Made by a program: the position numbers and the translations under genes
In this document: piece by piece, positions 1 to 64,000 of the stretch
Layout: each line of letters begins with the position of its first letter
How positions within the stretch are numbered: the stretch's first letter is position 1
From: Candidatus Methanoperedens sp. BLZ2
GTDB lineage: Archaea; Halobacteriota; Methanosarcinia; Methanosarcinales; Methanoperedenaceae
Assembly (NCBI RefSeq): GCF_002487355.1
Contig: NZ_NTMG01000070.1
Span: 1-64,000, forward strand
Direction of reading: 5' to 3'
DNA: 64,000 nt
Notes under the pieces: model-generated
Database searches by the model: none
The model's input: the letters and a program-made list of their open reading frames with translations, nothing else
Told to the model about the DNA's origin: nothing

Positions 1-182
1 AACCCTGGGGCTATTACCTCAATAAAAGGTGGGCTATGGGCTCTACTCGACAGTCGTGATATTTTTCTCTGTGTACTCCGTGCCCTCTGTGGTTTTTCAA
101 ACCAGAAGATAATAAGTCTCGAATTCAGTATGATATATCTTTAAGTTTAAGAGTCAAAATAACTCGTATACGATGCAGCAAA

Positions 183-212
183 TCTGCGTTCATCTGCGTT
201 CATCTGCGGTTT
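183..212. repeat. Short tandem repeat TCTGCGTTCA x3
   Basis: Three head-to-tail 10-base units, TCTGCGTTCA twice and then TCTGCGGTTT, lie in a 590-base stretch that has no convincing gene. The whole 1-592 interval holds only this and the inverted repeat at 395-456. It looks like dispersed intergenic repeat material rather than a regulatory site of the neighbouring gene, but copies elsewhere in the genome cannot be seen from this window. Confidence 0.6.
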
Positions 213-394
213 CATTTCTTCAGATTCAATAGCAATCAATGTATCATACAATAGGTAATTATTATATAATTTTAATTATTATCAAGCATTTAAAGAATGC
301 GAAAAACTACTACCGCCCTTTCGTTCACGCAAAAGAAATTTACACCGATTCGATGCACATAATTGGTTATGAGTGAGTATTCAGATGCATTTTT

Positions 395-456
395 GGACCG
401 GATTTACAGGATTTACAGGATGGTAATTAATCCTGTCCATCCTGTAAATCCTGTCC
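395..456. repeat. Imperfect inverted repeat built on GGATTTACAGGAT
   Basis: The left arm, starting GGACCGGATTTACAGGAT, is matched by the reverse complement of the right arm, ending ATCCTGTAAATCCTGTCC. The internal word GGATTTACAGG is itself partly repeated in tandem. The structure can form a long hairpin of more than 20 pairs with a short AT-rich loop. It resembles REP-like intergenic palindromes; no ORF is associated. Confidence 0.7.
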
Positions 457-592
457 AGAATAAATATTCAGACAAGCTCTAATACGTGCCAACATAGCCA
501 TGTAAATGTGCAACACTTTTTTAAGGAGGATACTTCAAGATGATAATTCTATTATTTATATGAATTTATATCTCTTACAGGAGTAATTCTCA

Positions 593-1060
593 TTATGGCC
601 ACCGTATTACTGCCTCCGTACATCTCCAGTTTATTTCTACTTCTTTAGTATTTATGTTAACAACATACGCAGGGTTACATGCGTATTGTTCAATTGTCGG
701 CTTCATATCAATCCACCAGATGCTTGTGCTTTCATTACATGAATAAGTGTCTTTTAGCGTTCCTTGATCACCTATAACACTATTTTTAGCTATTTCCCTG
801 GCTTCTGAAAGACTCATCTTTTTACCAGTTTCATTGCTAACGCAATATATATCCGTAGATGTTGTTGGTTGCACAATTGGGGTCTTCTCTATGTATGTTG
901 TTATTTCTACAACAGGGTTTTTCTTCGTAAGTATTGTTGGTTGCACAGCTGGAGTATCATTCGATACTGTCAAAGCTTTTTCCTGCACACAGCCGCTAAT
1001 AAAAACAAATCCACTTATCAATAATCCCAATAACATTAACATTCTTAATTTAATAATCAT
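593..1060 (-). CDS. Small secreted lipoprotein, function unknown
   Basis: This 155-residue protein starts with a charged MIIKLRML segment and a hydrophobic stretch ending in the lipobox-like ISGC, with Cys at about residue 24, so it is probably exported and lipid-anchored. A threonine/proline/valine-rich linker follows (about residues 30-68), then a compact C-terminal part with several Cys and Trp-Trp that ends in a PepSY-like phrase (Ala-Tyr-Val-Val-Asn-Ile-Asn-Thr-Lys). A GGGGAC ribosome binding site lies just before the ATG. It is divergent from the regulator at 1086 with only 25 bases between. No catalytic motif is seen. Confidence 0.75.
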   Translation of the reverse strand: MIIKLRMLMLLGLLISGFVFISGCVQEKALTVSNDTPAVQPTILTKKNPVVEITTYIEKTPIVQPTTSTDIYCVSNETGKKMSLSEAREIAKNSVIGDQGTLKDTYSCNESTSIWWIDMKPTIEQYACNPAYVVNINTKEVEINWRCTEAVIRWP

Positions 1061-1085
1061 TTTGTCCCCTTAAATTTTTAACTAC

Positions 1086-1526
1086 ATGCTATTTGAAGTG
1101 AACGATTCTATATGTAACGGTCTCGAAATTAAGGAAAATATTTATCCGAGAACGACTTTCACCCTGCCCATGCAAATACGCAGGTGCTGCCCGGCTGATT
1201 GTGCTATCAGGAGTGATTGGGAAAAAGAACTCAAAGAAGAAAAGGATTTTTTGGATGGAACAAATTTCAAAGAAGCAAGTACACTATTAAAACTCCTGGG
1301 TTCTCCTTTGAGGCTTAAAATTGTGATGATGCTTCTTAACAGGGACCACTGCGTATGTGAAATAATATACCAGCTGGATGAAAAACAGAATCTTATATCA
1401 CATAATCTGGGAATACTCAAAAGAAGTAAAATAATAGATTCGTATTATCGTTCCAAACATAAATATTACAAACTTGATGAAAGAGGACTTAAAATTATAA
1501 AATATATCAAAGAGAATATGATGTAA
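1086..1526 (+). CDS. ArsR-family winged-helix regulator with Cys motif
   Basis: The C-terminal ~90 residues form an ArsR/SmtB-type winged helix: the phrase LLGSPLRLKIVMML, then DHCVCEI in the helix-3 position where ArsR proteins carry the CVC metalloid site, and a recognition helix ending at ISHNLGILK. A second cysteine group, RCCPADC, lies nearer the N-terminus, so thiol binding of a metal or metalloid is likely. The first ATG is only 25 bases from the divergent lipoprotein start. ATG 1170 is a strong alternative, because AAAATATTTA at 1135-1144 is placed like a TATA box for a leaderless message starting there. It precedes a methyltransferase by 40 bases and probably controls it. Confidence 0.8.
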   Translation: MLFEVNDSICNGLEIKENIYPRTTFTLPMQIRRCCPADCAIRSDWEKELKEEKDFLDGTNFKEASTLLKLLGSPLRLKIVMMLLNRDHCVCEIIYQLDEKQNLISHNLGILKRSKIIDSYYRSKHKYYKLDERGLKIIKYIKENMM

Positions 1527-1566
1527 ATTGAATGATTTCTTTATTCAATGATTCAGGCGGAAATTC

Positions 1567-2292
1567 ATGGTAACTGTAGAGGAACATTACGAGGATCATC
1601 TGGCAAAGTATTATTCTTGGCTGTTCGGGGATTTTAATAATATAGTGGAGGCAAACCGCCAGTTCTTTATTGTCCATAAGCTCGTACCGGGAGATTCAAA
1701 GATAGCAATAGACCTTGGCGCCGGGTCCGGCTTTGCTTCAATAGCCCTGGCAAAAATAGGTTATAGCGTTATTGCTATTGACCTGTGCCAGGCACTGCTG
1801 GATGAATTAAAATGCCACAGTGGAAGCCTTGATATTACTCCGATAAAAGATGATTTATTGAACTTTACTGCACATTGTCCTGAAAGCGTAGGTTTATGCG
1901 TATGTATGGGCGATACATTGACGCATCTTGATTCTTTTGAAAATGTTAAAAGCCTGTTTGCAGGTGTTTATCGTTCTCTCAAGACAGGTGGGAAATTCGT
2001 TCTCACTTTCAGGGACCTTGTTTTCGAGCTAAAAGGCAAAGAAAGATTTATTCCGGTAAAAAGTGATTCAGAAACTATATTTACCTGCATCCTTGAATAT
2101 GAAAAAGAACATGTAATAGTAAGTGACATGATATATACAAAAAACCAGGTGCTATGGAAGCTGGATGTTAGCAGTTACAGGAAGCTTCGCATTCCGCTGG
2201 AATGGGTAAAAAGGGAACTTCCGGAATCCGGTTTTAAGATAGAGTTATGTGAAAATAATAAAGGCATTATAACTATAATTGCAGGTAAATAA
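1567..2292 (+). CDS. Class I SAM-dependent methyltransferase
   Basis: This 241-residue Rossmann-fold methyltransferase has motif I around residues 47-60 (AIDLGAGSGFASIAL) and a following acidic strand end (VIAIDL) that should bind the SAM ribose. The post-I region (CMGDTLTHL) matches motif IV. The C-terminal half is beta-rich and substrate specific, but the substrate cannot be named. It follows the ArsR-like regulator in the same direction, which hints at a role in metalloid or thiol chemistry; it lacks the conserved cysteine set of ArsM, so arsenite methylation is not claimed. A GGCGG site precedes the ATG. Confidence 0.8.
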   Translation: MVTVEEHYEDHLAKYYSWLFGDFNNIVEANRQFFIVHKLVPGDSKIAIDLGAGSGFASIALAKIGYSVIAIDLCQALLDELKCHSGSLDITPIKDDLLNFTAHCPESVGLCVCMGDTLTHLDSFENVKSLFAGVYRSLKTGGKFVLTFRDLVFELKGKERFIPVKSDSETIFTCILEYEKEHVIVSDMIYTKNQVLWKLDVSSYRKLRIPLEWVKRELPESGFKIELCENNKGIITIIAGK

Positions 2293-2315
2293 AAAAAATC
2301 AAAAAGGGTGGAAGA

Positions 2316-3383
2316 ATGGATATACAGGTTATAAAAACACAGCACAGTAGAGTTGGTGAAACAGATTTTGAGAATCTTGGATTTGGGGAAGTTTTTTCAG
2401 ATCACATGTTCAGTATGGAATACAAGAATAATGAGTGGGCATCACCGCAAATTATCCCTTATGGCAAGATCGGGATATTTCCTTCGTTATGTTCACTGCA
2501 TTACGGACAGGTAGTCTTTGAAGGCTTAAAGGCGTTTAACACGAAAAAAGGGATACATGTATTCCGCCCGGAGAAATATCATGAGCGGCTGAATAAGTCA
2601 TGCCATAGGCTATGTATCCCTGAGATCGAATATGGAGCATTTATTGAAGGATTAACAGAACTCCTGAAACTTGACCGGAAATGGGTCAGTGGAAAAAAGG
2701 GCAACTCACTGTACATACGTCCATTTATATTTGCCACAGACAATTTCCTCGGCGTTAAAATATCAAAAACCTACAGGTTTATGATCATAACCTCGCCTGT
2801 CGGAGCTTATTATGCAGAGGGTTTTAATCCCATCAGGCTGGTAACATCAGGTAAGTATGTCCGTGCAGCTAAAGGCGGGCTGGGCGCTGCCAAAACACCT
2901 GCAAACTACGCTGCAAGCCTGCTGCCTGCCGAAGAGGCAAAACACAATGGATTCTCGCAGGTTTTATGGCTTGACGGTATCGAGAAAAAATATATTGAGG
3001 AAAGCGGAGCCATGAACGTATTTTTCTTCATGGATGATGAACTGGTCACCCCTTCCCTGGAAAGCTGCATACTTGAAGGAGTTACACGAAATACAGTGAT
3101 ACATTTAGCAAGAGAATCAGGGGTTCGCGTGCAAGAGAGAAGAATATCAATAGATGAAATACTGTCAGCATCAAAGGAGGGCAGGTTGAAAGAGGTTTTC
3201 GGGACAGGAACAGCCGCTGTTATCTCGCCTGTCGGCACGATCCGGCATAACGATATTCTTATATCCATAAACGGTGGAAAAACCGGCGCATTAGCGCGGA
3301 AGTTATATGATGATATAACCAGCATCCATTACGGGGATAAAGAGAATGATAATGATTTCGGCTGGCGTCACTGGATCACATGA
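2316..3383 (+). CDS. ilvE: Branched-chain amino acid aminotransferase
   Basis: A fold-type IV PLP aminotransferase of 355 residues, which is the length of the longer (class II) BCAT group. It transfers the amino group between glutamate and the 2-oxo acids of valine, leucine and isoleucine. The likely PLP lysine is Lys193 in GAAKTPANYAAS, and the phosphate-binding loop follows in EGVTRNTVI. The substrate-facing phrase YGQVVFEGLKAF is near residues 62-74. A GGTGG ribosome binding site sits before ATG 2316. It is separated from the upstream methyltransferase by 23 bases and may be cotranscribed. ilvD lies 18 kb away. Confidence 0.93.
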   Translation: MDIQVIKTQHSRVGETDFENLGFGEVFSDHMFSMEYKNNEWASPQIIPYGKIGIFPSLCSLHYGQVVFEGLKAFNTKKGIHVFRPEKYHERLNKSCHRLCIPEIEYGAFIEGLTELLKLDRKWVSGKKGNSLYIRPFIFATDNFLGVKISKTYRFMIITSPVGAYYAEGFNPIRLVTSGKYVRAAKGGLGAAKTPANYAASLLPAEEAKHNGFSQVLWLDGIEKKYIEESGAMNVFFFMDDELVTPSLESCILEGVTRNTVIHLARESGVRVQERRISIDEILSASKEGRLKEVFGTGTAAVISPVGTIRHNDILISINGGKTGALARKLYDDITSIHYGDKENDNDFGWRHWIT

Positions 3384-3541
3384 AAACACTGCGGGTGACG
3401 TATTGAGTTTGCTGAACTGGATTAACAATCAACTTATAAAATAGCTGAAGTTGAAGAATTGGGACATAAGATAGTATTTAATAGAATAAACTCTAAAATG
3501 CTAATATAGCAATCTATTATAAAAAAACCGGAGTGAAATAT

Positions 3542-4732
3542 ATGACAGTGGAATTAAAAGAAGGCGTTTACTGGGTTGGAGTTGTTGACTGGAATATCAA
3601 ACAGTTTCACGGCCACGAATATTCGACACACCGTGGAACGACCTATAATGCATACCTTATAATTGATGAAAAAATCGCTCTCGTTGACACGGTCTGGGGC
3701 CCTTATTCGCAAGAGATGATAAAGAACATTGAAAAGATCATCGATGTAAAGAAGATCGATTACGTGATCGCAAACCATGCCGAGGTTGACCATTCAGGGG
3801 GGCTTCCTGAATTGATGAAGCTTATCCCGAATGCTACTGTAGTCGTTTCGGAAAAAGGAAGAGAGAGTATTCCAAAGCATTATCATGAAGACTGGAATTT
3901 CAAGGTCGTAAAGACCGGTGATAGCATAAGCCTCGGGAAAAACAGCCTTGTTTTCGTAGCTGCGCCAATGCTTCACTGGCCGGACAGCATGTTCACATAT
4001 CTTACAGGTAAAAATATACTGATGCCAAACGATGCTTTCGGCATGCATTTTGCATCCTCTTCCCGTTTCAATGATGAAGTCGATGAGATAGAGGTGTACC
4101 AGGAAGCAATTAAATTCTATGCAAATATCCTCACGCCTTTTAGTGATCTTGTCATCAGGAAAATAGATGAATTCAAGAAATTGAACATTCCGGTGGATAT
4201 TATTGCGCCCAGCCACGGAATAATCTGGAGGAAAGACCCCCTTCAGATAGTAAATAAATATTATGAATGGGCACAGGGAAAAAATGACGGCTCGGTTGTG
4301 ATCATATATGATACAATGTGGAAAGCCACGGAAAAAATGGGGGAAGCCATCGCGCAGGGACTTGAAAAAGAAGGCGTGAAATATAAATTTTTTAATATGG
4401 CAGTATGCGACAGGAACGATGTACTTACAGAGGTTTTTAAGACAAAAGGCATCATTATCGGTTCACCGGCATTGAATAGTGGTCTTTTGCCAACTATAAA
4501 GCCAATACTTGAAGACCTTAAGGGATTGAAGTTCAAGAATAAAGTTGGCGCAGCTTTCGGATCATATGGATGGAGCGGTGAAAATGTCAAGCATATTGAG
4601 GAAACGCTCGAAAAGGCAAAGATAAAGGTCCTCCAGGAAGGTATAAAATTCAAATGGCAGCCCTCAAAAGAGGAACTTGATAAATGCGTGGAATTCGGAA
4701 GGCAGTTCGCACAAAAAATGAAAGCTGCATAA
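3542..4732 (+). CDS. fprA: FprA-type flavodiiron protein (F420H2 oxidase)
   Basis: The N-terminal ~250 residues are a metallo-beta-lactamase diiron domain with HAEVDH as the metal ligand motif, and the C-terminal ~145 residues are a flavodoxin domain (VVIIYDTMWKATEKM). In methanogens this enzyme reduces O2 to water with F420H2 and protects oxygen-sensitive enzymes in the cytoplasm. I place the start at ATG 3542 because GGAGTG at 3530-3535 lies at the right distance; a GTG at 3533 would overlap that site. The resulting 396 residues are normal for the family. The gene is monocistronic, with a 150-base upstream gap. Confidence 0.92.
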   Translation: MTVELKEGVYWVGVVDWNIKQFHGHEYSTHRGTTYNAYLIIDEKIALVDTVWGPYSQEMIKNIEKIIDVKKIDYVIANHAEVDHSGGLPELMKLIPNATVVVSEKGRESIPKHYHEDWNFKVVKTGDSISLGKNSLVFVAAPMLHWPDSMFTYLTGKNILMPNDAFGMHFASSSRFNDEVDEIEVYQEAIKFYANILTPFSDLVIRKIDEFKKLNIPVDIIAPSHGIIWRKDPLQIVNKYYEWAQGKNDGSVVIIYDTMWKATEKMGEAIAQGLEKEGVKYKFFNMAVCDRNDVLTEVFKTKGIIIGSPALNSGLLPTIKPILEDLKGLKFKNKVGAAFGSYGWSGENVKHIEETLEKAKIKVLQEGIKFKWQPSKEELDKCVEFGRQFAQKMKAA

Positions 4733-4762
4733 TTCTATATTACCGGACATTAACGTTTAACG

Positions 4763-5635
4763 TTAATGAACGATCTTCGTAATATCTATTTCAAGTATAT
4801 CCTCTGCTCCAAGTGCCTTGAGCCTTGGTATCAGGATATTGATCTCACTCTTACTTACCACGGTTTCAACCGCATAATAATCAGATTTATAGAGTTTTGA
4901 GACCGTTGGCCTTTTCATTGCTGGTAGACCGCTTACTACAGCATCAAGTTTGTCTTCAGGGACATTCATTACTATGAAAACTTTGCCGCGCGCTTCAAGT
5001 ACTGCCTGCAAAAGGATCCTTATCTCTTCGATCTCTTTTCGTTTCACAGGGTCTTTCATTGATTTCTTATTGGCGATGAGTTTTGTATTTGATTCAAGAA
5101 TGATATCCACGATCTTTAACCCATTTTTCCGCAGGGTCGATCCTGTTTCGGTCAAATCCACGATTACATCCACAAGTTCAGGGACTTTTGCTTCAGTCGC
5201 GCCATAGGAATAACGAAGATCCACCGGTATTCCAAGCTTATCAAAAAATTTCTTCGTGAGGTTCGGGTATTCAGTCGAAACCCTGCTTCCAGGTTTAATG
5301 TCCTTTGCGCTCTTGATGTCCTTCTCATTCGGAACTGCGATCACGATTTTGACAATACCTTCACCCATCTTGCTATAGAACATATCTGCGACTTCCACAA
5401 TATCAGAATCGGATTCCATGACCCAGTCCTTTCCGGAGATACCCAGGTCAAAATAACCCTCTTCAACATATTTTGGGATTTCCTGGGGCCGCAGTATCTT
5501 GACTTTCCTTATTCGTGGGTCTTTTACTGTTGGATTGTACTCACGATCGGTTTTTCTGATCTCAAGGTCTGCTTGTTTGAATAAAAGGAGAGTCTGTTCT
5601 TCAAGACTTCCCTTGGGGAGAGCGAGGTCTAACAT
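4763..5635 (-). CDS. hisG: ATP phosphoribosyltransferase, long form
   Basis: This enzyme performs the first step of histidine synthesis, joining ATP and PRPP. At 290 residues it is the long HisG, with the C-terminal ~75-residue ACT-like regulatory domain that allows feedback inhibition by histidine without HisZ. The PRPP-binding phrase DLTETGSTL is at residues 160-168 and the N-terminal LALPKGSL is typical. It is isolated from other his genes here; hisA is at 31.1 kb. It converges with fprA, with only 30 bases between the stop codons. Confidence 0.95.
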   Translation of the reverse strand: MLDLALPKGSLEEQTLLLFKQADLEIRKTDREYNPTVKDPRIRKVKILRPQEIPKYVEEGYFDLGISGKDWVMESDSDIVEVADMFYSKMGEGIVKIVIAVPNEKDIKSAKDIKPGSRVSTEYPNLTKKFFDKLGIPVDLRYSYGATEAKVPELVDVIVDLTETGSTLRKNGLKIVDIILESNTKLIANKKSMKDPVKRKEIEEIRILLQAVLEARGKVFIVMNVPEDKLDAVVSGLPAMKRPTVSKLYKSDYYAVETVVSKSEINILIPRLKALGAEDILEIDITKIVH

Positions 5636-5678
5636 AATAATTCGGATTCCTAAATGGATTCACGGATTAAAAGCTTTG

Positions 5679-6116
5679 CTAACTATTCCTGCTTCTCTTA
5701 ACAAGTTTGGTCTTATTGAATATGACCTCAAGAATTCCGTTCTTGTATGTGGTTTTGATTCCGGTTTTATTGATCCTTGCAGGCAATTCTACCATTTCAT
5801 TCACTAAATTTTGCGGATTATTTGCATAAATTCCAAGAGTTTTTCCCGAACATGTTAACATAATGTCTTTTGGTTCAATTTCCGCAAGTCCTATTAAAAC
5901 ATATATGTTTTTTTCAGTTTCAAGTACATCCACTGGCGTTTTGTCTTTTCTCGTTATAAAAATATCTCCCGGATTTGCAGCCATTACCGGTATAATGTTA
6001 ACAGATATGGAGATGTTTACCGGTTTTTTATCCGGAATATTCATATCATCCATGATATCATTCAATGTTTCTTCCAATTTTTCAATGAATTCCTCGAAAT
6101 CATTTATTTTTTTCAT
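5679..6116 (-). CDS. Hsp20 / alpha-crystallin-like small chaperone
   Basis: This 145-residue protein has an N-terminal helical segment (about 1-30, rich in Asp and Glu) and a beta-sandwich resembling the Hsp20/CS fold: PVDVLETEKNIYVLIGL in the first strands and a final GIKTTYKNGILEVIF, which matches the A-x-x-x-N-G-x-L consensus of small heat shock proteins. I choose ATG 6116; a longer in-frame start at 6176 would run back through the end of cdc48. Only 10 bases separate it from the cdc48 stop, so the two chaperone genes are one transcription unit. Confidence 0.8.
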   Translation of the reverse strand: MKKINDFEEFIEKLEETLNDIMDDMNIPDKKPVNISISVNIIPVMAANPGDIFITRKDKTPVDVLETEKNIYVLIGLAEIEPKDIMLTCSGKTLGIYANNPQNLVNEMVELPARINKTGIKTTYKNGILEVIFNKTKLVKRSRNS

Positions 6117-6126
6117 GTTTATATCT

Positions 6127-8595
6127 TCATTTCGTGTTCTTGTTGATAGCTTTTGTGATGTCAGCCATCGTCTCATATTCTTTTTGATCCCATTGTGTGG
6201 GTCTTACCATAGTAAAAGCTTTCTCAAAATGTTCCATTCTTATCTGTATCTTCTCAGCTTCTTTCCTAACATTTTCTCTATCCATCCCAGGTTTAATAAC
6301 CTCCCGGAGGGCAAGTATTGCAGCATGGCGGCATACTGCTTCAATATCAGCTCCTACATAGTTTTCTAACTTCTCTGTATATATGCTTAGCATACCGTTT
6401 TCCTTTTGTGTAATGAGTTCACCAATTCTATCATTATCGATTATAACAGTCACTTTCGATTTTTCATCGTCAAGAGTTAGCGAAATAGAATTATTCTCAT
6501 CAAATACTCTTATTGTTTTATTTTCATCAATTTTTTCAATGGTTATTTTTTTCCATTCAATCCCATATTTTTCACTGAGAAATTCTATAAGTTTCTCGTT
6601 ATCGCTTCCAGGAATGTTATCCCAACAAAATAAATATCTTCGTAGAAGTTTTCTTATATTGACATCAGGGGATAATGGCATATCAGTAAGATGAATCTTG
6701 AAGATCTTTTCTTTGTCTTTCAAGTCAGGAGGCCTTATATATATAAGTCTGTCAAACCGCCCTGGCCGAAGCAGTGCAGGATCTACCATTTCCGGGCGGT
6801 TAGTTGCAGCTATAATAACAACATTTTTTAATTCTTCTAACCCATCTATTTCAGTTAGGAACTGACTTACCACTCTTTCCGTAACGCCTGAGTCAAATCC
6901 ACTTATACGTGCAGGGACTATCGAATCGATCTCATCGAAGAAAATAATCGTGGGTGCAGCTTGTCTTGCTTTCCTGAATGTTTCTCTTATTGCTTTCTCA
7001 GATTCCCCCACATACTTACTAAGGAGTTCAGGCCCCTTGATACTTATGAAATTTGCCTCACTTTCAGTAGCAATAGCTTTTGCAAGCAGTGTTTTTCCAG
7101 TTCCGGGAGGCCCATAAAGCAAAACGCCTTTAGGAGGTTTTATGTGTATAGCTTCAAAAGCTTCGGGATATTTCAGGGGCCATTCAACTGCCTCGATGAG
7201 CTCCTGTTTGACCGATTCCAGGCCCCCGATCTCTGTCCACCGCACAGCTGGAACTTCGATGAATACTTCACGAAGTGCGGACGGCTCGATATTCTGGAGT
7301 GCATTCTGGAAATCTTCTTTTGTCACACAAATTTTTTCCATTATTTCAGCCGGGATCTCTTCTTCAATGTTGATCCGGGGAAGAATATTCCGGATAGCAT
7401 GCATGGCAGCTTCCTTGCAAAGCGAAGAGAGATCAGCGCCCACAAAACCATGCGTCATATCTGCGATCTCGCGTAAGCCTTTTTCTTCTGACATATCCTC
7501 AGCAAGAGGCATACCCCTTGTGTGTATCTGGAGTACATCAAAGCGTCCAAGCCTGTCAGGGATACCGATTTCTATCTCGCGGTCAAAACGCCCCCCGCGC
7601 CGAAGGGCAGCATCCACGGCATTTGGCCTGTTCGTTGCTGCAATTACAATTACCTGGCCTCGTTTTTTCAGGCCGTCCATCAAAGACAGAAGCTGCGCAA
7701 CAACACGTCTTTCCACTTCACCTGTGACTTCTTCTCTCTTAGGTGCGATACTGTCAATTTCATCTATGAAAATGATTGTAGGAGCGCTCTTTTCTGCTTC
7801 TTCGAAGATCTCACGGATGTGCTTCTCGGATTCACCATAGAATTTACTCATTATCTCAGGACCGCTTATCGAAACAAAATTCGCATCGGTCTCATTTGCT
7901 ACAGCTTTTGCGATCATTGTCTTCCCTGTGCCTGGTGGACCGTGAAGCATAACACCTTTTGGCGGCTCGATACCGAGTTTTTCGAAGAGTTCAGGGTGCC
8001 GGAGCGGAAGTTCTATCATTTCCCTGATAAGACCGATCTCACGCCGCAGGCCCCCGATATCTTCATAGGTGAGATGGGTTTGTCGCACTTCGATATCTTC
8101 TATGACCTCTTCTTTTACAACAAGGCTTGTTGTCCTTGACACGATAACAGGGCTCTGGGGCTGTGTTGATATGACAATGAATGATAAAGGATTGCTTACT
8201 GTTTCTACGCGCAGGCGCTGTCCTTTTGTGACGGGCCGTCCTTCAAGAAGCCGGATCAGATATTGTGGACCCCCAACGAGGCGTATTTGCTCGGTCGGGG
8301 CAAGGACCACTCTTTTTGCCACCTGCGGGGTTGATTTCTGGAGATATATTTTATCATCTATTCCCACGCGGGCATTTGCTCTTATACTCCCATCTATCCT
8401 TATCAGATCCATCCCCTGGTCCTCAGGATATCCGGGTGCTGCGATAACACACGCTTTTTCTTTACCGACCACCATTACCACATCCCCGCTTAAGATACCT
8501 ATTTGTTCCATGATATCCCGATCTATTCGCGCAATATCCCTGCCTACGTCCCTGTGATGGGCTTCGGCAACCCTCAGCATTATTCTATCGTTCAT
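6127..8595 (-). CDS. cdc48: Cdc48/VAT-type AAA ATPase with an inserted domain
   Basis: A double-ring unfoldase that extracts and unfolds proteins for the proteasome. The N-terminal double-psi barrel and 4-residue-linker region occupy about residues 1-180. Walker A motifs GPPGTGKT are at residues 219-226 (D1) and 495-502 (D2), with Walker [10 protein letters not shown] and IIFFDEIDS. At 822 residues it is longer than usual because the lid part of D2 is interrupted: after VNIRKL a foreign stretch runs from LFCWD at residue 655 for 85 residues, and the normal [12 protein letters not shown] resumes right after it. The frame is kept, so the protein may still work. It is followed by the hsp20 gene after 10 bases. 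Confidence 0.96.
6379..6633 (-). other. In-frame inserted LFCWD...SIY domain within cdc48
   Basis: These 85 codons encode a segment beginning [15 protein letters not shown] and ending ENGMLSIY. It is absent from what I know of the AAA lid, where RKL should lead almost directly into the helix before [10 protein letters not shown]. The same segment occurs at 11866-12123 inside an unrelated protein, with about 40 percent identity by eye: LFCWD, the N-x-KL-x-x-FL pattern, NKTIR, the DE-x-S-x-V-x-x-x-ID pattern and ENG-x-x-x-IY are shared. The DNA word TTTTGTTGGGAT is identical in both. It lacks intein splice residues and must be translated as part of the host. Confidence 0.85.
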
Positions 8596-8710
8596 GTTTA
8601 TTCCAGATTATATTTTTGTCGTGATAATATTTAAATTCATATCATCAGCATGTCATTTTTATGAATTGATTTTCACTTCATTTAGTCTTGAGAGCCGCAC
8701 TCCGGTCAAA

Positions 8711-9601
8711 TCAAACATCATCAAGCATCAAAAATCCATAGAACAACTTTGTCTCCATCTCACCAAAGCCTTCCAGATCATCCTGTTCTATCGTAACACC
8801 GTTTAACGCTGCCAGTGCCCCCTCAGTTTTTGAGGTTTCATGAAGTTGAATAGTATCCGCAGTTATTTTACCCAGGATACGGCTGTTTCGTCCTATCCTG
8901 ACTTTTCCTTTTGTTGAAATAAGATTCCCATGGATTGTACAGCCTTTACCTATACTGATATCGCCCGAAGTGCGGATGCTTCCGAACAATGTATCATGGT
9001 TTCCCATAGACATTGATCTTGATCTGAAATTACCGAGCAGGCGGCAATGGCTTCCGACTATTGCGCGTGTGTTGGCCCTTATTGTATTAAGGTCAATTTT
9101 TGCCCTGTTCGGGATTGACAATATTTTATTCTCCGGGGTATTATCCGAGAAAAGCTCTTCGAGCGCTTTTTCCACTTCTTCTTCACTGCCAAGTTGCAGC
9201 AGCGCCATCAAATAAAAGAAAATGAACATTACAACGGGAAGAGGCTGGCGTACTACCAGCCATCCTTTTACATCGTACCCACCATCGATCTTTACATTAT
9301 TCCCAACATCAAGATTTCCTGTCGCAAAGAGTTTTCCTGATATTTTGACAAATTCTCCCAGATATGCATCAGACTTTGTCCTGACTTCCCCCTGTATTTC
9401 TGACCACATATCGATGCGGACGTCATCCCTGGAAATGATATTTCCATTGATCTTGACGTGCTCACCAGCGACAATCAGGTTAGCGATCAGGCCATAGCCC
9501 AATTCTGCATAATTTCCCACAAGAATATCTCCCTGGACAACGATAGAGTGCTCTTCCATGACAGTATGATCGGGTATTATGAGTCCTTTCTGTTCAGCCA
9601 A
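8711..9601 (-). CDS. Left-handed beta-helix (bactofilin/acyltransferase-like) protein
   Basis: The 296-residue protein is made of short repeats typical of left-handed or bactofilin-type beta helices: VVQGDILVGNYAELGYG, KINGNIISRDDVRI and SIGKGCTIHGNLI show the regular G-x-x-x-I periodicity in two blocks, residues ~10-110 and ~170-270. A hydrophobic segment at about residues 122-138 (PLPVVMFIFFYLMALL) may anchor it to the membrane between the blocks. It could be a polymer-forming scaffold or a sugar-modifying acyltransferase; no catalytic His motif is obvious. The start codon is TTG at 9601; the next in-frame ATG is residue 15. Confidence 0.7.
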   Translation of the reverse strand: MAEQKGLIIPDHTVMEEHSIVVQGDILVGNYAELGYGLIANLIVAGEHVKINGNIISRDDVRIDMWSEIQGEVRTKSDAYLGEFVKISGKLFATGNLDVGNNVKIDGGYDVKGWLVVRQPLPVVMFIFFYLMALLQLGSEEEVEKALEELFSDNTPENKILSIPNRAKIDLNTIRANTRAIVGSHCRLLGNFRSRSMSMGNHDTLFGSIRTSGDISIGKGCTIHGNLISTKGKVRIGRNSRILGKITADTIQLHETSKTEGALAALNGVTIEQDDLEGFGEMETKLFYGFLMLDDV

Positions 9602-9676
9602 AAGCCAGAGCCTCTACACTCTGTATAGTTGCAGGGTATGATAAATATTAATATCAAATAGACCGATTTAACATCT

Positions 9677-9850
9677 ATGTGTGAACTAAAAGTAATCCTC
9701 AAAGGAAAAACGATCATGGAAGATGTGGTGCGAATCACACAGGAAAAGGAAAATATCATACTCCAGAGCCTGCTTGGGGAGAGTAAGACCGTTCGTGGCA
9801 GGATCAAGGATGTCAATCTGACAAAACAGGAAGCTATAATAGAATGTTAA
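9677..9850 (+). CDS. cooT: CooT-family small nickel-binding protein
   Basis: A 57-residue protein beginning MCELKVILKGK. CooT proteins are ~60-residue beta-barrel dimers that bind nickel through the conserved N-terminal Met-Cys pair, and here Cys2 is present, followed by the family pattern of alternating strands (VVRITQEKENIIL). A final Cys57 ends the protein. The function is probably nickel storage or delivery to a nickel enzyme such as CO dehydrogenase, hydrogenase or methyl-CoM reductase, none of which is in the window. The gene ends 49 bases before the AIR-synthase-like gene and could be cotranscribed with it. Confidence 0.75.
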   Translation: MCELKVILKGKTIMEDVVRITQEKENIILQSLLGESKTVRGRIKDVNLTKQEAIIEC

Positions 9851-9899
9851 AAAATACAGCTAGTAATATTTAAAATAATTGGAGCAAACGGATGTTTTT

Positions 9900-11243
9900 A
9901 TGGATTTAGAAGGGTATGCAAAAGAGTTTTTAAAAAAAGGTGAGAATGAAATTGATACCAAGAATAAACTTGTTGATAGAATCCTCGAAATTAAAACTAT
10001 ATCAAGAGTAAAAGCTAAACAAATTGCTGAAGCCATTTTAATTGAAGCAAAAACTACTCTCAATGTGGAAGGTGATGTGTTGACTTCAACTCTATCTGGT
10101 GTCTGCATGGGTGAATTTGGAGTGGGATCTCGTGGAAAAGGTGATTTTCACGTTCATGAGCAGATTGCTGAAATAATTGGAAAAACTAACGCAGTTATCG
10201 ATTCATCTCATTTAGATGATGCAGGAGTCATGAAATTGGATGATGGAAAATATATACTTATGACAGTCGATGGAATGCACTCAAGACTCAGTGACTTTCC
10301 GTTTTTAGCTGGTTTTCATGACGCACGAGCAGCCCTTCGAGATATTTATGTTATGGGTTCGCATCCGATTGCTCTATTTTCAGATATCCATGTTGCAGAT
10401 GATGGGGATGTCGCCAAGATTTTCGATCACATTGCTGGAATTACAGCGATATCAAAGTTAACAGGTGTGCCGTTGATTACTGGTAGTACACTTCGTATAG
10501 GAGGAGATGTTGTAATTGGTACAAGAATGAGCGGATGTGTTGGCGCATTGGGGGTCGCGGCAAATTTGACTCCTCGCAAGTTTGCGCAAGAAGGAGATGT
10601 CATTTTAATGACGGAAGGATCAGGAGGTGCTACAATTTCGACAACGGCTCTTTATAATGGAATGCATGAAGTGGTAAACGAAACTCTTAATGTTAAGTTC
10701 TTCGATGCATGCAGATCCTTAATCAATTCTAATTTGATATCAAAAATTCACGCAATGACCGATATTACCAATGGTGGAATACGCGGAGACGCAAGTGAAA
10801 TATCAAAAATTGCCGGAGTGAAACTTGTCTTTGATGATAATAAATTGCGCCGACTTGTCAATGATCGAGTACTGGAGATGCTCGAAAAACTTGAAATTGA
10901 TTATCTTGGTGTTTCTTTGGATGCACTTTTAATCATCGCAAGACCGGAGTATGCCAATGAAATTATAGAATGCATTAGAAAGCAGGATGTAGAAATTGAT
11001 ATCGTTGGAAGAGTTGAGGAAGGCAAAGGAGTGGAAATTATTATTAATGATGATGTTCATGACTTGACACCACGGTTTAGAGAATCTGCGTATACTCCCA
11101 TAAAAAAAGTAATTGGTGAAAATACGCCTGAGGACTTTGATTATATGAAAAGCCAAATTAATTATGCTGCGAAGATGTCTATTGAAAAAAGAGAACGTGT
11201 GATAGAGCAGATAAGGGATAAAATATCAAGCTATAAGAATTGA
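9900..11243 (+). CDS. AIR synthase-related ATP-binding protein (PurM/HypE/SelD fold)
   Basis: This ~447-residue protein contains a PurM-type N-terminal ATPase fold (about residues 90-230: LDDAGVMKLDD, then TVDGMHSRL and the glycine-rich loop) and the C-terminal AIRS domain (GDVILMTEGSGGATI, residues ~235-400). PurM, HypE, SelD and ThiL share this fold. A 90-residue N-terminal helical domain rich in Lys and Glu precedes it, so it is not a canonical PurM. ATG 9900 is preferred; a TTG at 9879 lies in the same frame. Its position after cooT suggests a metal-centre or hydrogenase-like maturation role, which is inference only. Confidence 0.75.
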   Translation: MDLEGYAKEFLKKGENEIDTKNKLVDRILEIKTISRVKAKQIAEAILIEAKTTLNVEGDVLTSTLSGVCMGEFGVGSRGKGDFHVHEQIAEIIGKTNAVIDSSHLDDAGVMKLDDGKYILMTVDGMHSRLSDFPFLAGFHDARAALRDIYVMGSHPIALFSDIHVADDGDVAKIFDHIAGITAISKLTGVPLITGSTLRIGGDVVIGTRMSGCVGALGVAANLTPRKFAQEGDVILMTEGSGGATISTTALYNGMHEVVNETLNVKFFDACRSLINSNLISKIHAMTDITNGGIRGDASEISKIAGVKLVFDDNKLRRLVNDRVLEMLEKLEIDYLGVSLDALLIIARPEYANEIIECIRKQDVEIDIVGRVEEGKGVEIIINDDVHDLTPRFRESAYTPIKKVIGENTPEDFDYMKSQINYAAKMSIEKRERVIEQIRDKISSYKN

Positions 11244-11259
11244 ATATGATAGTTCATAT

Positions 11260-13278
11260 TTAATTTATCCAAGTTTCCTCGAATCGACTTACAAGATTTT
11301 TTCCAATTGTGGAATCTGTTGAAACGATTTCAAAGGATTCATTAGTTAATTTTTTTGTTACTCCATTTTCATCCTTTTTTATTCTTGAAAAAATAACTGC
11401 ATCATCAATAATAATCATAGCATTACATCTTTCTTTAGAATAACATTTACATATATCATTAAACTTTATATTATTTTTCCTTCCTCGTTCTTCAAAATAT
11501 TCTTTCGCCACATTAATACATAATATTAATTCTTCCTTAAAATTTTTATTAATATGTGCTTTATCGATAATGTTTTTTGGTGCATTTGGTGATATGAATA
11601 GAACTCTCCAATCAAACTGTTGACGTGATTTTTTTTCAAGAATCTTGTCTATGAAAGGATAATTTTCTCTATCGAATAATTTTCTATTTTTTCTCCCAAA
11701 AATCCATAATCTATGTTGAGATAGTTCTAAAATGGTTTTATATAGATCATGAGTTTCAAATCCTTTTGAAAAGTGAATTGTTGGGGTTCTATAACAATTT
11801 GAACATACATTATTTTGTATTGATTCAATAACATTTCGAATGTTAGCAGGATATACATAGGATTGGTATATATTTCGGCGACCATTCTCAGTCCTTACCA
11901 TTAATTCATCATTTATACCGTCATCAATTAATAGCTCTACTCGACTATTTTCATCTTTAAGATTTAATAAAATAATATTTTTCCCAGTAGTTATTCTTAT
12001 AGTCTTATTGTCGTTCTTCATTTCAATTTCAGCTTTTTTTGCCAAACCTTCACCATAGTTCTGTTTCAGAAAGTCTAAGAGTTTTAAATTATTTTTTCTT
12101 ATAATATCATCCCAACAAAACAATTCTACAGAATTCATCAGAAGTTTTTCTTTTTTTTCATTTAAATTATGGGACATATTTTCCCAAATATAATAAAAAT
12201 GTTTTTTCCATCTTCTATATGTTTCCGTCTCCCCTTTGTTGGTTTTATTTCGCACCATTAACATTGGACATCGTCCGCCAATCGATTCACCTTGATTTTC
12301 AACTTTATACATTGGATATGTTTCAATAAATGCAAAATCATGAGTAATGATAAGAAATACCGGCGGAAGAAAGTCATATAATCTAAATTCAACATTCGGA
12401 TTGGTCGCATTTATTATCCCATTTTCATTTTCTGCATTTAAGTCAAAATTTTCTGTATTGATTACTAATTTTATTAAGTTTGTTCCAAAAAATGTTAAAT
12501 CAGAATTATTATCTAATTTTATACGCTTATCGTTTTCCACTTTAATATTTTGTATATTTAATTTATATTTCAGGGACTGTTCTAAAAGGTTTTTGAGTCT
12601 GCTATAATCCCTGTCTAGAATTTCGTTCCAATTAAATAAAATTCTTAAATTTTTTAGATTTTCTATTGAACTCTTAATATTATGAATAAGTGGATGTTGT
12701 GGTTCTAGTTTTTCTCTAAGTTTCGCTCCTTCTGAGTCAGGAGATAATATAAGAACCTTTAATTTACATTTATTTTTCAAATTTCCAAATAATGAAAATA
12801 TCGTTTCTCCAATCATTGGGCCGTTCTTGGAAAAAAAATCCATTGCTGCAACACAAGAAATAAGAATTTCCCCATCATTATTTTTACGTGAACATTCTCT
12901 TTTAATTTCCTTGATAATCTTATCTTCAAAGCGTTTATCTTCAAAGCGTTTAGTTTGAATGTTATTGACATGTCGCACAAAAATATCATTAATACCTATA
13001 TCATTTGCACTTTTGATAACACTAAATCCATCTTTTATTTGTTCTGACACCTCAATAATTTTTTTCCATAATGAAACATAAGGCAACTTATCAAAAATAA
13101 TCACTAATCCTGAAACGGTTAATGCTATTCCCAGTTTTTCGAACAATTTTACATTTACAAATGATACCGAAAGTGGTTCGAGTAAAAAATGTTCTAAATT
13201 TATATCGTTAAAAAATAAGACAATTCCACTAACGACACACAACAACCCTTTCTTATTTGTAGATAAATCTATTCCCAT
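11260..13278 (-). CDS. Large membrane-anchored protein of unknown function with LFCWD domain
   Basis: I do not recognise this 672-residue protein. Two hydrophobic segments lie near the N-terminus (about residues 8-24 and 40-57), so the bulk is probably cytoplasmic and anchored. The middle (residues ~110-370) has alternating strands such as EILISCVAAMDFF and LKVLILSPDSEGAKL that resemble the phospholipase D-like or STAND-associated effector folds, but no HKD motif is visible. The inserted LFCWD domain is at residues 386-471. A later part (FSKGFETHDLYKTIL, then RLWIFGRKNRKLF) repeats a similar sensory-type fold. ATG 13278 is preceded by AAGGA. Codon use is more AT-rich than its neighbours, suggesting acquisition. 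Confidence 0.7.
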   Translation of the reverse strand: MGIDLSTNKKGLLCVVSGIVLFFNDINLEHFLLEPLSVSFVNVKLFEKLGIALTVSGLVIIFDKLPYVSLWKKIIEVSEQIKDGFSVIKSANDIGINDIFVRHVNNIQTKRFEDKRFEDKIIKEIKRECSRKNNDGEILISCVAAMDFFSKNGPMIGETIFSLFGNLKNKCKLKVLILSPDSEGAKLREKLEPQHPLIHNIKSSIENLKNLRILFNWNEILDRDYSRLKNLLEQSLKYKLNIQNIKVENDKRIKLDNNSDLTFFGTNLIKLVINTENFDLNAENENGIINATNPNVEFRLYDFLPPVFLIITHDFAFIETYPMYKVENQGESIGGRCPMLMVRNKTNKGETETYRRWKKHFYYIWENMSHNLNEKKEKLLMNSVELFCWDDIIRKNNLKLLDFLKQNYGEGLAKKAEIEMKNDNKTIRITTGKNIILLNLKDENSRVELLIDDGINDELMVRTENGRRNIYQSYVYPANIRNVIESIQNNVCSNCYRTPTIHFSKGFETHDLYKTILELSQHRLWIFGRKNRKLFDRENYPFIDKILEKKSRQQFDWRVLFISPNAPKNIIDKAHINKNFKEELILCINVAKEYFEERGRKNNIKFNDICKCYSKERCNAMIIIDDAVIFSRIKKDENGVTKKLTNESFEIVSTDSTIGKNLVSRFEETWIN
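11866..12123 (-). other. Second copy of the LFCWD...NIY domain
   Basis: Eighty-six codons encode LFCWDDIIRKNNLKLL through ENGRRNIY. Alignment with the copy in cdc48 needs only one gap and gives about 40 percent identity by eye. It lies between a leucine-rich helix ending EKKEKLLMNS and the unrelated C-terminal half of the host protein. The reading frame stays open through the whole host gene, as in cdc48. Together the two copies show a domain that moves between genes while preserving frame. Confidence 0.8.
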
Positions 13279-13467
13279 TTTCTTTTCCTTAATCGTCCGT
13301 CTTTGCAATGTTTGATGTTTAAGTTAAATATTAATCTTATCTTTTAATTTTAATTGGATTAAAAAGATTTAACAACAATGATTTTCATAAAACTATAGGA
13401 AAACCAATTAATTACTGAAAAGATTTAATATTATTAAACCTAACAGAGGTCAAGGAGAAAAGCATAA

Positions 13468-14481
13468 ATGAAGAAAGCAAAAGTTGCAGTTAATGGTTAT
13501 GGCACGGTTGGAAAACGTGTAGCTGACGCTGTAAGTTTACAGGATGACATGGAATTAATTGGAATAGGGAAAACACGTTTGGATTTTCAAGCCCAAATTG
13601 CTTCCAATAAGGGTTATAAAATATATCTATCCGAAACCGAACAGAAAAAGAAATCAAATGAAACATCTCTCGAAGTAAGTGGCGGGTTGGGCGAGATGAT
13701 CAATGAAGCGGATATTGTTGTGGATTGCACTCCTGATGGCATTGGAGAAAAAAATAAACCTTTGTATGAAAAAGCTGGAATAAAAGCTATATGGCAGGGT
13801 GGAGAAGATCATGAAATTGCAGATTTTTCATTTAATGCGTTCGCTAATTATGATGAGGCACTTGGAAGAGAGTTTACAAGGGTAGTTTCATGTAATACTA
13901 CTGGTTTGACACGGGTTCTTTATTTATTGGATAAAGCCTTTGAAGTTGAGAAAGCAAGAGTTACATTAATTCGTAGAGCTGCTGATCCCAATGATATAAA
14001 AACAGGGCCAATAAATGCCATCGTGCCAGATATAGAAATGCCTTCACATCATGGGCCTGATGTACAAACAATATTACCGCATATAAATATTGCAACTGTA
14101 GCTTTAAAAGTGCCGACAACGTTAATGCACGTCCATGCAGTAAACCTGAAATTGAATAATAAATGTTCAGTAAATGATATAATCGATGTTTTGAATAATT
14201 CATCCAGAATGAGATTGATAAATGGGAAGTCAGGAATTAAATCTACAGCCCAGATTTTTGAGTTAGGAAGAGACTTGGGAAGACCACGAAATGACATGTG
14301 GGAGAATAATATTTGGAAAGATTCAATCAGTATCTACGACGATGAAGCATATTTCTTCCAGGCAATTCATCAAGAATGTGTTACTGTGCCTGAAAATATA
14401 GATGCTATTCGTGCAATGATGAAAATTGAAACGGATGGCGAAAAATCTATAAAGAAAACAAATAAATCCCTTGGGATTTAA
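13468..14481 (+). CDS. gap: Glyceraldehyde-3-phosphate dehydrogenase, archaeal type II
   Basis: This NAD(P)-dependent enzyme converts glyceraldehyde 3-phosphate to 1,3-bisphosphoglycerate, acting in archaeal glycolysis or gluconeogenesis. The N-terminal VNGYGTVGKRVADAV is the dinucleotide-binding loop and Cys142 in VVSCNTTGL is the catalytic thiol. The length of 337 residues is normal. A ribosome binding site AGGAGA lies 9 bases before the ATG. It is divergent from the large unknown gene, with a 189-base AT-rich promoter region between them, and converges with thiC, the stop codons being only 5 bases apart. Confidence 0.95.
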   Translation: MKKAKVAVNGYGTVGKRVADAVSLQDDMELIGIGKTRLDFQAQIASNKGYKIYLSETEQKKKSNETSLEVSGGLGEMINEADIVVDCTPDGIGEKNKPLYEKAGIKAIWQGGEDHEIADFSFNAFANYDEALGREFTRVVSCNTTGLTRVLYLLDKAFEVEKARVTLIRRAADPNDIKTGPINAIVPDIEMPSHHGPDVQTILPHINIATVALKVPTTLMHVHAVNLKLNNKCSVNDIIDVLNNSSRMRLINGKSGIKSTAQIFELGRDLGRPRNDMWENNIWKDSISIYDDEAYFFQAIHQECVTVPENIDAIRAMMKIETDGEKSIKKTNKSLGI

Positions 14482-14486
14482 GATTA

Positions 14487-15758
14487 CTATCTGAACTCCC
14501 TCATTATTTTTATCGCACAAAAATCCCCGCACATGGTACATGGTCCCTCTTTTGGGGATAATTCTCTTGCCCTGCCGCTGTCAATAGCATATTTCATCTG
14601 TCCTTCCCAGTCCAGATTTGCCCGTTTTTTAGCAAGGCTCCTGTCCCTTTCATCAGGCCCGTATTTGATGGAGTCGCCAATATGTGCTGCTATCTTAAAA
14701 GCAATGAGACCTTCCCGAACCTGTTCCGGGCATGGAAGACCAAGGTGCTCGGATGGAGTTATATAACAGAGGTAATCAGCACCAGCACCGCTTGCCAGGC
14801 TTGCTCCAATGCTTCCTGCAATATGATCATACCCGACAGCAACATCAGTAGGAAGCGGCCCTGCAACAAAGAGAGGATGATCAGATTGTTTTTTATGGAA
14901 CCTGACATACTCGGCTATCATGTCAGCACTGACATGCCCGCCCATTCCTTCTATTATTACCTGGATACCTGCATCATTTGCAATTTTTGCAAGTTTTACA
15001 TTCTGTTTGATCTCTGCGATCTGTGCTTTATCCCTTTTATCGTGAATGCATCCGCTTCGCATGGTATTGCCAAGTGAGAGCACAATATCATGTTGCCTGA
15101 GGATCTCCAGGACCTCCTCAAAATTCGAAACAAAAGGGTTTTCACAATCATTAAGCATCATGTAGGCGCTTGTTATCGATCCGCCTTTTGATACAACACC
15201 CATTATGCGTTTTTCTTTTTTCATTATGCCGAGTGTCTTTCTATCGATACAGTGAAGCACAAAAGAACTGATACCTTCACCAGCCTGCTGTTTTAAGTTC
15301 CTGATGAAATCATCACAATTAATGTTCCCAAGACCTTTTTCTGCCGCTGCCTGGTAAATCGGGACAGTTGTTATGGGAAGAGTTGTATTCTCCATTACCG
15401 ACTTTCGAATATGGGAAATATTCCCGCCCATGGAAAGATCAGTTATCGTGTCAGTGCCATACATCTGGGCAATGCGTGCTTTTTTAATCTCTTCAGCCGG
15501 ATCGATTTTTAAGGTAGATGTGCCTAAATTCACATTGACTTTTGTTGACAGGCCTTTACCAATGCCAACGGATATATTCCCTTTTTTGTTTTTATTATTC
15601 CCTCTATTATTCCCTCTGGTCATTATTACGATACTTCCATTTGAAATACGCGAAATAAGGGTATCGATATTGATATTTTCAGTCCTTGCGACCGCTTCCA
15701 TTTGTTGTGTTGCTATTCCATCCCTTGCATGTTCAATCTGAGTCTTCATATTCTTCAT
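14487..15758 (-). CDS. thiC: Phosphomethylpyrimidine synthase (ThiC)
   Basis: ThiC rearranges aminoimidazole ribotide into the HMP pyrimidine of thiamine with a [4Fe-4S] cluster and SAM. The C-terminal cluster site CTMCGDFC is present, as are GGNISHIRK and GAGADYLCYITPSEH of the TIM barrel. I take ATG 15758, which overlaps the metF stop as ATGA; a longer frame upstream lies inside metF. The protein is then 423 residues, the length of archaeal ThiC. A small Asn/Gly/Lys-rich insertion (NNRGNNKNKKGN) sits before VGIGKGLSTKV. It is the last gene of a four-gene overlapping operon. Confidence 0.95.
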   Translation of the reverse strand: MKNMKTQIEHARDGIATQQMEAVARTENINIDTLISRISNGSIVIMTRGNNRGNNKNKKGNISVGIGKGLSTKVNVNLGTSTLKIDPAEEIKKARIAQMYGTDTITDLSMGGNISHIRKSVMENTTLPITTVPIYQAAAEKGLGNINCDDFIRNLKQQAGEGISSFVLHCIDRKTLGIMKKEKRIMGVVSKGGSITSAYMMLNDCENPFVSNFEEVLEILRQHDIVLSLGNTMRSGCIHDKRDKAQIAEIKQNVKLAKIANDAGIQVIIEGMGGHVSADMIAEYVRFHKKQSDHPLFVAGPLPTDVAVGYDHIAGSIGASLASGAGADYLCYITPSEHLGLPCPEQVREGLIAFKIAAHIGDSIKYGPDERDRSLAKKRANLDWEGQMKYAIDSGRARELSPKEGPCTMCGDFCAIKIMREFR

Positions 15759-16630
15759 ATTAAACCCGCCATTTCGAGCAACTTTTTCGTATGTTCGTGG
15801 TTTCCGACCGGCATAATATGCACGCCGTCGCACAATGTTCTTAATTCTTTTATTATATCAGAGGTAATTCTCATGCCTTCAACTTCAGGATATTTTGCAT
15901 CTTTTATCTGTTTGATCATATCATCAGGAACTCTTATGCCGGGAACCTTGTTGAGAAAAAGCGCGCTTCTTTCTGATCTTAAAGGTATTATCCCGGCAAT
16001 TATTTTTATTTGTTTTGATTGTTTCAATTCAATTTCACTTTTTTTTTCAATAAATTCGGAAAATCTTTTTACATCAAATACAGCCTGTGTTTGCAGAAAG
16101 CTTGCTATCTTTATTTTTTTCTTAAGTTTTAAAAGTCCTGCTTCATTCAATTCGGTATTTGTCACGGCACCCATGCAAAAATCCGTCTTTCCATCCAGTT
16201 TATTTCCTGAAAGATCAACTCCCCTGTTAAGTTCCTGTATCATTCCAAGAAGCTGCACAGAGTCAAGATCATAAACAGGTTTAGCTCCTTCATGGTCGCC
16301 TTTTGAAGGATGGTCTCCTGACATCACGAGCACATTTCTTATTCCAAGAGCAAAGGCCCCGATAAGTTCAGACTGGAGCGCAAGCCTGTTCCTGTCCCTG
16401 CAAGTGATATGCATAATGGTTTCAAGGCCTTTTTCCTGGAGGATACTGCATGCTGCAATAGGACTCATTCTCATAGCAGCCCTCTGGTTATCAGTCACAT
16501 TTACAGCATCAGCTATACCTTTTAGTAACGCAGCATCCCCTAACATCCGTGATGTATCTGTCCCTTTCGGAGGGCTGATCTCTGCTGTGATTATGAATTT
16601 TCCCGATCGTAATTTTGAAATGAAGCTCAC
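15755..16630 (-). CDS. metF: MetF-type methylene-tetrahydropterin reductase
   Basis: This 291-residue TIM-barrel flavoprotein reduces a methylene-pterin to methyl-pterin. The N-terminal FIITAEISPPKGTD carries the catalytic Glu of the family, and VMSGDHPSKGDHEG and FCMGAVTN mark the FAD-binding strands. It begins with GTG and overlaps the metV stop by four bases, so it is translated with it. Several methane-oxidising archaea carry MetF in place of, or beside, the F420-dependent Mer; whether the substrate here is H4F or H4MPT cannot be read from the sequence. Confidence 0.93.
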   Translation of the reverse strand: MSFISKLRSGKFIITAEISPPKGTDTSRMLGDAALLKGIADAVNVTDNQRAAMRMSPIAACSILQEKGLETIMHITCRDRNRLALQSELIGAFALGIRNVLVMSGDHPSKGDHEGAKPVYDLDSVQLLGMIQELNRGVDLSGNKLDGKTDFCMGAVTNTELNEAGLLKLKKKIKIASFLQTQAVFDVKRFSEFIEKKSEIELKQSKQIKIIAGIIPLRSERSALFLNKVPGIRVPDDMIKQIKDAKYPEVEGMRITSDIIKELRTLCDGVHIMPVGNHEHTKKLLEMAGLI

Positions 16631-17253
16631 GTTTTTTTCACCCTGGTTTTTTTCATGTGGTCTTTTGGCTCATGGATATTTTCAATATTTTCAAGTTTCC
16701 CGAGCTTTTTTAATCTTTCAAATATCTTATCCCAGGCGCATAAGCGTTCATCCACCTCACATTTTCCCTCAACTGCGCCGCCGCATGGTCCATTTAATAG
16801 ACTTTTCGCGCATTGGATAACAGGACATATCCCACCGTATAGCCATATAGTGCAATCTCCGCACATGCCGCATTGTTCTGTTACCACTTCATTACAACAT
16901 ACTCCTCCAAGGGATCCGGTATCAAGAGCAGGATAAACCTGCAACCCCGCAAATCCTGAGATCACAGAAACGCCTCCCCCGCATGACATTACTAAAAGTG
17001 CATCAGATTTATTAATACCCGGATTCTGTGACAATACATCATTCCATGAAGCGATACTGCAAGCAGAACTTAAAACCGTCCATCCGGTAATATTTTTTCC
17101 TGAAGCTTCAAGTTTTTTTTTCATATCCTGCACTTCAGGTTCCCCGCCAACGCGCTGTTTTTTCGCGCATTTACCGCAGCCGATTATGAAAATATTTTTT
17201 TCACTGAGCATTTGCAGGATGTCATTGAATTCTTTTTGCCTTGAAATTATCAT
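16627..17253 (-). CDS. metV: MetV-like zinc/iron-sulfur partner of MetF
   Basis: This 208-residue cysteine-rich protein belongs to the methylene-THF reductase C-terminal/MetV family that forms the MetVF complex in acetogens. Cysteine groups include IIGCGKCAKKQR near the N-terminus, VVTEQCGMCGDC and NGPCGGAVEGKCEV toward the C-terminus, consistent with zinc and iron-sulfur sites. It lies directly before metF with a GTGA overlap and two bases after the folP-like stop. It probably passes electrons to MetF or stabilises it. The role is inferred from family and position. Confidence 0.88.
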   Translation of the reverse strand: MIISRQKEFNDILQMLSEKNIFIIGCGKCAKKQRVGGEPEVQDMKKKLEASGKNITGWTVLSSACSIASWNDVLSQNPGINKSDALLVMSCGGGVSVISGFAGLQVYPALDTGSLGGVCCNEVVTEQCGMCGDCTIWLYGGICPVIQCAKSLLNGPCGGAVEGKCEVDERLCAWDKIFERLKKLGKLENIENIHEPKDHMKKTRVKKT

Positions 17254-17255
17254 TT

Positions 17256-18476
17256 TTATCTTGAGTATCTAAAAACAGTATCGTTATTCTTATTCATCAA
17301 TTCTGTCAGCATATCTGCAATTGTGGGAAGCTCTCTTACCTGGTGGCGTATTTTATTTATAAGACGTTCAACCTGGAGCTGGGTTCCTGAAATGATGAGG
17401 CTCACCGTCTGGGTTTCATGAGAAACAGCTTCGCGCGGAAGGGCTGCATCCCCGCCTCTGGCAAGCATCTCCTGCTTGATTATTAATGCTTCGGTCGTGC
17501 TTATATTATTGATCAGAATGTTCAGGATCAAGGTCTTTTTCTTCATTACATGACTTCCGGTTGAGGTCGCACCTATCGATAACATCGCTTTCTGGCAATC
17601 GTTGATATTTTTAATTTCAAGTAATTCAGCTTCAATACTTCCTGACCTGGCTGCGGGAATCCTTGCTCTTGCAGCCCGGGCAACCCTGACTGCATCTACA
17701 GTTGGCGCTACATCATGGGTTCGAATTATGTGCGCCCCGTTCCTTACTGCAATTGCAGTTGCTGCAAGGCTTCCATAAAGCCTCTCTGTTGCAGGTTTAT
17801 TCAATACATCTCCAATGAAGGATTTTCTGGATATTGCTGCCAATATTGGTTTTTTAAAAATCCTGAGTCTTTCGATATTATCAATTGTTTCATAATCATA
17901 TATCGGGAGTTTTTCAGGAGTCCATTTTCCAACAGCCGGGTCGATGATAATCGAATCCGGTGAAATTCCACAATTTTGCGCCCGTTCAATTATTCTTTCC
18001 AGTGACTCCATTATCGCATCCATTCCCACAGGGTCACCCGGAATATTATTGCTTGCCATTAAAATCACAGGGCAGGAGTATTTTCCAGCCACCTCCATCA
18101 TTTTTTCATCATTTGTGAAGCCGCTCACATCGTTTATTATTTTTGCACCGGCAACAAGCGCTTCTTCTGCAAGGTCTGAAAACATCGTGTCAACTGAAAT
18201 GGGTACAGGAATATCCGCAAGGGCACGAACAGCAGGTATCAGGCGGGAGCGTTCTTCATCTTTTGATATTCTGGCAGCAAGAGGCCATGTTGAACGTGCG
18301 CCAACGTCGATAAGATCCGCACCTTCATTTATCATTTTGAGGGCAGCATCACGGACATGAACGGCTGAAACCACGGAATTCTTATAAAAAGACTCTTTAC
18401 TGAGGTTTATTACTCCCATTATCCTTACAGGTTGATCATCCCCTACTTTCAATCCTGCAATGGTTTTTTCTATCAC
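17256..18476 (-). CDS. folP: Dihydropteroate synthase, extended form
   Basis: This enzyme joins the pterin pyrophosphate to an aminobenzoate unit. The barrel (about residues 1-265) has the N-terminal GVINLSKESFYK, ADLIDVGARSTWP and the catalytic NDVSGF and KPILAAISRKSFIG. A ~140-residue C-terminal extension with IIKQEMLARGGDAA follows, as in the long DHPS of several thermophilic bacteria. The start is GTG at 18476. It opens the operon with metV, metF and thiC, which suggests that the operon supplies and uses a pterin C1 carrier. A second, different DHPS-related gene is at 51984. Confidence 0.88.
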   Translation of the reverse strand: MIEKTIAGLKVGDDQPVRIMGVINLSKESFYKNSVVSAVHVRDAALKMINEGADLIDVGARSTWPLAARISKDEERSRLIPAVRALADIPVPISVDTMFSDLAEEALVAGAKIINDVSGFTNDEKMMEVAGKYSCPVILMASNNIPGDPVGMDAIMESLERIIERAQNCGISPDSIIIDPAVGKWTPEKLPIYDYETIDNIERLRIFKKPILAAISRKSFIGDVLNKPATERLYGSLAATAIAVRNGAHIIRTHDVAPTVDAVRVARAARARIPAARSGSIEAELLEIKNINDCQKAMLSIGATSTGSHVMKKKTLILNILINNISTTEALIIKQEMLARGGDAALPREAVSHETQTVSLIISGTQLQVERLINKIRHQVRELPTIADMLTELMNKNNDTVFRYSR

Positions 18477-18678
18477 GTTTTAACCTAATACTTTTTACAG
18501 TTATAAAAATGTAACCTTTATGTATTTATTTTTAAAAAATTCAAAACACACAAAATAGATATTCATTTATGCAGATTAAACATGATGATGCTATTTGGTA
18601 GCAATATTTTGACTAAAGCCATGAGCATAATAGAGAAACATAAATATATATACACCAATACTGATGATATTGTAGAAT

Positions 18679-18882
18679 ATGAGAAGATGTTGCCCTAATC
18701 CGAACTGCCAAAGTTCATGCCCCGAATATGCAATTAATTGCCCTTATTGTGGAACTCCGCTAAGGGGTCCCATCCCACCTCCATTCGAGCATGGTGACCA
18801 TAATCTTATATGGAACTATAATATGTTTACACATGTATCGACGTGCCAGAGATGTGGGAGAACAAAATTTGGCATGCCCTAG
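18679..18882 (+). CDS. Small zinc-ribbon protein
   Basis: A 67-residue protein with three Cys pairs: RCCPNPNCQ at the N-terminus, CPYCG at residues ~22-26, and CQRCG near the C-terminus. The spacing suggests one or two zinc ribbons, and the middle is Pro-rich (GPIPPPF). A TATA-like TAAATATATATAC lies about 35 bases before the ATG, so it has its own promoter. Nothing in the context points to a partner. It could be a nucleic-acid or protein-binding adaptor. Confidence 0.65.
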   Translation: MRRCCPNPNCQSSCPEYAINCPYCGTPLRGPIPPPFEHGDHNLIWNYNMFTHVSTCQRCGRTKFGMP

Positions 18883-18934
18883 GCGTAATTTTTTTAACCA
18901 CAAAGCTAACTATTTTTTCAATTCTGGCCATGCA

Positions 18935-19765
18935 TTATTGTAACCGCTTTCTTTTCTCTTTTTCAGGTTCAATGAGATAATTTTCTTTAGATAATATCGG
19001 CTTCCCGATCTTCTTTTCAGCATCACGTCTTGCATTCCCTGCAACTTTGCCGCCTTCTTTTGCTGCGGTTTTGCATTCTGGGAAATTCTCTGCATTTTTG
19101 CTTCTCGTGATCTCTGTTGTTACTTTTTCTCCAAGCATTGTGAAAATAAGCTCAAGATCGTTCATGTGGTCCCTCAGGTTCTCTTTCTTAATGTTCTTGT
19201 GATATTTATATTCCTCAATGGTCTTTCCAAATGTGGCTTTTGATATTTCATTGGTGAGTATTGCATATTCCAAATTCTGGTCTATACCTCTTCCCTTCCA
19301 TTCGTCAGTCAATTCCTGGCGTATTGCTATGCCTCTCACTCGTTTCTCGATCCATTCCTTAGAATACCCTTTTTGTTCATACAGTTGTTTCATCCTGCCT
19401 TGCGCTAATTCAGGATCCTCAATCTCCTGTACACGCTCATAGCCGACTTTCGCAAGCCACTGTTTGAACGGCTCAGCCTTTTTTGAAGGAATGGACTGGA
19501 TGAGCCTGAATGCATTCTTAGTGTTAACACAATCTGTAAACCTGAGTTTTCCATCTTCTGCTGGCAGTTTCAACTGTACCCAAATTGGGGACAGTTCAAG
19601 CTGAGTGAACTCACGATCTTTGATTTTGCCCCAATACTGACGAGGAGTAGGGCTATCGGTTAAGATCTTGATGATATCCACAACTGAGAAATACCACTGA
19701 TCATCGTGCCATATTCTTCTTATTTCTGTTCCCTCAAAAACAACCAGCGCGTCTCTAGAATCCAT
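18935..19765 (-). CDS. BRO-N domain protein (phage antirepressor-like)
   Basis: The N-terminal ~115 residues form a BRO-N domain, as in phage antirepressors: VVFEGTEIRRIWHDDQWYFSVVDII, then FRLIQSIPSKKAEPFKQWLAKVG. The remaining ~160 residues are charged and helical. Such proteins in archaea are usually of viral or plasmid origin and bind DNA. The ATG is preceded by GGAG inside a small inverted sequence, CTCCTTTTAAGGAG. No other viral gene is visible nearby, so this is probably a domesticated or stray gene. It is divergent from the cdrS-ftsZ operon. Confidence 0.75.
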   Translation of the reverse strand: MDSRDALVVFEGTEIRRIWHDDQWYFSVVDIIKILTDSPTPRQYWGKIKDREFTQLELSPIWVQLKLPAEDGKLRFTDCVNTKNAFRLIQSIPSKKAEPFKQWLAKVGYERVQEIEDPELAQGRMKQLYEQKGYSKEWIEKRVRGIAIRQELTDEWKGRGIDQNLEYAILTNEISKATFGKTIEEYKYHKNIKKENLRDHMNDLELIFTMLGEKVTTEITRSKNAENFPECKTAAKEGGKVAGNARRDAEKKIGKPILSKENYLIEPEKEKRKRLQ

Positions 19766-19932
19766 ATTTATTTCTCCTTTTAAGGAGGTAGTCCCTGTAT
19801 AATTAAGATGTCATCAGTATTTAAAAGGGTTGGGAGAGCGCAGTGAAAGTGAAATATTCAAAATTACCTCAAAATCCTCAGTTTGCGTATATATCATTTG
19901 AACTCGAAATAAGATCATCATTGTATGATAAT

Positions 19933-20031
19933 TATGACATTGTCATATCGATACTTTTATATATCTTTGCGTCAGACAATGTGTCAGACAAATGTCATAC
20001 AAGTGGCGTACAAAAGGCGTACACTTGTATG
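19933..20031 (+). promoter_or_regulatory. cdrS-ftsZ promoter with palindromic operator candidates
   Basis: TATGACA-T-TGTCATA at 19933-19947 is a perfect palindrome and lies just before a TATA-like TTTATATATC (19955-19964). Downstream are a tandem GTCAGACAA pair and an inverted repeat with arms CATACAAGTG (19996-20005) and CACTTGTATG (20022-20031) enclosing two GGCGTACA words. Ribbon-helix-helix proteins bind short palindromes of this type, and the first gene encodes one, so autoregulation is plausible. The rest of the 340-base gap has no convincing gene. Confidence 0.6.
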
Positions 20032-20106
20032 CGTTTTGATGAACTCGTCTAAAATTATGGAAAATCTCAGGGTTCGTCAAACCTCCCACAGGGAGTAACC
20101 AAAAAA

Positions 20107-20355
20107 ATGCAAAGAGTAACACTAAGGCTCCCGGAACAGCAATTAAAAATGATCGACATGTTAGTTGAGTTTGGTGAATTTCCGTCCGCCAGCGAAGCAA
20201 TCAGGACGGCTATAAGAGATCTAATCGATCAGAGAAGTGAAAAATTGGTTGGCAGGATGCAATTGTTCGATAAAGCAAAAGAGCAGTCAAAGAATGCAGA
20301 GTCATTCTTGCTCTTAAAAGAACAACAAGAGAAGGAATACAAAAAAATCATCTGA
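20107..20355 (+). CDS. cdrS: Ribbon-helix-helix regulator, CdrS-like
   Basis: An 82-residue protein with an N-terminal RHH motif: strand [10 protein letters not shown], helix [11 protein letters not shown], turn and second helix [14 protein letters not shown]. The C-terminal half is a charged helix. In haloarchaea the short RHH protein CdrS is cotranscribed with ftsZ2 and controls cell division genes. The same arrangement is seen here: the cdrS stop lies 10 bases before the ftsZ start. A GGGAGT site precedes the ATG. The name rests on this synteny and the fold; no alignment was made. Confidence 0.8.
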
Positions 20356-20365
20356 GGGGATGAAT

Positions 20366-21520
20366 ATGGAATCATTTGTACAGGACGCATTAAAATTCAA
20401 GGAAAAGGAAACAAATTTCAAGCAGGCAGCATGCGGCTCGTCTGAGGAAATGGATGAATTTGGAACACCAAAGATCGTAGTAGTCGGATGCGGTGGGGGC
20501 GGTAATAATACAGTAAATCGTCTTTATAATATCGGCGTTGCAGGCGCAGATACTATCGCAATAAACACAGATAAGATCCACCTGGATATAATCCAGGCAG
20601 ATAAAAAGATCCTGATCGGCAAATCAATAACAAGGGGATTGGGTGCAGGCGGGTTCCCGGAAGTCGGAAGAAGAGCCGCGGAACTTGCAAGAGGAACACT
20701 TGAGGATGTACTTAAGGATGCAAACCTCGTATTCGTCACAGCAGGAATGGGTGGAGGAACAGGAACAGGCGTTGCACCGGTAGTTGCACAGGTAGCAAAA
20801 GACCAGGGCGCAATTGTAATTGGAATGGTCACAAGCCCGTTCAAGGTAGAGCGCTCAAGGATGTTCAAGGCTGAGGAAGGTCTGGATGAACTAAGAAAAG
20901 CAGCAGACACCGTAATAGTCCTTGATAATAACAGGCTGCTTGATTATGTCCCGAACCTGCCAATAGACCAGGCATTTTCAGTAATGGACCAGTTGATATC
21001 AGAGACCGTGAAAGGTATTACAGAAACCATCACCCAGCCATCATTGATAAACCTTGACTACGCAGATGTCAGGGCTATAATGAAGGGCGGAGGACTTGCA
21101 GTAATGCTTGTCGGTGAGGCAAAGGGACAGGATAAGGCAAAGGAAGTAGTAAGAGCTGCCTTGAATCACCCGCTGCTTGATGTGGATACAAAGGGCGCAA
21201 CAGGCTGCCTGCTCCACATAACCGGCGGAACTGATATGTCACTCCACGAGGCGGAACAGATCGCTTCATCCCTTACTTATGAACTTGACTCCCATGCAAA
21301 CGTTATCTGGGGCGCAAGAGTAAAGAAGGAGTATGAAGGCAAGGTACGCTGCATGGCGATCATGACCGGTATCCACTCAGCCCAGATCATGGGACCCAAG
21401 GGAGACAGCATGCCAATGAGAAACAGCGCTTCTTCGGTCGAAGAGAAGATCAAAGTGGCTGTAGCATCTACAAGGAACAATAGCAGGAACAGGGGCTCAA
21501 TAATAGATCAGATCCTGTGA
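20366..21520 (+). CDS. ftsZ: Cell division protein FtsZ
   Basis: Tubulin-family GTPase that forms the division ring. The tubulin signature GGGTGTG is at residues 129-135 and the T1 loop [15 protein letters not shown] near residues 36-50; [21 protein letters not shown] and the T7 loop [11 protein letters not shown] follow. The start at ATG 20366 has GAGGGG six bases upstream; ATG 20360 is too close to it. The 384-residue protein has a short C-terminal tail ending GSIIDQIL. Its pairing with cdrS favours the FtsZ2 type of archaea, but the type is inferred. Confidence 0.96.
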
Positions 21521-21524
21521 TAAC

Positions 21525-21647
21525 ATGAAATGCAAGCACTCAAATGAAAATTGTGTTGTGCGCATTATCACTGCCGCCTGGGAAGAGATACGTGCGTGCG
21601 AGCACGGCGTATCCTGCAATTTAGACAAGAGGGTAACAGAGGCATAA
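21525..21647 (+). CDS. Tiny Cys-containing protein downstream of ftsZ
   Basis: Forty codons starting four bases after the ftsZ stop encode MKCKHSNENCVVRIITAAWE and a second half with two further Cys (ACEHGVSCN). Four cysteines and two histidines in 40 residues suggest zinc binding. The very short spacing indicates translational coupling with ftsZ. I know of no function; a role in division is only suggested by position. Confidence 0.55.
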   Translation: MKCKHSNENCVVRIITAAWEEIRACEHGVSCNLDKRVTEA

Positions 21648-21738
21648 ATCCGGCAATATCCTTGTCGGATTTCTTTTTTTGGCGATGTTTTGCCAGCGGT
21701 ATATTTAAAATATTTGAACTCATCTACAAACGGGTATC

Positions 21739-23403
21739 ATGAGAAGCGACAATATCAAAAAAGGACTTGAGCGTGCCCCCCACAGGTCTTTACTAAAAGC
21801 AGTTGGGCTGACAGATGAAGAAATGTCTTTGCCTTTTATCGGGGTTGTGAATTCCTGGAATGAAGTTATACCCGGTCATATTCATCTTGATAAGCTTGCA
21901 GAGGCGGTAAAAGCCGGAATCCGAATGGCGGGCGGGGTTCCATTTGAATTTAACACAATCGGAGTATGCGACGGCATAGCAATGGGGCATACGGGTATGA
22001 AGAACTCACTCCCCAGCAGGGAAATAATAGCTGACAGCATCGAAATGATGGTGGAAGCGCACCAGTTCGACGGGATGGTCATGATACCAACATGCGATAA
22101 GATCGTTCCCGGACATCTTATGGCTGCCGGGCGTCTTGATATACCCACTATAGTTGTAACAGGCGGGCCTATGATGCCAGGTATCGTTGGTGATGAACCC
22201 CGCGATGTAATATCACTGTTCGAAGCCGTTGGAGCGCGCCAGAATAATAAGATATCAGACCAGGAATTAAAGATCCTTGAGGACTGTTCCTGCTGCGGAG
22301 CAGGTTCATGCGCAGGGCTTTTCACTGCCAATACAATGGCCTGTGTGACTGAGGCGCTTGGCCTGAGTCTTCCCGGATGCGGGACAGCGCATGCGGTGGA
22401 TGCAAAAAAAACAAGGATCGCAAAGCATTCAGGCATGAAGATTCTTGAACTTGTTAAAAAAGGAATAACAGCACGATCCATAGTAACAGAAGGAGCACTT
22501 GACAATGCAATACGCATTGATATGGCAATCGGGGGAAGCACAAATACTGCGCTGCATTTACCTGCAATAGCTCTTGAATACGGCCTTACCCTCCCGCTTT
22601 CGAGATTCGATGAAATCAGCAAGGAGACACCTCACCTTATCAATCTGCGGCCCGGAGGTAATAAGTTCCTTATCGACTTTGAACGCGCGGGAGGAGTTCC
22701 TGCAATACAGGAGCGCCTGCGATCAAAACTTTATCTGGATGCATTGACAGTTACAGGAAAAAATCTCGATGAAAACCTGAAAGAATATGTTATCATAAAT
22801 CCGCGCGCAAATAAGGAGATCATTGCAAGCCTTGATTCTCCTGTCCATGCAGAAGGCGGGATAGCCGTATTGCGGGGAAGCCTTGCTCCCGATGGCTCTG
22901 TAATAAAACAGACCGCAGTCAGCCAGAAAATGTTAAAACATTCCGGACCCGCCCGTGTTTTTGACAGTGAAGAACAGGCAATGGCAGCCATAATGGCAAA
23001 GAAGATCAAATCAGGTGATTGTCTTGTGATCAGGTACGAGGGACCAAAAGGCGGTCCGGGAATGCGCGAGATGCTTTCCCCGACAGCAGCAATAGCCGGT
23101 ATGGGACTTATTGAGTCCGTGGCTCTCATCACGGATGGCCGATTCTCGGGCGGAACGCGGGGACCCTGTATCGGTCATGTATCACCCGAAGCAGCGGTTG
23201 CTGGCCCGATAGCACATGTCCGGGAAGGAGATACTATCGAAATAGACATACCAGGGCGTATGTTGAACCTTAAGATCTCAAAAGAAGAGTTTGAGAAAAG
23301 GCAAAGATCATGGAAACCACCCGCGCCAAAAGTCACAAAAGGCTATCTTGCACGCTATCAGAAAATGGTAGGGTCGGCGGATAAAGGCGCTGTGATAGAG
23401 TAG
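21739..23403 (+). CDS. ilvD: Dihydroxy-acid dehydratase
   Basis: IlvD dehydrates dihydroxy-isovalerate and dihydroxy-methylvalerate in branched-chain amino acid synthesis, using an Fe-S cluster and Mg. At 554 residues it has normal length. Cluster cysteines are seen in [26 protein letters not shown] and [13 protein letters not shown], and the C-terminal [19 protein letters not shown] is diagnostic. The ATG follows a TATTTAAAATATTT box at about 21700. It is probably expressed from its own promoter. Confidence 0.97.
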
Positions 23404-23435
23404 CAGTAAAATCAAAAGATCAGGAGAATTCTTAG

Positions 23436-24122
23436 ATGAATAAGCACCTGGATTTGAAAACTGTCGTCCTTATGGGAAGAACATTTGAAGAATATTATAA
23501 GATGTTCGACTTTGATAATGAATTGCTGAAAAATGAAATCTTGCTTGATGCAGCATCGGGCGTGAGTTCTTTCTGTGCAGAAGCAAATGCAAAAGGATTC
23601 AATGTCACCGCTTCTGATAAAATATATTGCCTTCATCCTGATGAAATCGAGACTAAATGTGCAAAAGACCTTGATTCGGTTATGGAACAGATGCCAGCTA
23701 TTGCCGATATTTATCTATGGGATTTTTTTAAGGATATCCAATCACTAAAAGCCAATAGGGAAAAAGCATATAGATCATTTCTGGAAGATTTCAAAAAATA
23801 TGGGATAATAAGGTATAAACCCGTCGAATACCCTATAACGGATTTCAGAGACGAAGAATTTACTATGTCTCTTGTATCCCATTTATTATTTCTTTATGAA
23901 GACAAACTGGATTATGATTTCCACAAGAAAACAATACTGGAACTTTTAAGAATAAGTTCCAGGGAAATTCGTATTTTTCCAATCGTGAATTTTAAAGGAA
24001 TCAGATCAAGATATATTGAATTTGTGCATGATGAGGATTTCAGGAATTTGAAGATATCAATTAAGAGAGTTGGTTATGAATTTATGAAAAACGCAAATGA
24101 GATGATGGTAATAAGAAAATGA
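23436..24122 (+). CDS. Methyltransferase-like protein
   Basis: The 228-residue protein has a SAM-binding-like start (ILLDAASGVSSFCAEANAKG, then VTASD) after an N-terminal helix, matching methyltransferase motif I with a less usual serine. A motif IV Asp-Pro-Pro-Tyr phrase is not seen, and the end (FMKNANEMMVIRK) matches the final strand of class I methyltransferases. It overlaps the next methyltransferase gene as ATGA. Its substrate is unknown. AGGAGA precedes the ATG. Confidence 0.7.
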   Translation: MNKHLDLKTVVLMGRTFEEYYKMFDFDNELLKNEILLDAASGVSSFCAEANAKGFNVTASDKIYCLHPDEIETKCAKDLDSVMEQMPAIADIYLWDFFKDIQSLKANREKAYRSFLEDFKKYGIIRYKPVEYPITDFRDEEFTMSLVSHLLFLYEDKLDYDFHKKTILELLRISSREIRIFPIVNFKGIRSRYIEFVHDEDFRNLKISIKRVGYEFMKNANEMMVIRK

Positions 24123-24832
24123 AATCATATCCGGACTGGCAATATAATGAAATGAAGCAAGTAGGGACAGACTACAATGATCCTGCCCAGGTTGAGGTAT
24201 ATGATTCGCAAATGGGAACGTTAAGAGACATAAAAAAAGAGAATGAAGAAATTATCAAGACCCTTGATCTCACCAATAACCAGACTCTTATTGAATTCGG
24301 GACAGGCACGGGAAACTTTGCAATTGCTGCTGCAAGGCATTGTAAAAAAGTATATGCCATAGATGTTTCTCCCCGGATGCTTGAATTTGCTCAAAAAAAA
24401 GCTGACCGGAAGAGGATTTTAAACATTGAATTTCATAATGCAGGATTTTTAACTTATGACCATTCAGGAGCAAAAGCAGATGCAGTCGTTTCACAACTTG
24501 CGCTTCACCATCTTCCTGATTTCTGGAAATTGATAGCCCTGAAACGTGTTTTTGGATTGCTAAAAAATGGCGGGAAATTCTTCTTAAAAGATACTGTTTA
24601 CTCTTTTGATGAAAATACTTATGAGGCTTTTTTTGATAATCTAATTGATATGATCAGGAAAGCTGGAGGGATACAGATTGCTAATGATCTGGAAATTGGG
24701 ATCAGGGACGAATATTCAACTCCTGGCTGGATCATGGAAGCGCTGCTTCTGAGAGCTGGATTTACAATCGATAAGAAACAATATTCTGAAGGTTTTATTG
24801 CTGTTTATTTATGCACTAAAGAAGTGCACTAG
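24119..24832 (+). CDS. Class I SAM-dependent methyltransferase
   Basis: A 237-residue enzyme with motif I (TLIEFGTGTGNFAIAAARH), an acidic post-I end (VYAIDVSPRMLEFA) and motif IV (AVVSQLALHHLPDFWK). The HHLPD phrase is typical of small-molecule methyltransferases of the UbiE/COQ5-like group. It overlaps the preceding methyltransferase-like gene by four bases and ends 6 bases before chorismate mutase. The three genes therefore form one operon, so an aromatic or quinone-like substrate is possible, but this is speculation from context. Confidence 0.85.
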   Translation: MKSYPDWQYNEMKQVGTDYNDPAQVEVYDSQMGTLRDIKKENEEIIKTLDLTNNQTLIEFGTGTGNFAIAAARHCKKVYAIDVSPRMLEFAQKKADRKRILNIEFHNAGFLTYDHSGAKADAVVSQLALHHLPDFWKLIALKRVFGLLKNGGKFFLKDTVYSFDENTYEAFFDNLIDMIRKAGGIQIANDLEIGIRDEYSTPGWIMEALLLRAGFTIDKKQYSEGFIAVYLCTKEVH

Positions 24833-24838
24833 GGAGAA

Positions 24839-25126
24839 ATGAATTTGTCAGAATGTAAAAGCATAGAAGAAGTGCGCGAGAACATTAACAGGATCGACCG
24901 GGAAATGGTTGAATTGATATCACAAAGAAGCCGCTATGTAGAGCAGGCTGCAAAATTCAAGAAAACAACGCAAGATGTGAAAGCTCCGTCACGTGTGGAA
25001 GAAGTAATATCAAAAGTGAGGGGCATTGCAGTTGAACATGATCTTGACCCTGATATTGTGGAGAAGATATATCGCATGATGATCTCGTGCTTCATAGATT
25101 ATGAAATGAAGATACACAAGAGATGA
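24839..25126 (+). CDS. aroQ: Chorismate mutase, AroQ type
   Basis: A 95-residue all-helical protein that converts chorismate to prephenate for phenylalanine and tyrosine. The first helix has the family pattern R-x-x-I-x-x-I-D-R-x-x-x-x-L-I-x-x-R in NINRIDREMVELISQRSRY, with AAKFKK and R-V-E-E-V-I after it. It stands alone without a prephenate dehydratase domain. It follows the methyltransferases closely; the ATG has GGGAGA immediately before it. Confidence 0.9.
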   Translation: MNLSECKSIEEVRENINRIDREMVELISQRSRYVEQAAKFKKTTQDVKAPSRVEEVISKVRGIAVEHDLDPDIVEKIYRMMISCFIDYEMKIHKR

Positions 25127-25156
25127 AAAATTAAAATTTGTTGAAGTGATTCTGAT

Positions 25157-26098
25157 CTAGTTTTTCTTCATTTTCAAGACAACCTTACCCCTGGGGTGTC
25201 CACTTTGCAGATATTCGAGTGCTTCTCCTGCCTGTTCAAGAGGAAATGTCTTATCCACATGCACTTTGATAACGCGTTTATCCGCGAGTTCAGCCACTTT
25301 AGACAATCGTTCACTGTTTATCTGAGTGAATTGCCCTATAGCATTCACGCCATATTGTTCCATGAGTTCTGAGCGAGGCTGCTCCAGCATAGAAACAATT
25401 ATCCCGCCTTTCTTGAGAACCCTGAAAGATTTTACGTAGGTCTCGCCACCAACTGTATCGTAGACTGCATCATAGTTGTGCAACATATTTTCGAAGGATT
25501 GATTTTTGTAATCTATAGCTTCATCCGCACCCAGTTCTTTGACATACTGCAAATCTTTCGCACCAGCAGTAGCCGCCACATATGCTCCCAGATGCCTTGC
25601 GAGCTGGATTGCAATTGTCCCTATACCACCAGCTCCGCCATGGATCAGGATCTTTTTGCCTCTGGAAAGACCTATATGATCCACAAGTGCCTGCCATGCG
25701 CTTACCCCTGTAAGCGGCAGTGCAGCTGCTTCAACATGGCTCAAATTCTTTGGTTTATGTGCCGCGGTATTTACATCAGCCGTAGCGAATTCTGCAAACG
25801 ATCCTGACCCGCCCCTTGTGATGCTAGCCTGCCCATAAATTTCATCGCCCTTTTCGAAACCTGAAACATCTTCTCCCAATTCTGCCACAATGCCTGAAAA
25901 ATCTCCCCCCAAAGTTGCCGGGAACTGCAAGGGTGCCATTTGCTTCATATACCCTTCCCTGATCTTCCAATCAACAGGATTTACCCCAGATGCATGTACC
26001 TCTATGAGAAGCCGCCCCCGGGACACACTGGGTTTTGGCGCATTATTAATTTTAACAACTTCACTCCCTCCATAATTTTTAATTTGTGCTGCTTTCAT
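25157..26098 (-). CDS. Zinc-free MDR oxidoreductase (quinone reductase-like)
   Basis: This 313-residue medium-chain reductase has the NADPH-binding loop GGAGGIGTIAIQLARH near residue 150 and the N-terminal catalytic domain with GVNPVDWKIREG. It lacks the Cys-His-Glu zinc site of alcohol dehydrogenases, placing it with NADPH:quinone or enoyl reductases. It converges with chorismate mutase. The family is common in bacteria; acquisition is possible but base composition here is ordinary. Confidence 0.88.
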   Translation of the reverse strand: MKAAQIKNYGGSEVVKINNAPKPSVSRGRLLIEVHASGVNPVDWKIREGYMKQMAPLQFPATLGGDFSGIVAELGEDVSGFEKGDEIYGQASITRGGSGSFAEFATADVNTAAHKPKNLSHVEAAALPLTGVSAWQALVDHIGLSRGKKILIHGGAGGIGTIAIQLARHLGAYVAATAGAKDLQYVKELGADEAIDYKNQSFENMLHNYDAVYDTVGGETYVKSFRVLKKGGIIVSMLEQPRSELMEQYGVNAIGQFTQINSERLSKVAELADKRVIKVHVDKTFPLEQAGEALEYLQSGHPRGKVVLKMKKN

Positions 26099-26101
26099 GT
26101 T

Positions 26102-26200
26102 TTACCCCTTCTCTGAATCATATATTCTATATCTAATCAACTTATAACTTTCTACGGACCTTGTTGTGAACGACTGTATATGGATTGGAAGTTTTCTCAT
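26102..26200 (-). pseudogene. Possible 5' remnant of a DUF1703/AAA-type gene
   Basis: Thirty-two codons with a strong AAGGAG site before ATG begin MRKLPIHIQSF, which resembles the start of the PF09820/DUF1703 ATPase-like family (typically Met-Lys-Lys-Leu-Pro-Ile-Gly-Ile-Gln-x-Phe). The frame then ends. It is most simply a leftover 5' end in a stretch of decaying genes. The resemblance is from memory over eleven residues. Confidence 0.35.
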
Positions 26201-26218
26201 AATCGTTTCTCCTTAATT

Positions 26219-26651
26219 TTAGTCATCCGATTCCGATTGCATGGGCAATGGCTCAAGCATTCTCACGCGGATGCCTTCTGTGTCTATGAATGACGCATAA
26301 AGTCCGACACCTGGAATTTCATCAGGTTTTCCTGGTACTTGTCCTTCCAGCACTTTTCCGCCTGCTTCTTCCACCTTTTTCATCGCAGCCTTAATATCGT
26401 CAACTGCAATGACGACTGACGGGCACTGTGACAGAGGATCATCGTTGCTCTGGTAAAAGCCGCCGTTGATGGCGCCGGGTTTCCTGGGAATACCCGTCAT
26501 TGCGTTCGGTTGTGGTGACCAGAACATACTCGCCCATCTCTTTTCCAAGCTGTTCAGTCTGCCAACCGAAGGCAGTCTCAAAAAAGTTCCAAAAAGAAAT
26601 CAGCAGAGTGTGGAAAAAATCATATGGGAACACGGACGACATAATTTTCAA
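26219..26651 (-). pseudogene. Frameshifted glyoxalase/VOC-family gene
   Basis: Two overlapping frames together give one VOC protein. The upstream frame reads through FFETAFGWQTEQLGKEMGEY (start 26651), and the downstream frame, open to the stop at 26219, continues with PRKPGAINGGFYQ, CPSVVIAVDDIKAAMKKVEEAGGKV and ASFIDTEGIRVRMLEP. A frame change near 26500-26530, at VTTTE / PNAMTG, joins them. The usual N-terminal strand with the first metal ligand is not recognisable. The gene is therefore broken, or the sequence has an error here. Confidence 0.7.
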
Positions 26652-26964
26652 CTTGTGCAGAGTGAATATTGTCCATTGTTTGTCCTGTCGCTGATGAAAG
26701 CGATATAAGAGGTGTTGGCATCTTTAACGCCTTTTCAGAATAAGGATCAGGCATTTCAAGGGTAAAGCAAAAATCATCTCTACTGAATTCGGAAGTTCGT
26801 ATTAAAGGTGAAACAGAACCAATGAGAACTTTTTCTTCAAGCTCGGTAAAAGGTGGGACACCTATCTTTTTTCTCCTATCGGGGTCGATTAAATTCGAAT
26901 GGTTATACCTTTTATAGGTATGCAGCTCAACATAGATTCCTGGTCTATATTCCTGAAAAACATT
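26620..26964 (-). pseudogene. Open frame without a start codon, unknown
   Basis: An open frame of 115 codons reads NVFQEYRPGIYVELHTYKRY near its top and TGQTMDNIHSAQ toward its end. It has no ATG, GTG or TTG near its 5' end and is closed there by TGA at 26965-26967. Codon use and composition look coding. I do not recognise the family. The simplest explanation is the 3' part of a gene whose beginning was deleted. Confidence 0.4.
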
Positions 26965-26974
26965 TCATCTCTTT

Positions 26975-27829
26975 TCAAGGAAACTTTTTAGCGTTCTGAT
27001 AACTTTGCTCCGCTATCTTTTTACTGCCCTGAAGTTCCACGATCTTCAAATTGAAAAACCGCGCAAAATCCCTGACATTTTTATCGAAGTCAGGCTCATA
27101 TGAAAGCCCTGTATTGATCTTTGCAGCTCTTCCGTAGAGCTTCAGAAACTTTTTATCAAACTCCGATGAGATAATCGCGTTATCCTTCGGCTTCTCCTCC
27201 CAGTTTGAAGCCCACATCGGGGTAAGATAAAAAGTACCTGCACCCTCGCCATTGACCAGGGTTCTGGCATAAACATCGTTCCCGCCAAGCGCTGCGCTGA
27301 TGCAGTCCTCAACAGTCCCACCTTTTTTGTCTTTCAGAAAGTAAAGCTGGCAGCCAAGACTTTCAAAATCTTTTTCCAGGTTCGCAAGCGAATGACCGCA
27401 TGTGCCGTAGAAAATAAGAATCCTGTCTGAAAACCGGGACATTTCCATGATTTTCCTGTAAACTTCTACTCTTACCTTTTCAACATCGGCATGTAATCCC
27501 CGTTTCAAGATATTGGCGATAACTGTTACTTTTACTTTTGGTTTATGCTGTTTTTCCAGTTTGTGTCGAATTTTTTTGATAAAATGAAAGCAGTTGAGGG
27601 GTTTCAGGATTGCCAGAAGAGATTGATTGTTTTCACGTATCAGGATTTCCGGAACCCTATCCAGGGGAACAAGCATGGGATGGCATCCCAGGGATTTTAG
27701 CTTTCTTTGCAGCCCGAAATGTTCACTGTTCTCTACCAGTATCAACTGGGCAAGCTCCCTATCGCCTGAGAGAACATATGTGAGTTCATCTTCAAGCATA
27801 CCACATGCAATTATGCTTAATACTGGCAT
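26975..27829 (-). CDS. DUF1638 family protein
   Basis: The 284-residue protein has the marks of DUF1638: SIIACGMLEDEL at the start, ILIFYGTCGHSL at about residues 147-158 and a GGTVEDCISAALGG phrase with a conserved Cys. Members are common in methanogens, often beside methylamine or methanol corrinoid genes, but their reaction is unknown. No corrinoid gene is near. It is intact, although flanked on both sides by gene fragments. Confidence 0.85.
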   Translation of the reverse strand: MPVLSIIACGMLEDELTYVLSGDRELAQLILVENSEHFGLQRKLKSLGCHPMLVPLDRVPEILIRENNQSLLAILKPLNCFHFIKKIRHKLEKQHKPKVKVTVIANILKRGLHADVEKVRVEVYRKIMEMSRFSDRILIFYGTCGHSLANLEKDFESLGCQLYFLKDKKGGTVEDCISAALGGNDVYARTLVNGEGAGTFYLTPMWASNWEEKPKDNAIISSEFDKKFLKLYGRAAKINTGLSYEPDFDKNVRDFARFFNLKIVELQGSKKIAEQSYQNAKKFP

Positions 27830-27857
27830 TTAAAATATTTCCGTTAGTTATCACATC

Positions 27858-28152
27858 TTAGTCTTTTACTGAATCCCAATCGGTGGCTTTGGGGGAGTCC
27901 GCAGCAGCCTTCTCCTGTTTATTCCCAATTACGAACCTCAGCAGGCTACACAGGGTCTCAGCCATTATTTCTGGTTTTTTCACTATCCCAAGCTTATTGC
28001 GGAGTTCCTTGATATTTTCCAACAATTCATTCTTCCATAAAGTAGGTCTTCAGCCTGGGCAGAGTTGGAAAAATCAATCCTTGACCCTGAGCTTGTCCCA
28101 GCCATTTATCAGAGAGTCGTCTGGAGGAGGTATTCCAGCGCCGTTACCTGAA
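27858..28152. pseudogene. Gene remnants on both strands
   Basis: On the minus strand a frame from TTG 28025 to TAA 27858 encodes 55 residues (KELRNKLGIVKKPEIMAETL in its middle), closed upstream by a stop and with no ribosome binding site. On the plus strand 28041-28152 a frame ending at TGA reads AWAELEKSILDPELVPAIYQ with coding-like composition but no start. Neither is recognised. With the broken glyoxalase nearby this looks like a zone of decaying genes. Confidence 0.4.
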
Positions 28153-28192
28153 ACCGCTATCGATAAAATTATAGCTATCAAGGTGAATAAAT

Positions 28193-28360
28193 ATGAATTT
28201 TGGACTTGGAGAAATCTTAATTTTCGTCATTGGAATGCTATATGGCTACATTAATTCTGTCATTCTCCGAAATATATCATTGTATTATATTATTACACTT
28301 GGCATTATCGTAAGCATTGTCCTTGTAATAAGTACATTTATCGGTAAAAAGATGAATTGA
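28193..28360 (+). CDS. Small two-helix membrane protein
   Basis: Fifty-five residues begin MNFGLGEILIFVIGMLYGYI and continue with a second hydrophobic segment (about residues 29-48, YYIITLGIIVSIVLVIST). AAGGTGA lies before the ATG at good spacing. It ends 13 bases before the tRNA-Leu gene on the other strand. Function unknown. Confidence 0.55.
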   Translation: MNFGLGEILIFVIGMLYGYINSVILRNISLYYIITLGIIVSIVLVISTFIGKKMN

Positions 28361-28373
28361 ACATGTAATTTGA

Positions 28374-28458
28374 TGCGGAGGATGGGATTTGAACCCACGA
28401 ATTCCTTCGAAACCAGCCCCTCAAGCTGGCGCCTTTGACCTGTCTGGGCAACCTCCGC
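28374..28458 (-). tRNA. trnL: tRNA-Leu (anticodon GAG)
   Basis: On the minus strand the acceptor arms GCGGAGG and CCTCCGC pair fully, with discriminator A. The anticodon stem CCAGC/GCTGG encloses TTGAGGG, giving anticodon GAG for leucine. The long variable arm (TTTCGAAGGAATTC region) is as expected for a class II leucine tRNA, and GGTTCAAATCC forms the T arm. CCA is not encoded. It follows rpoD, 75 bases from its stop. Confidence 0.95.
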
Positions 28459-28532
28459 AAATGAATGCTTTTATTTTTTTATTTCAAAGCATTATCGAAT
28501 TGATTAGATAAAAGAGATCGTATTCTCTTTTA

Positions 28533-29318
28533 TCAGAGGGCATCAACTATTTCACTTAATTGTTCGGCTCTCTTCTTAATACTACCTGCCGCTTCAAGAG
28601 CGATTTCTTTAGCGGTCAGGGCGCCTGTTGTTTCAAATGTCATAACAAAGGAGTCAGGTTTACTGGTCACCTTAATTGAATCCATGTCGCATTTTTCTTC
28701 GCATAACCCGCACATGGAGCATTCAATTACATTAATGACCCTGACCTTATCGCCTTCCATTTTCAGGATATTGCGCGGACAGACTTCAACGCAGCTTCCG
28801 CAATAATCGCATTCTCCGATGGTCACAACGGGCATATTCTTGAATCCTGCTGCGACTCCGGCCTGCCATTTACTGTGTTTCCTGCCTGTTCCAAGCCTCG
28901 CTATTGCTTCTACTACGACTTTGTGCTTATCCTTGAGTTCCACAATTGGTATGGTTTTATCAGCCGGTTCCACCTGCGGATCAGCAGAAACCAGGTCGCC
29001 TGAATATACGACCTTCGGGCCTTCTGCGCTTAGGGTCAATGATAATTTGCATAAAGGGCATCCTGCGCCTTTGCAGTTGCATTCTTCAGGAAGCACATAG
29101 GATTTATTATCTGTTTTTAACGGGATCAATCCTAATCTCAAGGCAAACTGTTCATCAAACAATACAGAAGTATTTTCATAGATATTAACATCATCAATAG
29201 CCATTACCGGAACTTCTGCAAGGATGCTTCTTCTTAAAGCATTTGCAAATGATGCAGAAACATCAGATAGGACGAATCTTGCCTTGCGCTCTGATAATTC
29301 GATTATGTCAATATCCAT
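28533..29318 (-). CDS. rpo3: RNA polymerase subunit Rpo3 (D) with ferredoxin domain
   Basis: Subunit D, the archaeal counterpart of the bacterial alpha N-terminal domain, nucleates RNA polymerase assembly with L. It is 261 residues long. Residues ~170-215 contain two ferredoxin-like clusters, CDYCGSCVEVCP and CSMCGLCEEKC, so this is the form that carries [4Fe-4S] clusters, as in Methanosarcina. An additional CNCKGAGCPLC motif is at residues 80-90. It ends the uS13-uS4-uS11 cluster with one base spacing. Confidence 0.96.
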   Translation of the reverse strand: MDIDIIELSERKARFVLSDVSASFANALRRSILAEVPVMAIDDVNIYENTSVLFDEQFALRLGLIPLKTDNKSYVLPEECNCKGAGCPLCKLSLTLSAEGPKVVYSGDLVSADPQVEPADKTIPIVELKDKHKVVVEAIARLGTGRKHSKWQAGVAAGFKNMPVVTIGECDYCGSCVEVCPRNILKMEGDKVRVINVIECSMCGLCEEKCDMDSIKVTSKPDSFVMTFETTGALTAKEIALEAAGSIKKRAEQLSEIVDAL

Positions 29319-29699
29319 TTACACACGCCTGCCCTTCTTAGGTTTTGTGCCGTCATGAGGTATCGGGGTAACATCCTCGATCCTGCCAATTTTTATTCCG
29401 GCACGTGCAAATGCCCTGATGGCAGCCTGCGCTCCTCCTCCGGGACTTCTCTGCATGTTGCCGCCTGGTGCTCTTACTTTTATGTGAATACCCATTATTC
29501 CTTTGTCTCTTATCTTATCAGCAATCTGGTTAGCCATCTGCATGGCAGTGTAAGGGGAACTCTCTTCCCTTGCAGCCTTTGTAACCATACCGCCGCTTGT
29601 TTTTGCTATCGTTTCAGCCCCTGTTAAATCAGTGATTGTTATCAGGGTATTGTTGAACGAGGAATATATATGGGCTACAGCCCATTTCTCAGTTGCCAT
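29319..29699 (-). CDS. rps11: Ribosomal protein uS11
   Basis: Small-subunit platform protein of 126 residues. [35 protein letters not shown] and the basic C-terminus [17 protein letters not shown] are diagnostic. It overlaps uS4 by one base at the start and is directly joined to rpo3. Length is normal for archaea. Confidence 0.97.
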
Positions 29700-30301
29700 T
29701 ATTTAGCCTCCCTCATGGGGATATTTCTTGGTTCTTCCGGTTTTGTTGTTTCCTGGACAATATTCTTTACTACCTGCCCGGGTCTTGATGGATGAGATTC
29801 ATTCGATAATTCGGAACCTGTATAATAACCCAGTGACAATTCCTCATTAGCTGGAACAAGATAGCCAGGTACGGTGATCTTTCGTCCTGCAACGGAAATG
29901 TGTCCATGGACAATAAATTGCCTTGCCTGTTTCGGGGTATTGGCAAGTCCCTGCTTATGCACCTGGGTCTGAAGCCTTCTCTCAAGGAAATTATTTACAT
30001 CAAGCGACAGGATGTCGTCAAGTACGGAATCGGTCTTTAAGAGCCCATACCTTTTCAAACGGTTAAGAATATTTTCTCCATCTGTTTTCACATGCCCCTT
30101 AAGTTCTCCTTTTATACTTTCAGCAAGCAATTTCCTGGCAATTTCCCTGTATTTCTTAAGTTCGCTGTGAGCTTTCCAGACTTCCCTTTTGTTCCTGAGA
30201 CCATATCTTTTTACAAGTTCAACCTCAGGCTCGATCCTTGTTGCCTGCCAGGGATGCTTGGGCGTGTTATATGATTTCCTGTTTTTTCCCGGGTAGCCCA
30301 T
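29699..30301 (-). CDS. rps4: Ribosomal protein uS4
   Basis: Primary 16S rRNA binder of the small subunit. The 200-residue protein has the S4 RNA-binding domain, with [20 protein letters not shown] and [19 protein letters not shown]. The C-terminal ~35 residues are a variable charged tail. Overlaps uS13 and uS11 by one base each (TAATG-type junctions), so translation is coupled. Confidence 0.97.
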
Positions 30302-31017
30302 TATTTACCAGCTCCTTTTGTCTCTTCTTTCTTTTCGGCTTCTTTAGGTTTTGCCTGGAGAGTTGCACGTGAAACACCAACTGTTCTTCCTCTTCTACCT
30401 GTTGATCTTGAACGCTGGCCGCGTACTCTTAGACCTCGTTCATGTCTTAATCCTTTATATGAACGCATTTTTTTCATTGTGTTCAAATCTTCATTAAGAC
30501 CCAATAATACATCTGTCCCGATAAGATGCTTGTCTTCACCTGACATGATATCGTTTTGTTTATTAACCATCCATGACGGGAGAATAGTTGATATGTTATC
30601 TACTGATGATTGTAATCTCTCTGTATCCGCATCGGAAACATAACCCAATATTGCTTTCGGATCAACAGCTGAATTAAGGGTTATGATTTTTGCCGCACGC
30701 CTGCCTATGCCTTTTATTCCTATCAGTCCATACTGGACGCTTTTTTTGCCATCAAGGTCAGTATTTGCAATACGCACAAAATGTTTGATCTCAGGGCCTG
30801 CTTCTTTGCCTTTAGGAGCTTCTTTCTTTCCTTCTTTCGGGGCCCCTTTACGATCTTTCTTTTCGTGTTCTTTTCCTTCCCCTTTCCCCTCGTGTTTCTT
30901 TTCCTGCTTCTTCTCTTTCTTTGCTTCCTGAGGAGCTGCTTCCTGCTTGGGAGCCTCTTTCTTAGGAGCTTCTTTCCTGGGTTCTTTTACTTCTTTTGTT
31001 TCTTCTTTTTTAGCCAT
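30301..31017 (-). CDS. rps13: Ribosomal protein uS13 with long N-terminal extension
   Basis: The ribosomal core begins near residue 77 (IKHFVRIANTDLDGKKSVQY) and ends with LRHERGLRVRGQRSRSTGRR, which are diagnostic for archaeal uS13 at the subunit interface. In front lies a ~75-residue low-complexity segment of Lys, Glu, Ala, Pro and Gly repeats (KKEAPKKEAPKQEAAPQEAK-like), making 238 residues where ~150 is usual. AGGAGG precedes the ATG closely, so the extension is translated from this start. It is the first gene of the ribosomal/polymerase cluster. Confidence 0.95.
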   Translation of the reverse strand: MAKKEETKEVKEPRKEAPKKEAPKQEAAPQEAKKEKKQEKKHEGKGEGKEHEKKDRKGAPKEGKKEAPKGKEAGPEIKHFVRIANTDLDGKKSVQYGLIGIKGIGRRAAKIITLNSAVDPKAILGYVSDADTERLQSSVDNISTILPSWMVNKQNDIMSGEDKHLIGTDVLLGLNEDLNTMKKMRSYKGLRHERGLRVRGQRSRSTGRRGRTVGVSRATLQAKPKEAEKKEETKGAGK

Positions 31018-31140
31018 ATTTTCCTCCTGTGGCTTTAGCCCCGGAATTATCCGGCGCAGCCCTCACATTTGGGCAGCCCTAATACTTTTGCATAGCATTT
31101 ATATCTTATGTATCACTATTGTCGAAAAAATGTGATAAAA

Positions 31141-31863
31141 ATGTTCAGAATAATCCCGGCGATCGACCTGAAAAATAGGAAATGCGTTTCCCTTGTCCAG
31201 GGTATTCCAGGTACGGAGAGAGTATCAATTGACAATCCTTTAGATGTCGCTTTGCGCTGGATAAGGGGCGGAGCTAAAATAATCCATCTCATTGATCTTG
31301 ACGGCGCCATCGAAGGACTCCGTTTAAATAGTTCAATAATCGAATCAATAATAAAATTTTCCAGGATTGAAACGCAGGTAGGCGGCGGGATAAGGTCCAA
31401 AAAGGATGCACAGGATCTTCTTTCATTGGGCATAGACAGGATTATCCTTGGTACAGCTGCAATAAGGCAACCTTCCCTGGTTAAAGAACTCGCAAACGAA
31501 TTCGGAGGCAACAGGATCATGGTTGCTCTGGATTCAAAAAATGGCAAGGTTACCACACATGGCTGGGCTGAACAATCCGCTTTCTCAGCTGTTGAGCTGG
31601 GCAGGAAATTTGAAGAACTCGGAGCAGGAAGCATACTTTTTACAGATATTAATACAGAAGGATTATTGCAGGGAGTAAACCCTGAGCCCACACGGGAACT
31701 TGTAGATGCCCTGGAAATACCGGTAATAGCATCGGGCGGAATAACCAAATTATCAGATATCGAAATAATTAAAGGGACAGGAGCAAAAGGCATCGTTATC
31801 GGAGCTGCCCTTTATGTAGGGAATTTCACTCTGGGTGAAGCGCTGGAATTTGATGAAAATTAA
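31141..31863 (+). CDS. hisA: Phosphoribosylformimino-AICAR ribotide isomerase
   Basis: HisA isomerises ProFAR in histidine synthesis. The 240-residue barrel has FRIIPAIDLKNRKCVSLVQG at the N-terminus with the catalytic Asp of AIDLKN, EGLRLN, ETQVGGGIRS and the phosphate loop SGGITKLSD. I use ATG 31141; an upstream GTG- or ATG-started extension from 31108 has no family support. It is divergent from uS13, with TATA-like CATTTATATC at about 31097. Confidence 0.95.
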   Translation: MFRIIPAIDLKNRKCVSLVQGIPGTERVSIDNPLDVALRWIRGGAKIIHLIDLDGAIEGLRLNSSIIESIIKFSRIETQVGGGIRSKKDAQDLLSLGIDRIILGTAAIRQPSLVKELANEFGGNRIMVALDSKNGKVTTHGWAEQSAFSAVELGRKFEELGAGSILFTDINTEGLLQGVNPEPTRELVDALEIPVIASGGITKLSDIEIIKGTGAKGIVIGAALYVGNFTLGEALEFDEN

Positions 31864-31973
31864 AATGAATTAACAATCTTTAAATAGAGAATATGAGATT
31901 ATAATTAGTCTTAAACATCAGGAAAAATGGAAATGTTTCCATCTTGATACAGAAATATGTCAGGACGAACAAT

Positions 31974-33998
31974 ATGAACTCCTATTTATTTTTAGGAAGT
32001 ATTGCAATATACTTGATCGGGGCTGTATCTGCCCTGATATTCAATAAAAAAAATCGCTTATGTACAGATGCCTCATTTTTAAGCGCATCCATCGCATCGA
32101 TTTTAGGAATTATTTTTTCATTTTCCGTACTATCCGGTAATACCTTTAATTATGTGTCGCAAGGTTCAACGCTCCTCAGTTATGGCTTTTACGTTGATAA
32201 ATTGTCTGCATTCTTTATTCTTATCATATCAATTACAGGATTTGCGGTTTCGGTCTATTCAACAGGATATGTTACCGAATATTTCGGGAAAAAGAATATC
32301 GGTTACCTGGGATTCCTGTATAATATATTCATCCTTTCAATGGTCCTTGTCGTTTCTGCAAATAATGCAGTCATGTTCCTGATTGTCTGGGAATTGATGT
32401 CTATAATATCCTATCTGCTTGTTATGTATGAACATGAAAAAAAGGAAACAAGAAAAGCCGGTTTTATCTATATCGTCATGACCCATATTGGGACAGGTTT
32501 CATCATTTTATCGTTCCTTATTCTTGCAAGTTCAACAGGCAGCTTTAATTTTGAAACTTTCCGCGCAGGTGGAAGTGCTCTGCCCCCGTACCTTAAGGAC
32601 CTGGCTTTCATTTTTGCACTTATCGGTTTTGGCACAAAGGCAGGAATTGTTCCTCTCCATATATGGCTACCATATGCACATCCTGCAGCTCCAAGCAATG
32701 TATCCGCACTCATGTCCGGAGTAATGATAAAAACTGCTATTTTCATGCTCATCCGTGTCTTTTTTGATTTCCTGGGCGCAGGCGTTGCCTGGTGGGGTAT
32801 TATATTGCTGATAATAGCTTCAATTTCAGCACTTCTTGGTGTAATGTATGCCCTCATGGAACATGATATGAAACGCTTGCTTGCGTATCACAGTGTTGAA
32901 AACATAGGAATTATCCTGATAGGCGTAGGAGTCTCAATGATCTTTATGGCTTCGGGGCATCCTGACCTTGCAGCATTCGGGTTAATAGCAGGACTATATC
33001 ATACGATAAACCATGCAGTTTTTAAATCATTACTTTTCATGGGAGCAGGTTCCATAATATTTTCAACCCACACAAGGAACATAGAAGAATACGGGGGACT
33101 TATCAAGAAAATGCCCTGGACAGCGCTCTTTTTCCTGATCGGGGCAATATCCATCTCTGCCCTTCCTCCATTTAATGGCTTTGTGAGTGAATGGCTGACA
33201 TTCCAGGCTCAATTGCTAAGTATTAACCTTTCAGATAATATTACAAAAATACTTGTGCTTTTTAGCGGCGCGGGTCTTGCTCTTACAAGCGCTCTCGCAG
33301 CGGCCTGTTTTGTAAAAGCTTTCGGCGTCAGTTTCCTTGCTCTTCCGAGAAGCAGTCATGCCGAACATTCAAAGGAAGTACCTGTTTCCATGTTGATCGG
33401 GATGTTTCTTCTTTCATCTATGTGCATTATCCTTGGCGTAATGCCATTTTATTTCATAAAAATTATTGATTCAATATCCGCGCCGCTTGCAGGCGTAAGT
33501 ATCATTTCCAGGATGAATTTTGACTATTCAATAGCTGCGATTTCCTCTTCAACACCTGCGACCATATCGACTATATGGATCGCAATTCTGGTATTTGTGG
33601 TTTTGCCGCTTCCTATCATCATGTATCTTCTATTGAGTCGGACCCCGGCAGCAAAATATGAAACATGGGGTTGCGGGCAGCCTGTTTCAACAGGAAGAAA
33701 TGAATATACCGCAACTGCATTTTCAAAGCCGATACGCATGTGGTTCGGAGGCATCTTCAGACCCCACAGGGAGATACAGACAACGTATTCGGACTCACCC
33801 TTTTTTAAAGAGAAAGTGATTTTTGAATCCGATATAGAGCCGGTATTCGAGAAATATCTTTATAATCCGGTGACCTGGGTAGTAGTAACATTATCAAGAT
33901 TTATGAGGATAATACAGACCGGATATATACAGACTTACCTGTTATATATACTCATCACGCTTGTGATTGCATTGATATATGTGGGTAGCGGCGGATGA
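31974..33998 (+). CDS. HyfB/NuoL-type proton channel subunit, orphan
   Basis: This is an integral membrane protein of ~674 residues with about 14-16 hydrophobic helices. The central part has the antiporter-family signature (GFGTKAGIVPLHIWLPYAHPAAPS) with the conserved Lys, IWELMSIISYLL, and MEHDMKRLLAYHSVENIGII, matching HycC/HyfB of group 4 hydrogenase and formate hydrogenlyase-like complexes. None of the partner subunits is nearby, so the complex is unknown. A TTG at 31944 is in frame; ATG 31974 with AGGA upstream is preferred. Confidence 0.9.
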   Translation: MNSYLFLGSIAIYLIGAVSALIFNKKNRLCTDASFLSASIASILGIIFSFSVLSGNTFNYVSQGSTLLSYGFYVDKLSAFFILIISITGFAVSVYSTGYVTEYFGKKNIGYLGFLYNIFILSMVLVVSANNAVMFLIVWELMSIISYLLVMYEHEKKETRKAGFIYIVMTHIGTGFIILSFLILASSTGSFNFETFRAGGSALPPYLKDLAFIFALIGFGTKAGIVPLHIWLPYAHPAAPSNVSALMSGVMIKTAIFMLIRVFFDFLGAGVAWWGIILLIIASISALLGVMYALMEHDMKRLLAYHSVENIGIILIGVGVSMIFMASGHPDLAAFGLIAGLYHTINHAVFKSLLFMGAGSIIFSTHTRNIEEYGGLIKKMPWTALFFLIGAISISALPPFNGFVSEWLTFQAQLLSINLSDNITKILVLFSGAGLALTSALAAACFVKAFGVSFLALPRSSHAEHSKEVPVSMLIGMFLLSSMCIILGVMPFYFIKIIDSISAPLAGVSIISRMNFDYSIAAISSSTPATISTIWIAILVFVVLPLPIIMYLLLSRTPAAKYETWGCGQPVSTGRNEYTATAFSKPIRMWFGGIFRPHREIQTTYSDSPFFKEKVIFESDIEPVFEKYLYNPVTWVVVTLSRFMRIIQTGYIQTYLLYILITLVIALIYVGSGG

Positions 33999-34081
33999 AA
34001 TCTGCAAGTTTTAATTATCACATCTTACAAACTCAAAAAATCATTCAGTAAATTAATATACTTGCACAGCCTCTTTGAAAA

Positions 34082-34243
34082 ATGGACAGGTGTGTTATAA
34101 TCAAAAACGGGTTTATTGATCTGGGATATGAAATATGGATGCGGTTACTGCAAAAGGTAGATCAGTCTCAACCTTATGACCCGCCCGGCGAAATTATTGA
34201 AATACAGAATCCATCTGAAATATGCATTTTCCCGGAACATTAA
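34082..34243 (+). CDS. Small hypothetical protein
   Basis: A 53-residue frame starts MDRCVIIKNGFIDLGYEIWM. A TATA-like AAATTAATATAC at about 34050 is placed for a leaderless transcript beginning at the ATG. Its stop codon overlaps the stop of the convergent MBL gene. I do not recognise it; it may be a real small gene or chance. Confidence 0.4.
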   Translation: MDRCVIIKNGFIDLGYEIWMRLLQKVDQSQPYDPPGEIIEIQNPSEICIFPEH

Positions 34244-34980
34244 TATTCAAATTCCATGCCATCATATCCAAGAGGCCACTCTTTTATTGATTCATTATGA
34301 GGGGGGAATTTATGACTCAAATGGGTCAGTATAACATTTCTTGCATTCAATTCTCTTCCAAGTTCCATCGCTTCTTTTGAATTCATGTGTTTGGCAATAA
34401 TCGCTCGAGGTGGAATTATAGCATCCGCTATCAGAAGGTCAGGTTCAAACATTGCCTTAAGGGTTTTTTCCGGAATGTTCTTTGAAGTATCGCCTGTGAT
34501 AACGACTTTCTTGCTGCCGTCTGTTATTAATACAGCTGCCGACTCTTCAAGGGGCGGGTGTGTGACTTCAAGGAGCGTAAAATTAAGACCAATAAGTGAA
34601 AAAGGCTCATAAATAATTACATCGTGCCTTACAGGTTTCATGAAATAAAGATAGTTCAATACATAATCCAGCGTATTCTTCAGGCCATACACATTAACTC
34701 CATTCTGGATACGATGGAAATCCCCAAAACCGGCATAATGGTCATAATGGGCATGAGTCCAGATCACCCCATCAATACGGCTTATACCTTTTTTCAAAAG
34801 CTGCCACCGCAAATCCGGGCTTGTATCAATAAGTACTTTGCCGGATTCTGATTCAATGAGAACTGAAAAACGAAGCCTCCTGCTTTTGCCGCCCGCTATT
34901 GCATCAAGACAGGTCGGGCAGGAACACCCTATTTTAGGTGTTCCTATAGCATCACCTGTTCCAAGGAGTGTTATTTTCAT
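34240..34980 (-). CDS. Metallo-beta-lactamase fold hydrolase, PhnP-like
   Basis: The 246-residue protein has THAHYDHYAGFGDFHRI as the zinc/metal motif, a short N-terminal CSCPTCLDA cysteine set and ITGDTSKNIPEK and ILTHLSHKF as further ligands. This pattern matches the PhnP-like phosphodiesterase group, which hydrolyses cyclic phosphates. The start codon overlaps the stop of the AAA ATPase by four bases, so the two genes are translated together; a joint function is not known. Confidence 0.85.
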   Translation of the reverse strand: MKITLLGTGDAIGTPKIGCSCPTCLDAIAGGKSRRLRFSVLIESESGKVLIDTSPDLRWQLLKKGISRIDGVIWTHAHYDHYAGFGDFHRIQNGVNVYGLKNTLDYVLNYLYFMKPVRHDVIIYEPFSLIGLNFTLLEVTHPPLEESAAVLITDGSKKVVITGDTSKNIPEKTLKAMFEPDLLIADAIIPPRAIIAKHMNSKEAMELGRELNARNVILTHLSHKFPPHNESIKEWPLGYDGMEFEY

Positions 34981-36248
34981 GCGCTTTCATCAAGCTTTTT
35001 CAGGTGAGTCCGTTTATTGAATTCGGCAACTCCACGAATTAAATCCTGCTGTGTCAGGACGGTTCTTTCAGTAATAAGACCATTAAGAACAGCTTCCCGT
35101 GCTATGAGGCGAAGGTCTGAACCTGAGTATCCGTCTGTGATTTTTGCAATTTCTTCAGTATCAAAGGTGCCTTCGATGTTCCTCAAAATAAGGTCAAGTA
35201 TTTTTTTCCTCATGTCCTTATCAGGTAGCGAGAACTCAACAATCTCATCAAACCGCCTCCATGCGGCATGGTCAAGTATGTTGGGGTGGTTTGTTGCTCC
35301 TATGACCAGGACACCATGTTCAACAAGGCTTATCTCATCAATGGCTTTAAGAAGTGTATTTACTGCCCTTTTCAATGCTGCATGCTCATCCGTTGCCCTT
35401 GCTTTTGCCACAAAGTCGAATTCGTCGATAAAGAGGATACAAGGACTGAGGCGCCTTGCAAGTTCAAATACCCGGTCTATATTCTTTGCAGTCTCACCAA
35501 GATACTGGTCTGCAATTTGTGAGAGTTTTACCTCCACTATAGGGATCTTAAGCTGTCCTGAAATAGCCCTGGCAACTGAGGTCTTGCCTGTTCCCGGCGG
35601 GCCAACGAACAATAATTTCCCGATCTCCCTAAGACCTATCCGCTTCAGGTAATCACGATATTGTATCGCTTTAGTCATTTTTTCGATCTCATCTTCCTGT
35701 GCCTTGGTAAGGACAAGGTCAGAAATGTTCTGCTGGATATCTTCCGGCGCTACAATATGGGCAAGTTTAAGCATATCCTCTGAACCTTTTTCAGATTCAA
35801 TGGTCTTGATCAGGGAGTTAATCCATTCCCTGCCGCTTTCTTTGGGCAGGATCGAAGCTTTTGCTTTCTTATAGCTCACCGGAAGTGAATCATAATTCTC
35901 AAAGAAAGAAGCAAGAACAGGATTTTTATTTATGTTCTCAACCGCTTCAGGATGTTTTGTTACCCATTTTATGGCAAGATCAAAGATGTTGAGTTTGATC
36001 TGGGAACCGAAATCTTCAAATTCAAGGAAAGGTAGTAATTTAGTACTATTTTTTACGTTTTCAATTCCATAAATGGATTTTATGTCTCCTTCAGTGACGT
36101 ACATGGGACGCTTTACGGTTTTTTCTTTCTCATCCCAGTAATGTTTCCTTATTTTCTGGGGAAGGTCATCTACGGTAAGCTTATCTGACTGATTATACAG
36201 ATGTGCTGTCAATACCAGTTCTGTTATTAAAAATTTCTCATCTGTCAT
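34977..36248 (-). CDS. AAA-family ATPase with unknown N-terminal domain
   Basis: A 423-residue single-module AAA protein. Walker [15 protein letters not shown] and Walker B CILFIDEFDFVAKA with the arginine-finger region (AAWRRFDEIVEF) lie in the C-terminal ~240 residues. The N-terminal ~170 residues are charged and helical, without a recognised domain. It is not a proteasomal PAN (no coiled coil or OB motif seen). It overlaps the MBL hydrolase gene downstream. Confidence 0.88.
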   Translation of the reverse strand: MTDEKFLITELVLTAHLYNQSDKLTVDDLPQKIRKHYWDEKEKTVKRPMYVTEGDIKSIYGIENVKNSTKLLPFLEFEDFGSQIKLNIFDLAIKWVTKHPEAVENINKNPVLASFFENYDSLPVSYKKAKASILPKESGREWINSLIKTIESEKGSEDMLKLAHIVAPEDIQQNISDLVLTKAQEDEIEKMTKAIQYRDYLKRIGLREIGKLLFVGPPGTGKTSVARAISGQLKIPIVEVKLSQIADQYLGETAKNIDRVFELARRLSPCILFIDEFDFVAKARATDEHAALKRAVNTLLKAIDEISLVEHGVLVIGATNHPNILDHAAWRRFDEIVEFSLPDKDMRKKILDLILRNIEGTFDTEEIAKITDGYSGSDLRLIAREAVLNGLITERTVLTQQDLIRGVAEFNKRTHLKKLDESA

Positions 36249-36410
36249 ATTTAAACTTCATTGTTACGTCTTGAAATAAGATATAGTTTACTCAAATATT
36301 CAACATTTATTCAATATACTCTTTCAGGATTTCCACGCTCTCACCCCGCAAAGAATAAATACCATAATGCAATTGTTTGAACATTTATCACGATTGATTG
36401 TTAAATAATT

Positions 36411-36441
36411 AAAAATATATACATTATCTAATATTCTTGGA
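36411..36441 (+). promoter_or_regulatory. Probable por operon promoter and ribosome binding site
   Basis: AAAAATATATAC starting at 36411 is a good archaeal TATA box. Counting ~26-30 bases places transcription start near 36440, just before CTTGGAG, the ribosome binding site of porG (ATG 36450). The leader is thus very short. The AAA gene is divergent, so the 200-base gap carries both promoters. Confidence 0.55.
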
Positions 36442-36449
36442 GAAATGAA

Positions 36450-36995
36450 ATGAAGGAAATTCGAATACATGGTCGCGGTGGACAGGGTTCTGTGACCGCA
36501 GCAGAACTACTGGCCGTTGCCGCATTTGAGGACGGGAAATACAGCCAGGCCTTTCCTGCGTTTGGCGTTGAAAGAAGAGGCGCCCCGGTAACTGCATTTG
36601 TGCGTATTGATGACAAACCCATACGATTAAGGAGCCAGATATATGAGCCTGATTATGTTGTTGTACAGGATGCAACTCTCGTTGATGTAGTAAATATCGC
36701 TGCAGGGGCCAAACCTGATGGATTTATCTTAATAAACACTGAAAAAAGCCCGGATTCTTTTAATTTTAATACAAAAGCGACTGTCAAAACCCTGGATGCC
36801 ACTAAACTTGCAATGGACATCATAGGAAAACCCATTGTTAATACGATCCTTGCAGGCGCTTTTGCAGGTGTCTCCGGTCTTATCAATCCTGAATCCATTA
36901 AAAATGCCGTCATGGAAAGATTCCCTGGAAAAGTCGGTGAGAAAAATTGCCTGGCAATACAAACTGCATATGATCTTATGGAGGCCCAGCGATGA
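36450..36995 (+). CDS. porG: Pyruvate:ferredoxin oxidoreductase gamma subunit
   Basis: The 181-residue gamma subunit carries the domain that closes over the CoA/TPP site. [20 protein letters not shown] and the [13 protein letters not shown] phrase are diagnostic. It is the first gene of porGDAB; the stop overlaps the porD start as ATGA. In methanogens Por links acetyl-CoA with pyruvate for carbon assimilation, with ferredoxin as the electron carrier. Confidence 0.95.
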
Positions 36996-37252
36996 AACTT
37001 ATAATCAAGACAGTGACAAAACCAGGAAGCACGCGAGCTAATAAGACCGGAGCCTGGCGTTCATTTATGCCCGTTTTTGATCATAAACTGTGCAGTAAAT
37101 GCGGAATTTGCGGGATTTATTGCCCTGAAGGAGTTGTCTCTAAATTGGAGAATGGTTATTTTGAGCCGGATTATGAATACTGTAAAGGATGCGGCGTCTG
37201 TGCTAACGAGTGTCCAAAGAAAGCCATCGTAATGGTGCTGGAGGGAAAATGA
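36992..37252 (+). CDS. porD: Pyruvate:ferredoxin oxidoreductase delta subunit
   Basis: An 86-residue two-[4Fe-4S] ferredoxin subunit. The motifs [12 protein letters not shown] and [12 protein letters not shown] are complete, each C-x2-C-x2-C-x3-C. It carries electrons from the TPP site to external ferredoxin. It overlaps porG and porA by four bases, consistent with coupled translation. Confidence 0.95.
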
Positions 37253-38436
37253 GAAAAAATATGGTAGTTGTAGAAGGTTCGTATGCTGTGGCTCATGCGG
37301 TCAAGGTATGCAGGCCAAATGTAATATCAGCATATCCGATCACTCCCCAGACGCATATTGTTGAAGACCTGGCGCAATTTGCTGCAGATGGTGAGATGAA
37401 TTGTGAATATATGAATGTGGAATCGGAATTTTCAGCCATTTCAGCATTAATAGGAGCAAGCGCAGCAGGAGCAAGGACATATTCATCGACCACTTCGCAG
37501 GGGTTGGCGCTTATGCATGAAGCATTGTTCAATGCCTCAGGAATGAGATTACCCATTGTCATGACTGTTGTGAACCGTGCGCTTTCTGCCCCAATCAATA
37601 TATGGAATGACCAGCAGGACTCCATCTCACAGAGAGATACGGGCTGGATACAGCTTTATGCTGAAGACGTGCAGGAATCAGCAGACATGACCCCGCAGAT
37701 TTACAAGCTTGCTGAGGACGAAGATGTTTTGCTTCCTGCAATGTCCTGCATGGACGGGTTTATTCTTTCCCATGTATATGAACCTGTGATCTTACTTGAA
37801 CAGAGCCTCACTGATGAATTCCTTCCTGCTTATGATCCCGAGTTCACACTTGACCCAAAAAATCCGATGTCATTTGGTGCTTTTGCTGATCCTGGCACGT
37901 ACACGGAATTTCGGTACAAACAGGAAAAAGCAATGGGTGTAGCCTTAGAGAAGATTGAAGAGATCGCAAACGAATTCAAAGATATCTATGGAAGATATTA
38001 TGGCGGCCTTATAGATGGTTATGTACTTGATGACGCTGAAATAGTCATCATGGCAATGGGTTCGATCATTGGAACTGTAAAAGATACTATTGATGAACTT
38101 CGAATACAAGGAGAAAGTGTCGGACTTCTGAAGGTCCGGTCTTTCAGGCCATTCCCGACAGAGGCTATAAGGAAAGCCCTGAAGAACGCAAAGGTCGTCA
38201 TAACTCTTGATAAGAATATTTCTATCGGAAAGAATGAAGGGGCGCTTTGCACTGAAGTCAAGGCATGTCTCCATAATACGGATAATAGAGTGCCGGTTAT
38301 CGGTTTCATGCTTGGTCACGGGGGGCGCGATATTCCCATAAACATGATCAAAAAAATCATCAATAAGGCAAAGTTAGTTGAAAAAGGTATATTTATAGAA
38401 AGTGAATTTGCTGACCTCAGGGAGGATCTGGCATGA
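37249..38436 (+). CDS. porA: Pyruvate:ferredoxin oxidoreductase alpha subunit
   Basis: This 395-residue alpha subunit forms the pyrimidine-binding face of the TPP site. It has [29 protein letters not shown] and [17 protein letters not shown]-like phrases (here [12 protein letters not shown]). I start it at ATG 37249, which overlaps the porD stop; a GTG at 37210 inside porD is in frame but less likely. The C-terminal transketolase-like domain includes [16 protein letters not shown]. Confidence 0.95.
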
Positions 38437-39305
38437 GCCTTCTAAAACCCGGTCATCGCGGATGCGCAGGCTGCGGAGATGCTTTTGCAGGAAAATTCGT
38501 TCTTGATGCGCTTGGTGAGGATGTTGTAATCGTCAGCCCGACAGGATGTCTTGAAGTATTTACTACACCATATCCTGAATCTGCATGGGGCGTACCATGG
38601 ATACATTCTCTTTTTGAGAATGCAGCAGCTGTTGCTTCAGGCGTTGAAGCAGCGATGAATGCGCTTGGTAAAAAGAACAACACAAAAATAGTGATAATCG
38701 GAGGAGATGGCGCCACCTTTGATATTGGCTTGCAGGCAATATCAGGCGCATTTGAGCGCGGGCATGATATAACATATATCTGTGTTGATAATGAGGCTTA
38801 TATGAATACTGGTATCCAGCGCAGCGGTGCCACACCATTATATGCAAGCACAACTACAAGCCCCCACGGCAAAGTCTCGATCGGGAATCCCCAGCATAAA
38901 AAGAATATGCCTGCGATAATTGCAGCCCACGGATCGCCTTATGTGGCAACAGCTTCGATCGGATATGCGCCCGATATGATTAAAAAAGTGAAAAAGGCAG
39001 CCCAGGTAAAAGGCCCAACCTATGTTCATGTTCATGCGCCTTGCTGCACGGGCTGGAAATTTGACAGCTCAAAGACCATAGAGATAGGCCGGCTGGCAGT
39101 TGAGACCGCAATGTGGCCTTTATATGAGATGGAAAACGGCGAGATCACAAACGTCAGGAAGATCAAGAACAGGAAACCTGTGGAAGAATACCTGAAAGTC
39201 CAGGGACGCTTCAAACATCTTTTCACTATGGACGGAAAAAATGAAGGTATCAAGAAGGTACAGGCGATAGCTGACTGGAATGCGAAACATTTCGGGCTGG
39301 AGTAG
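38433..39305 (+). CDS. porB: Pyruvate:ferredoxin oxidoreductase beta subunit
   Basis: The 290-residue beta subunit binds TPP pyrophosphate. It has the cluster-binding [12 protein letters not shown], the Mg/TPP motif [20 protein letters not shown] and [21 protein letters not shown] third Cys is in APCCTGW. It overlaps porA by four bases and ends the operon. A 37-base piece of this gene (38854-38890) is copied with two changes at 41419-41455. Confidence 0.96.
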
Positions 39306-39432
39306 GAACTTTAGCATAAATCGTCCTTGGTCAAGGGTGATTTTTTTTAACGCTATAATTTTGCTGCCTGCTTTATCCCCTTTTATATCCACCTGAGTTG
39401 GCCCTGACAGGGATTTTGATTAGAATCCTGCC

Positions 39433-39442
39433 AAAAAAAAAA
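39433..39442 (-). terminator. T10 run ending the minigene transcript
   Basis: On the minus strand the sequence is TTTCTTTTTTTTTTGGCAGG, with ten uninterrupted T. Such runs are the known signal for intrinsic termination in archaea. It lies ~18 bases after the stop codon of the 14-residue frame. The por operon ends at 39305 on the other strand, so the run also marks convergent transcription. Confidence 0.6.
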
Positions 39443-39459
39443 GAAATTTAATCAGTTTG

Positions 39460-39504
39460 TTACTTTTTGGGTTTTGGCTTTCCTTTTGTTACTTTCTTTG
39501 CCAT
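39460..39504 (-). CDS. 14-residue lysine-rich minigene
   Basis: ATG at 39504 opens a complete frame encoding MAKKVTKGKPKPKK and a TAA stop. The perfect AGGAGG (39514-39519) lies nine bases before the ATG. A strong TATA-like TTTTTATATATA is at 39549-39560 on the minus strand, about 30 bases upstream of the expected start of transcription, and a T10 run follows the stop. All signals of a complete gene are thus present around a very short, very basic frame (seven Lys). It is isolated between convergent porB and the radical SAM gene. Function unknown. Confidence 0.55.
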   Translation of the reverse strand: MAKKVTKGKPKPKK

Positions 39505-39548
39505 AAGTTTTTGCCTCCTGACCTTGAAAAGTCTATGTAAATATAATA

Positions 39549-39560
39549 ATTTTTTATATA
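39549..39560 (-). promoter_or_regulatory. TATA box of the minigene
   Basis: TATATATAAAAAATT on the minus strand, in a region of pure A and T. The distance of about 45 bases to the ATG leaves a leader of ~20 bases holding the AGGAGG site. It may also be the end of the radical SAM gene region, but it is not inside any gene. Confidence 0.5.
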
Positions 39561-39610
39561 TAAGTCTTCCTGAAGATTTATTAAGCAAGATGATGAGGGA
39601 ATCCAGCAAA

Positions 39611-40819
39611 CTACCTCTCTAATGCAGGGGCGAATTCTAAGCGGATCGAACGCTCCAGCAATGAAAATTCATGCTCCTGAAGGCCGGGTTGGAAGAGAGC
39701 TCCTGTCTCATTGTAGTTCGCGGCGAAGCAACCTCCCTGGAAATCTTCGGCGATGCCCAGAGCTTCACAAGCCGAGCGCAGCTTCATGCAGGTTATCAGT
39801 TCAAACCTGTTGGAGAAGTTGGTTAACCCGTATTCTACATCACCTAACTTTGCGAGGAGCTGCCTATTATTTAAGGACAGTACCTTTGAACAGGATGATA
39901 TCTCTCCATCAACGGATACGGATATGCTGTTGCGACCCGCTCTGCAACCGAAGAAGCTGGAGCCTTTATCTTCTGCGTCCAACTCCGCAATACGAAGGTC
40001 TCTACGACGTTCTTTCCTGTACCACTTAGCGATTTTCCTTAGCTCTCGGCCGTAAGTTTCCCTTTTTTCCTTGGACCACTCCACACCTGTAGCATGACCG
40101 ATCATAAATTGGTTTACGCCCATACTGTAAAGCCCCAAAATATCTTCAAAGAGGCTGGCGACATTATCGGGCATGACGGTCATCTTGGTCCCTATCCAGG
40201 GCTGAGTTCTCTTCAATATTCTCATACTCTTCATAACTCGTGAGAATGTGCCCCGGCCTTTTTTATCCAGTCGATGGCGATCATGCGTAGACTCGCATCC
40301 ATCAATGCTCAGAAGCACATTTATTTTATGCTCATCGAGGTATTCTGCCATGGATTCATTTAACAAGATTCCGTTGCTCGTCATATTGAAATCAACAGAT
40401 TTTCCTGTGAGTCTGGCTTTATCCTCTGCGTACTCTGTGACAAACTGGACCATGGGAAAATTCAGAAGAGGTTCCCCACCAAAATGAGTTATGCTTAACT
40501 TAGTCTCATTCTGCGAATAATCGAAAAGAAGATCGATAGCAGCCTGGGCTACTTTCTCAGTCATCTTCTTGTGCTTAATCATTTCATTCTCAAAACAATA
40601 AGAGCATTTCAGATTGCATCCCTCAGTTAAGATCAGCTCCATGAAGGCCACAGGAGGGAAGAACTTTGCATTCAATTGTGCTACAATTTGATAAATAAGG
40701 TTATGTGCTTCGCCTGAAGATAAATTAAGCTCTTTTTCCAGGCGCTTGCAAAGTTGATGAAGATTAACAGGCTCTAATAAGAGAGCTGTGCTAATCTCCT
40801 CAACTAAATTGTCCTGCAT
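39611..40819 (-). CDS. Radical SAM/SPASM peptide-modifying enzyme
   Basis: The 402-residue protein has the radical SAM cluster motif CNLKCSYCFENE at about residues 69-77, followed by HFGGEPLLNFPMV. The C-terminal part holds the additional SPASM-type cysteines (FFGCRAGRNSI, ISSCSKVLS, ITCMKLRSACEALG, GGCFAANYN). The N-terminal ~65 residues resemble a peptide-recognition (RRE-like) helical domain. Enzymes of this build make thioether or other bonds in ribosomal peptides. The Cys-rich gene 74 bases upstream in the same direction is the obvious substrate candidate. Confidence 0.9.
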   Translation of the reverse strand: MQDNLVEEISTALLLEPVNLHQLCKRLEKELNLSSGEAHNLIYQIVAQLNAKFFPPVAFMELILTEGCNLKCSYCFENEMIKHKKMTEKVAQAAIDLLFDYSQNETKLSITHFGGEPLLNFPMVQFVTEYAEDKARLTGKSVDFNMTSNGILLNESMAEYLDEHKINVLLSIDGCESTHDRHRLDKKGRGTFSRVMKSMRILKRTQPWIGTKMTVMPDNVASLFEDILGLYSMGVNQFMIGHATGVEWSKEKRETYGRELRKIAKWYRKERRRDLRIAELDAEDKGSSFFGCRAGRNSISVSVDGEISSCSKVLSLNNRQLLAKLGDVEYGLTNFSNRFELITCMKLRSACEALGIAEDFQGGCFAANYNETGALFQPGLQEHEFSLLERSIRLEFAPALER

Positions 40820-40893
40820 TTATATATTTTGTGGATTTTGCTCGATTCACTAAAGGCTTTACAATTTACAACTTATTTTCTTGCTATCTAGAT

Positions 40894-41112
40894 CTATTCT
40901 AATATCACCCTGGTGAAGCCGCCTCCGCATCTGAATGTGGTTGTGCACTCGAATGGGTCTTGATCACAAGAGTAAGAGCCCATAAAACCACATCTGAAGC
41001 AACCTCTTGCTAAAAGCCGGGATTCAGCAGATCCGGCCATCAGTGCCTCACCCATCTTTTTCGCAACTGCATCTGTTATATTCCTGATATCTTCTGGTGT
41101 CATCTCTCCCAT
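40894..41112 (-). CDS. Cys-rich peptide, candidate radical SAM substrate
   Basis: A 72-residue protein with an amphipathic, acidic N-terminal half (MTPEDIRNITDAVAKKMG) and a C-terminal half of Gly, Cys, Phe and Thr: GCFRCGFMGSYSCDQDPFEC and FRCGGGFTRV. Five cysteines lie in about 25 residues. The leader-like and core-like division is what a sactipeptide or ranthipeptide precursor shows. AGGAGGT is ideally placed before the ATG. The next gene on the strand is the SPASM enzyme. Confidence 0.6.
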   Translation of the reverse strand: MGEMTPEDIRNITDAVAKKMGEALMAGSAESRLLARGCFRCGFMGSYSCDQDPFECTTTFRCGGGFTRVILE

Positions 41113-41355
41113 ATTTTTACCTCCTAATTATTTTGTTATTAACCTGAGATTCAGAGTTGCAGATTACGGATGTAATTATTAACCCCGCATCATCAGTTAT
41201 TAACCGCTTTCCCGCTAATTGAGTATTGCTTTTAAGTATATATAATCTTTTCGGTAGTTATTCATGATCATATAAATAAAGTGTCAATAGATTTTGATTT
41301 AAGTTATGAATGTGATCTAATAACTCACATTGAAAAGAAAATCTGAAAAGTAAAT

Positions 41356-41520
41356 ATTTAACGATCATCTGCCAGATGTATCTTTTTTCTGTATCCGGGC
41401 GAGCTTCAACAAAGTTCTCTACAAGCCCCCACGGCATAGTCTCGATCGGAAATCCTTCAACCGCTCGATCGATGCCATTGCAAACTTATATGCAGATACA
41501 GAACATGATGAGTTGATCTG
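41356..41520. other. Mosaic of gene-end copies (recombination scar)
   Basis: Positions 41356-41404 resemble 42085-42133, which spans the end of the MNT/HEPN gene and the 3' end of hdrB; both contain GATGTATCTTTTTTCTGTAT. Directly after, 41419-41455 matches porB 38854-38890 in 35 of 37 positions. Then a frame ends with SIDAIANLYADTEHDELI and TGA, a gene end without a beginning. The 410-base stretch 41113-41525 holds no gene of its own. Confidence 0.7.
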
Positions 41521-41525
41521 ATAAT

Positions 41526-42089
41526 ATGCAGAAAAGTGATATATCATCTCGCCGAAGAGCGCTTAAGAGTGAACTTAAAAGAGTGGTTAATGAGCTGAAG
41601 AAAGCCGGAGTCGAGAGGATCATATTATTCGGATCACTTGCCAAGGACGATATCGGTCCAGAAAGTGATATTGATTTGCTTGTGGTGCAGGAAACTAAAA
41701 AAAGGTTCATGGATAGGCTTTCGGAACTTTATGAGGTAATTAACCCTCGATATGCCCTTGATCTTCTTGTTTATACACCTTTGGAATTGCGAGATGATGG
41801 CTTCTCCAGGCAAAACATGATCTTGATGATGCAAATTTTTCTTCAGAAGGCGAACGATTCAATCGCTGAGCTCTGTGAGATGGCATCCCTGAAAGACAGC
41901 GATTTTAGAAACATTAAAAAACGCGCTGCAACGCTTGATATTTATTATATCCCGACGCGTTATCCCGATGGCCTCCCCGGTGGCATACCATCGGAAGCAT
42001 ATCTAAAAGAGGATGCACAAAGGGCACTTTCGATATGCAATGAAGTTATTGATCTGGTTGAAAAGAAAATCGGAATGGTAAAGATTTAG
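41526..42089 (+). CDS. MNT nucleotidyltransferase fused to a partial HEPN domain
   Basis: The 187-residue protein starts with a minimal nucleotidyltransferase (residues ~10-105): ERIILFGSLAKDDIGPESDI and DLLV have the G-S-x10-D-x-D catalytic pattern. The C-terminal part (residues ~115-187) reads like the second half of a HEPN domain (YIPTRYPDGLPGG, then EAYLKEDAQRALSICNEV). Normally MNT antitoxin and HEPN toxin are two genes. Here one frame contains both, and the first HEPN helices are missing, so toxicity is doubtful. The gene was probably formed by deletion; hdrB converges behind it. Confidence 0.75.
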   Translation: MQKSDISSRRRALKSELKRVVNELKKAGVERIILFGSLAKDDIGPESDIDLLVVQETKKRFMDRLSELYEVINPRYALDLLVYTPLELRDDGFSRQNMILMMQIFLQKANDSIAELCEMASLKDSDFRNIKKRAATLDIYYIPTRYPDGLPGGIPSEAYLKEDAQRALSICNEVIDLVEKKIGMVKI

Positions 42090-42092
42090 AGA

Positions 42093-43001
42093 TCATTTAA
42101 CTGATGTATCTTTTTTCTGTATTCTGGCGATCTTATCTTCAAATTCATGGCTCCTGACAGCATTGAGGTGCAGCCCGACTTCTTCGGGCGTATAGCCGAA
42201 TGCAAGGCCGAGCAGCTGGCTGTAATGAACAACCGGGATATTGTAGGTTTTTCCTGATTTTGCAAGTTCTGCCTGCCCGCCATCGTACTGCAGATGACAA
42301 AACGGACATGCTTCTACAATGCAGTCAACGCCAGCTTTTTTGATCCGGTCAAGTTTATATTCTGTCATCTTAAATGAAGTCTCAAGCATTGCTGAACGGA
42401 CACCCCCACCAGCGCCGCAGCAGCTTGTTTTTCCTTCATACGGGACACTTACAGCGCCTGTTGCTTCAACAAGTTCATCAAAAAACACAGGGCATTCTGC
42501 GCCCCCGAGTTTTCTTTCTTTTGTTGGTTTCAGTAGATGACAGCCATAATGCACAGCAACTCTCAGTTCAAGGGGTCTTTCAATTAATTTATTCAGGTTT
42601 TTTGCACCGATTTCTTTACTGAGGAATTCAATTATATGCCTGACCTCGATAGTACCTTTATACTCCTTATTGATCTTTTTAAGATGTAAATTCACTTTAT
42701 CTCGAAGGGCTGCATCGTTCTTTAAGATATTATTGGCATCCAGGAGGGAACTGAAGCAGCCATTGCAGACCGTCAGCAAATCCCGGTTATTTTCTTCGGC
42801 CAGCACTATGTTCCTTGAAGCGATCGTGAGCCATGTTACTTTATCAAACGAACGGAATATCCCGGGCGCGGGACAGCATGAAGCTTCCTTTAGCTCACTC
42901 CATTTTAACCCCAGCCTGTCAAGGATTAACCTTGTGGCCTTTTCGATGCCAGGATAACGGTTAGGGATCACGCATCCCAGGAAAAGAGATAAGTCCTTCA
43001 T
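42093..43001 (-). CDS. hdrB: Heterodisulfide reductase subunit B (HdrB)
   Basis: HdrB carries the non-cubane iron-sulfur site that reduces CoM-S-S-CoB. The 302-residue protein has two CCG-type motifs, EASCCPAPGIF near residues 37-48 and TSCCGAGGGVRSAM with CPFCHLQYD, plus FLGCVIPNR at the start and YGCHLL. It is coupled to hdrC by a four-base overlap. No HdrA is adjacent, so it may use a partner encoded elsewhere. Confidence 0.92.
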   Translation of the reverse strand: MKDLSLFLGCVIPNRYPGIEKATRLILDRLGLKWSELKEASCCPAPGIFRSFDKVTWLTIASRNIVLAEENNRDLLTVCNGCFSSLLDANNILKNDAALRDKVNLHLKKINKEYKGTIEVRHIIEFLSKEIGAKNLNKLIERPLELRVAVHYGCHLLKPTKERKLGGAECPVFFDELVEATGAVSVPYEGKTSCCGAGGGVRSAMLETSFKMTEYKLDRIKKAGVDCIVEACPFCHLQYDGGQAELAKSGKTYNIPVVHYSQLLGLAFGYTPEEVGLHLNAVRSHEFEDKIARIQKKDTSVK

Positions 43002-43441
43002 TCTTTTACCAGCTCATTAAAACCGCATGATTCAAGAAGTATTTTTACATCATTTAGCGCTTTCGGGTATTTACTTACTGTCTCAGGCTGCGAAAGCCCG
43101 ATTCTTTCCCTGATTGCTATATGAATATCATCAATTGGGACTGCATGCCCCACCTCAATAAGAAATTTGCATACAGCCCTGTGGGCAGGCAGTATCCTGC
43201 CTTTTCTCACAGCTTCGGCACGAAGGGAAAGGATGGCATCTGTGACTTTTATTCCGCGCGGGCATCTTTCCTGGCAGTTATAGCAGGTCGTACACATCCA
43301 GAGGTCCGGCTGATCTGAGATGTCTTTTTTTATGGAATCTTTAACGATCCGTCTCACATTCAGGCTTGTGTACTTTCCAGAGGGGCAGCTTCCCGTACAT
43401 GTACCGCACTGGAAACAGGAGAGAATCTCGGAATTTTTCAT
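42998..43441 (-). CDS. hdrC: Heterodisulfide reductase subunit C (HdrC)
   Basis: The 147-residue electron-transfer subunit has two [4Fe-4S] sites: CFQCGTCTGSCPSGKYT near the N-terminus and CTTCYNCQERCPRGIKVTDAI. It passes electrons from HdrA to HdrB. The stop overlaps the hdrB start. The gene order hdrC-hdrB is that of soluble HdrABC complexes; hdrA is missing here. Confidence 0.92.
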   Translation of the reverse strand: MKNSEILSCFQCGTCTGSCPSGKYTSLNVRRIVKDSIKKDISDQPDLWMCTTCYNCQERCPRGIKVTDAILSLRAEAVRKGRILPAHRAVCKFLIEVGHAVPIDDIHIAIRERIGLSQPETVSKYPKALNDVKILLESCGFNELVKE

Positions 43442-43496
43442 TGCGGGAATTATGTGAATGCTTGTATTTAAGACTTTAAGAGAAAAGATAATAAAG

Positions 43497-43505
43497 TATA
43501 AATAT
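43497..43505 (+). promoter_or_regulatory. TATA box of small RNA copy 1
   Basis: TATAAATAT lies 31 bases upstream of the first base of the GACGAGCGG hairpin. The second small RNA has TTAAATATGA at 43657, again 31 bases before ACGAGCGG. Equal spacing in two copies supports a real promoter. Confidence 0.65.
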
Positions 43506-43527
43506 CATAATGATCATTATTATATAT

Positions 43528-43594
43528 GACGAGCGGTCGGATTTTTTTAAATAACCCACCACTCCCACTCCCCGTCCGCTCGTCAATGTTTTTC
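43528..43594 (+). ncRNA. Candidate small structured RNA, copy 1
   Basis: GACGAGCGGTCGG (43528-43540) pairs with CCGTCCGCTCGTC (43572-43584) in 12 of 13 positions. The 31-base loop is T-rich and then C-rich (TAACCCACCACTCCCACTCC). A T-run (43589-43593) follows the stem. There is no long frame. A copy lies 160 bases downstream. The C-rich loop could pair with GGAG/GGTGG ribosome binding sites of target mRNAs, but that is inference. Confidence 0.7.
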
Positions 43595-43656
43595 AATATT
43601 TTCCCCAAAATATCAGACCGGTATGATCATATTATCATCACGTGTGAGGAAAAAGG

Positions 43657-43666
43657 TTAAATATGA
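43657..43666 (+). promoter_or_regulatory. TATA box of small RNA copy 2
   Basis: TTAAATATGA sits 31 bases before ACGAGCGG of the second hairpin, matching the arrangement at 43497. The sequence between TATA and start is different in the two copies, so the promoter spacing is conserved rather than simply copied. Confidence 0.6.
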
Positions 43667-43687
43667 TACGTATTATAGTTATGTATA

Positions 43688-43753
43688 ACGAGCGGTCGGA
43701 TTTTTTTAATAACCTACCACCCCCATACCTCTGACCGCCCGTTTGTGTTTTTT
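43688..43753 (+). ncRNA. Candidate small structured RNA, copy 2
   Basis: ACGAGCGGTC (43688-43697) pairs with GACCGCCCGT (43733-43742) with one A-C mismatch. The left arm and the first part of the loop (GGATTTTTTTAA, TAACCTACCACCCCCA) repeat copy 1, but the right arm has changed, and pairing is kept. A T-run (43748-43753) follows. The element ends 29 bases before the convergent thioredoxin-fold gene. Confidence 0.7.
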
Positions 43754-43781
43754 GTAAACTGGCAAAAAAGCAAAAGCAAAG

Positions 43782-44444
43782 TTAAGAGTACATTGGATTG
43801 TAGGCAGAGCGTAGCGCCAGTAATATCTGTTCAATAAATACTTCCGGAGGTTGTGCACCTAAGAATGAGGTATCATTGTTGATCACAATGTGAGGAACGC
43901 TCATAACTCTGTACCTCTGGGCAAGGTAAGGGAACTCAATCATTTCTATTACATCAGAACGAATATTTTCATTTTCAATTGCAAACTGGTGCGCTATCCT
44001 TGCAGCTTTAGGGCAATAAGGGCACGTTGGTGAAACAAATACCTGCAAATGCACGGGTTTTTTTATTTCTGAAAGTTTTGTCTTTAATGCATCGGATAAT
44101 GATGTTTTTCCCCTGGAAACATCAACTATCGTATCGATCAAAGACGCCAGTTCATATCCCGCAGGTACGCCATAATACCTGACGCCATAATCAGTTTTCC
44201 CCACAATCGCTATGGCAGGGATATTTTTAATCTTATAATTCATGGCTTCATCGCCATTCAATACAAAGTCATATACTTTTACTTTTATTTTTTCTGATAA
44301 TGTCCCCAATTCAAGCACCCACTCTCTTGTTTCCTTGCAGAACTGGCACTCAGACTCCTGTGAAAAAACAATAAGTTCCACATCGTCTGCAAGGTCCACA
44401 AATTTTCTCTGGATAGTTTGCTTATCGCTCTCCTGGAGCACCAT
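43782..44444 (-). CDS. Protein disulfide oxidoreductase, two-domain thioredoxin fold
   Basis: The 220-residue protein contains two thioredoxin-like halves: ESECQFCKETREW near residues 30-42 with a C-x2-C active site, and SPTCPYCPKAARIAHQF in the second half with CPYC. KNIPAIAIVG and VMSVPHIVI supply the cis-proline after each site. This is the archaeal PDO/glutaredoxin-like family for cytosolic thiol-disulfide exchange. It is the last gene of an operon with an ArsR-like regulator and a small membrane protein. Confidence 0.9.
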   Translation of the reverse strand: MVLQESDKQTIQRKFVDLADDVELIVFSQESECQFCKETREWVLELGTLSEKIKVKVYDFVLNGDEAMNYKIKNIPAIAIVGKTDYGVRYYGVPAGYELASLIDTIVDVSRGKTSLSDALKTKLSEIKKPVHLQVFVSPTCPYCPKAARIAHQFAIENENIRSDVIEMIEFPYLAQRYRVMSVPHIVINNDTSFLGAQPPEVFIEQILLALRSAYNPMYS

Positions 44445-44448
44445 AAGA

Positions 44449-44628
44449 TCACTCTACCGATTTTAAGAGTTTTTCCATTCTCTCAAGGGATTTTTTTGAT
44501 TCCTTGAGTTCCGTTAATATCATATAAGCTAAATAAATCAATATAAGACCAAAAATAATGACAACTATTATAAGTGTGTTTATAGACACTTGAGAGGTTG
44601 AACCGAACATTGTATCCATCATCGACAT
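44449..44628 (-). CDS. Small single-pass membrane protein
   Basis: Fifty-nine residues begin MSMMDTMFGSTSQVS. A hydrophobic stretch follows (about residues 18-39, TLIIVVIIFGLILIYLAYMI) and then a charged helix rich in Lys and Glu that ends the protein, EKLLKSVE. AAGGAG lies 7 bases before the ATG, just after the ArsR stop, and its own stop precedes the PDO ATG by four bases. It is therefore the middle gene of the operon. Function unknown. Confidence 0.7.
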   Translation of the reverse strand: MSMMDTMFGSTSQVSINTLIIVVIIFGLILIYLAYMILTELKESKKSLERMEKLLKSVE

Positions 44629-44632
44629 GATT

Positions 44633-44926
44633 TTACTCCTTTTTTACTATCTCCTTGATTCTACTTAATGAAAGTACTAATTCAAAATTCTTTGCTTTAT
44701 AGTATTTCTTTGTATATGGAGGCTCTTCAAAATGCCTTATCTCATTTTCCACAAGACCGGCATTTTCAAGTTTCTTAAGGTGAAGATACAGGAGCGGACG
44801 TGAAATTCCCACTTCCTTGGCAAGCTCAGATACATAACATTCACATTCGGCAAGTGTTGCCAGGATCTTTAAGCTATGCTCGTTACCAAGCGCATTTAGC
44901 ATTTCCGCAAGGGATTTCTTATCCAC
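44633..44926 (-). CDS. ArsR-like winged-helix regulator
   Basis: A 97-residue winged-helix protein: ALGNEHSLKILATLAE, the turn CECYVSELAKEVGISRPLLYLHL as recognition helix and KLENAGLVENEIRHF as wing. Cys30 and Cys32 (CEC) sit before helix 3 and could sense redox or metals. It heads the operon with the small membrane protein and PDO, so it probably controls them. A TATA-like stretch (CATATTTAAAATAAAG on the minus strand side, ~44960) lies upstream. Confidence 0.8.
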   Translation of the reverse strand: MDKKSLAEMLNALGNEHSLKILATLAECECYVSELAKEVGISRPLLYLHLKKLENAGLVENEIRHFEEPPYTKKYYKAKNFELVLSLSRIKEIVKKE

Positions 44927-45008
44927 CTTTTCACCGATTAACTAAAAGAATCTTAACATATTTAAAATAAAGTAATTTATTATTTTTGAAAGTAAATATA
45001 CTGGAAGA

Positions 45009-45833
45009 TTATTCTACTTCCAGCACTTTTTCAAATGTACCATGCCAGCCGTGATACCAGACAGCGCCTGTGTAGCTGTTAACGCTGAGCATGCCGTAAA
45101 TATTTCCGTCTTTTGTTACTTCCATTGTGTAGTAACCATAGAAATCATCCGCACCGTTCACTTTCGTTCCTGGCAGGGTACTGTCAAGATATTCCTGTGC
45201 ATTCTTCAGGGCCTGTTCTTCTGTCACTTTCGTTTCTGTTTCTTGTGTGTTCATATATCCATATTTTGAATTCCACATCATATTCGGCCCCATTTCAGGA
45301 ACTACTGCACCTGTATATTTGTTAATGAGGAGTTCAAAAGCATATTTGCCTGTGCTCTTCTCTTTTATCCCTGCATAGAAGTTGTTTTCGAATTGCAGTA
45401 TCTCAGCGATCTTAAGGTCATTATTTCCAGTCTTTGTAAGATATTGCTCCACTGATGCTTTTGCTTCATCGATGTTTATGGGGGTTGAATTTTCCCCATA
45501 GGTCGCGGCATTTGCGCCGCAGTGATTTCCATAAACGGATCCATCACCGGTCATCATTCCACTGCCGCCCATCATGCCGATTCCATTTCTGCCCATCATG
45601 CCATTGGCCGTTCCGGAACCGTTCATCATGCCTCCTCCCATCATGCCAATACCAGGTCCGTAACCACTCATCATGCCGCCGCCCATCATGCCGATTCCAT
45701 TTCCGCCCATCATGCCATTACCAGTTCCATAGCCCATCATGCCATTCCAGAAATTACCAGGTCTTGCCACGGCATAACCTGCTCCCAGGACTACAATGAT
45801 TGCTGCTATAACCAGGATCATTTTAGTGTTCAT
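45009..45833 (-). CDS. Exported Met/Gly-rich protein with PepSY-like domains
   Basis: The 274-residue protein has a single N-terminal hydrophobic helix (ILVIAAIIVVLGAGYAVA) as signal anchor. Residues ~30-95 are repeats of the type GNGMMGG, with about twenty Met. The C-terminal ~150 residues contain two PepSY-like repeats (YAFELLINKYTGAVVPEM and IYGMLSVNSYTGAVWYHG). Met-rich runs bind Cu(I) in copper proteins, and PepSY domains bind or inhibit at the cell surface. A copper or metal buffering role outside the cell is plausible, not shown. Confidence 0.75.
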   Translation of the reverse strand: MNTKMILVIAAIIVVLGAGYAVARPGNFWNGMMGYGTGNGMMGGNGIGMMGGGMMSGYGPGIGMMGGGMMNGSGTANGMMGRNGIGMMGGSGMMTGDGSVYGNHCGANAATYGENSTPINIDEAKASVEQYLTKTGNNDLKIAEILQFENNFYAGIKEKSTGKYAFELLINKYTGAVVPEMGPNMMWNSKYGYMNTQETETKVTEEQALKNAQEYLDSTLPGTKVNGADDFYGYYTMEVTKDGNIYGMLSVNSYTGAVWYHGWHGTFEKVLEVE

Positions 45834-45992
45834 ATTTTTGTCACCTTTTGATATTTTATTATTTATTTCATGTGTAAGTTTTTCTTACATACTATAATTT
45901 AAATTACTATGATATAAAGATTTCGCCGTTTAAATTTTGAAAATCCTGTCTTTTAGAAACTTTTAATTCATCATCGTCCCAATCTGATCATT

Positions 45993-47348
45993 ATGAGCGA
46001 TGCCTTGAGAACCGACCTGTACCAGTTGACCATGATGCAGGCATACTGGAAATCCGGGCATAATCCGGAATCTACATTTGATTATTTTGTACGTAAAATT
46101 CCCTCAGGCTCTTATCTGATAACCGCGGGATTAAGCTATCTTCTTGATTACATTGAAAATCTGCATTTTGAGAATGATGAGATCGAATATTTGAGGACCC
46201 AGGACTTTGATGAAGAGTTCCTCAAGACCTTGCAGGATTTTAAATTCACAGGTGACATACTTGCAATGCCAGAAGGAAGCATTGCATTTGCGATCGAACC
46301 GATAATAAGAGTAACAGCTCCCATAATCGAGGCCCAGCTTGTGGAAACGTTCCTGCTCAATAAAATGAACTTCTCAACACTGATCGCCACTAAAGCCTCG
46401 CGTGTGGCCTATGCTGCAAAAGGAAGAGCGATAGCAGAGTTCGGATTGCGCCGCGCCCAGGGGGACGGGCATCTTGAAGCAACCCGCGCAACGTACATCG
46501 GAGGCTGTGCTTCCACATCCAATGTGCTTGCAGGAAAAGAACTCGGCATCCCGGTATCAGGAACAATGGCACATTCATTTGTGACGAGTTTTGACCATGA
46601 GATCGACTCTTACCGCGCCTATGCCGATGCCTTCCCTAAACGATGTTTCCTGCTCATTGACACCTATAATACCATTGAAGGCGCAAAAAAAGCCGTGATT
46701 GTAGGAAGGGAGCTTGAAAAAAGAGGTGAGAAGCTTCTTGGTGTAAGGCTCGACAGCGGAAATCTGTGCGAGCTTTCAAAGCACGTCCGCAAAATCCTGG
46801 ACGATGGCGGCCTTGAATATGCAAAAATAGTTGCAAGCGGGGACCTCAATGAGTGGAAAATTGACGAGCTTATGAATAATGGCGCCAGGATCGATATATT
46901 CGGGGTTGGAACAGAACTTATAACTGGACGTCCCAATCCCGCGCTTGATGGAATATACAAACTTTCGGATATTGTAGAGAACGGGAAGCATGTTCCCAAG
47001 ATGAAACTCTCTGAAGAGATCGTAAAAACAACTCTTCCCGGAAAAAAAATAGTCTGGCGCATAATGGAAAATGGTAAGTTTAAAAAAGATGTCATAACGC
47101 TTGAGAATGAGATCGTTAATGAGGGGGCGCCTTTATTGGAAACTGTTGTGAGGAAAGGAAAAATTGTATGTGACAGGCCATCATTGACTGAGATACGGCA
47201 AAATGCGGCCATGAATTTCTCAAAGTTACCTGATATTTATAAAAAACTTGAAGGAGCGCCTGCGTATCCGGTTGAGTTCAGCAGGGGATTGATACAGCTT
47301 CGAGCTGATAGTGTTGAGAGGATAAAACGGGAAGAGATAAGGCAGTAA
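45993..47348 (+). CDS. pncB: Nicotinate phosphoribosyltransferase
   Basis: This 451-residue enzyme makes nicotinate mononucleotide from nicotinate and PRPP in NAD salvage. ALRTDLYQLTMMQAYWKSG at the N-terminus, AEFGLRRAQGDGHLEATRAT and GTMAHSFVTSFDHE are family signatures; GVRLDSGNLCELSK and FGVGTELITG form the phosphate site. It is monocistronic. Length is normal. Confidence 0.95.
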   Translation: MSDALRTDLYQLTMMQAYWKSGHNPESTFDYFVRKIPSGSYLITAGLSYLLDYIENLHFENDEIEYLRTQDFDEEFLKTLQDFKFTGDILAMPEGSIAFAIEPIIRVTAPIIEAQLVETFLLNKMNFSTLIATKASRVAYAAKGRAIAEFGLRRAQGDGHLEATRATYIGGCASTSNVLAGKELGIPVSGTMAHSFVTSFDHEIDSYRAYADAFPKRCFLLIDTYNTIEGAKKAVIVGRELEKRGEKLLGVRLDSGNLCELSKHVRKILDDGGLEYAKIVASGDLNEWKIDELMNNGARIDIFGVGTELITGRPNPALDGIYKLSDIVENGKHVPKMKLSEEIVKTTLPGKKIVWRIMENGKFKKDVITLENEIVNEGAPLLETVVRKGKIVCDRPSLTEIRQNAAMNFSKLPDIYKKLEGAPAYPVEFSRGLIQLRADSVERIKREEIRQ

Positions 47349-47446
47349 TGATAATAAAATGTGATTGTTATATTACATGCTGGTACGATTTTCACGTCTT
47401 TGCGTTCTGGTATGAAAAACTCAGATGCGCAATCTGAAAAACGATA

Positions 47447-47530
47447 TATCACTGATACATTTATATACATACCATAATTTGATGATATGTATCACTGATA
47501 AATATATATACTTATCAGTAATTACTGATA
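47447..47530 (+). promoter_or_regulatory. Promoter and operator array for the AbiE-like pair
   Basis: TATCACTGATA occurs at 47448-47458 and 47490-47500, and is itself palindromic around a central base (TATCA-N-TGATA). TATCAGTAATTACTGATA at 47513-47530 is a perfect 18-base palindrome with the same ends. TATA-like boxes TTATATAC (47461-47468) and AAATATATATAC (47500-47511) lie between them. The start codon is 8 bases after the last palindrome. AbiEi antitoxins repress their own promoter through inverted repeats, so these are likely operators. Confidence 0.75.
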
Positions 47531-47537
47531 CCTATAT

Positions 47538-48548
47538 ATGGCTATATTAAAAAATAACTCAGAACTGTTTGAAATATTATGCGCAAAATTGAACTTGAGC
47601 AACAGCGCCATTGTTAAAGAAGAATTTGTTTTTAACGATGCACTGAGCAATATAAGAGTCGATCTGGTAATTGAAGATGGCAATAAAAGATTTTTTGTTG
47701 AAGTAAAATCCAAAGCGAGTATTGATACGATCGCAAGATTAGTTCTATTAAAAGAACTTTTTAGAAATCAAGTTGCAGATTTGTCCAACATCTTTTTTGT
47801 AATTGCAGGTAAAGTCTTTCCACCAGACGTAGAAAAAATCGCATACCAGACAAATATAAAATTAGTGACAATACCTCGTAATATTGAGCATCCAACACAG
47901 AAATATGATAATATTCCAGATAATATCAAAGTCACCTCAGAAAAATCATGGAAAGTAATTTCCAGGCTCTTGAAAGAGAAAATGACATCCATCCGGCAAT
48001 TATCGATCATAGAGAAGGTCTCTTATGGATGGGCACATGCGACAGTAAAAAGCCTGATAAACCATGGAATTGTGACAAAAAAAGGAAATTATGTCAGGGT
48101 CTCTGATACCAATAAATTGCTGAATGGTGTTGCATGGGAGAGACCCTTTGAAAATCTATATGCGAGTGAAATCACCATCGAATATAATGATGCCTTTGAA
48201 GCTGCCCAGGAACTATCCAATATATTAAAAAACAAAGGGGTCAAGTTTGCTTTTACCAGCTATACATCTGGAGGATTATATACCGGATATGCTATCCGGC
48301 ATGATACTGTATATTTATATTTAGAAAAAAATGAACTAAATTTCTTCATAAATACATTCAAAGAGGAGGAAAAGCAAGGCATCAAGGTACGAATATATAT
48401 TCCAGATAGAGATGTCTTCAATAATATTAGAGAAAAAGAGGGAGTTCGGGTCGTTTCCCCGTCTCAGACATTACTGGATCTTGCTGGTTTAGGGTATAGT
48501 GGACGAGATATCACAAAAGCGATGGTAGAGAAATATGCCTCCATATGA
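47538..48548 (+). CDS. AbiEi-like regulator with nuclease-type N-terminal domain
   Basis: Residues ~1-125 have the core of a PD-(D/E)xK nuclease fold: RVDLVIED supplies the acidic residue and FFVEVKSK the E-x-K. A winged helix follows (residues ~140-190: SIRQLSIIEKVSYGWAHATV, then LINHGIVTKKGNYVRV), and the last ~130 residues match the AbiEi C-terminal region (VRVVSPSQTLLDLAGLGYSG). It overlaps the nucleotidyltransferase gene by 14 bases. The usual AbiEi begins with the winged helix, so the nuclease-like part is an addition. Confidence 0.75.
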   Translation: MAILKNNSELFEILCAKLNLSNSAIVKEEFVFNDALSNIRVDLVIEDGNKRFFVEVKSKASIDTIARLVLLKELFRNQVADLSNIFFVIAGKVFPPDVEKIAYQTNIKLVTIPRNIEHPTQKYDNIPDNIKVTSEKSWKVISRLLKEKMTSIRQLSIIEKVSYGWAHATVKSLINHGIVTKKGNYVRVSDTNKLLNGVAWERPFENLYASEITIEYNDAFEAAQELSNILKNKGVKFAFTSYTSGGLYTGYAIRHDTVYLYLEKNELNFFINTFKEEEKQGIKVRIYIPDRDVFNNIREKEGVRVVSPSQTLLDLAGLGYSGRDITKAMVEKYASI

Positions 48549-49281
48549 ACCAAATCAGCAGATAATTGAAAAGTCTCTTGAAGAACTTGAATATATTTTA
48601 AACTGGATCAAGCAGCGAGAGGATACAGCAAATAATCCAACAACTGTTCTTATAGGTGGGTGGGCTATAGATGCCTATAATCCGTGGTATGGCTCTATAG
48701 ATATCGATCTGGTAACAAACAATAGAACAAAACATAGCCTTATGCATATTTTGCATGATGAGCGCGAATACGATCACTACCGCATAGGAGTTCATACAGT
48801 CTATAAACAAACGGATTACGGCCCGATAATCATCGATTTTGCCAGTAGGGATGAACATTATCCATTTGAAGGAAGAGTTGAAGAATTAAATTTTGATATC
48901 CCTAATGGACAAACGATAATTCAAAATGTAAGGAACCAGATCTTTGCAGCGGTCCCAACTCGATCTTTACTGATGTTATTCAAATTAAAGGCTTCTTGGG
49001 ATAGAGCGTACAGGCTAAACTCGGAAACAAGTACTGATCCAGAATGGGAACATGGAAAACTCATTAAAGATTATGCTGATATTATTGCACTTATTGACCC
49101 CATGCATGGAGGAAGGGAGCTTGATTTTGATTTTCTCGGAGAAAAGCTTACTGAATTCGATTTTCTCAGAGGATGTTTAAGGATAATCCCAGAAAATCTT
49201 GACGCTATAGGAAAATATGGACGAATGGATCAAAGAGCGGTAAGAGAGACAATTGAACGATTATTACAATTAACTGAATAA
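48535..49281 (+). CDS. AbiEii-like nucleotidyltransferase (toxin candidate)
   Basis: This 248-residue protein has the NTase signature VLIGGWAIDAYNPWYGSIDIDLV, i.e. GGW then S-x-D-x-D, near residues 42-64. A second acidic site (IIIDFASRDE) follows. AbiEii toxins of type IV toxin-antitoxin systems transfer nucleotides, and MenT-like members act on tRNA; the actual substrate is unknown here. It overlaps the regulator, so the two form one unit. Confidence 0.75.
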   Translation: MPPYEPNQQIIEKSLEELEYILNWIKQREDTANNPTTVLIGGWAIDAYNPWYGSIDIDLVTNNRTKHSLMHILHDEREYDHYRIGVHTVYKQTDYGPIIIDFASRDEHYPFEGRVEELNFDIPNGQTIIQNVRNQIFAAVPTRSLLMLFKLKASWDRAYRLNSETSTDPEWEHGKLIKDYADIIALIDPMHGGRELDFDFLGEKLTEFDFLRGCLRIIPENLDAIGKYGRMDQRAVRETIERLLQLTE

Positions 49282-49390
49282 GAGGGATAGCACTGAGTTA
49301 GTCAGAATAAAGAATTTCAGGTATTGGAAATGGTTTCTCATATGATACATAAAAAACCGGCTGAAGAAAGCCATTTATGAAGAACATAGA

Positions 49391-50410
49391 ATGATAGCCA
49401 AAATATTTTATAAGCAGGAATTACATACTAATAAAGATAGGGGAAATTCCAAATTTTTGATCACTGATAAATTAAAAAACAAATACACTGGCTGTATGCT
49501 TGGGGCTGCAATAGGTGATGCCCTGGGTAAACAAAATGAAGGAGTACGAAGAGAAGAAATCCTCAAAATGGGGTACATAAAAGATCACGGGAGGGCGCCA
49601 AAAGGGAGCCCTGGGGAGAAATTAAGGGCAGGACAATATACGGATGATACTGAACAAATGCTTGTCCTTGCTCAATCTTTGATCGCTTGCAATGGTTTTG
49701 ATGCTGCTGATTTTGCCAGCAGGATAGCAAAATGGGGAGAGGAAGTCCGAAATGATCCTGCAAGAAGTCCATTTATCGGGCCTTCAAGTTCTTATGCTAT
49801 TGAGAAATTAAATTCAGGTATTTCCTGGAAAGAATCAGGGAGTGATATACCATCCTGCGGTAGTGCAATGAGAGTTGCCCCGATCGGGCTTTTTTATGAT
49901 CGCCTGGAAAACGTGGAATCCAATGCAGTCCTTTCCTCAATACCGACGCATAAAAGTAAAGGCGCAATTGCAGGCGCAGTAGCAGTTGCGGTAGCCGTCC
50001 GATCTGCAATTGAGGGAGATGATCGCTCTGAAATCATTAGAAAAACCTGTGAAAGAGCATCAAACCATGACATTGGCCTTGCAGCGAAGATAGGACTGGC
50101 TTATGAATCGCGAAACGAATTACCGGATATTGTTTTTGCAAGACTTGGAACATCATATTACGTGTACGATACCGTCCCTTGCGCCTTTTATTGTTTTTTC
50201 AGGTATTTTGAAGAACCTGAAATGGCGATAATCGAAGCTGTGAACGCTGGTGGGGATGCGGATTCTATTGGATGTATAACAGGCGCTTTGTGCGGAGCTT
50301 TTCATGGTATTGAGTGTTTTTCTAAAAAATGGATCAATAGCCTTGAAAATAAGGACCTGGTGGAGAATATCGCTATCTCACTTTTTAAGATATTTTCCCG
50401 TTTCAGGTGA
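49391..50410 (+). CDS. ADP-ribosylglycohydrolase family protein
   Basis: The protein has GCMLGAAIGDALGKQNEG, GQYTDDTEQMLVLAQSL and a C-terminal NAGGDADSIGCITGALCGA, which supply the di-Mg ligands of the DraG/ARH3 family; such enzymes remove ADP-ribose from proteins or nucleic acids. The conserved fold begins at about residue 34, so the first 30 residues may be an over-extended start. It lies 110 bases after the AbiE-like pair, which suggests a defence- or toxin-related role, but an independent gene is possible. Confidence 0.85.
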   Translation: MIAKIFYKQELHTNKDRGNSKFLITDKLKNKYTGCMLGAAIGDALGKQNEGVRREEILKMGYIKDHGRAPKGSPGEKLRAGQYTDDTEQMLVLAQSLIACNGFDAADFASRIAKWGEEVRNDPARSPFIGPSSSYAIEKLNSGISWKESGSDIPSCGSAMRVAPIGLFYDRLENVESNAVLSSIPTHKSKGAIAGAVAVAVAVRSAIEGDDRSEIIRKTCERASNHDIGLAAKIGLAYESRNELPDIVFARLGTSYYVYDTVPCAFYCFFRYFEEPEMAIIEAVNAGGDADSIGCITGALCGAFHGIECFSKKWINSLENKDLVENIAISLFKIFSRFR

Positions 50411-50539
50411 TTCTAACTCAAAAAGAACCGGATGCTTCAGAATTTTGATATGGTTACCTGAAATATAAAGATCTTCAATTTTCTTTCCAATAATACCAGC
50501 TTTTAATAATTCTACTCTTTCTTTACGAGTTTCAAGCAT
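50378..50539 (-). CDS. Small conserved-looking protein, ETRKERVELLK type
   Basis: Fifty-three residues begin MLETRKERVELLKAGIIGKK and continue IEDLYISGNHIKILKHPVLF. GGGAGTG is correctly placed before the ATG. From memory, this pattern recurs in small proteins of Methanosarcinales, without a known function. It overlaps the 3' end of the glycohydrolase gene by 33 bases on the opposite strand. Confidence 0.6.
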   Translation of the reverse strand: MLETRKERVELLKAGIIGKKIEDLYISGNHIKILKHPVLFELESPETGKYLKK

Positions 50540-50718
50540 ATTGACTCACTCCCAATTCTCTAAGAATGCTAACTAACCGTATGCTACAAAGCTTGACTTC
50601 ACACACCCTTATTTTGCCAACCTTTTGCCTGTTTTTGTTATATATTACAATACTATGCTTAAAGATAAATATTTCGATATAATTTGAACAATCCAGCAAT
50701 CTCTAAAGAGAAAATTTA

Positions 50719-50779
50719 GAGGTTGGGTAAAAAAACAAATTTTGGATAGGATAGGTCTTTTGCCACTAACCCCAACCTC
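50719..50779. other. Inverted repeat GAGGTTGGG / CCCAACCTC
   Basis: A perfect nine-base stem (50719-50727 with 50771-50779) with a 43-base loop lies in the 300-base gap 50540-50839. It could be a small RNA hairpin or a terminator of the neighbouring genes. Nothing else is seen in the gap. Confidence 0.4.
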
Positions 50780-50839
50780 ATACTAAGTCTGTTTTGACAT
50801 AGTAATAAAGCTTATTGTCCATAAATAAAGAAAATTGTT

Positions 50840-51997
50840 TCAATATCGTTCAATTATATTATACAATGTATCTCTTTTTGCCACAGGACGCCCTAATTTC
50901 CTGGCAGCATGGATAAATTCGTCAATGCTCTTACTGTGAAAAGGCACACCTGCAGCGCGAACAACATTTTCCTCGATCATTGTCCCGCCAAGGTCATTTG
51001 CGCCAAAATCCAATGCCATTTGTGCAACATCGATGCCCTGGGTCACCCAGGAAGCCTGGATGTTCCGAATATGACCATCAAGAAGAATTCTTGATACAGC
51101 AACCATTTTGAGGTAATCTATCCCGGTTGAAGTCCCGATCAATCCTGTATTCTCGGATTGGAAAGTCCAGGGTATGAATGCCGTAAAACCATGGTACTTT
51201 TTCTGCATATCCCGCACCCTGATTATGTGTTTTATCCTTTCTTCAAGTGTTTCCTCATGCCCGAAGACCATTGTAGCAGTTGTCGGGATACCCAGTGAGT
51301 GCGCTGCCAGCATTACTTCCTGCCATTTCTTCCACCCGATCTTTTTTGGCGAAACAGAATCCCTTACCCTGTCATCAAGTATCTCTGCTCCACCACCTGG
51401 TATTGAATCAAGTCCCGCCTCATGCAGGCGCGAGATCGTTTCTTTTATCCCGGCTCCATATAACTTTGATATATGCACGATCTCAGGAGGGGAGAATGCA
51501 TGCATCTGGACATCGAACTTTTTCTTAACCTCTTTTAACATTTTTTCATAATATTCAATGGGAATATCAGGATTCAATCCACCCTGTATGAGTATCTGGG
51601 TCGCTCCCAACCTGACAGCTTCGTCAACCTTTTCAAGTATCTTCTCAATGCTTAGCACATAGGCGTCTTTTGCATCGGGTTCACGGTAAAAAGCACAGAA
51701 TTTGCATTTAGACGTGCAGATATTCGTATAATTTATGTTGCGGTCAATAACAAATGTGACAAGATCCCCTGTACTTTTTTTTCGCAAAGCATCTGCGGCT
51801 GCCCCTAAAAGATTAAGATCATTACATTCAAGCAGTTTTTTTCCATCACCTATATCAATTGGATCAATACTATCATATATATTATTTTGCATATTATTAT
51901 TATTTATATCAAGTGATCCATGATTCACTGCACGATCAAGAATTTCTGTAATTTCAGTGTCATCGGATAATTGTTTTATTATATCAAAATTTGTCAT
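50840..51997 (-). CDS. cofH: F0 synthase subunit 2 (CofH)
   Basis: CofH makes the deazaflavin core of F420, joining a tyrosine fragment to the ribityl-uracil with CofG. The 385-residue protein has the radical SAM motif CTSKCKFCAFYR and ILIQGGLNPD, and MHAFSPPEIVH. Start ATG 51997 overlaps the DHPS-like stop by 14 bases. cofG is not in the window. Its operon with a pterin-related gene links it to methanogenic cofactors. Confidence 0.95.
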   Translation of the reverse strand: MTNFDIIKQLSDDTEITEILDRAVNHGSLDINNNNMQNNIYDSIDPIDIGDGKKLLECNDLNLLGAAADALRKKSTGDLVTFVIDRNINYTNICTSKCKFCAFYREPDAKDAYVLSIEKILEKVDEAVRLGATQILIQGGLNPDIPIEYYEKMLKEVKKKFDVQMHAFSPPEIVHISKLYGAGIKETISRLHEAGLDSIPGGGAEILDDRVRDSVSPKKIGWKKWQEVMLAAHSLGIPTTATMVFGHEETLEERIKHIIRVRDMQKKYHGFTAFIPWTFQSENTGLIGTSTGIDYLKMVAVSRILLDGHIRNIQASWVTQGIDVAQMALDFGANDLGGTMIEENVVRAAGVPFHSKSIDEFIHAARKLGRPVAKRDTLYNIIERY

Positions 51998-53480
51998 CCT
52001 GGGAATAGCTCCTCTTGAATTTCAATGCAATTTCAGCTTTCATAAGTTCTCTCCCCAGATAAGCAGCATGGTCAAGACGTGAAATAAGTCCGCGTTCGAT
52101 AATAGTATCCAGTATTTCCTTTGCGGCCGATCCGGCTATTGGATTATCTTTGTCAATAACATTTCGCACGATTATTTTTCCAGGTATTACCTTATTGTTA
52201 TGGATCATATCATCTGTCAACTCTATCTTAAAACATCCAGCCGGGTCAAGCTGCCATTTTTCACTGCCTTTTGCTTCTATAATAGATCCGGGCATCAACC
52301 CAAATTCCCTCCTGCGCTTTTCCTTTATTACCAGCATGTCAACTCCAAGATCCTTTGGCGCACTTTTCCTGTCCCTGGAAAGCATCATCATCATTGAAGC
52401 AGTCTTTAATTCATTGACACTGTCATGTGCCTTATGGCTGAATTCCGGTGTAAATAAGATATTTGCATCAAGCTCCATTGCAATGCTTGAAAGAATTGCA
52501 TGTATCCCTATAGAATCTGCATCAACAAGCTCAGTCATATTACCCAGACCGAAGAATAAAGGCGTAGACCTGTCGCGTTTCCTGAATTCATAATACCTGT
52601 TGATCGACTGTGTAAGACCATGACCTGCAGGTTCAAGCACGGGGTCAGCGATAATATTCCTGATCCCGGAATCCTGCGCTGATCGTATGTTCTGGAAAAG
52701 ACTTTCAATATCACCTGTTTGATCAGGAATTAAGACCGAAGCGGTGTGATGCCGGATTATTTTATCCTTTACTTCATCAATATTTTTTGAATTAAGGCTC
52801 AGAACAATGTCTATCCCTGCATCAACCGCTTCATTTATTGAATCGGGATCAAGCGTATCGATGGAGAGGGGAATATCAGTTACGGATCTTGCAGTTTCAA
52901 CAGCAGTCCTGACCATACCGATCGATGTGTCCAATGAAATCCCGAGGTCAATAATATCCGCCCCGCGTTCTACAAAATAAATTATTTTTTTAGTAAGCTC
53001 GTTCTTATTCATTGAACCGGCATCCACAATTTCAGCCATCACCTTCATGCGGGAATTCCCCCCGATCTTCACCGATTTTAACGATAAAGATGAATCTGCT
53101 GTTTGTTCCAGTTCAAACACTTTCTGGAATGCGCTGGAACGCTTTTTTTCGGTCAATAGCTCGCATGCAGGTATACTTGATGAAAAATCCAGCCCTTCTG
53201 AAAACGAGAGTACAAAACCAAGATCCACCGCATGCTTTGGTCCAAGTCTTATCGGGATACCAACCTCCTTTTCAAGTCCTGGAAAATCACCGTTTGCCAG
53301 GCCGGGAATAAGTATAAGGTCATATTTTTTTGGAGGGAGGGAACGCCTCAGCAGAGCCGGGGTTGTAAATGCCGCGACCTCGATATCAAGAACAAGGACA
53401 TCAGCCCCACCATTAACAGAAGCTTTTACTGTATTGCTTGCAAGCTTTCCTGTAACTACCAGAATATTCATTTTTCTCAT
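51984..53480 (-). CDS. Archaeal DHPS-related protein
   Basis: The 498-residue protein belongs to the archaeal dihydropteroate synthase-like family (TIGR00284). A barrel with ADIIDLGISLDT and PLSIDTLDPDS occupies the middle (about residues 130-380). The N-terminal ~120 residues (NILVVTGKLASNTVKASVNG) and the C-terminal ~100 residues are family specific. It probably acts in tetrahydromethanopterin synthesis, where a typical DHPS step with a ribosylated aminobenzoate is not needed; the reaction is uncertain. Confidence 0.85.
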   Translation of the reverse strand: MRKMNILVVTGKLASNTVKASVNGGADVLVLDIEVAAFTTPALLRRSLPPKKYDLILIPGLANGDFPGLEKEVGIPIRLGPKHAVDLGFVLSFSEGLDFSSSIPACELLTEKKRSSAFQKVFELEQTADSSLSLKSVKIGGNSRMKVMAEIVDAGSMNKNELTKKIIYFVERGADIIDLGISLDTSIGMVRTAVETARSVTDIPLSIDTLDPDSINEAVDAGIDIVLSLNSKNIDEVKDKIIRHHTASVLIPDQTGDIESLFQNIRSAQDSGIRNIIADPVLEPAGHGLTQSINRYYEFRKRDRSTPLFFGLGNMTELVDADSIGIHAILSSIAMELDANILFTPEFSHKAHDSVNELKTASMMMMLSRDRKSAPKDLGVDMLVIKEKRRREFGLMPGSIIEAKGSEKWQLDPAGCFKIELTDDMIHNNKVIPGKIIVRNVIDKDNPIAGSAAKEILDTIIERGLISRLDHAAYLGRELMKAEIALKFKRSYSQDDKF

Positions 53481-53487
53481 TTAGCCT

Positions 53488-54147
53488 TTAACCCGCCAGT
53501 TTAAACGTATAAATATTCCATATCCCATCTGCGATAAATCCGACTGCTATTGCCCCGAGGAAAAGACCCATAAGCCGTGTCATCACAAGCATGCCTGTCA
53601 TTCCTACGACCTTTCTAAAATAATCCGAATATCTGAAAATGAGGAACGTAATAATAAATATAAGTAGTATTGCACCAACTTCAATTAATATCACTGTTCG
53701 CAGATTGAGAGAATAATCCTCAATCCCTTTCGTTAAATACAGGATTATTGTAGTTATGGCCCCTGGTCCTGTCAGCATGGGCATGGCCATTGGAAAAATT
53801 GAGATATTTTCCCTGTGTACAGCATCAGATAATTCTTCGGATGTAATACTTTCTCTTGAGGTCCTTGCAAAAAGCATATCCATGGCAACAAGGAAAAGTA
53901 AAATTCCACCTGCTACTCTCAGGGAATCCACAGTAATTCCGAAAAATTCCATTATATAATTCCCTGATATCGTAAATATTATCGCAATAATACAACCAAT
54001 AACTGCAGAACGCTGTGCCACATAATTCTTATCCTCTTCTTTCATATTGGACGTCATGGAAATAAATGCCATCACTCCGCTGACAGGGTTTATGATCGAA
54101 AATAATGCAGTGAAAACAGAAATAAAGAATGTGATCTCAGAGGTCAT
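53488..54147 (-). CDS. marC: MarC-family membrane protein
   Basis: A membrane protein with six hydrophobic segments (219 residues). [34 protein letters not shown] and [20 protein letters not shown] are family signatures. ATG 54147 overlaps the hps-rraA stop in ATGA fashion with GGGAG before it; an ATG 12 bases upstream is less likely. MarC was named for drug resistance but its transport function is not established. Confidence 0.88.
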
Positions 54148-55427
54148 TTCTTCTCCCATTTCTCAAGATATAATACTTCAGAAAGCGTTTTTCCCCTTGT
54201 TATTTCATCACGTATTCGCCTCTCATTCTTTTCAACCTCCACAGCCCGCCTTGCTATCTCATATGCCCGTTCCCGTGGTATTACGACAACACCATTATCA
54301 TCTCCAACGATGAAATCCCCTGGTTTTACGGTCTGCCCCCCGCACTGTATTTCGGTATTTATCTCCCCGAAACCTTTCGGCTCGCCTGCATTCGGGACAA
54401 TTGATGTCGCAAAAACAGGAAAATTAAGCCGCCTGATATCATCAACATCTCTTACCGCGCCATCTATTACAACGCCTGCCACGCCTTTATTGATGCTGCT
54501 CAACGTTGCAAGTTCTCCCCAGGGGGCGACATGAGTGCTGTTGTTATTGATAACGATAATATCACCAGGAAGCGCAGCATTTATTGCTTCTACGGGTTTT
54601 GCCCAATCTCCGGGAAATGTCTGTACTGTGACTGCTTTACCCACTGCTTTTGTCCCTTTACAAATCGAATGGATATCTTTCATAGCGCCTTTCCTGTGCA
54701 TGGCATCCGAGATATTGGGGGTGGAGACCTGTTTTAGAAGTTCGATGATTTTCTCATCGATCGATTTTTCCGGTTCAATTGATAACTGCGGCATATCCAG
54801 ACTTTCGCGGATCGCTCTTGCAGATGCTGTAACATTGGATGACCGGACAATATTTCCGCCGACGATGATGATACTTGCACCGGATAATACTGCTGCTGCT
54901 GCGCTCTTTGCGTCAATCCCACCTGCGACCGCAATGGGTACATTTATCTTAAGCGACTTGAGGATCGAAAGAGGATCTTCGCCCATCATCTGCTGGTCGA
55001 TCCCAACATGAATATTTATATAATCGATACCGAGTTCTGCAAGTTCTTTAGCTCTTTTTACCGGGCTTTTCGCAGAAATCAGGTCGGCCATTATTTTCAC
55101 GCCATATTTGCGCGCTGATCTTATAGCGTCCTGTATCGTGGAATCATCAGCGCTCCCGAGAAGAATAACGATATCAGCACCGGCTTTGGCTGCCATTTCC
55201 ACTTCCATTGCCCCCGTGTCTACCGTTTTCATATCAGCCAGGATAACCCGGTCAGGGAATGCTGCTTTTAGTTTCCTTAAAGCATCCATGCCTTCGCTTT
55301 TGATCAATGGGGTTCCTGCTTCTACCCAGTCAGCGCCGCCAGTTATCGCTTCTCTGGCGATCTGAATGGCACGTTCAGTCTCTAAAACATCAAGGGCCAC
55401 CTGTAGTACCGGTTTGATATAAATCAC
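54144..55427 (-). CDS. Fused hexulose-6-phosphate synthase / RraA-like protein
   Basis: The first ~215 residues are an HPS of the OMP decarboxylase fold: [28 protein letters not shown] and [18 protein letters not shown], with Asp-x-Lys-x-x-Asp-like chemistry. It joins formaldehyde and ribulose 5-phosphate, or runs in reverse to make pentoses in archaea. Residues ~225-427 are an RraA-like/aldolase domain ([42 protein letters not shown]). The fusion is known in archaea. The start is GTG 55427. Confidence 0.9.
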
Positions 55428-55552
55428 CTTTTCATAAGTTAGCGTATGTGAATAAAGATTTAATGGTCTGCTGGAAGATTAATTCTTTAATACACCAGGA
55501 GAAAATATAAAGCCTGTATGAGATTATCTAGTATCGAACAGGAGAAATCAAT

Positions 55553-56260
55553 ATAATCTCAATTGAAAAGCTTTCAAAAGTATTCGGCACTAATATTGTC
55601 CTTCGAAATATCGATCTTAAGATAGAAAAAGGTGAGTTCCTCACAATATTTGGCCCAAACGGCGCAGGAAAAACAACGCTCATCAAGATAATGGCAACAC
55701 TCGTCACTCCTACTTCCGGGAAAGTGCTTATCGAAGGTCTTGACATCAAGGAGAATCCGATTGAGATCAGGAAGAAAATCGGTGTCATCTCGCATGAAAC
55801 CTATCTTTACACCGAATTGACAGCAGCTGAAAATCTCAGGTTCTTCGGGAAGATGTATGACACACCCGGGCTTGAAGAAAGAATCGATGAACTAATAAAG
55901 CAGGTGGGCCTGACCTACAGGAAAAATGACCGCGTCAGGACTTTTTCCCGCGGGATGAAACAGCGTCTCTCGATAGCAAGAGCACTTATACATGATCCTC
56001 CGATTCTTTTTCTTGATGAACCCTATACCGGACTGGACCAGCATGCCATAGCAACATTTGACAGAATACTCGGAGGCATGAATGCTATGGATAAAACAAG
56101 AGTCCTTATTTCGCATGATATTGAGCATGGCATTTCATTATGTGACAGGGCAATAATTCTCACAGGCGGGCATATTGCCCATGAGATGACCGGGAACGAG
56201 ATCAGCGACTTGCTCCAGTGCAGGGCGATTTATGAAAAGCACGTGGAGGAGCGAAAATGA
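55553..56260 (+). CDS. ccmA: ABC transporter ATP-binding subunit, CcmA
   Basis: The 235-residue ATPase has Walker A FGPNGAGKTTLIKI (residues ~36-48), the signature FSRGMKQRLSIARALI and Walker B PPILFLDEPYTGLD. It pairs with CcmB to move haem or a haem chaperone for c-type cytochrome maturation. No ATG, GTG or TTG occurs in its 5' end: the frame is closed by TAG just upstream, and ATA at 55553 is the codon correctly spaced (8 bases) after GGAG. The next internal ATG at 55691 would cut off Walker A. An ATA start, or an error in the sequence, is implied. Confidence 0.9.
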   Translation: MISIEKLSKVFGTNIVLRNIDLKIEKGEFLTIFGPNGAGKTTLIKIMATLVTPTSGKVLIEGLDIKENPIEIRKKIGVISHETYLYTELTAAENLRFFGKMYDTPGLEERIDELIKQVGLTYRKNDRVRTFSRGMKQRLSIARALIHDPPILFLDEPYTGLDQHAIATFDRILGGMNAMDKTRVLISHDIEHGISLCDRAIILTGGHIAHEMTGNEISDLLQCRAIYEKHVEERK

Positions 56261-56946
56261 AATTCCTCCAGATCGCAAAAAAAGACCTGAAAGCAGAGTT
56301 TCGCACCAAGCAGATGCTGAATTCCATGGTGATCTTTGCGCTTCTTGTGATTGTGATCTTTAGCTTTGCATTCGGGAATGAAGCCACAATATTTGTGTCA
56401 AATCTTAATAAAAAGATAGTTGACCTGCTTGCCCCTGGTATGCTCTGGATAGCGTTCACGTTTGCAGGAATGCTCGGGCTGTCACGATCATTTGCAGGAG
56501 AAAAAGAAGAGGGATGCCTTGAAGGACTGAAACTTTGCCCGGCCGACAGGAGCGCAATATATAATGGGAAAGTCCTGTCCAATGCGGTTTTGATGTTCCT
56601 TATGGAGATGGCAACGTTACCGATCTTTGTTGTGCTTTTCACTTATGATATTAAAAACCTTCCGGGCCTGATTGTTGTGATAATCCTGGGTACTTTAGGA
56701 TTCATTTTTGTAGGAACTCTTCTCTCGGCGCTCACCGTAAACACACGAACCCGCGAGATCCTTCTTCCGGTTATTTTATTTCCGGTTCTTATCCCTGTGA
56801 TACTATCCGCAGTAACTGCGACAGGAACGATGCTTGCAAATGGGGATTTTTCTGATGTTTCAGGAGAGATGCAGATACTTGTAGTATATGACATCATTTT
56901 TTTTGTAGTAGCACAAATGGTATTTGAATATACGATCGAAGATTGA
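56257..56946 (+). CDS. ccmB: Haem exporter permease, CcmB
   Basis: A 229-residue integral membrane protein with about six hydrophobic helices. The family phrase FAGEKEEGCLEGLKLCPAD follows the second helix and LPGLIVVIILGTLGFIFVGT the fourth. It starts inside the last codons of ccmA, so both are translated together. ccmC, ccmE and ccmF are not in the window. It implies c-type cytochromes in the organism. Confidence 0.92.
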   Translation: MKFLQIAKKDLKAEFRTKQMLNSMVIFALLVIVIFSFAFGNEATIFVSNLNKKIVDLLAPGMLWIAFTFAGMLGLSRSFAGEKEEGCLEGLKLCPADRSAIYNGKVLSNAVLMFLMEMATLPIFVVLFTYDIKNLPGLIVVIILGTLGFIFVGTLLSALTVNTRTREILLPVILFPVLIPVILSAVTATGTMLANGDFSDVSGEMQILVVYDIIFFVVAQMVFEYTIED

Positions 56947-56985
56947 AAACCGAATGATCGATTTTATGAAAGAGTTTGGCCTGAA

Positions 56986-57216
56986 ATGAGCTATCAGGTT
57001 GAATATACCTCAAAAGCAAGAAAAGATCTCAAAAAGCTACCCTTAGATATTACGCAGAGCATAATCCTGTCAATAAATAGTATTAAAATCGATCCATATT
57101 CTTATGTAAAAAAGATCAAAGGGACTAAAAACCATCCTCTCTATACTCACCGTGTTGGTGAACATCGTGTGATTCTGGATATAGAGGATGACCGTTTGTT
57201 GATCATATCCACCTAA
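56986..57216 (+). CDS. RelE/ParE-type toxin, possibly truncated
   Basis: Seventy-six residues have the RelE fold: VEYTSKARKDLKKLPLDITQ, a middle KIKGTKNHPLYTHRVGEHR and the final strands [15 protein letters not shown]. Most RelE proteins have a further ~10 residues (a His/Arg-Tyr end) that carry catalytic residues; here the stop is just before, overlapping the thermosome stop. No antitoxin gene is adjacent; an 11-codon frame at 56953 ending ATGA at the relE start might be a remnant. Toxicity is uncertain. Confidence 0.75.
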   Translation: MSYQVEYTSKARKDLKKLPLDITQSIILSINSIKIDPYSYVKKIKGTKNHPLYTHRVGEHRVILDIEDDRLLIIST

Positions 57217-58829
57217 TCCAGACCACTCATATCAGGTTTTTTCTTTGGGTTTGCGTCTTTTGCAGATGCGATCACATCGTCGATGCGCAATATCATAGAA
57301 GCTGCTTCTGTTGCCGAACTTATCGCCTGGGTCTTAACACGAAGCGGTTCGATAACCCCGATTGTGAGCATATCTACGGGTTTGCCCTCGAACACATCAA
57401 GGCCAACGGTTTTATTTCCATGCTCATGCGAGCTGCGAAGCTCAACAAGCATATCAATAGCATCAAGCCCTGCATTTTCGGCAAGTGTCTTGGGTATTAT
57501 CTCAAGCGCCAGGGCAAATTTACTGACCGCAAGCTGTTCCCTGCCTTCAAGTGTTGAAGCATATTCCCTGAGGCGAAGTGCAAGTTCTATCTCCGGTGAA
57601 CCGCCGCCAGCGAGTATTTTCTCATCTTCGATGGCTACACCTACGACCCTGAGGGCATCATGCATAGCCCTGGCAAGGCTTGTCACAACATGTTCCGAGC
57701 CGCCCCGCAACAATATTGAATTGGTATCAGGATTCTTGCAGCCAGTGATAAAGATCATTTCCCCGTTGCCCACCATTTTCTCTTCAACAAGCCCTGCTTC
57801 TCCCAGAGTATCGGGTTTTATTTCATCAAGACTTGTAATGATCTTTCCTCCGGTTGCTCTTGATAATTTTATAAGGTCGTTCTTCTTGATCCTGTGGGAT
57901 ACAAAAATACCTGCTTTTGCAAGGAAATACCTGGCCATGTCATCAACGCCTTTCTGGCAGAAAACGACGTTAGCGCCACTTTTTATTACCTTATCAGCCG
58001 CAGCCCGTACAAGGTTTTCTTCCTGTTCAAGGAACATCCGGGTCTGTCCAATCGATTCAATGGATATCTCGGATTTTGTCTCAGTCTTCCTGACTTCAAT
58101 TGGTGTGGCAAGAATCGCGATCTTTGCATTCTCTATTTTTGAAGGCATGCTCTGGTGGGTCTTTGTCTTATCAAGGATTATACCCTCTACCAGTTCGCTG
58201 TCCTCAACGCTACCTTCTCCGCGGCGCTCAATAGAGATGTCCTTTATGTTAACGGTCTTCTTACCGTTTTCCTTTTTTACTATTGATTTTACAGCCGTTA
58301 CTACAAGATTAGCTAATTTTTCTCTTGAGAATTCAACGCCTTTTCCAGTAAGTGCGGTCTCTGCTATTTTTCTTAGATGTTCATCTGTAGAATGAACAGC
58401 TATGTCAGAGAGGATTTCTTTTGATTTGTGGGATGCAAGGTTGTATCCATGGATAATAGTTGTTGGATGAACCCCAATTTCCATGAGCTCCTGGGCGCCT
58501 TTTAAGAATTCACCTGTCAAAACCGCTGCTGTTGTGGTACCATCGCCGACTTCATCATCCTGCGTCTTTGCAACTTCAGCAACAAGTTTTGCGGCAGGGT
58601 GTTTTATTTTCATCTCATCAAGGATAGTGGCGCCATCGTTTGTGATAATAACAAGTCCGGCGGGGTCTGTGATCATCTTATCCAATCCCTTTGGACCAAG
58701 AGTTGTCCGCACGGCTTCAGCTACAGCGCGCGCTGCCATAATGTTGCTTCTCTTTGCTTCGTCTCCTCTTGTTTCTTCCGTTCCCTGTCTTAAAATAATG
58801 ATTGGCTGTCCGCCAGTTTGACCTTGCAT
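57213..58829 (-). CDS. thsA: Thermosome subunit (group II chaperonin)
   Basis: This 538-residue subunit forms the double-ring archaeal chaperonin. [36 protein letters not shown] with the Mg-binding Asp, and the apical and lower equatorial [16 protein letters not shown] are diagnostic. The C-terminus ([10 protein letters not shown]) lacks the Gly-Gly-Met repeats found in many chaperonins. A strong ribosome binding site (AGGAGAATATCT) precedes the ATG. It is monocistronic with a 120-base upstream gap. Confidence 0.97.
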
Positions 58830-58949
58830 AGATATTCTCCTGTATCAGATAATTAAATGAAATGCGTCCCTGGTTCCAGTAATGGATTTACCCTTGACGT
58901 TCTGTTGTTTCATGTTTATAGTTCTATAAAAAGATTTCGCATCCTATTT

Positions 58950-61580
58950 TTATCTTAGAATTACATATATATTTCTCAACAGTTTTTCAGCAGTGTAAGG
59001 TTTTGACAAAAAGGCGTTCACATTAATATGTGCAACTTCTGCAAGTTTATCTTTTTCGGTTAATCCACTGACTCCAATTATCTTTATATCGGGATTAACC
59101 TTACGCAGTTCTCGAATGCTCGCCGATCCTCCCATAACCGGCATCATCATATCCATAAGAACAAGTTTGATTTCATCTCTGTTTTGTTTGTACAAAGTAA
59201 TGGCCTCTTCTCCATCATTGGCTGTGATTACTCTATATCCATGTGTTTCCAATGTTTTTTTGGTTAACTCACGAATCTTATCTTCATCATCAACAACAAG
59301 AATTGACTCCCCATGACCGATTGGCAGTTCATATTGACGCTTCTGCGCTTTTAGTGTTTCAGTTGTTGTAACAGCAGGCAAATAAACTTTAAATACAGTC
59401 CCTTTTCCGACTTCGCTATATACACTAATGAACCCGCCGTGGCTTTTCACAATTCCAAGGGCCGTTGAAAGACCCAGTCCTGTGCCTTTTCCATGTTCTT
59501 TTGTTGTAAAAAACGGTTCAAAAATCCTATCCAGTACACCGGAAGGAATTCCAGTTCCTGTATCACATACCGTGATGACAATATACGGACCGATCCTGGC
59601 ATCAATATGAATATGAGCGTAGTCTTCATCAATGAGAAGGTTTTCAGCATCGATGTGAAGTATTCCACCGTCTGGCATCGCATCACGTGCATTCAAACTC
59701 AGGTTCATTAAAACCTGATGCAATTGGGTGGCATCTCCGGAGATATTCCACAGGTCTTTAGATATATTAATTCTAATTTCAATATTTTTTGGAAAAGTCT
59801 CCTTTTCTATTTGCTTTATTTCCAATATAAGTTGCGATACTTGAAGAGCATTGCGTTCACCCTCAACACCTTTTGCATATGACATAACCTGTTTCATCAA
59901 CCTGGCTCCGCGTTGTGCACTCCTTTCAATTGCACTAAGGTACCTCTGGCTTTCTTCATCTGTGTATTTTTCTCGTAGAAGTTCCTGTGATAGCATAATT
60001 GGTGTCAGCACATTGTTGATATCGTGTGCTATTCCGCCGGCAAGCGTACCTATACTCTCCATCCTCTGAGCACGGAGTAACTGCGACTCAAGCATTTTCT
60101 TTTCAGTTATATCCTTCACAGTCCCCATACTTGCCATCCTGCCGTGAAAAGGAATAATTCCAACGTTCATATTGACAAGTATTCTGGTTCTTCCATCTTT
60201 GTGCAACACATGGAATTCATATTCATGAGGGGTATATTCTCCCGTATGCCTGCGATAATAGCGCTCTGCAACTATCTTTAAATCCTCCGGTGCAACAAGT
60301 TCTATGAAATCTTTTCCTATAACCTCCTGGACCGTGTATCCACCCACCCTGGCAAATGCTTCATTGGCAAACCGGATCTTATCATCCTGAATAATGAACA
60401 CGCCATCCTGGATGTTATCTATTAGCATGCGATATTTCTCCTCAGATTGTTTCAATGCCTCCTCAGCCTTCTTATGGTCTGTTATGTCCCGGCCAAAACT
60501 CACCGTTCCCACAACCTTTCCATTTGAATAAATAGGAGTCGTATTTACTGACAGGAAAAAGTAACTGCCAGCTTCCTTTTTAACTGCTACCTCATATTGT
60601 TCGGGCTTTCCGTTTAATGTATTATGGAAAATATCTATAATTCTAGGTAAGTCTGCCTTATCGATAAATGGAGTAAATGACTTTCCCAACAAGTAATCCG
60701 TTTTAAACCCGCTGAATTCCTCGCAACGCTTATTGACAAATTGGTAAAGCCCACCCGGGTCCAGAATCCATATCATATCATTGGAAAACTCAACTATCGT
60801 ACGGTAGCGTTCCTCGCTTTCCCGAAGCTTCTCATTCACCCGCTTACGCTCGGCAGCCTTTTCTATATTAAAAATGTTTAATATATTCCAGAGAGACCAG
60901 GAAATTCCTACAGCAATAAAAGCGCGAAAAATTTGAACAGGAATGCCAAACGAGGAAAAAAACCATGCATTGTTTATTACCGAAGCTGGATAAAAGTTCG
61001 CCTGGGGTACTATCCACCCTCCTAATATTGCATAAAGTCCAAATAATAAAGTAATAAGAATAAAATATTTTTCAACTTTAGATTCACTTAATTTCTTAGC
61101 TTCACTCTTATAATATGAAATAAATCCAATAGCACTTAAAATCGCACCTGGAAAACCTAAAAAGTACCTTGATGAAATATTCCAGATATTAAAAGATGTT
61201 TCTCCTGATAAGATTGGCATTCCAATGAATAAAAGCGCTATTATAAATGGAAGCCAGATGCCGACTTTTTTTCTCTTGCCGATATTAATCATCCGGTAAC
61301 CGAATAAAAAGAGAAATAAGAAAGAAAGAAATAAAGCCGAGGCGCCAAGAATTTTCAGGAAAAGAAAGTCCCCTTTAACGAGCATAAACATATCCATAAA
61401 TTCGTTTATTCCGTGAATAAATCCAAACCAGGCCAGAAGCCATAAAATATCAAGCAATTTAAATTCGCTCTCCCTGGTAACCCTTAGCTGCAAAAATATG
61501 ATAATACCAAGGATTGTAAAGGCAAACCCATATATGAAGAAGACAAAATCCAGATTTTTAACAAGAAAGTCACTTAACAT
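58950..61580 (-). CDS. Hybrid histidine kinase: 7TM-PAS-PAS-HisKA-HATPase-REC
   Basis: The N-terminal ~240 residues have seven hydrophobic helices (first one FVFFIYGFAFTILGIIIFLQ). Two PAS domains follow (YRTIVEFSNDMIWILDPGG and YRMLIDNIQDGVFIIQDDK) with PAC segments, then HisKA with GGIAHDINNVLTPIM, and HATPase with NARDAMPDGG, VCDTGTGIP and GKGTGLGLS. The last ~120 residues are a receiver (ILVVDDEDKIREL, LVLMDMMMPVMGG, with Asp in MDMMMP, Lys in LSKPY). I start at ATG 61580 because GGAGG is eight bases upstream; the longer start at 61595 would include that site. Signal and target unknown. Confidence 0.93.
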   Translation of the reverse strand: MLSDFLVKNLDFVFFIYGFAFTILGIIIFLQLRVTRESEFKLLDILWLLAWFGFIHGINEFMDMFMLVKGDFLFLKILGASALFLSFLFLFLFGYRMINIGKRKKVGIWLPFIIALLFIGMPILSGETSFNIWNISSRYFLGFPGAILSAIGFISYYKSEAKKLSESKVEKYFILITLLFGLYAILGGWIVPQANFYPASVINNAWFFSSFGIPVQIFRAFIAVGISWSLWNILNIFNIEKAAERKRVNEKLRESEERYRTIVEFSNDMIWILDPGGLYQFVNKRCEEFSGFKTDYLLGKSFTPFIDKADLPRIIDIFHNTLNGKPEQYEVAVKKEAGSYFFLSVNTTPIYSNGKVVGTVSFGRDITDHKKAEEALKQSEEKYRMLIDNIQDGVFIIQDDKIRFANEAFARVGGYTVQEVIGKDFIELVAPEDLKIVAERYYRRHTGEYTPHEYEFHVLHKDGRTRILVNMNVGIIPFHGRMASMGTVKDITEKKMLESQLLRAQRMESIGTLAGGIAHDINNVLTPIMLSQELLREKYTDEESQRYLSAIERSAQRGARLMKQVMSYAKGVEGERNALQVSQLILEIKQIEKETFPKNIEIRINISKDLWNISGDATQLHQVLMNLSLNARDAMPDGGILHIDAENLLIDEDYAHIHIDARIGPYIVITVCDTGTGIPSGVLDRIFEPFFTTKEHGKGTGLGLSTALGIVKSHGGFISVYSEVGKGTVFKVYLPAVTTTETLKAQKRQYELPIGHGESILVVDDEDKIRELTKKTLETHGYRVITANDGEEAITLYKQNRDEIKLVLMDMMMPVMGGSASIRELRKVNPDIKIIGVSGLTEKDKLAEVAHINVNAFLSKPYTAEKLLRNIYVILR

Positions 61581-61747
61581 TATAATATCCTCCATATTTG
61601 GTGGATATTTCCAGCTCAGTAATTAGTCTAAATATTCCTATGGATTCAGTTATAATCATTTTTTACTCGTTTTTCACGTTGTTCACATCTTGAACTCCTA
61701 TAACCTCTTGCTATCTTAAATTTGCCGTATCTTATGATCAATACTGG

Positions 61748-62089
61748 TTATCGTGAGAACCTGCTTAAATATGCCCAAATAATCAAAAAAATCCCAAAAA
61801 CCGTAAGAGCCCAGAATAGTATTTTCTGTGCTTTATCCGATATCCCAAAATCGATCGCAAATACCCGAAAACCATTAAGCGCATGAGGGATCACAAGGAC
61901 TAAAAGGATGAATAAAGCGATCCGGCCTGGTAAAAAAAGCGTATTTATCAAGAAATCAAAGGGTGTTTTCACACCAGAAAAATGAACCCACCAGACATGG
62001 ATGAACAGGTAAATCACAAGCAATAATCCCGTAACGCGCTGGAGCAGCCATGCCCACATACCTGTGCCATAAGCTCTTTCTTTATCCAT
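61748..62089 (-). CDS. sdhC: Succinate dehydrogenase/fumarate reductase membrane subunit
   Basis: The 113-residue membrane protein has three hydrophobic helices. WLLQRVTGLLLVIYLFIHVWW matches the SdhC/SdhD anchor, with a His that can ligate haem b, and IPHALNGFRVFAIDFG has the other typical His. It follows sdhB after two bases. Only one membrane subunit is present here, and a flavoprotein is missing. Confidence 0.85.
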   Translation of the reverse strand: MDKERAYGTGMWAWLLQRVTGLLLVIYLFIHVWWVHFSGVKTPFDFLINTLFLPGRIALFILLVLVIPHALNGFRVFAIDFGISDKAQKILFWALTVFGIFLIIWAYLSRFSR

Positions 62090-62091
62090 AG

Positions 62092-62862
62092 TTACCTCAA
62101 TATATTTTTGATTTTCTGCACTATTATTTTTCTTATAAGTCCTGTAATAGCATTTGTGGGAGGTACCTGTTTAGGACAGACTTCCACACACCTGTAAACG
62201 CGGTCACATGCCCAGACGCCGTCTGTAAAGTCCACTCTTGTTAGCATTTTTTGGCGATCCGGGAATCGTGGATCCGTATAAAACCGCCATGCTTTTGCAA
62301 GCGCGGCAGGACCCTGATAATCTTTATCTCTTGCAGAAACAGGACATGCGCCGTAACAGAGGCCGCAAAGGATACAGGAGGCGTATATATCAACTTTTTT
62401 CGTGTCCTCCTGCGACATCATATTCTCTTGCAGAGTTGTATTTTCAACATCGAACCATGGTTCAACTGATTCATAATGTTTGAAAAAAGGCTTCATATCA
62501 ACTACCAGATCTTTGATCACAGGAAGGTTCGGTAAAGGTTCTATCAGGATTTCATCCCTTGCTTTAAATTCTGGTTTTGCAAGAGGGCCGTACGGTGAGA
62601 TCGTTAGCACTTTCTCATCAGCAATTTCAGACACCTGGGTACGGCATGCAAGCCGCTGCTTTTTGTTTATTAGCATGGCGCATGAACCACATACTGCTCC
62701 GCGGCATGAATACCGAAATGCCAGGGTGCTGTCAATTTCATCCTGTATCTGGAAAAGCGCATCCAGCACGGACATCTGAGTATTTGGTTTTACTTCAAAC
62801 CTCTCAAATTTAGAATTCTCCCCATCGAATCTCTTGATCTTAAATTTCATGGATTTCCCCAT
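62092..62862 (-). CDS. sdhB: Succinate dehydrogenase/fumarate reductase Fe-S subunit
   Basis: The 256-residue subunit has the N-terminal [2Fe-2S] motif YSCRGAVCGSCAM with a later C (RLACRTQV), and the C-terminal CILCGLCYGACP, CDRVYRCVEVCPKQ for the other clusters. Electrons pass between the flavoprotein and the membrane anchor. It precedes sdhC by two bases. The upstream 110 bases lead to a divergent gene, so sdhA must be elsewhere. Confidence 0.92.
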   Translation of the reverse strand: MGKSMKFKIKRFDGENSKFERFEVKPNTQMSVLDALFQIQDEIDSTLAFRYSCRGAVCGSCAMLINKKQRLACRTQVSEIADEKVLTISPYGPLAKPEFKARDEILIEPLPNLPVIKDLVVDMKPFFKHYESVEPWFDVENTTLQENMMSQEDTKKVDIYASCILCGLCYGACPVSARDKDYQGPAALAKAWRFYTDPRFPDRQKMLTRVDFTDGVWACDRVYRCVEVCPKQVPPTNAITGLIRKIIVQKIKNILR

Positions 62863-62972
62863 TCACCCATCTATAGCTATTGTTTGGATATATATTAATA
62901 GTTTGTTTTGTCAAGTGGTTTGATCGAAACATAAGATAGGTTCTTAAATCAATAGATTGTTAAACTATACCA

Positions 62973-63374
62973 ATGATTCTTGATTACAAAGATATTGCAG
63001 AATATATCATTACTAATTACAGGAATAAAGTCGTGGAAGTAGGAGTTGGAAGTCTTCCCCAGGTTGCTCTTCTCCTCAAAGATAAATTGGATGTAGTAGT
63101 TACGGATATCAATGAACAGAAATATGCAGGAGTAAGATTTTGCAGGGATGATATCTTCAAACCTGATATGGGAATATACAGGAATGCATCTCTTATTTAT
63201 GCTATCAGACCTCCCATTGATCTCCAGGATGCTATCGCTGCAATTGCCAGGGAAGTTAAGGCTGATCTTATTATACGGCCATTCGGGAATGAAAAAGCAG
63301 ATTTGATAAAATATTTTAAAGAGTATTCCCTTGTGAATTATCAAAAAGCAAGATTTTATTTGTACAGGTCTTGA
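62973..63374 (+). CDS. UPF0146 family protein
   Basis: A 133-residue protein with a compact Rossmann-like fold: KVVEVGVGSLPQVALLLKD, VVVTDINEQ and GASLIYAIRPPIDLQ-like phrases are typical of UPF0146, which resembles a methyltransferase fold without the last strands. It is divergent from sdhB. Role unknown. A small, conserved archaeal protein. Confidence 0.85.
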   Translation: MILDYKDIAEYIITNYRNKVVEVGVGSLPQVALLLKDKLDVVVTDINEQKYAGVRFCRDDIFKPDMGIYRNASLIYAIRPPIDLQDAIAAIAREVKADLIIRPFGNEKADLIKYFKEYSLVNYQKARFYLYRS

Positions 63375-63493
63375 TTTTAAATAATCACACTTTTTTCACA
63401 AATCTATTTATCTACTTATTAAATCAGATTGTTAAATCAGATTCATGTTATAAATAATCTTTTTATACATTTCAAAAATAAATTGGTGCCAGT

Positions 63494-64000
63494 ATGAGGA
63501 TAAAAGCGAAATTGATATCAGGATTCGTTATCGTCTCATTGTTGGCAGGTCTTGTTGGGTATATTGGTCTTTACGCTAATAACCATGTTGTGACTTCCTT
63601 TGAAAAAGGAGAGGTGCATTTCGGGAGTATACTACAGGCCTCAAACGAAGTGAGCAGTTATTCAAAAAGGGCACAGGGTCACACAATGCTGTATTTGATG
63701 TTAAATAACGGAACCGATAAGAAGAAAGCATCAGAAAGAGTCGCTTCTCTACGGGAACAAATAGCAATAATGGACGGCAAAATACAAAATCCTGAGGCCC
63801 TTAAGATATTAAACGATACAAAGGCCAAAACAGATGAGATGCAATCAATTATAGAATCATTGATCAAAATTTATGATTCTGAAATGGAAGCCGGAACATT
63901 TGATATTAAAAATCATGAAAAGTTGATACGAAGGCTGGATACTGTTTCCTCAAACATTCGTCAAAATGGTCTTGACCTCGTAGAGATAGAACTGGGATTG
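63494..64000 (+). CDS. Chemoreceptor-like sensor, N-terminal part
   Basis: The gene runs off the window after 169 codons. It begins MRIKAKLISGFVIVSLLAGL, a membrane helix, followed by a long helical region with the look of a four-helix-bundle sensor (YSKRAQGHTMLYLMLNNG). Proteins of this build continue with a second membrane helix, HAMP and an MCP or kinase domain, but none of that is in the window. TATA-like TTTTTATAC lies before the ATG. Confidence 0.7.
   Translation, partial: MRIKAKLISGFVIVSLLAGLVGYIGLYANNHVVTSFEKGEVHFGSILQASNEVSSYSKRAQGHTMLYLMLNNGTDKKKASERVASLREQIAIMDGKIQNPEALKILNDTKAKTDEMQSIIESLIKIYDSEMEAGTFDIKNHEKLIRRLDTVSSNIRQNGLDLVEIELGL

Follow-up and report, generated by a model that had tools for sequence, protein, structure and literature searches.

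A tandem pair of hairpins in Candidatus Methanoperedens, very probably small RNA genes of a large archaeal family with G-free, C-rich loops

Positions 43497-43753 of the window (the whole 64,000-nucleotide stretch of Candidatus Methanoperedens DNA that was analysed) contain two hairpins in tandem, which raise the questions of whether they are small RNA genes and what their C-rich loops might do. The original prediction, of tandem small RNA genes with equal promoter spacing and an exposed C-rich loop, is supported. The start-to-start distance is 159 nt rather than the 160 first given. The 3.74 Mb genome has exactly two copies of the 20-mer GAGCGGTCGGATTTTTTTAA that the elements were said to share, at 43531 and 43690, and the AAATAT of the TATA box lies 31 nt 5' of GAGCGG in both copies (starts 43500 and 43659), as had been described. 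The C-rich loops (TAACCCACCACTCCCA and TAACCTACCACCCCCA) and the T-runs behind both elements were likewise found as claimed, and no ORF of at least 60 amino acids overlaps either hairpin, in agreement with the stated lack of a frame. The features of the two predicted genes, here called RNA a and RNA b, are the following.

43497..43505, plus strand: TATA box of RNA a, TATAAATAT, from the sequence
43502..43525, no strand: AT-rich palindrome ATATCATAATGATCATTATTATAT between the TATA box and the start of RNA a, candidate operator (inverted-repeat search, 93% complementary)
43527..43585, plus strand: predicted small RNA a with one large loop, stem 43527-43540 with 43572-43585 (fold; 60/60 identity in two relatives)
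43542..43548, plus strand: U7 run in the loop of RNA a, from the sequence
43555..43573, plus strand: C-rich, G-free loop segment of RNA a, CCCACCACTCCCACTCCCC, from the sequence
43589..43593, plus strand: T-run after RNA a, candidate 3' end, from the sequence
43657..43664, plus strand: TATA-like box of RNA b, TTAAATAT, from the sequence; its distance to GAGCGG equals that in a
43662..43677, no strand: palindrome TATGATACGTATTATA, candidate operator of b, with a perfect form TATGATACGTATCATA in locus L004
43687..43743, plus strand: predicted small RNA b, a stem and one large loop (fold; 57/61 identity in both relatives)
43701..43707, plus strand: U7 run in the loop of RNA b, from the sequence
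43713..43731, plus strand: C-rich, G-free loop segment of RNA b, CCTACCACCCCCATACCTC, unlike that of a and retained in three other species
43748..43753, plus strand: T-run after RNA b, candidate 3' end, from the sequence

Both elements fold into the strong stems that had been proposed, with energies of -23.1 kcal/mol for RNA a (z -5.6 against shuffles) and -17.5 to -17.9 kcal/mol for RNA b (z -3.4 to -4.4), and their stems consist of partly different pairs, with an A-C mismatch in b. The difference between the right arms of a and b had been taken as a sign of selection on structure, but the comparison of the two copies alone contains no covariation because their left arms are identical while their right arms differ. 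Selection on structure is nevertheless seen in the relatives, where pairing-preserving changes do occur. The close set of 18 distinct sequences, aligned with MAFFT and not fitted to the model, has 92.4% of its stem cells paired and 18 two-sided cells, as compared with none when the arms were slid by -3 to +2, and none or one over slides of one to three columns. The wide set (96 distinct rows of 101 members), whose alignment was fitted to the covariance model and thereby favours the structure, has 93.6% of its stem cells paired, 190 two-sided compensatory cells versus 60 in shuffles and 10-32 in slid versions, and a covariation score of 0.485 versus 0.232 in shuffles. Changes on both sides occur in nine of the 11 stem pairs. 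Once the end pairs are excluded, over half of the stem cells that are not Watson-Crick are G-U, and G-U outnumbers other mismatches, which points to RNA. The stem structure is thus kept by compensatory change.

Two related species share the gene order, and in them RNA a is identical over 60 bases, while RNA b is 93% identical (57/61). Both promoters are 91-97% identical in these relatives, whereas the a-b spacer is only 71% and 22% identical. About 15 species of the genus, as well as another family of the order, have homologues at the DNA level, which sit among differing neighbour genes; the named contigs with the closest matches are from Candidatus Methanoperedens (ANME-2d) and one GoM-Arc1 archaeon. 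Elsewhere in the genus the gene adjoins other genes, such as rtcA or a HAD-like gene (both names assigned by eye from the translation), and three copies stand in a row in one of its species. The loop of RNA b, CCTACCACCCCCATACCTCT, is kept in four species with small changes and remains distinct from that of a, so the two copies are not interchangeable.

The close relatives supplied a covariance model, with which the order and then the phylum were searched. Across the order, matches at E <= 0.01 were obtained in 173 of 186 genomes, including 117 of the 118 good ones, with mostly 3-15 matches per genome in Methanoperedens and 1-6 in the Methanosarcina-type family. The window genome contains 9-15 family copies, many of them in tandem. 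The phylum-wide search at E <= 0.001 matched 84 of 393 genomes, 70 of them in the order and 13 in a single further family within the same class, with one doubtful case elsewhere. Antisense matches, such as the one at L003 1493-1559 (minus strand), fall on the palindromic stem and were treated as artefacts of stem symmetry because the TATA boxes lie on the sense side. The family is large, old and class-wide, spanning the class of Methanoperedens and Methanosarcina. Various subtypes are located just upstream of rtcA (RNA 3'-phosphate cyclase, by eye) in several Methanoperedens species (L010-L017), and the window genome also has a family copy upstream of rtcA, at L089 1478-1728.

Most members have TATA-like words starting at -33 to -27 from the stem, and such words occur in the interval -31 to -23 in 63 of 92 members, as compared with 8.8 in dinucleotide shuffles (maximum 18). 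Judged by this sequence pattern, the family members have promoters of their own. Promoters in a related methanogen are reported to lie about 19-22 nt from the start site (PMC5378194), which would place the start of transcription at or just before the stem. The loop is 26-64 nt long and has a G content of 1.4%, versus 14% in the flanks. Its longest T run measures 4-8 in all 84 of the 84 members and 6 or 7 in 66 of them. A core of CACTCCC is present in 68/84 members (ACTCCC in 70/84), and the core CCCACUCCC in 65/84, including paralogues and distant genera, with an unpaired probability of 0.94 for the C-core. The core is present twice in some Methanosarcina copies, and some paralogues have other cores, such as ACCACCATAATCC in L095 and L105.

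We are highly confident that the hairpins represent genuine small RNA genes belonging to a single family. Each gene would be transcribed from its own promoter, beginning at or just before the stem, into an RNA of about 60-67 nt, in which the stem would join the 5' and 3' ends and hold open the G-free loop with its U-run and C-rich segment. The C-rich segment may act in trans, with G-rich stretches of mRNAs as its pairing partners at translation starts or elsewhere; the U-run is a putative docking point for an RNA-binding protein, for example archaeal Lsm/SmAP; and the timing of the pair's expression could be set by a transcription factor bound to the palindrome that lies between the TATA box and the start. 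For the statement as a whole, that is, two paralogous, promoter-bearing sRNA genes of a multi-copy, single-hairpin family whose loops pair with mRNAs in trans, the evidence tips slightly in favour. Since the loops of a and b differ and each is separately conserved, the two RNAs probably have different sets of targets.

Pairing in trans is favoured because the closest system in its working parts is Listeria LhrC, whose multi-copy, G-poor RNAs contain CUCCC and U-runs and bind to G-rich sites before the start codon (PMC4132741). Similar to LhrC1-5, and to the UCCC-motif RNAs RsaE and FsrA of Gram-positive bacteria, the family consists of multi-copy, G-poor siblings that expose CUCCC beside U-runs (PMC4132741), a likeness that carries no claim of common descent, as the model search covered the archaeal phylum. 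Multi-copy siblings (9-15 copies) and an unpaired CUCCC or UCCC with a nearby U-run were both found here. The C-rich loops are the interaction sites in LhrC (PMC4132741), and by analogy the probable role of this family is to regulate other genes by way of the exposed C-rich loop. Unlike LhrC, the family is archaeal, with archaeal promoters, and has one hairpin that joins both ends around a loop of 26-64 nt.

The more specific proposal that the loops pair with G-rich ribosome binding sites finds no support so far. CCTCC, the complement of the ordinary Shine-Dalgarno core, is present in only 6/84 members. Targets were sought by pattern searches and in a 400 kb sample, the duplex scan, for which a simple rule assigned the start sites, covering 359 genes (about 10% of the genome). 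No site complementary to either 19-nt loop with up to three mismatches was found in the window genome beyond the RNA genes themselves, and the genomes searched contained no long loop complements beyond one site with three mismatches in G003. The loops matched the start regions of the 359-gene sample no better, in fact worse, than shuffled loops, and the scans revealed no strongly complementary start site for either loop. Two candidates were rejected. A perfect GGGAGTGGG before ATG has two matches in the window genome, neither of which is a convincing gene start. The strongest duplex, at an AlbA-like gene (by eye; L256 8571-10020, minus strand) with -28 kcal/mol, is not significant against shuffled loops, of which 6% for a and 2.4% for b were equally good among the 359 genes tried.

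The lack of targets in these scans would also be expected if the RNAs are real but the loop mainly binds a protein, such as a C-rich or U-rich single-strand binder, so that they act as a sponge or as the RNA of a ribonucleoprotein rather than by pairing with mRNA. The uniformity of the core makes this a serious rival, as CCCACUCCC is more uniform (65/84) than separate mRNA targets for each copy would lead one to expect, and its doubling in some Methanosarcina copies points the same way. However, other cores are found in some paralogues (ACCACCATAATCC, L095 and L105), and the loops of a and b differ while each is conserved between species, which suits separate partners better. We consider a mainly protein-binding role rather unlikely, if well worth weighing against trans pairing with mRNAs.

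Dispersed, multi-copy intergenic hairpins, some with T-runs behind them, could also be terminators, repetitive extragenic palindromes, transposon ends or DNA cruciforms with no dedicated transcript. This is very improbable given the TATA box that lies on one side at a constant distance, the covariation that tolerates G-U, the conserved G-free loop, the conservation of the promoter but not the spacer, and the absence of any recognised mobile gene beside the copies examined. Nor is the pair the leader of either neighbour, since it is transcribed away from the upstream hdrC-like gene (42998-43441, minus strand) and towards the 3' end of the downstream thioredoxin-like gene (43782-44444, minus strand). 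That members of the family are 5' leaders or attenuators of neighbouring genes is suggested by the copy or pair just before rtcA on the same strand in several species, including the window genome (L089), but is hardly credible, as the gene that follows the pair in the window is on the opposite strand and most of the other copies lie beside unrelated genes or in unrelated gene orientations.

The candidate operators differ between groups of siblings. Members of the window type have an AT-rich palindrome, ATAATGATCATTAT or ATGATACGTATCAT, between the TATA box and the stem, with an inverted-repeat score of 5.44 versus 4.73 in shuffles (sd 0.18). A second group in the window genome has TTCGTATATATACGAA at that place and scores 6.82 versus 4.21, a value that is biased since the group was chosen by its half sites. 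The remaining 54 members have inverted-repeat scores without a clear excess. The TATA box combined with the window-type motif gave 14, 17, 11, 6, 9 and 2 matches in six genomes, as compared with 3, 2, 0, 2, 1 and 2 for the reversed pattern, and one independent match precedes another family hairpin (L160). In two species the motif also precedes genes whose large products look secreted, at L178 (G000:C5:11111) and L175 (G004:C49:94838), and these genes are possible further members of the same regulon. Sibling hairpins with the TTCGTATATATACGAA-type start-site palindrome include L093, L095 and L097 in the window genome and L105 in G005. Several siblings of this type have loops with ACCACCATAATCC-like segments, not CCCACTCCC, which suggests a second regulator and other targets.

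A tandem pair with C-rich loops and a start-site palindrome, ATAATGATCATTAT, that resembles an inner Fur box could be iron-responsive in the manner of RyhB, PrrF or FsrA, with Fur or DtxR at the palindrome, but this is extremely unlikely: no Fur-family protein (PF01475) was detected in the window genome, which rules out Fur control there, or in G004, both of which have the operator and the RNAs; the sole box of DtxR type that was seen, located upstream of dtxR-feoB in G015, reads TTAGGTGTACCTAA and differs from the palindrome, which leaves DtxR control unsupported; and the other operator-like sites are not beside recognisable iron genes. As a separate observation, Methanoperedens feoB is preceded by a DtxR-FeoA fusion-like gene (L180-L185), and the TTAGGTGTACCTAA box of G015 is placed directly before the start codon of such a gene.

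Returning to sibling RNAs that act through their loops, we regard it as possible, if short of probable, that the family is a class-wide ancestral system of sRNAs built on one display scaffold (the closing stem, the U-run and the G-free, C-rich loop) and wired to different transcription factors through different palindromes (ATAATGATCATTAT versus TTCGTATATATACGAA). If true, this would be a modular archaeal sRNA network comparable to the Hfq-dependent or LhrC-type networks of bacteria.

The family appears to be uncatalogued. No family in Rfam 15 matched the hairpins above the gathering threshold, the best weak matches being far below it; over the whole window, Rfam detected a tRNA alone; and the literature search found no study of small RNAs in Methanoperedens and no description of the family, with the sRNAs of M. 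mazei and M. psychrophilus compared by description only. The transcriptomes of M. mazei (PMC5867862) and M. psychrophilus (PMC5378194) list many sRNAs, and single family members may already have been detected among these transcripts. Like the family, M. mazei sRNA41 is an intergenic archaeal sRNA from the same order, and it masks ribosome binding sites in the polycistronic ACDS mRNA (PMC5867862). The ACDS start regions in three Methanosarcina genomes are of the GGAGGC or GGGGGC types (AGGAGGCGAAA type) and not the complement of CCCACUCCC. Membership of sRNA41 is unsupported because these ribosome binding sites do not match the family core. Paralogy and a conserved structure are shared with M. 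mazei sRNA162 and sRNA171, as would be the pairing with mRNAs, but those RNAs are 191 nt long with three stem-loops and have been reported only in three Methanosarcina species (PMC3510493). Methanolobus psychrophilus resembles the window genome, by description only, in having several similar intergenic sRNAs in one methanogen genome; nine conserved sRNAs are cold-induced there and have a common motif upstream of their promoters (PMC5378194).

The family gives a first way into RNA regulation among methane-oxidising archaea, extending from the methane-oxidising Methanoperedens to Methanosarcina with several copies per genome and unmistakable covariation. To our knowledge, functions have been assigned to few of the small RNAs of archaea, and most that have been described are restricted to a single genus. 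Gene knock-outs in Methanosarcina are routine, and through this family the questions of how archaeal sRNAs find their targets and which protein helps them would become directly testable in a model organism.

Other genes near the pair also deserve mention. The protein encoded at 45009-45833 (minus strand) looks secreted, has many GMMG repeats and matches PepSY weakly. An ArsR-family regulator (44633-44926) and the thioredoxin-like gene are close by, and this may be a metal-related cluster. On the other side, a small cysteine-rich ORF of 72 amino acids without a Pfam match (40894-41112, minus strand) is the immediate upstream neighbour of a gene for a radical SAM protein that has a 4Fe-4S domain (39611-40819, minus strand), an arrangement that looks like a peptide precursor and its modifying enzyme. 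Finally, a single ORF at 41526-42089 on the plus strand contains fused nucleotidyltransferase and HEPN domains, so that one protein combines the two parts of the MNT-HEPN toxin-antitoxin type.
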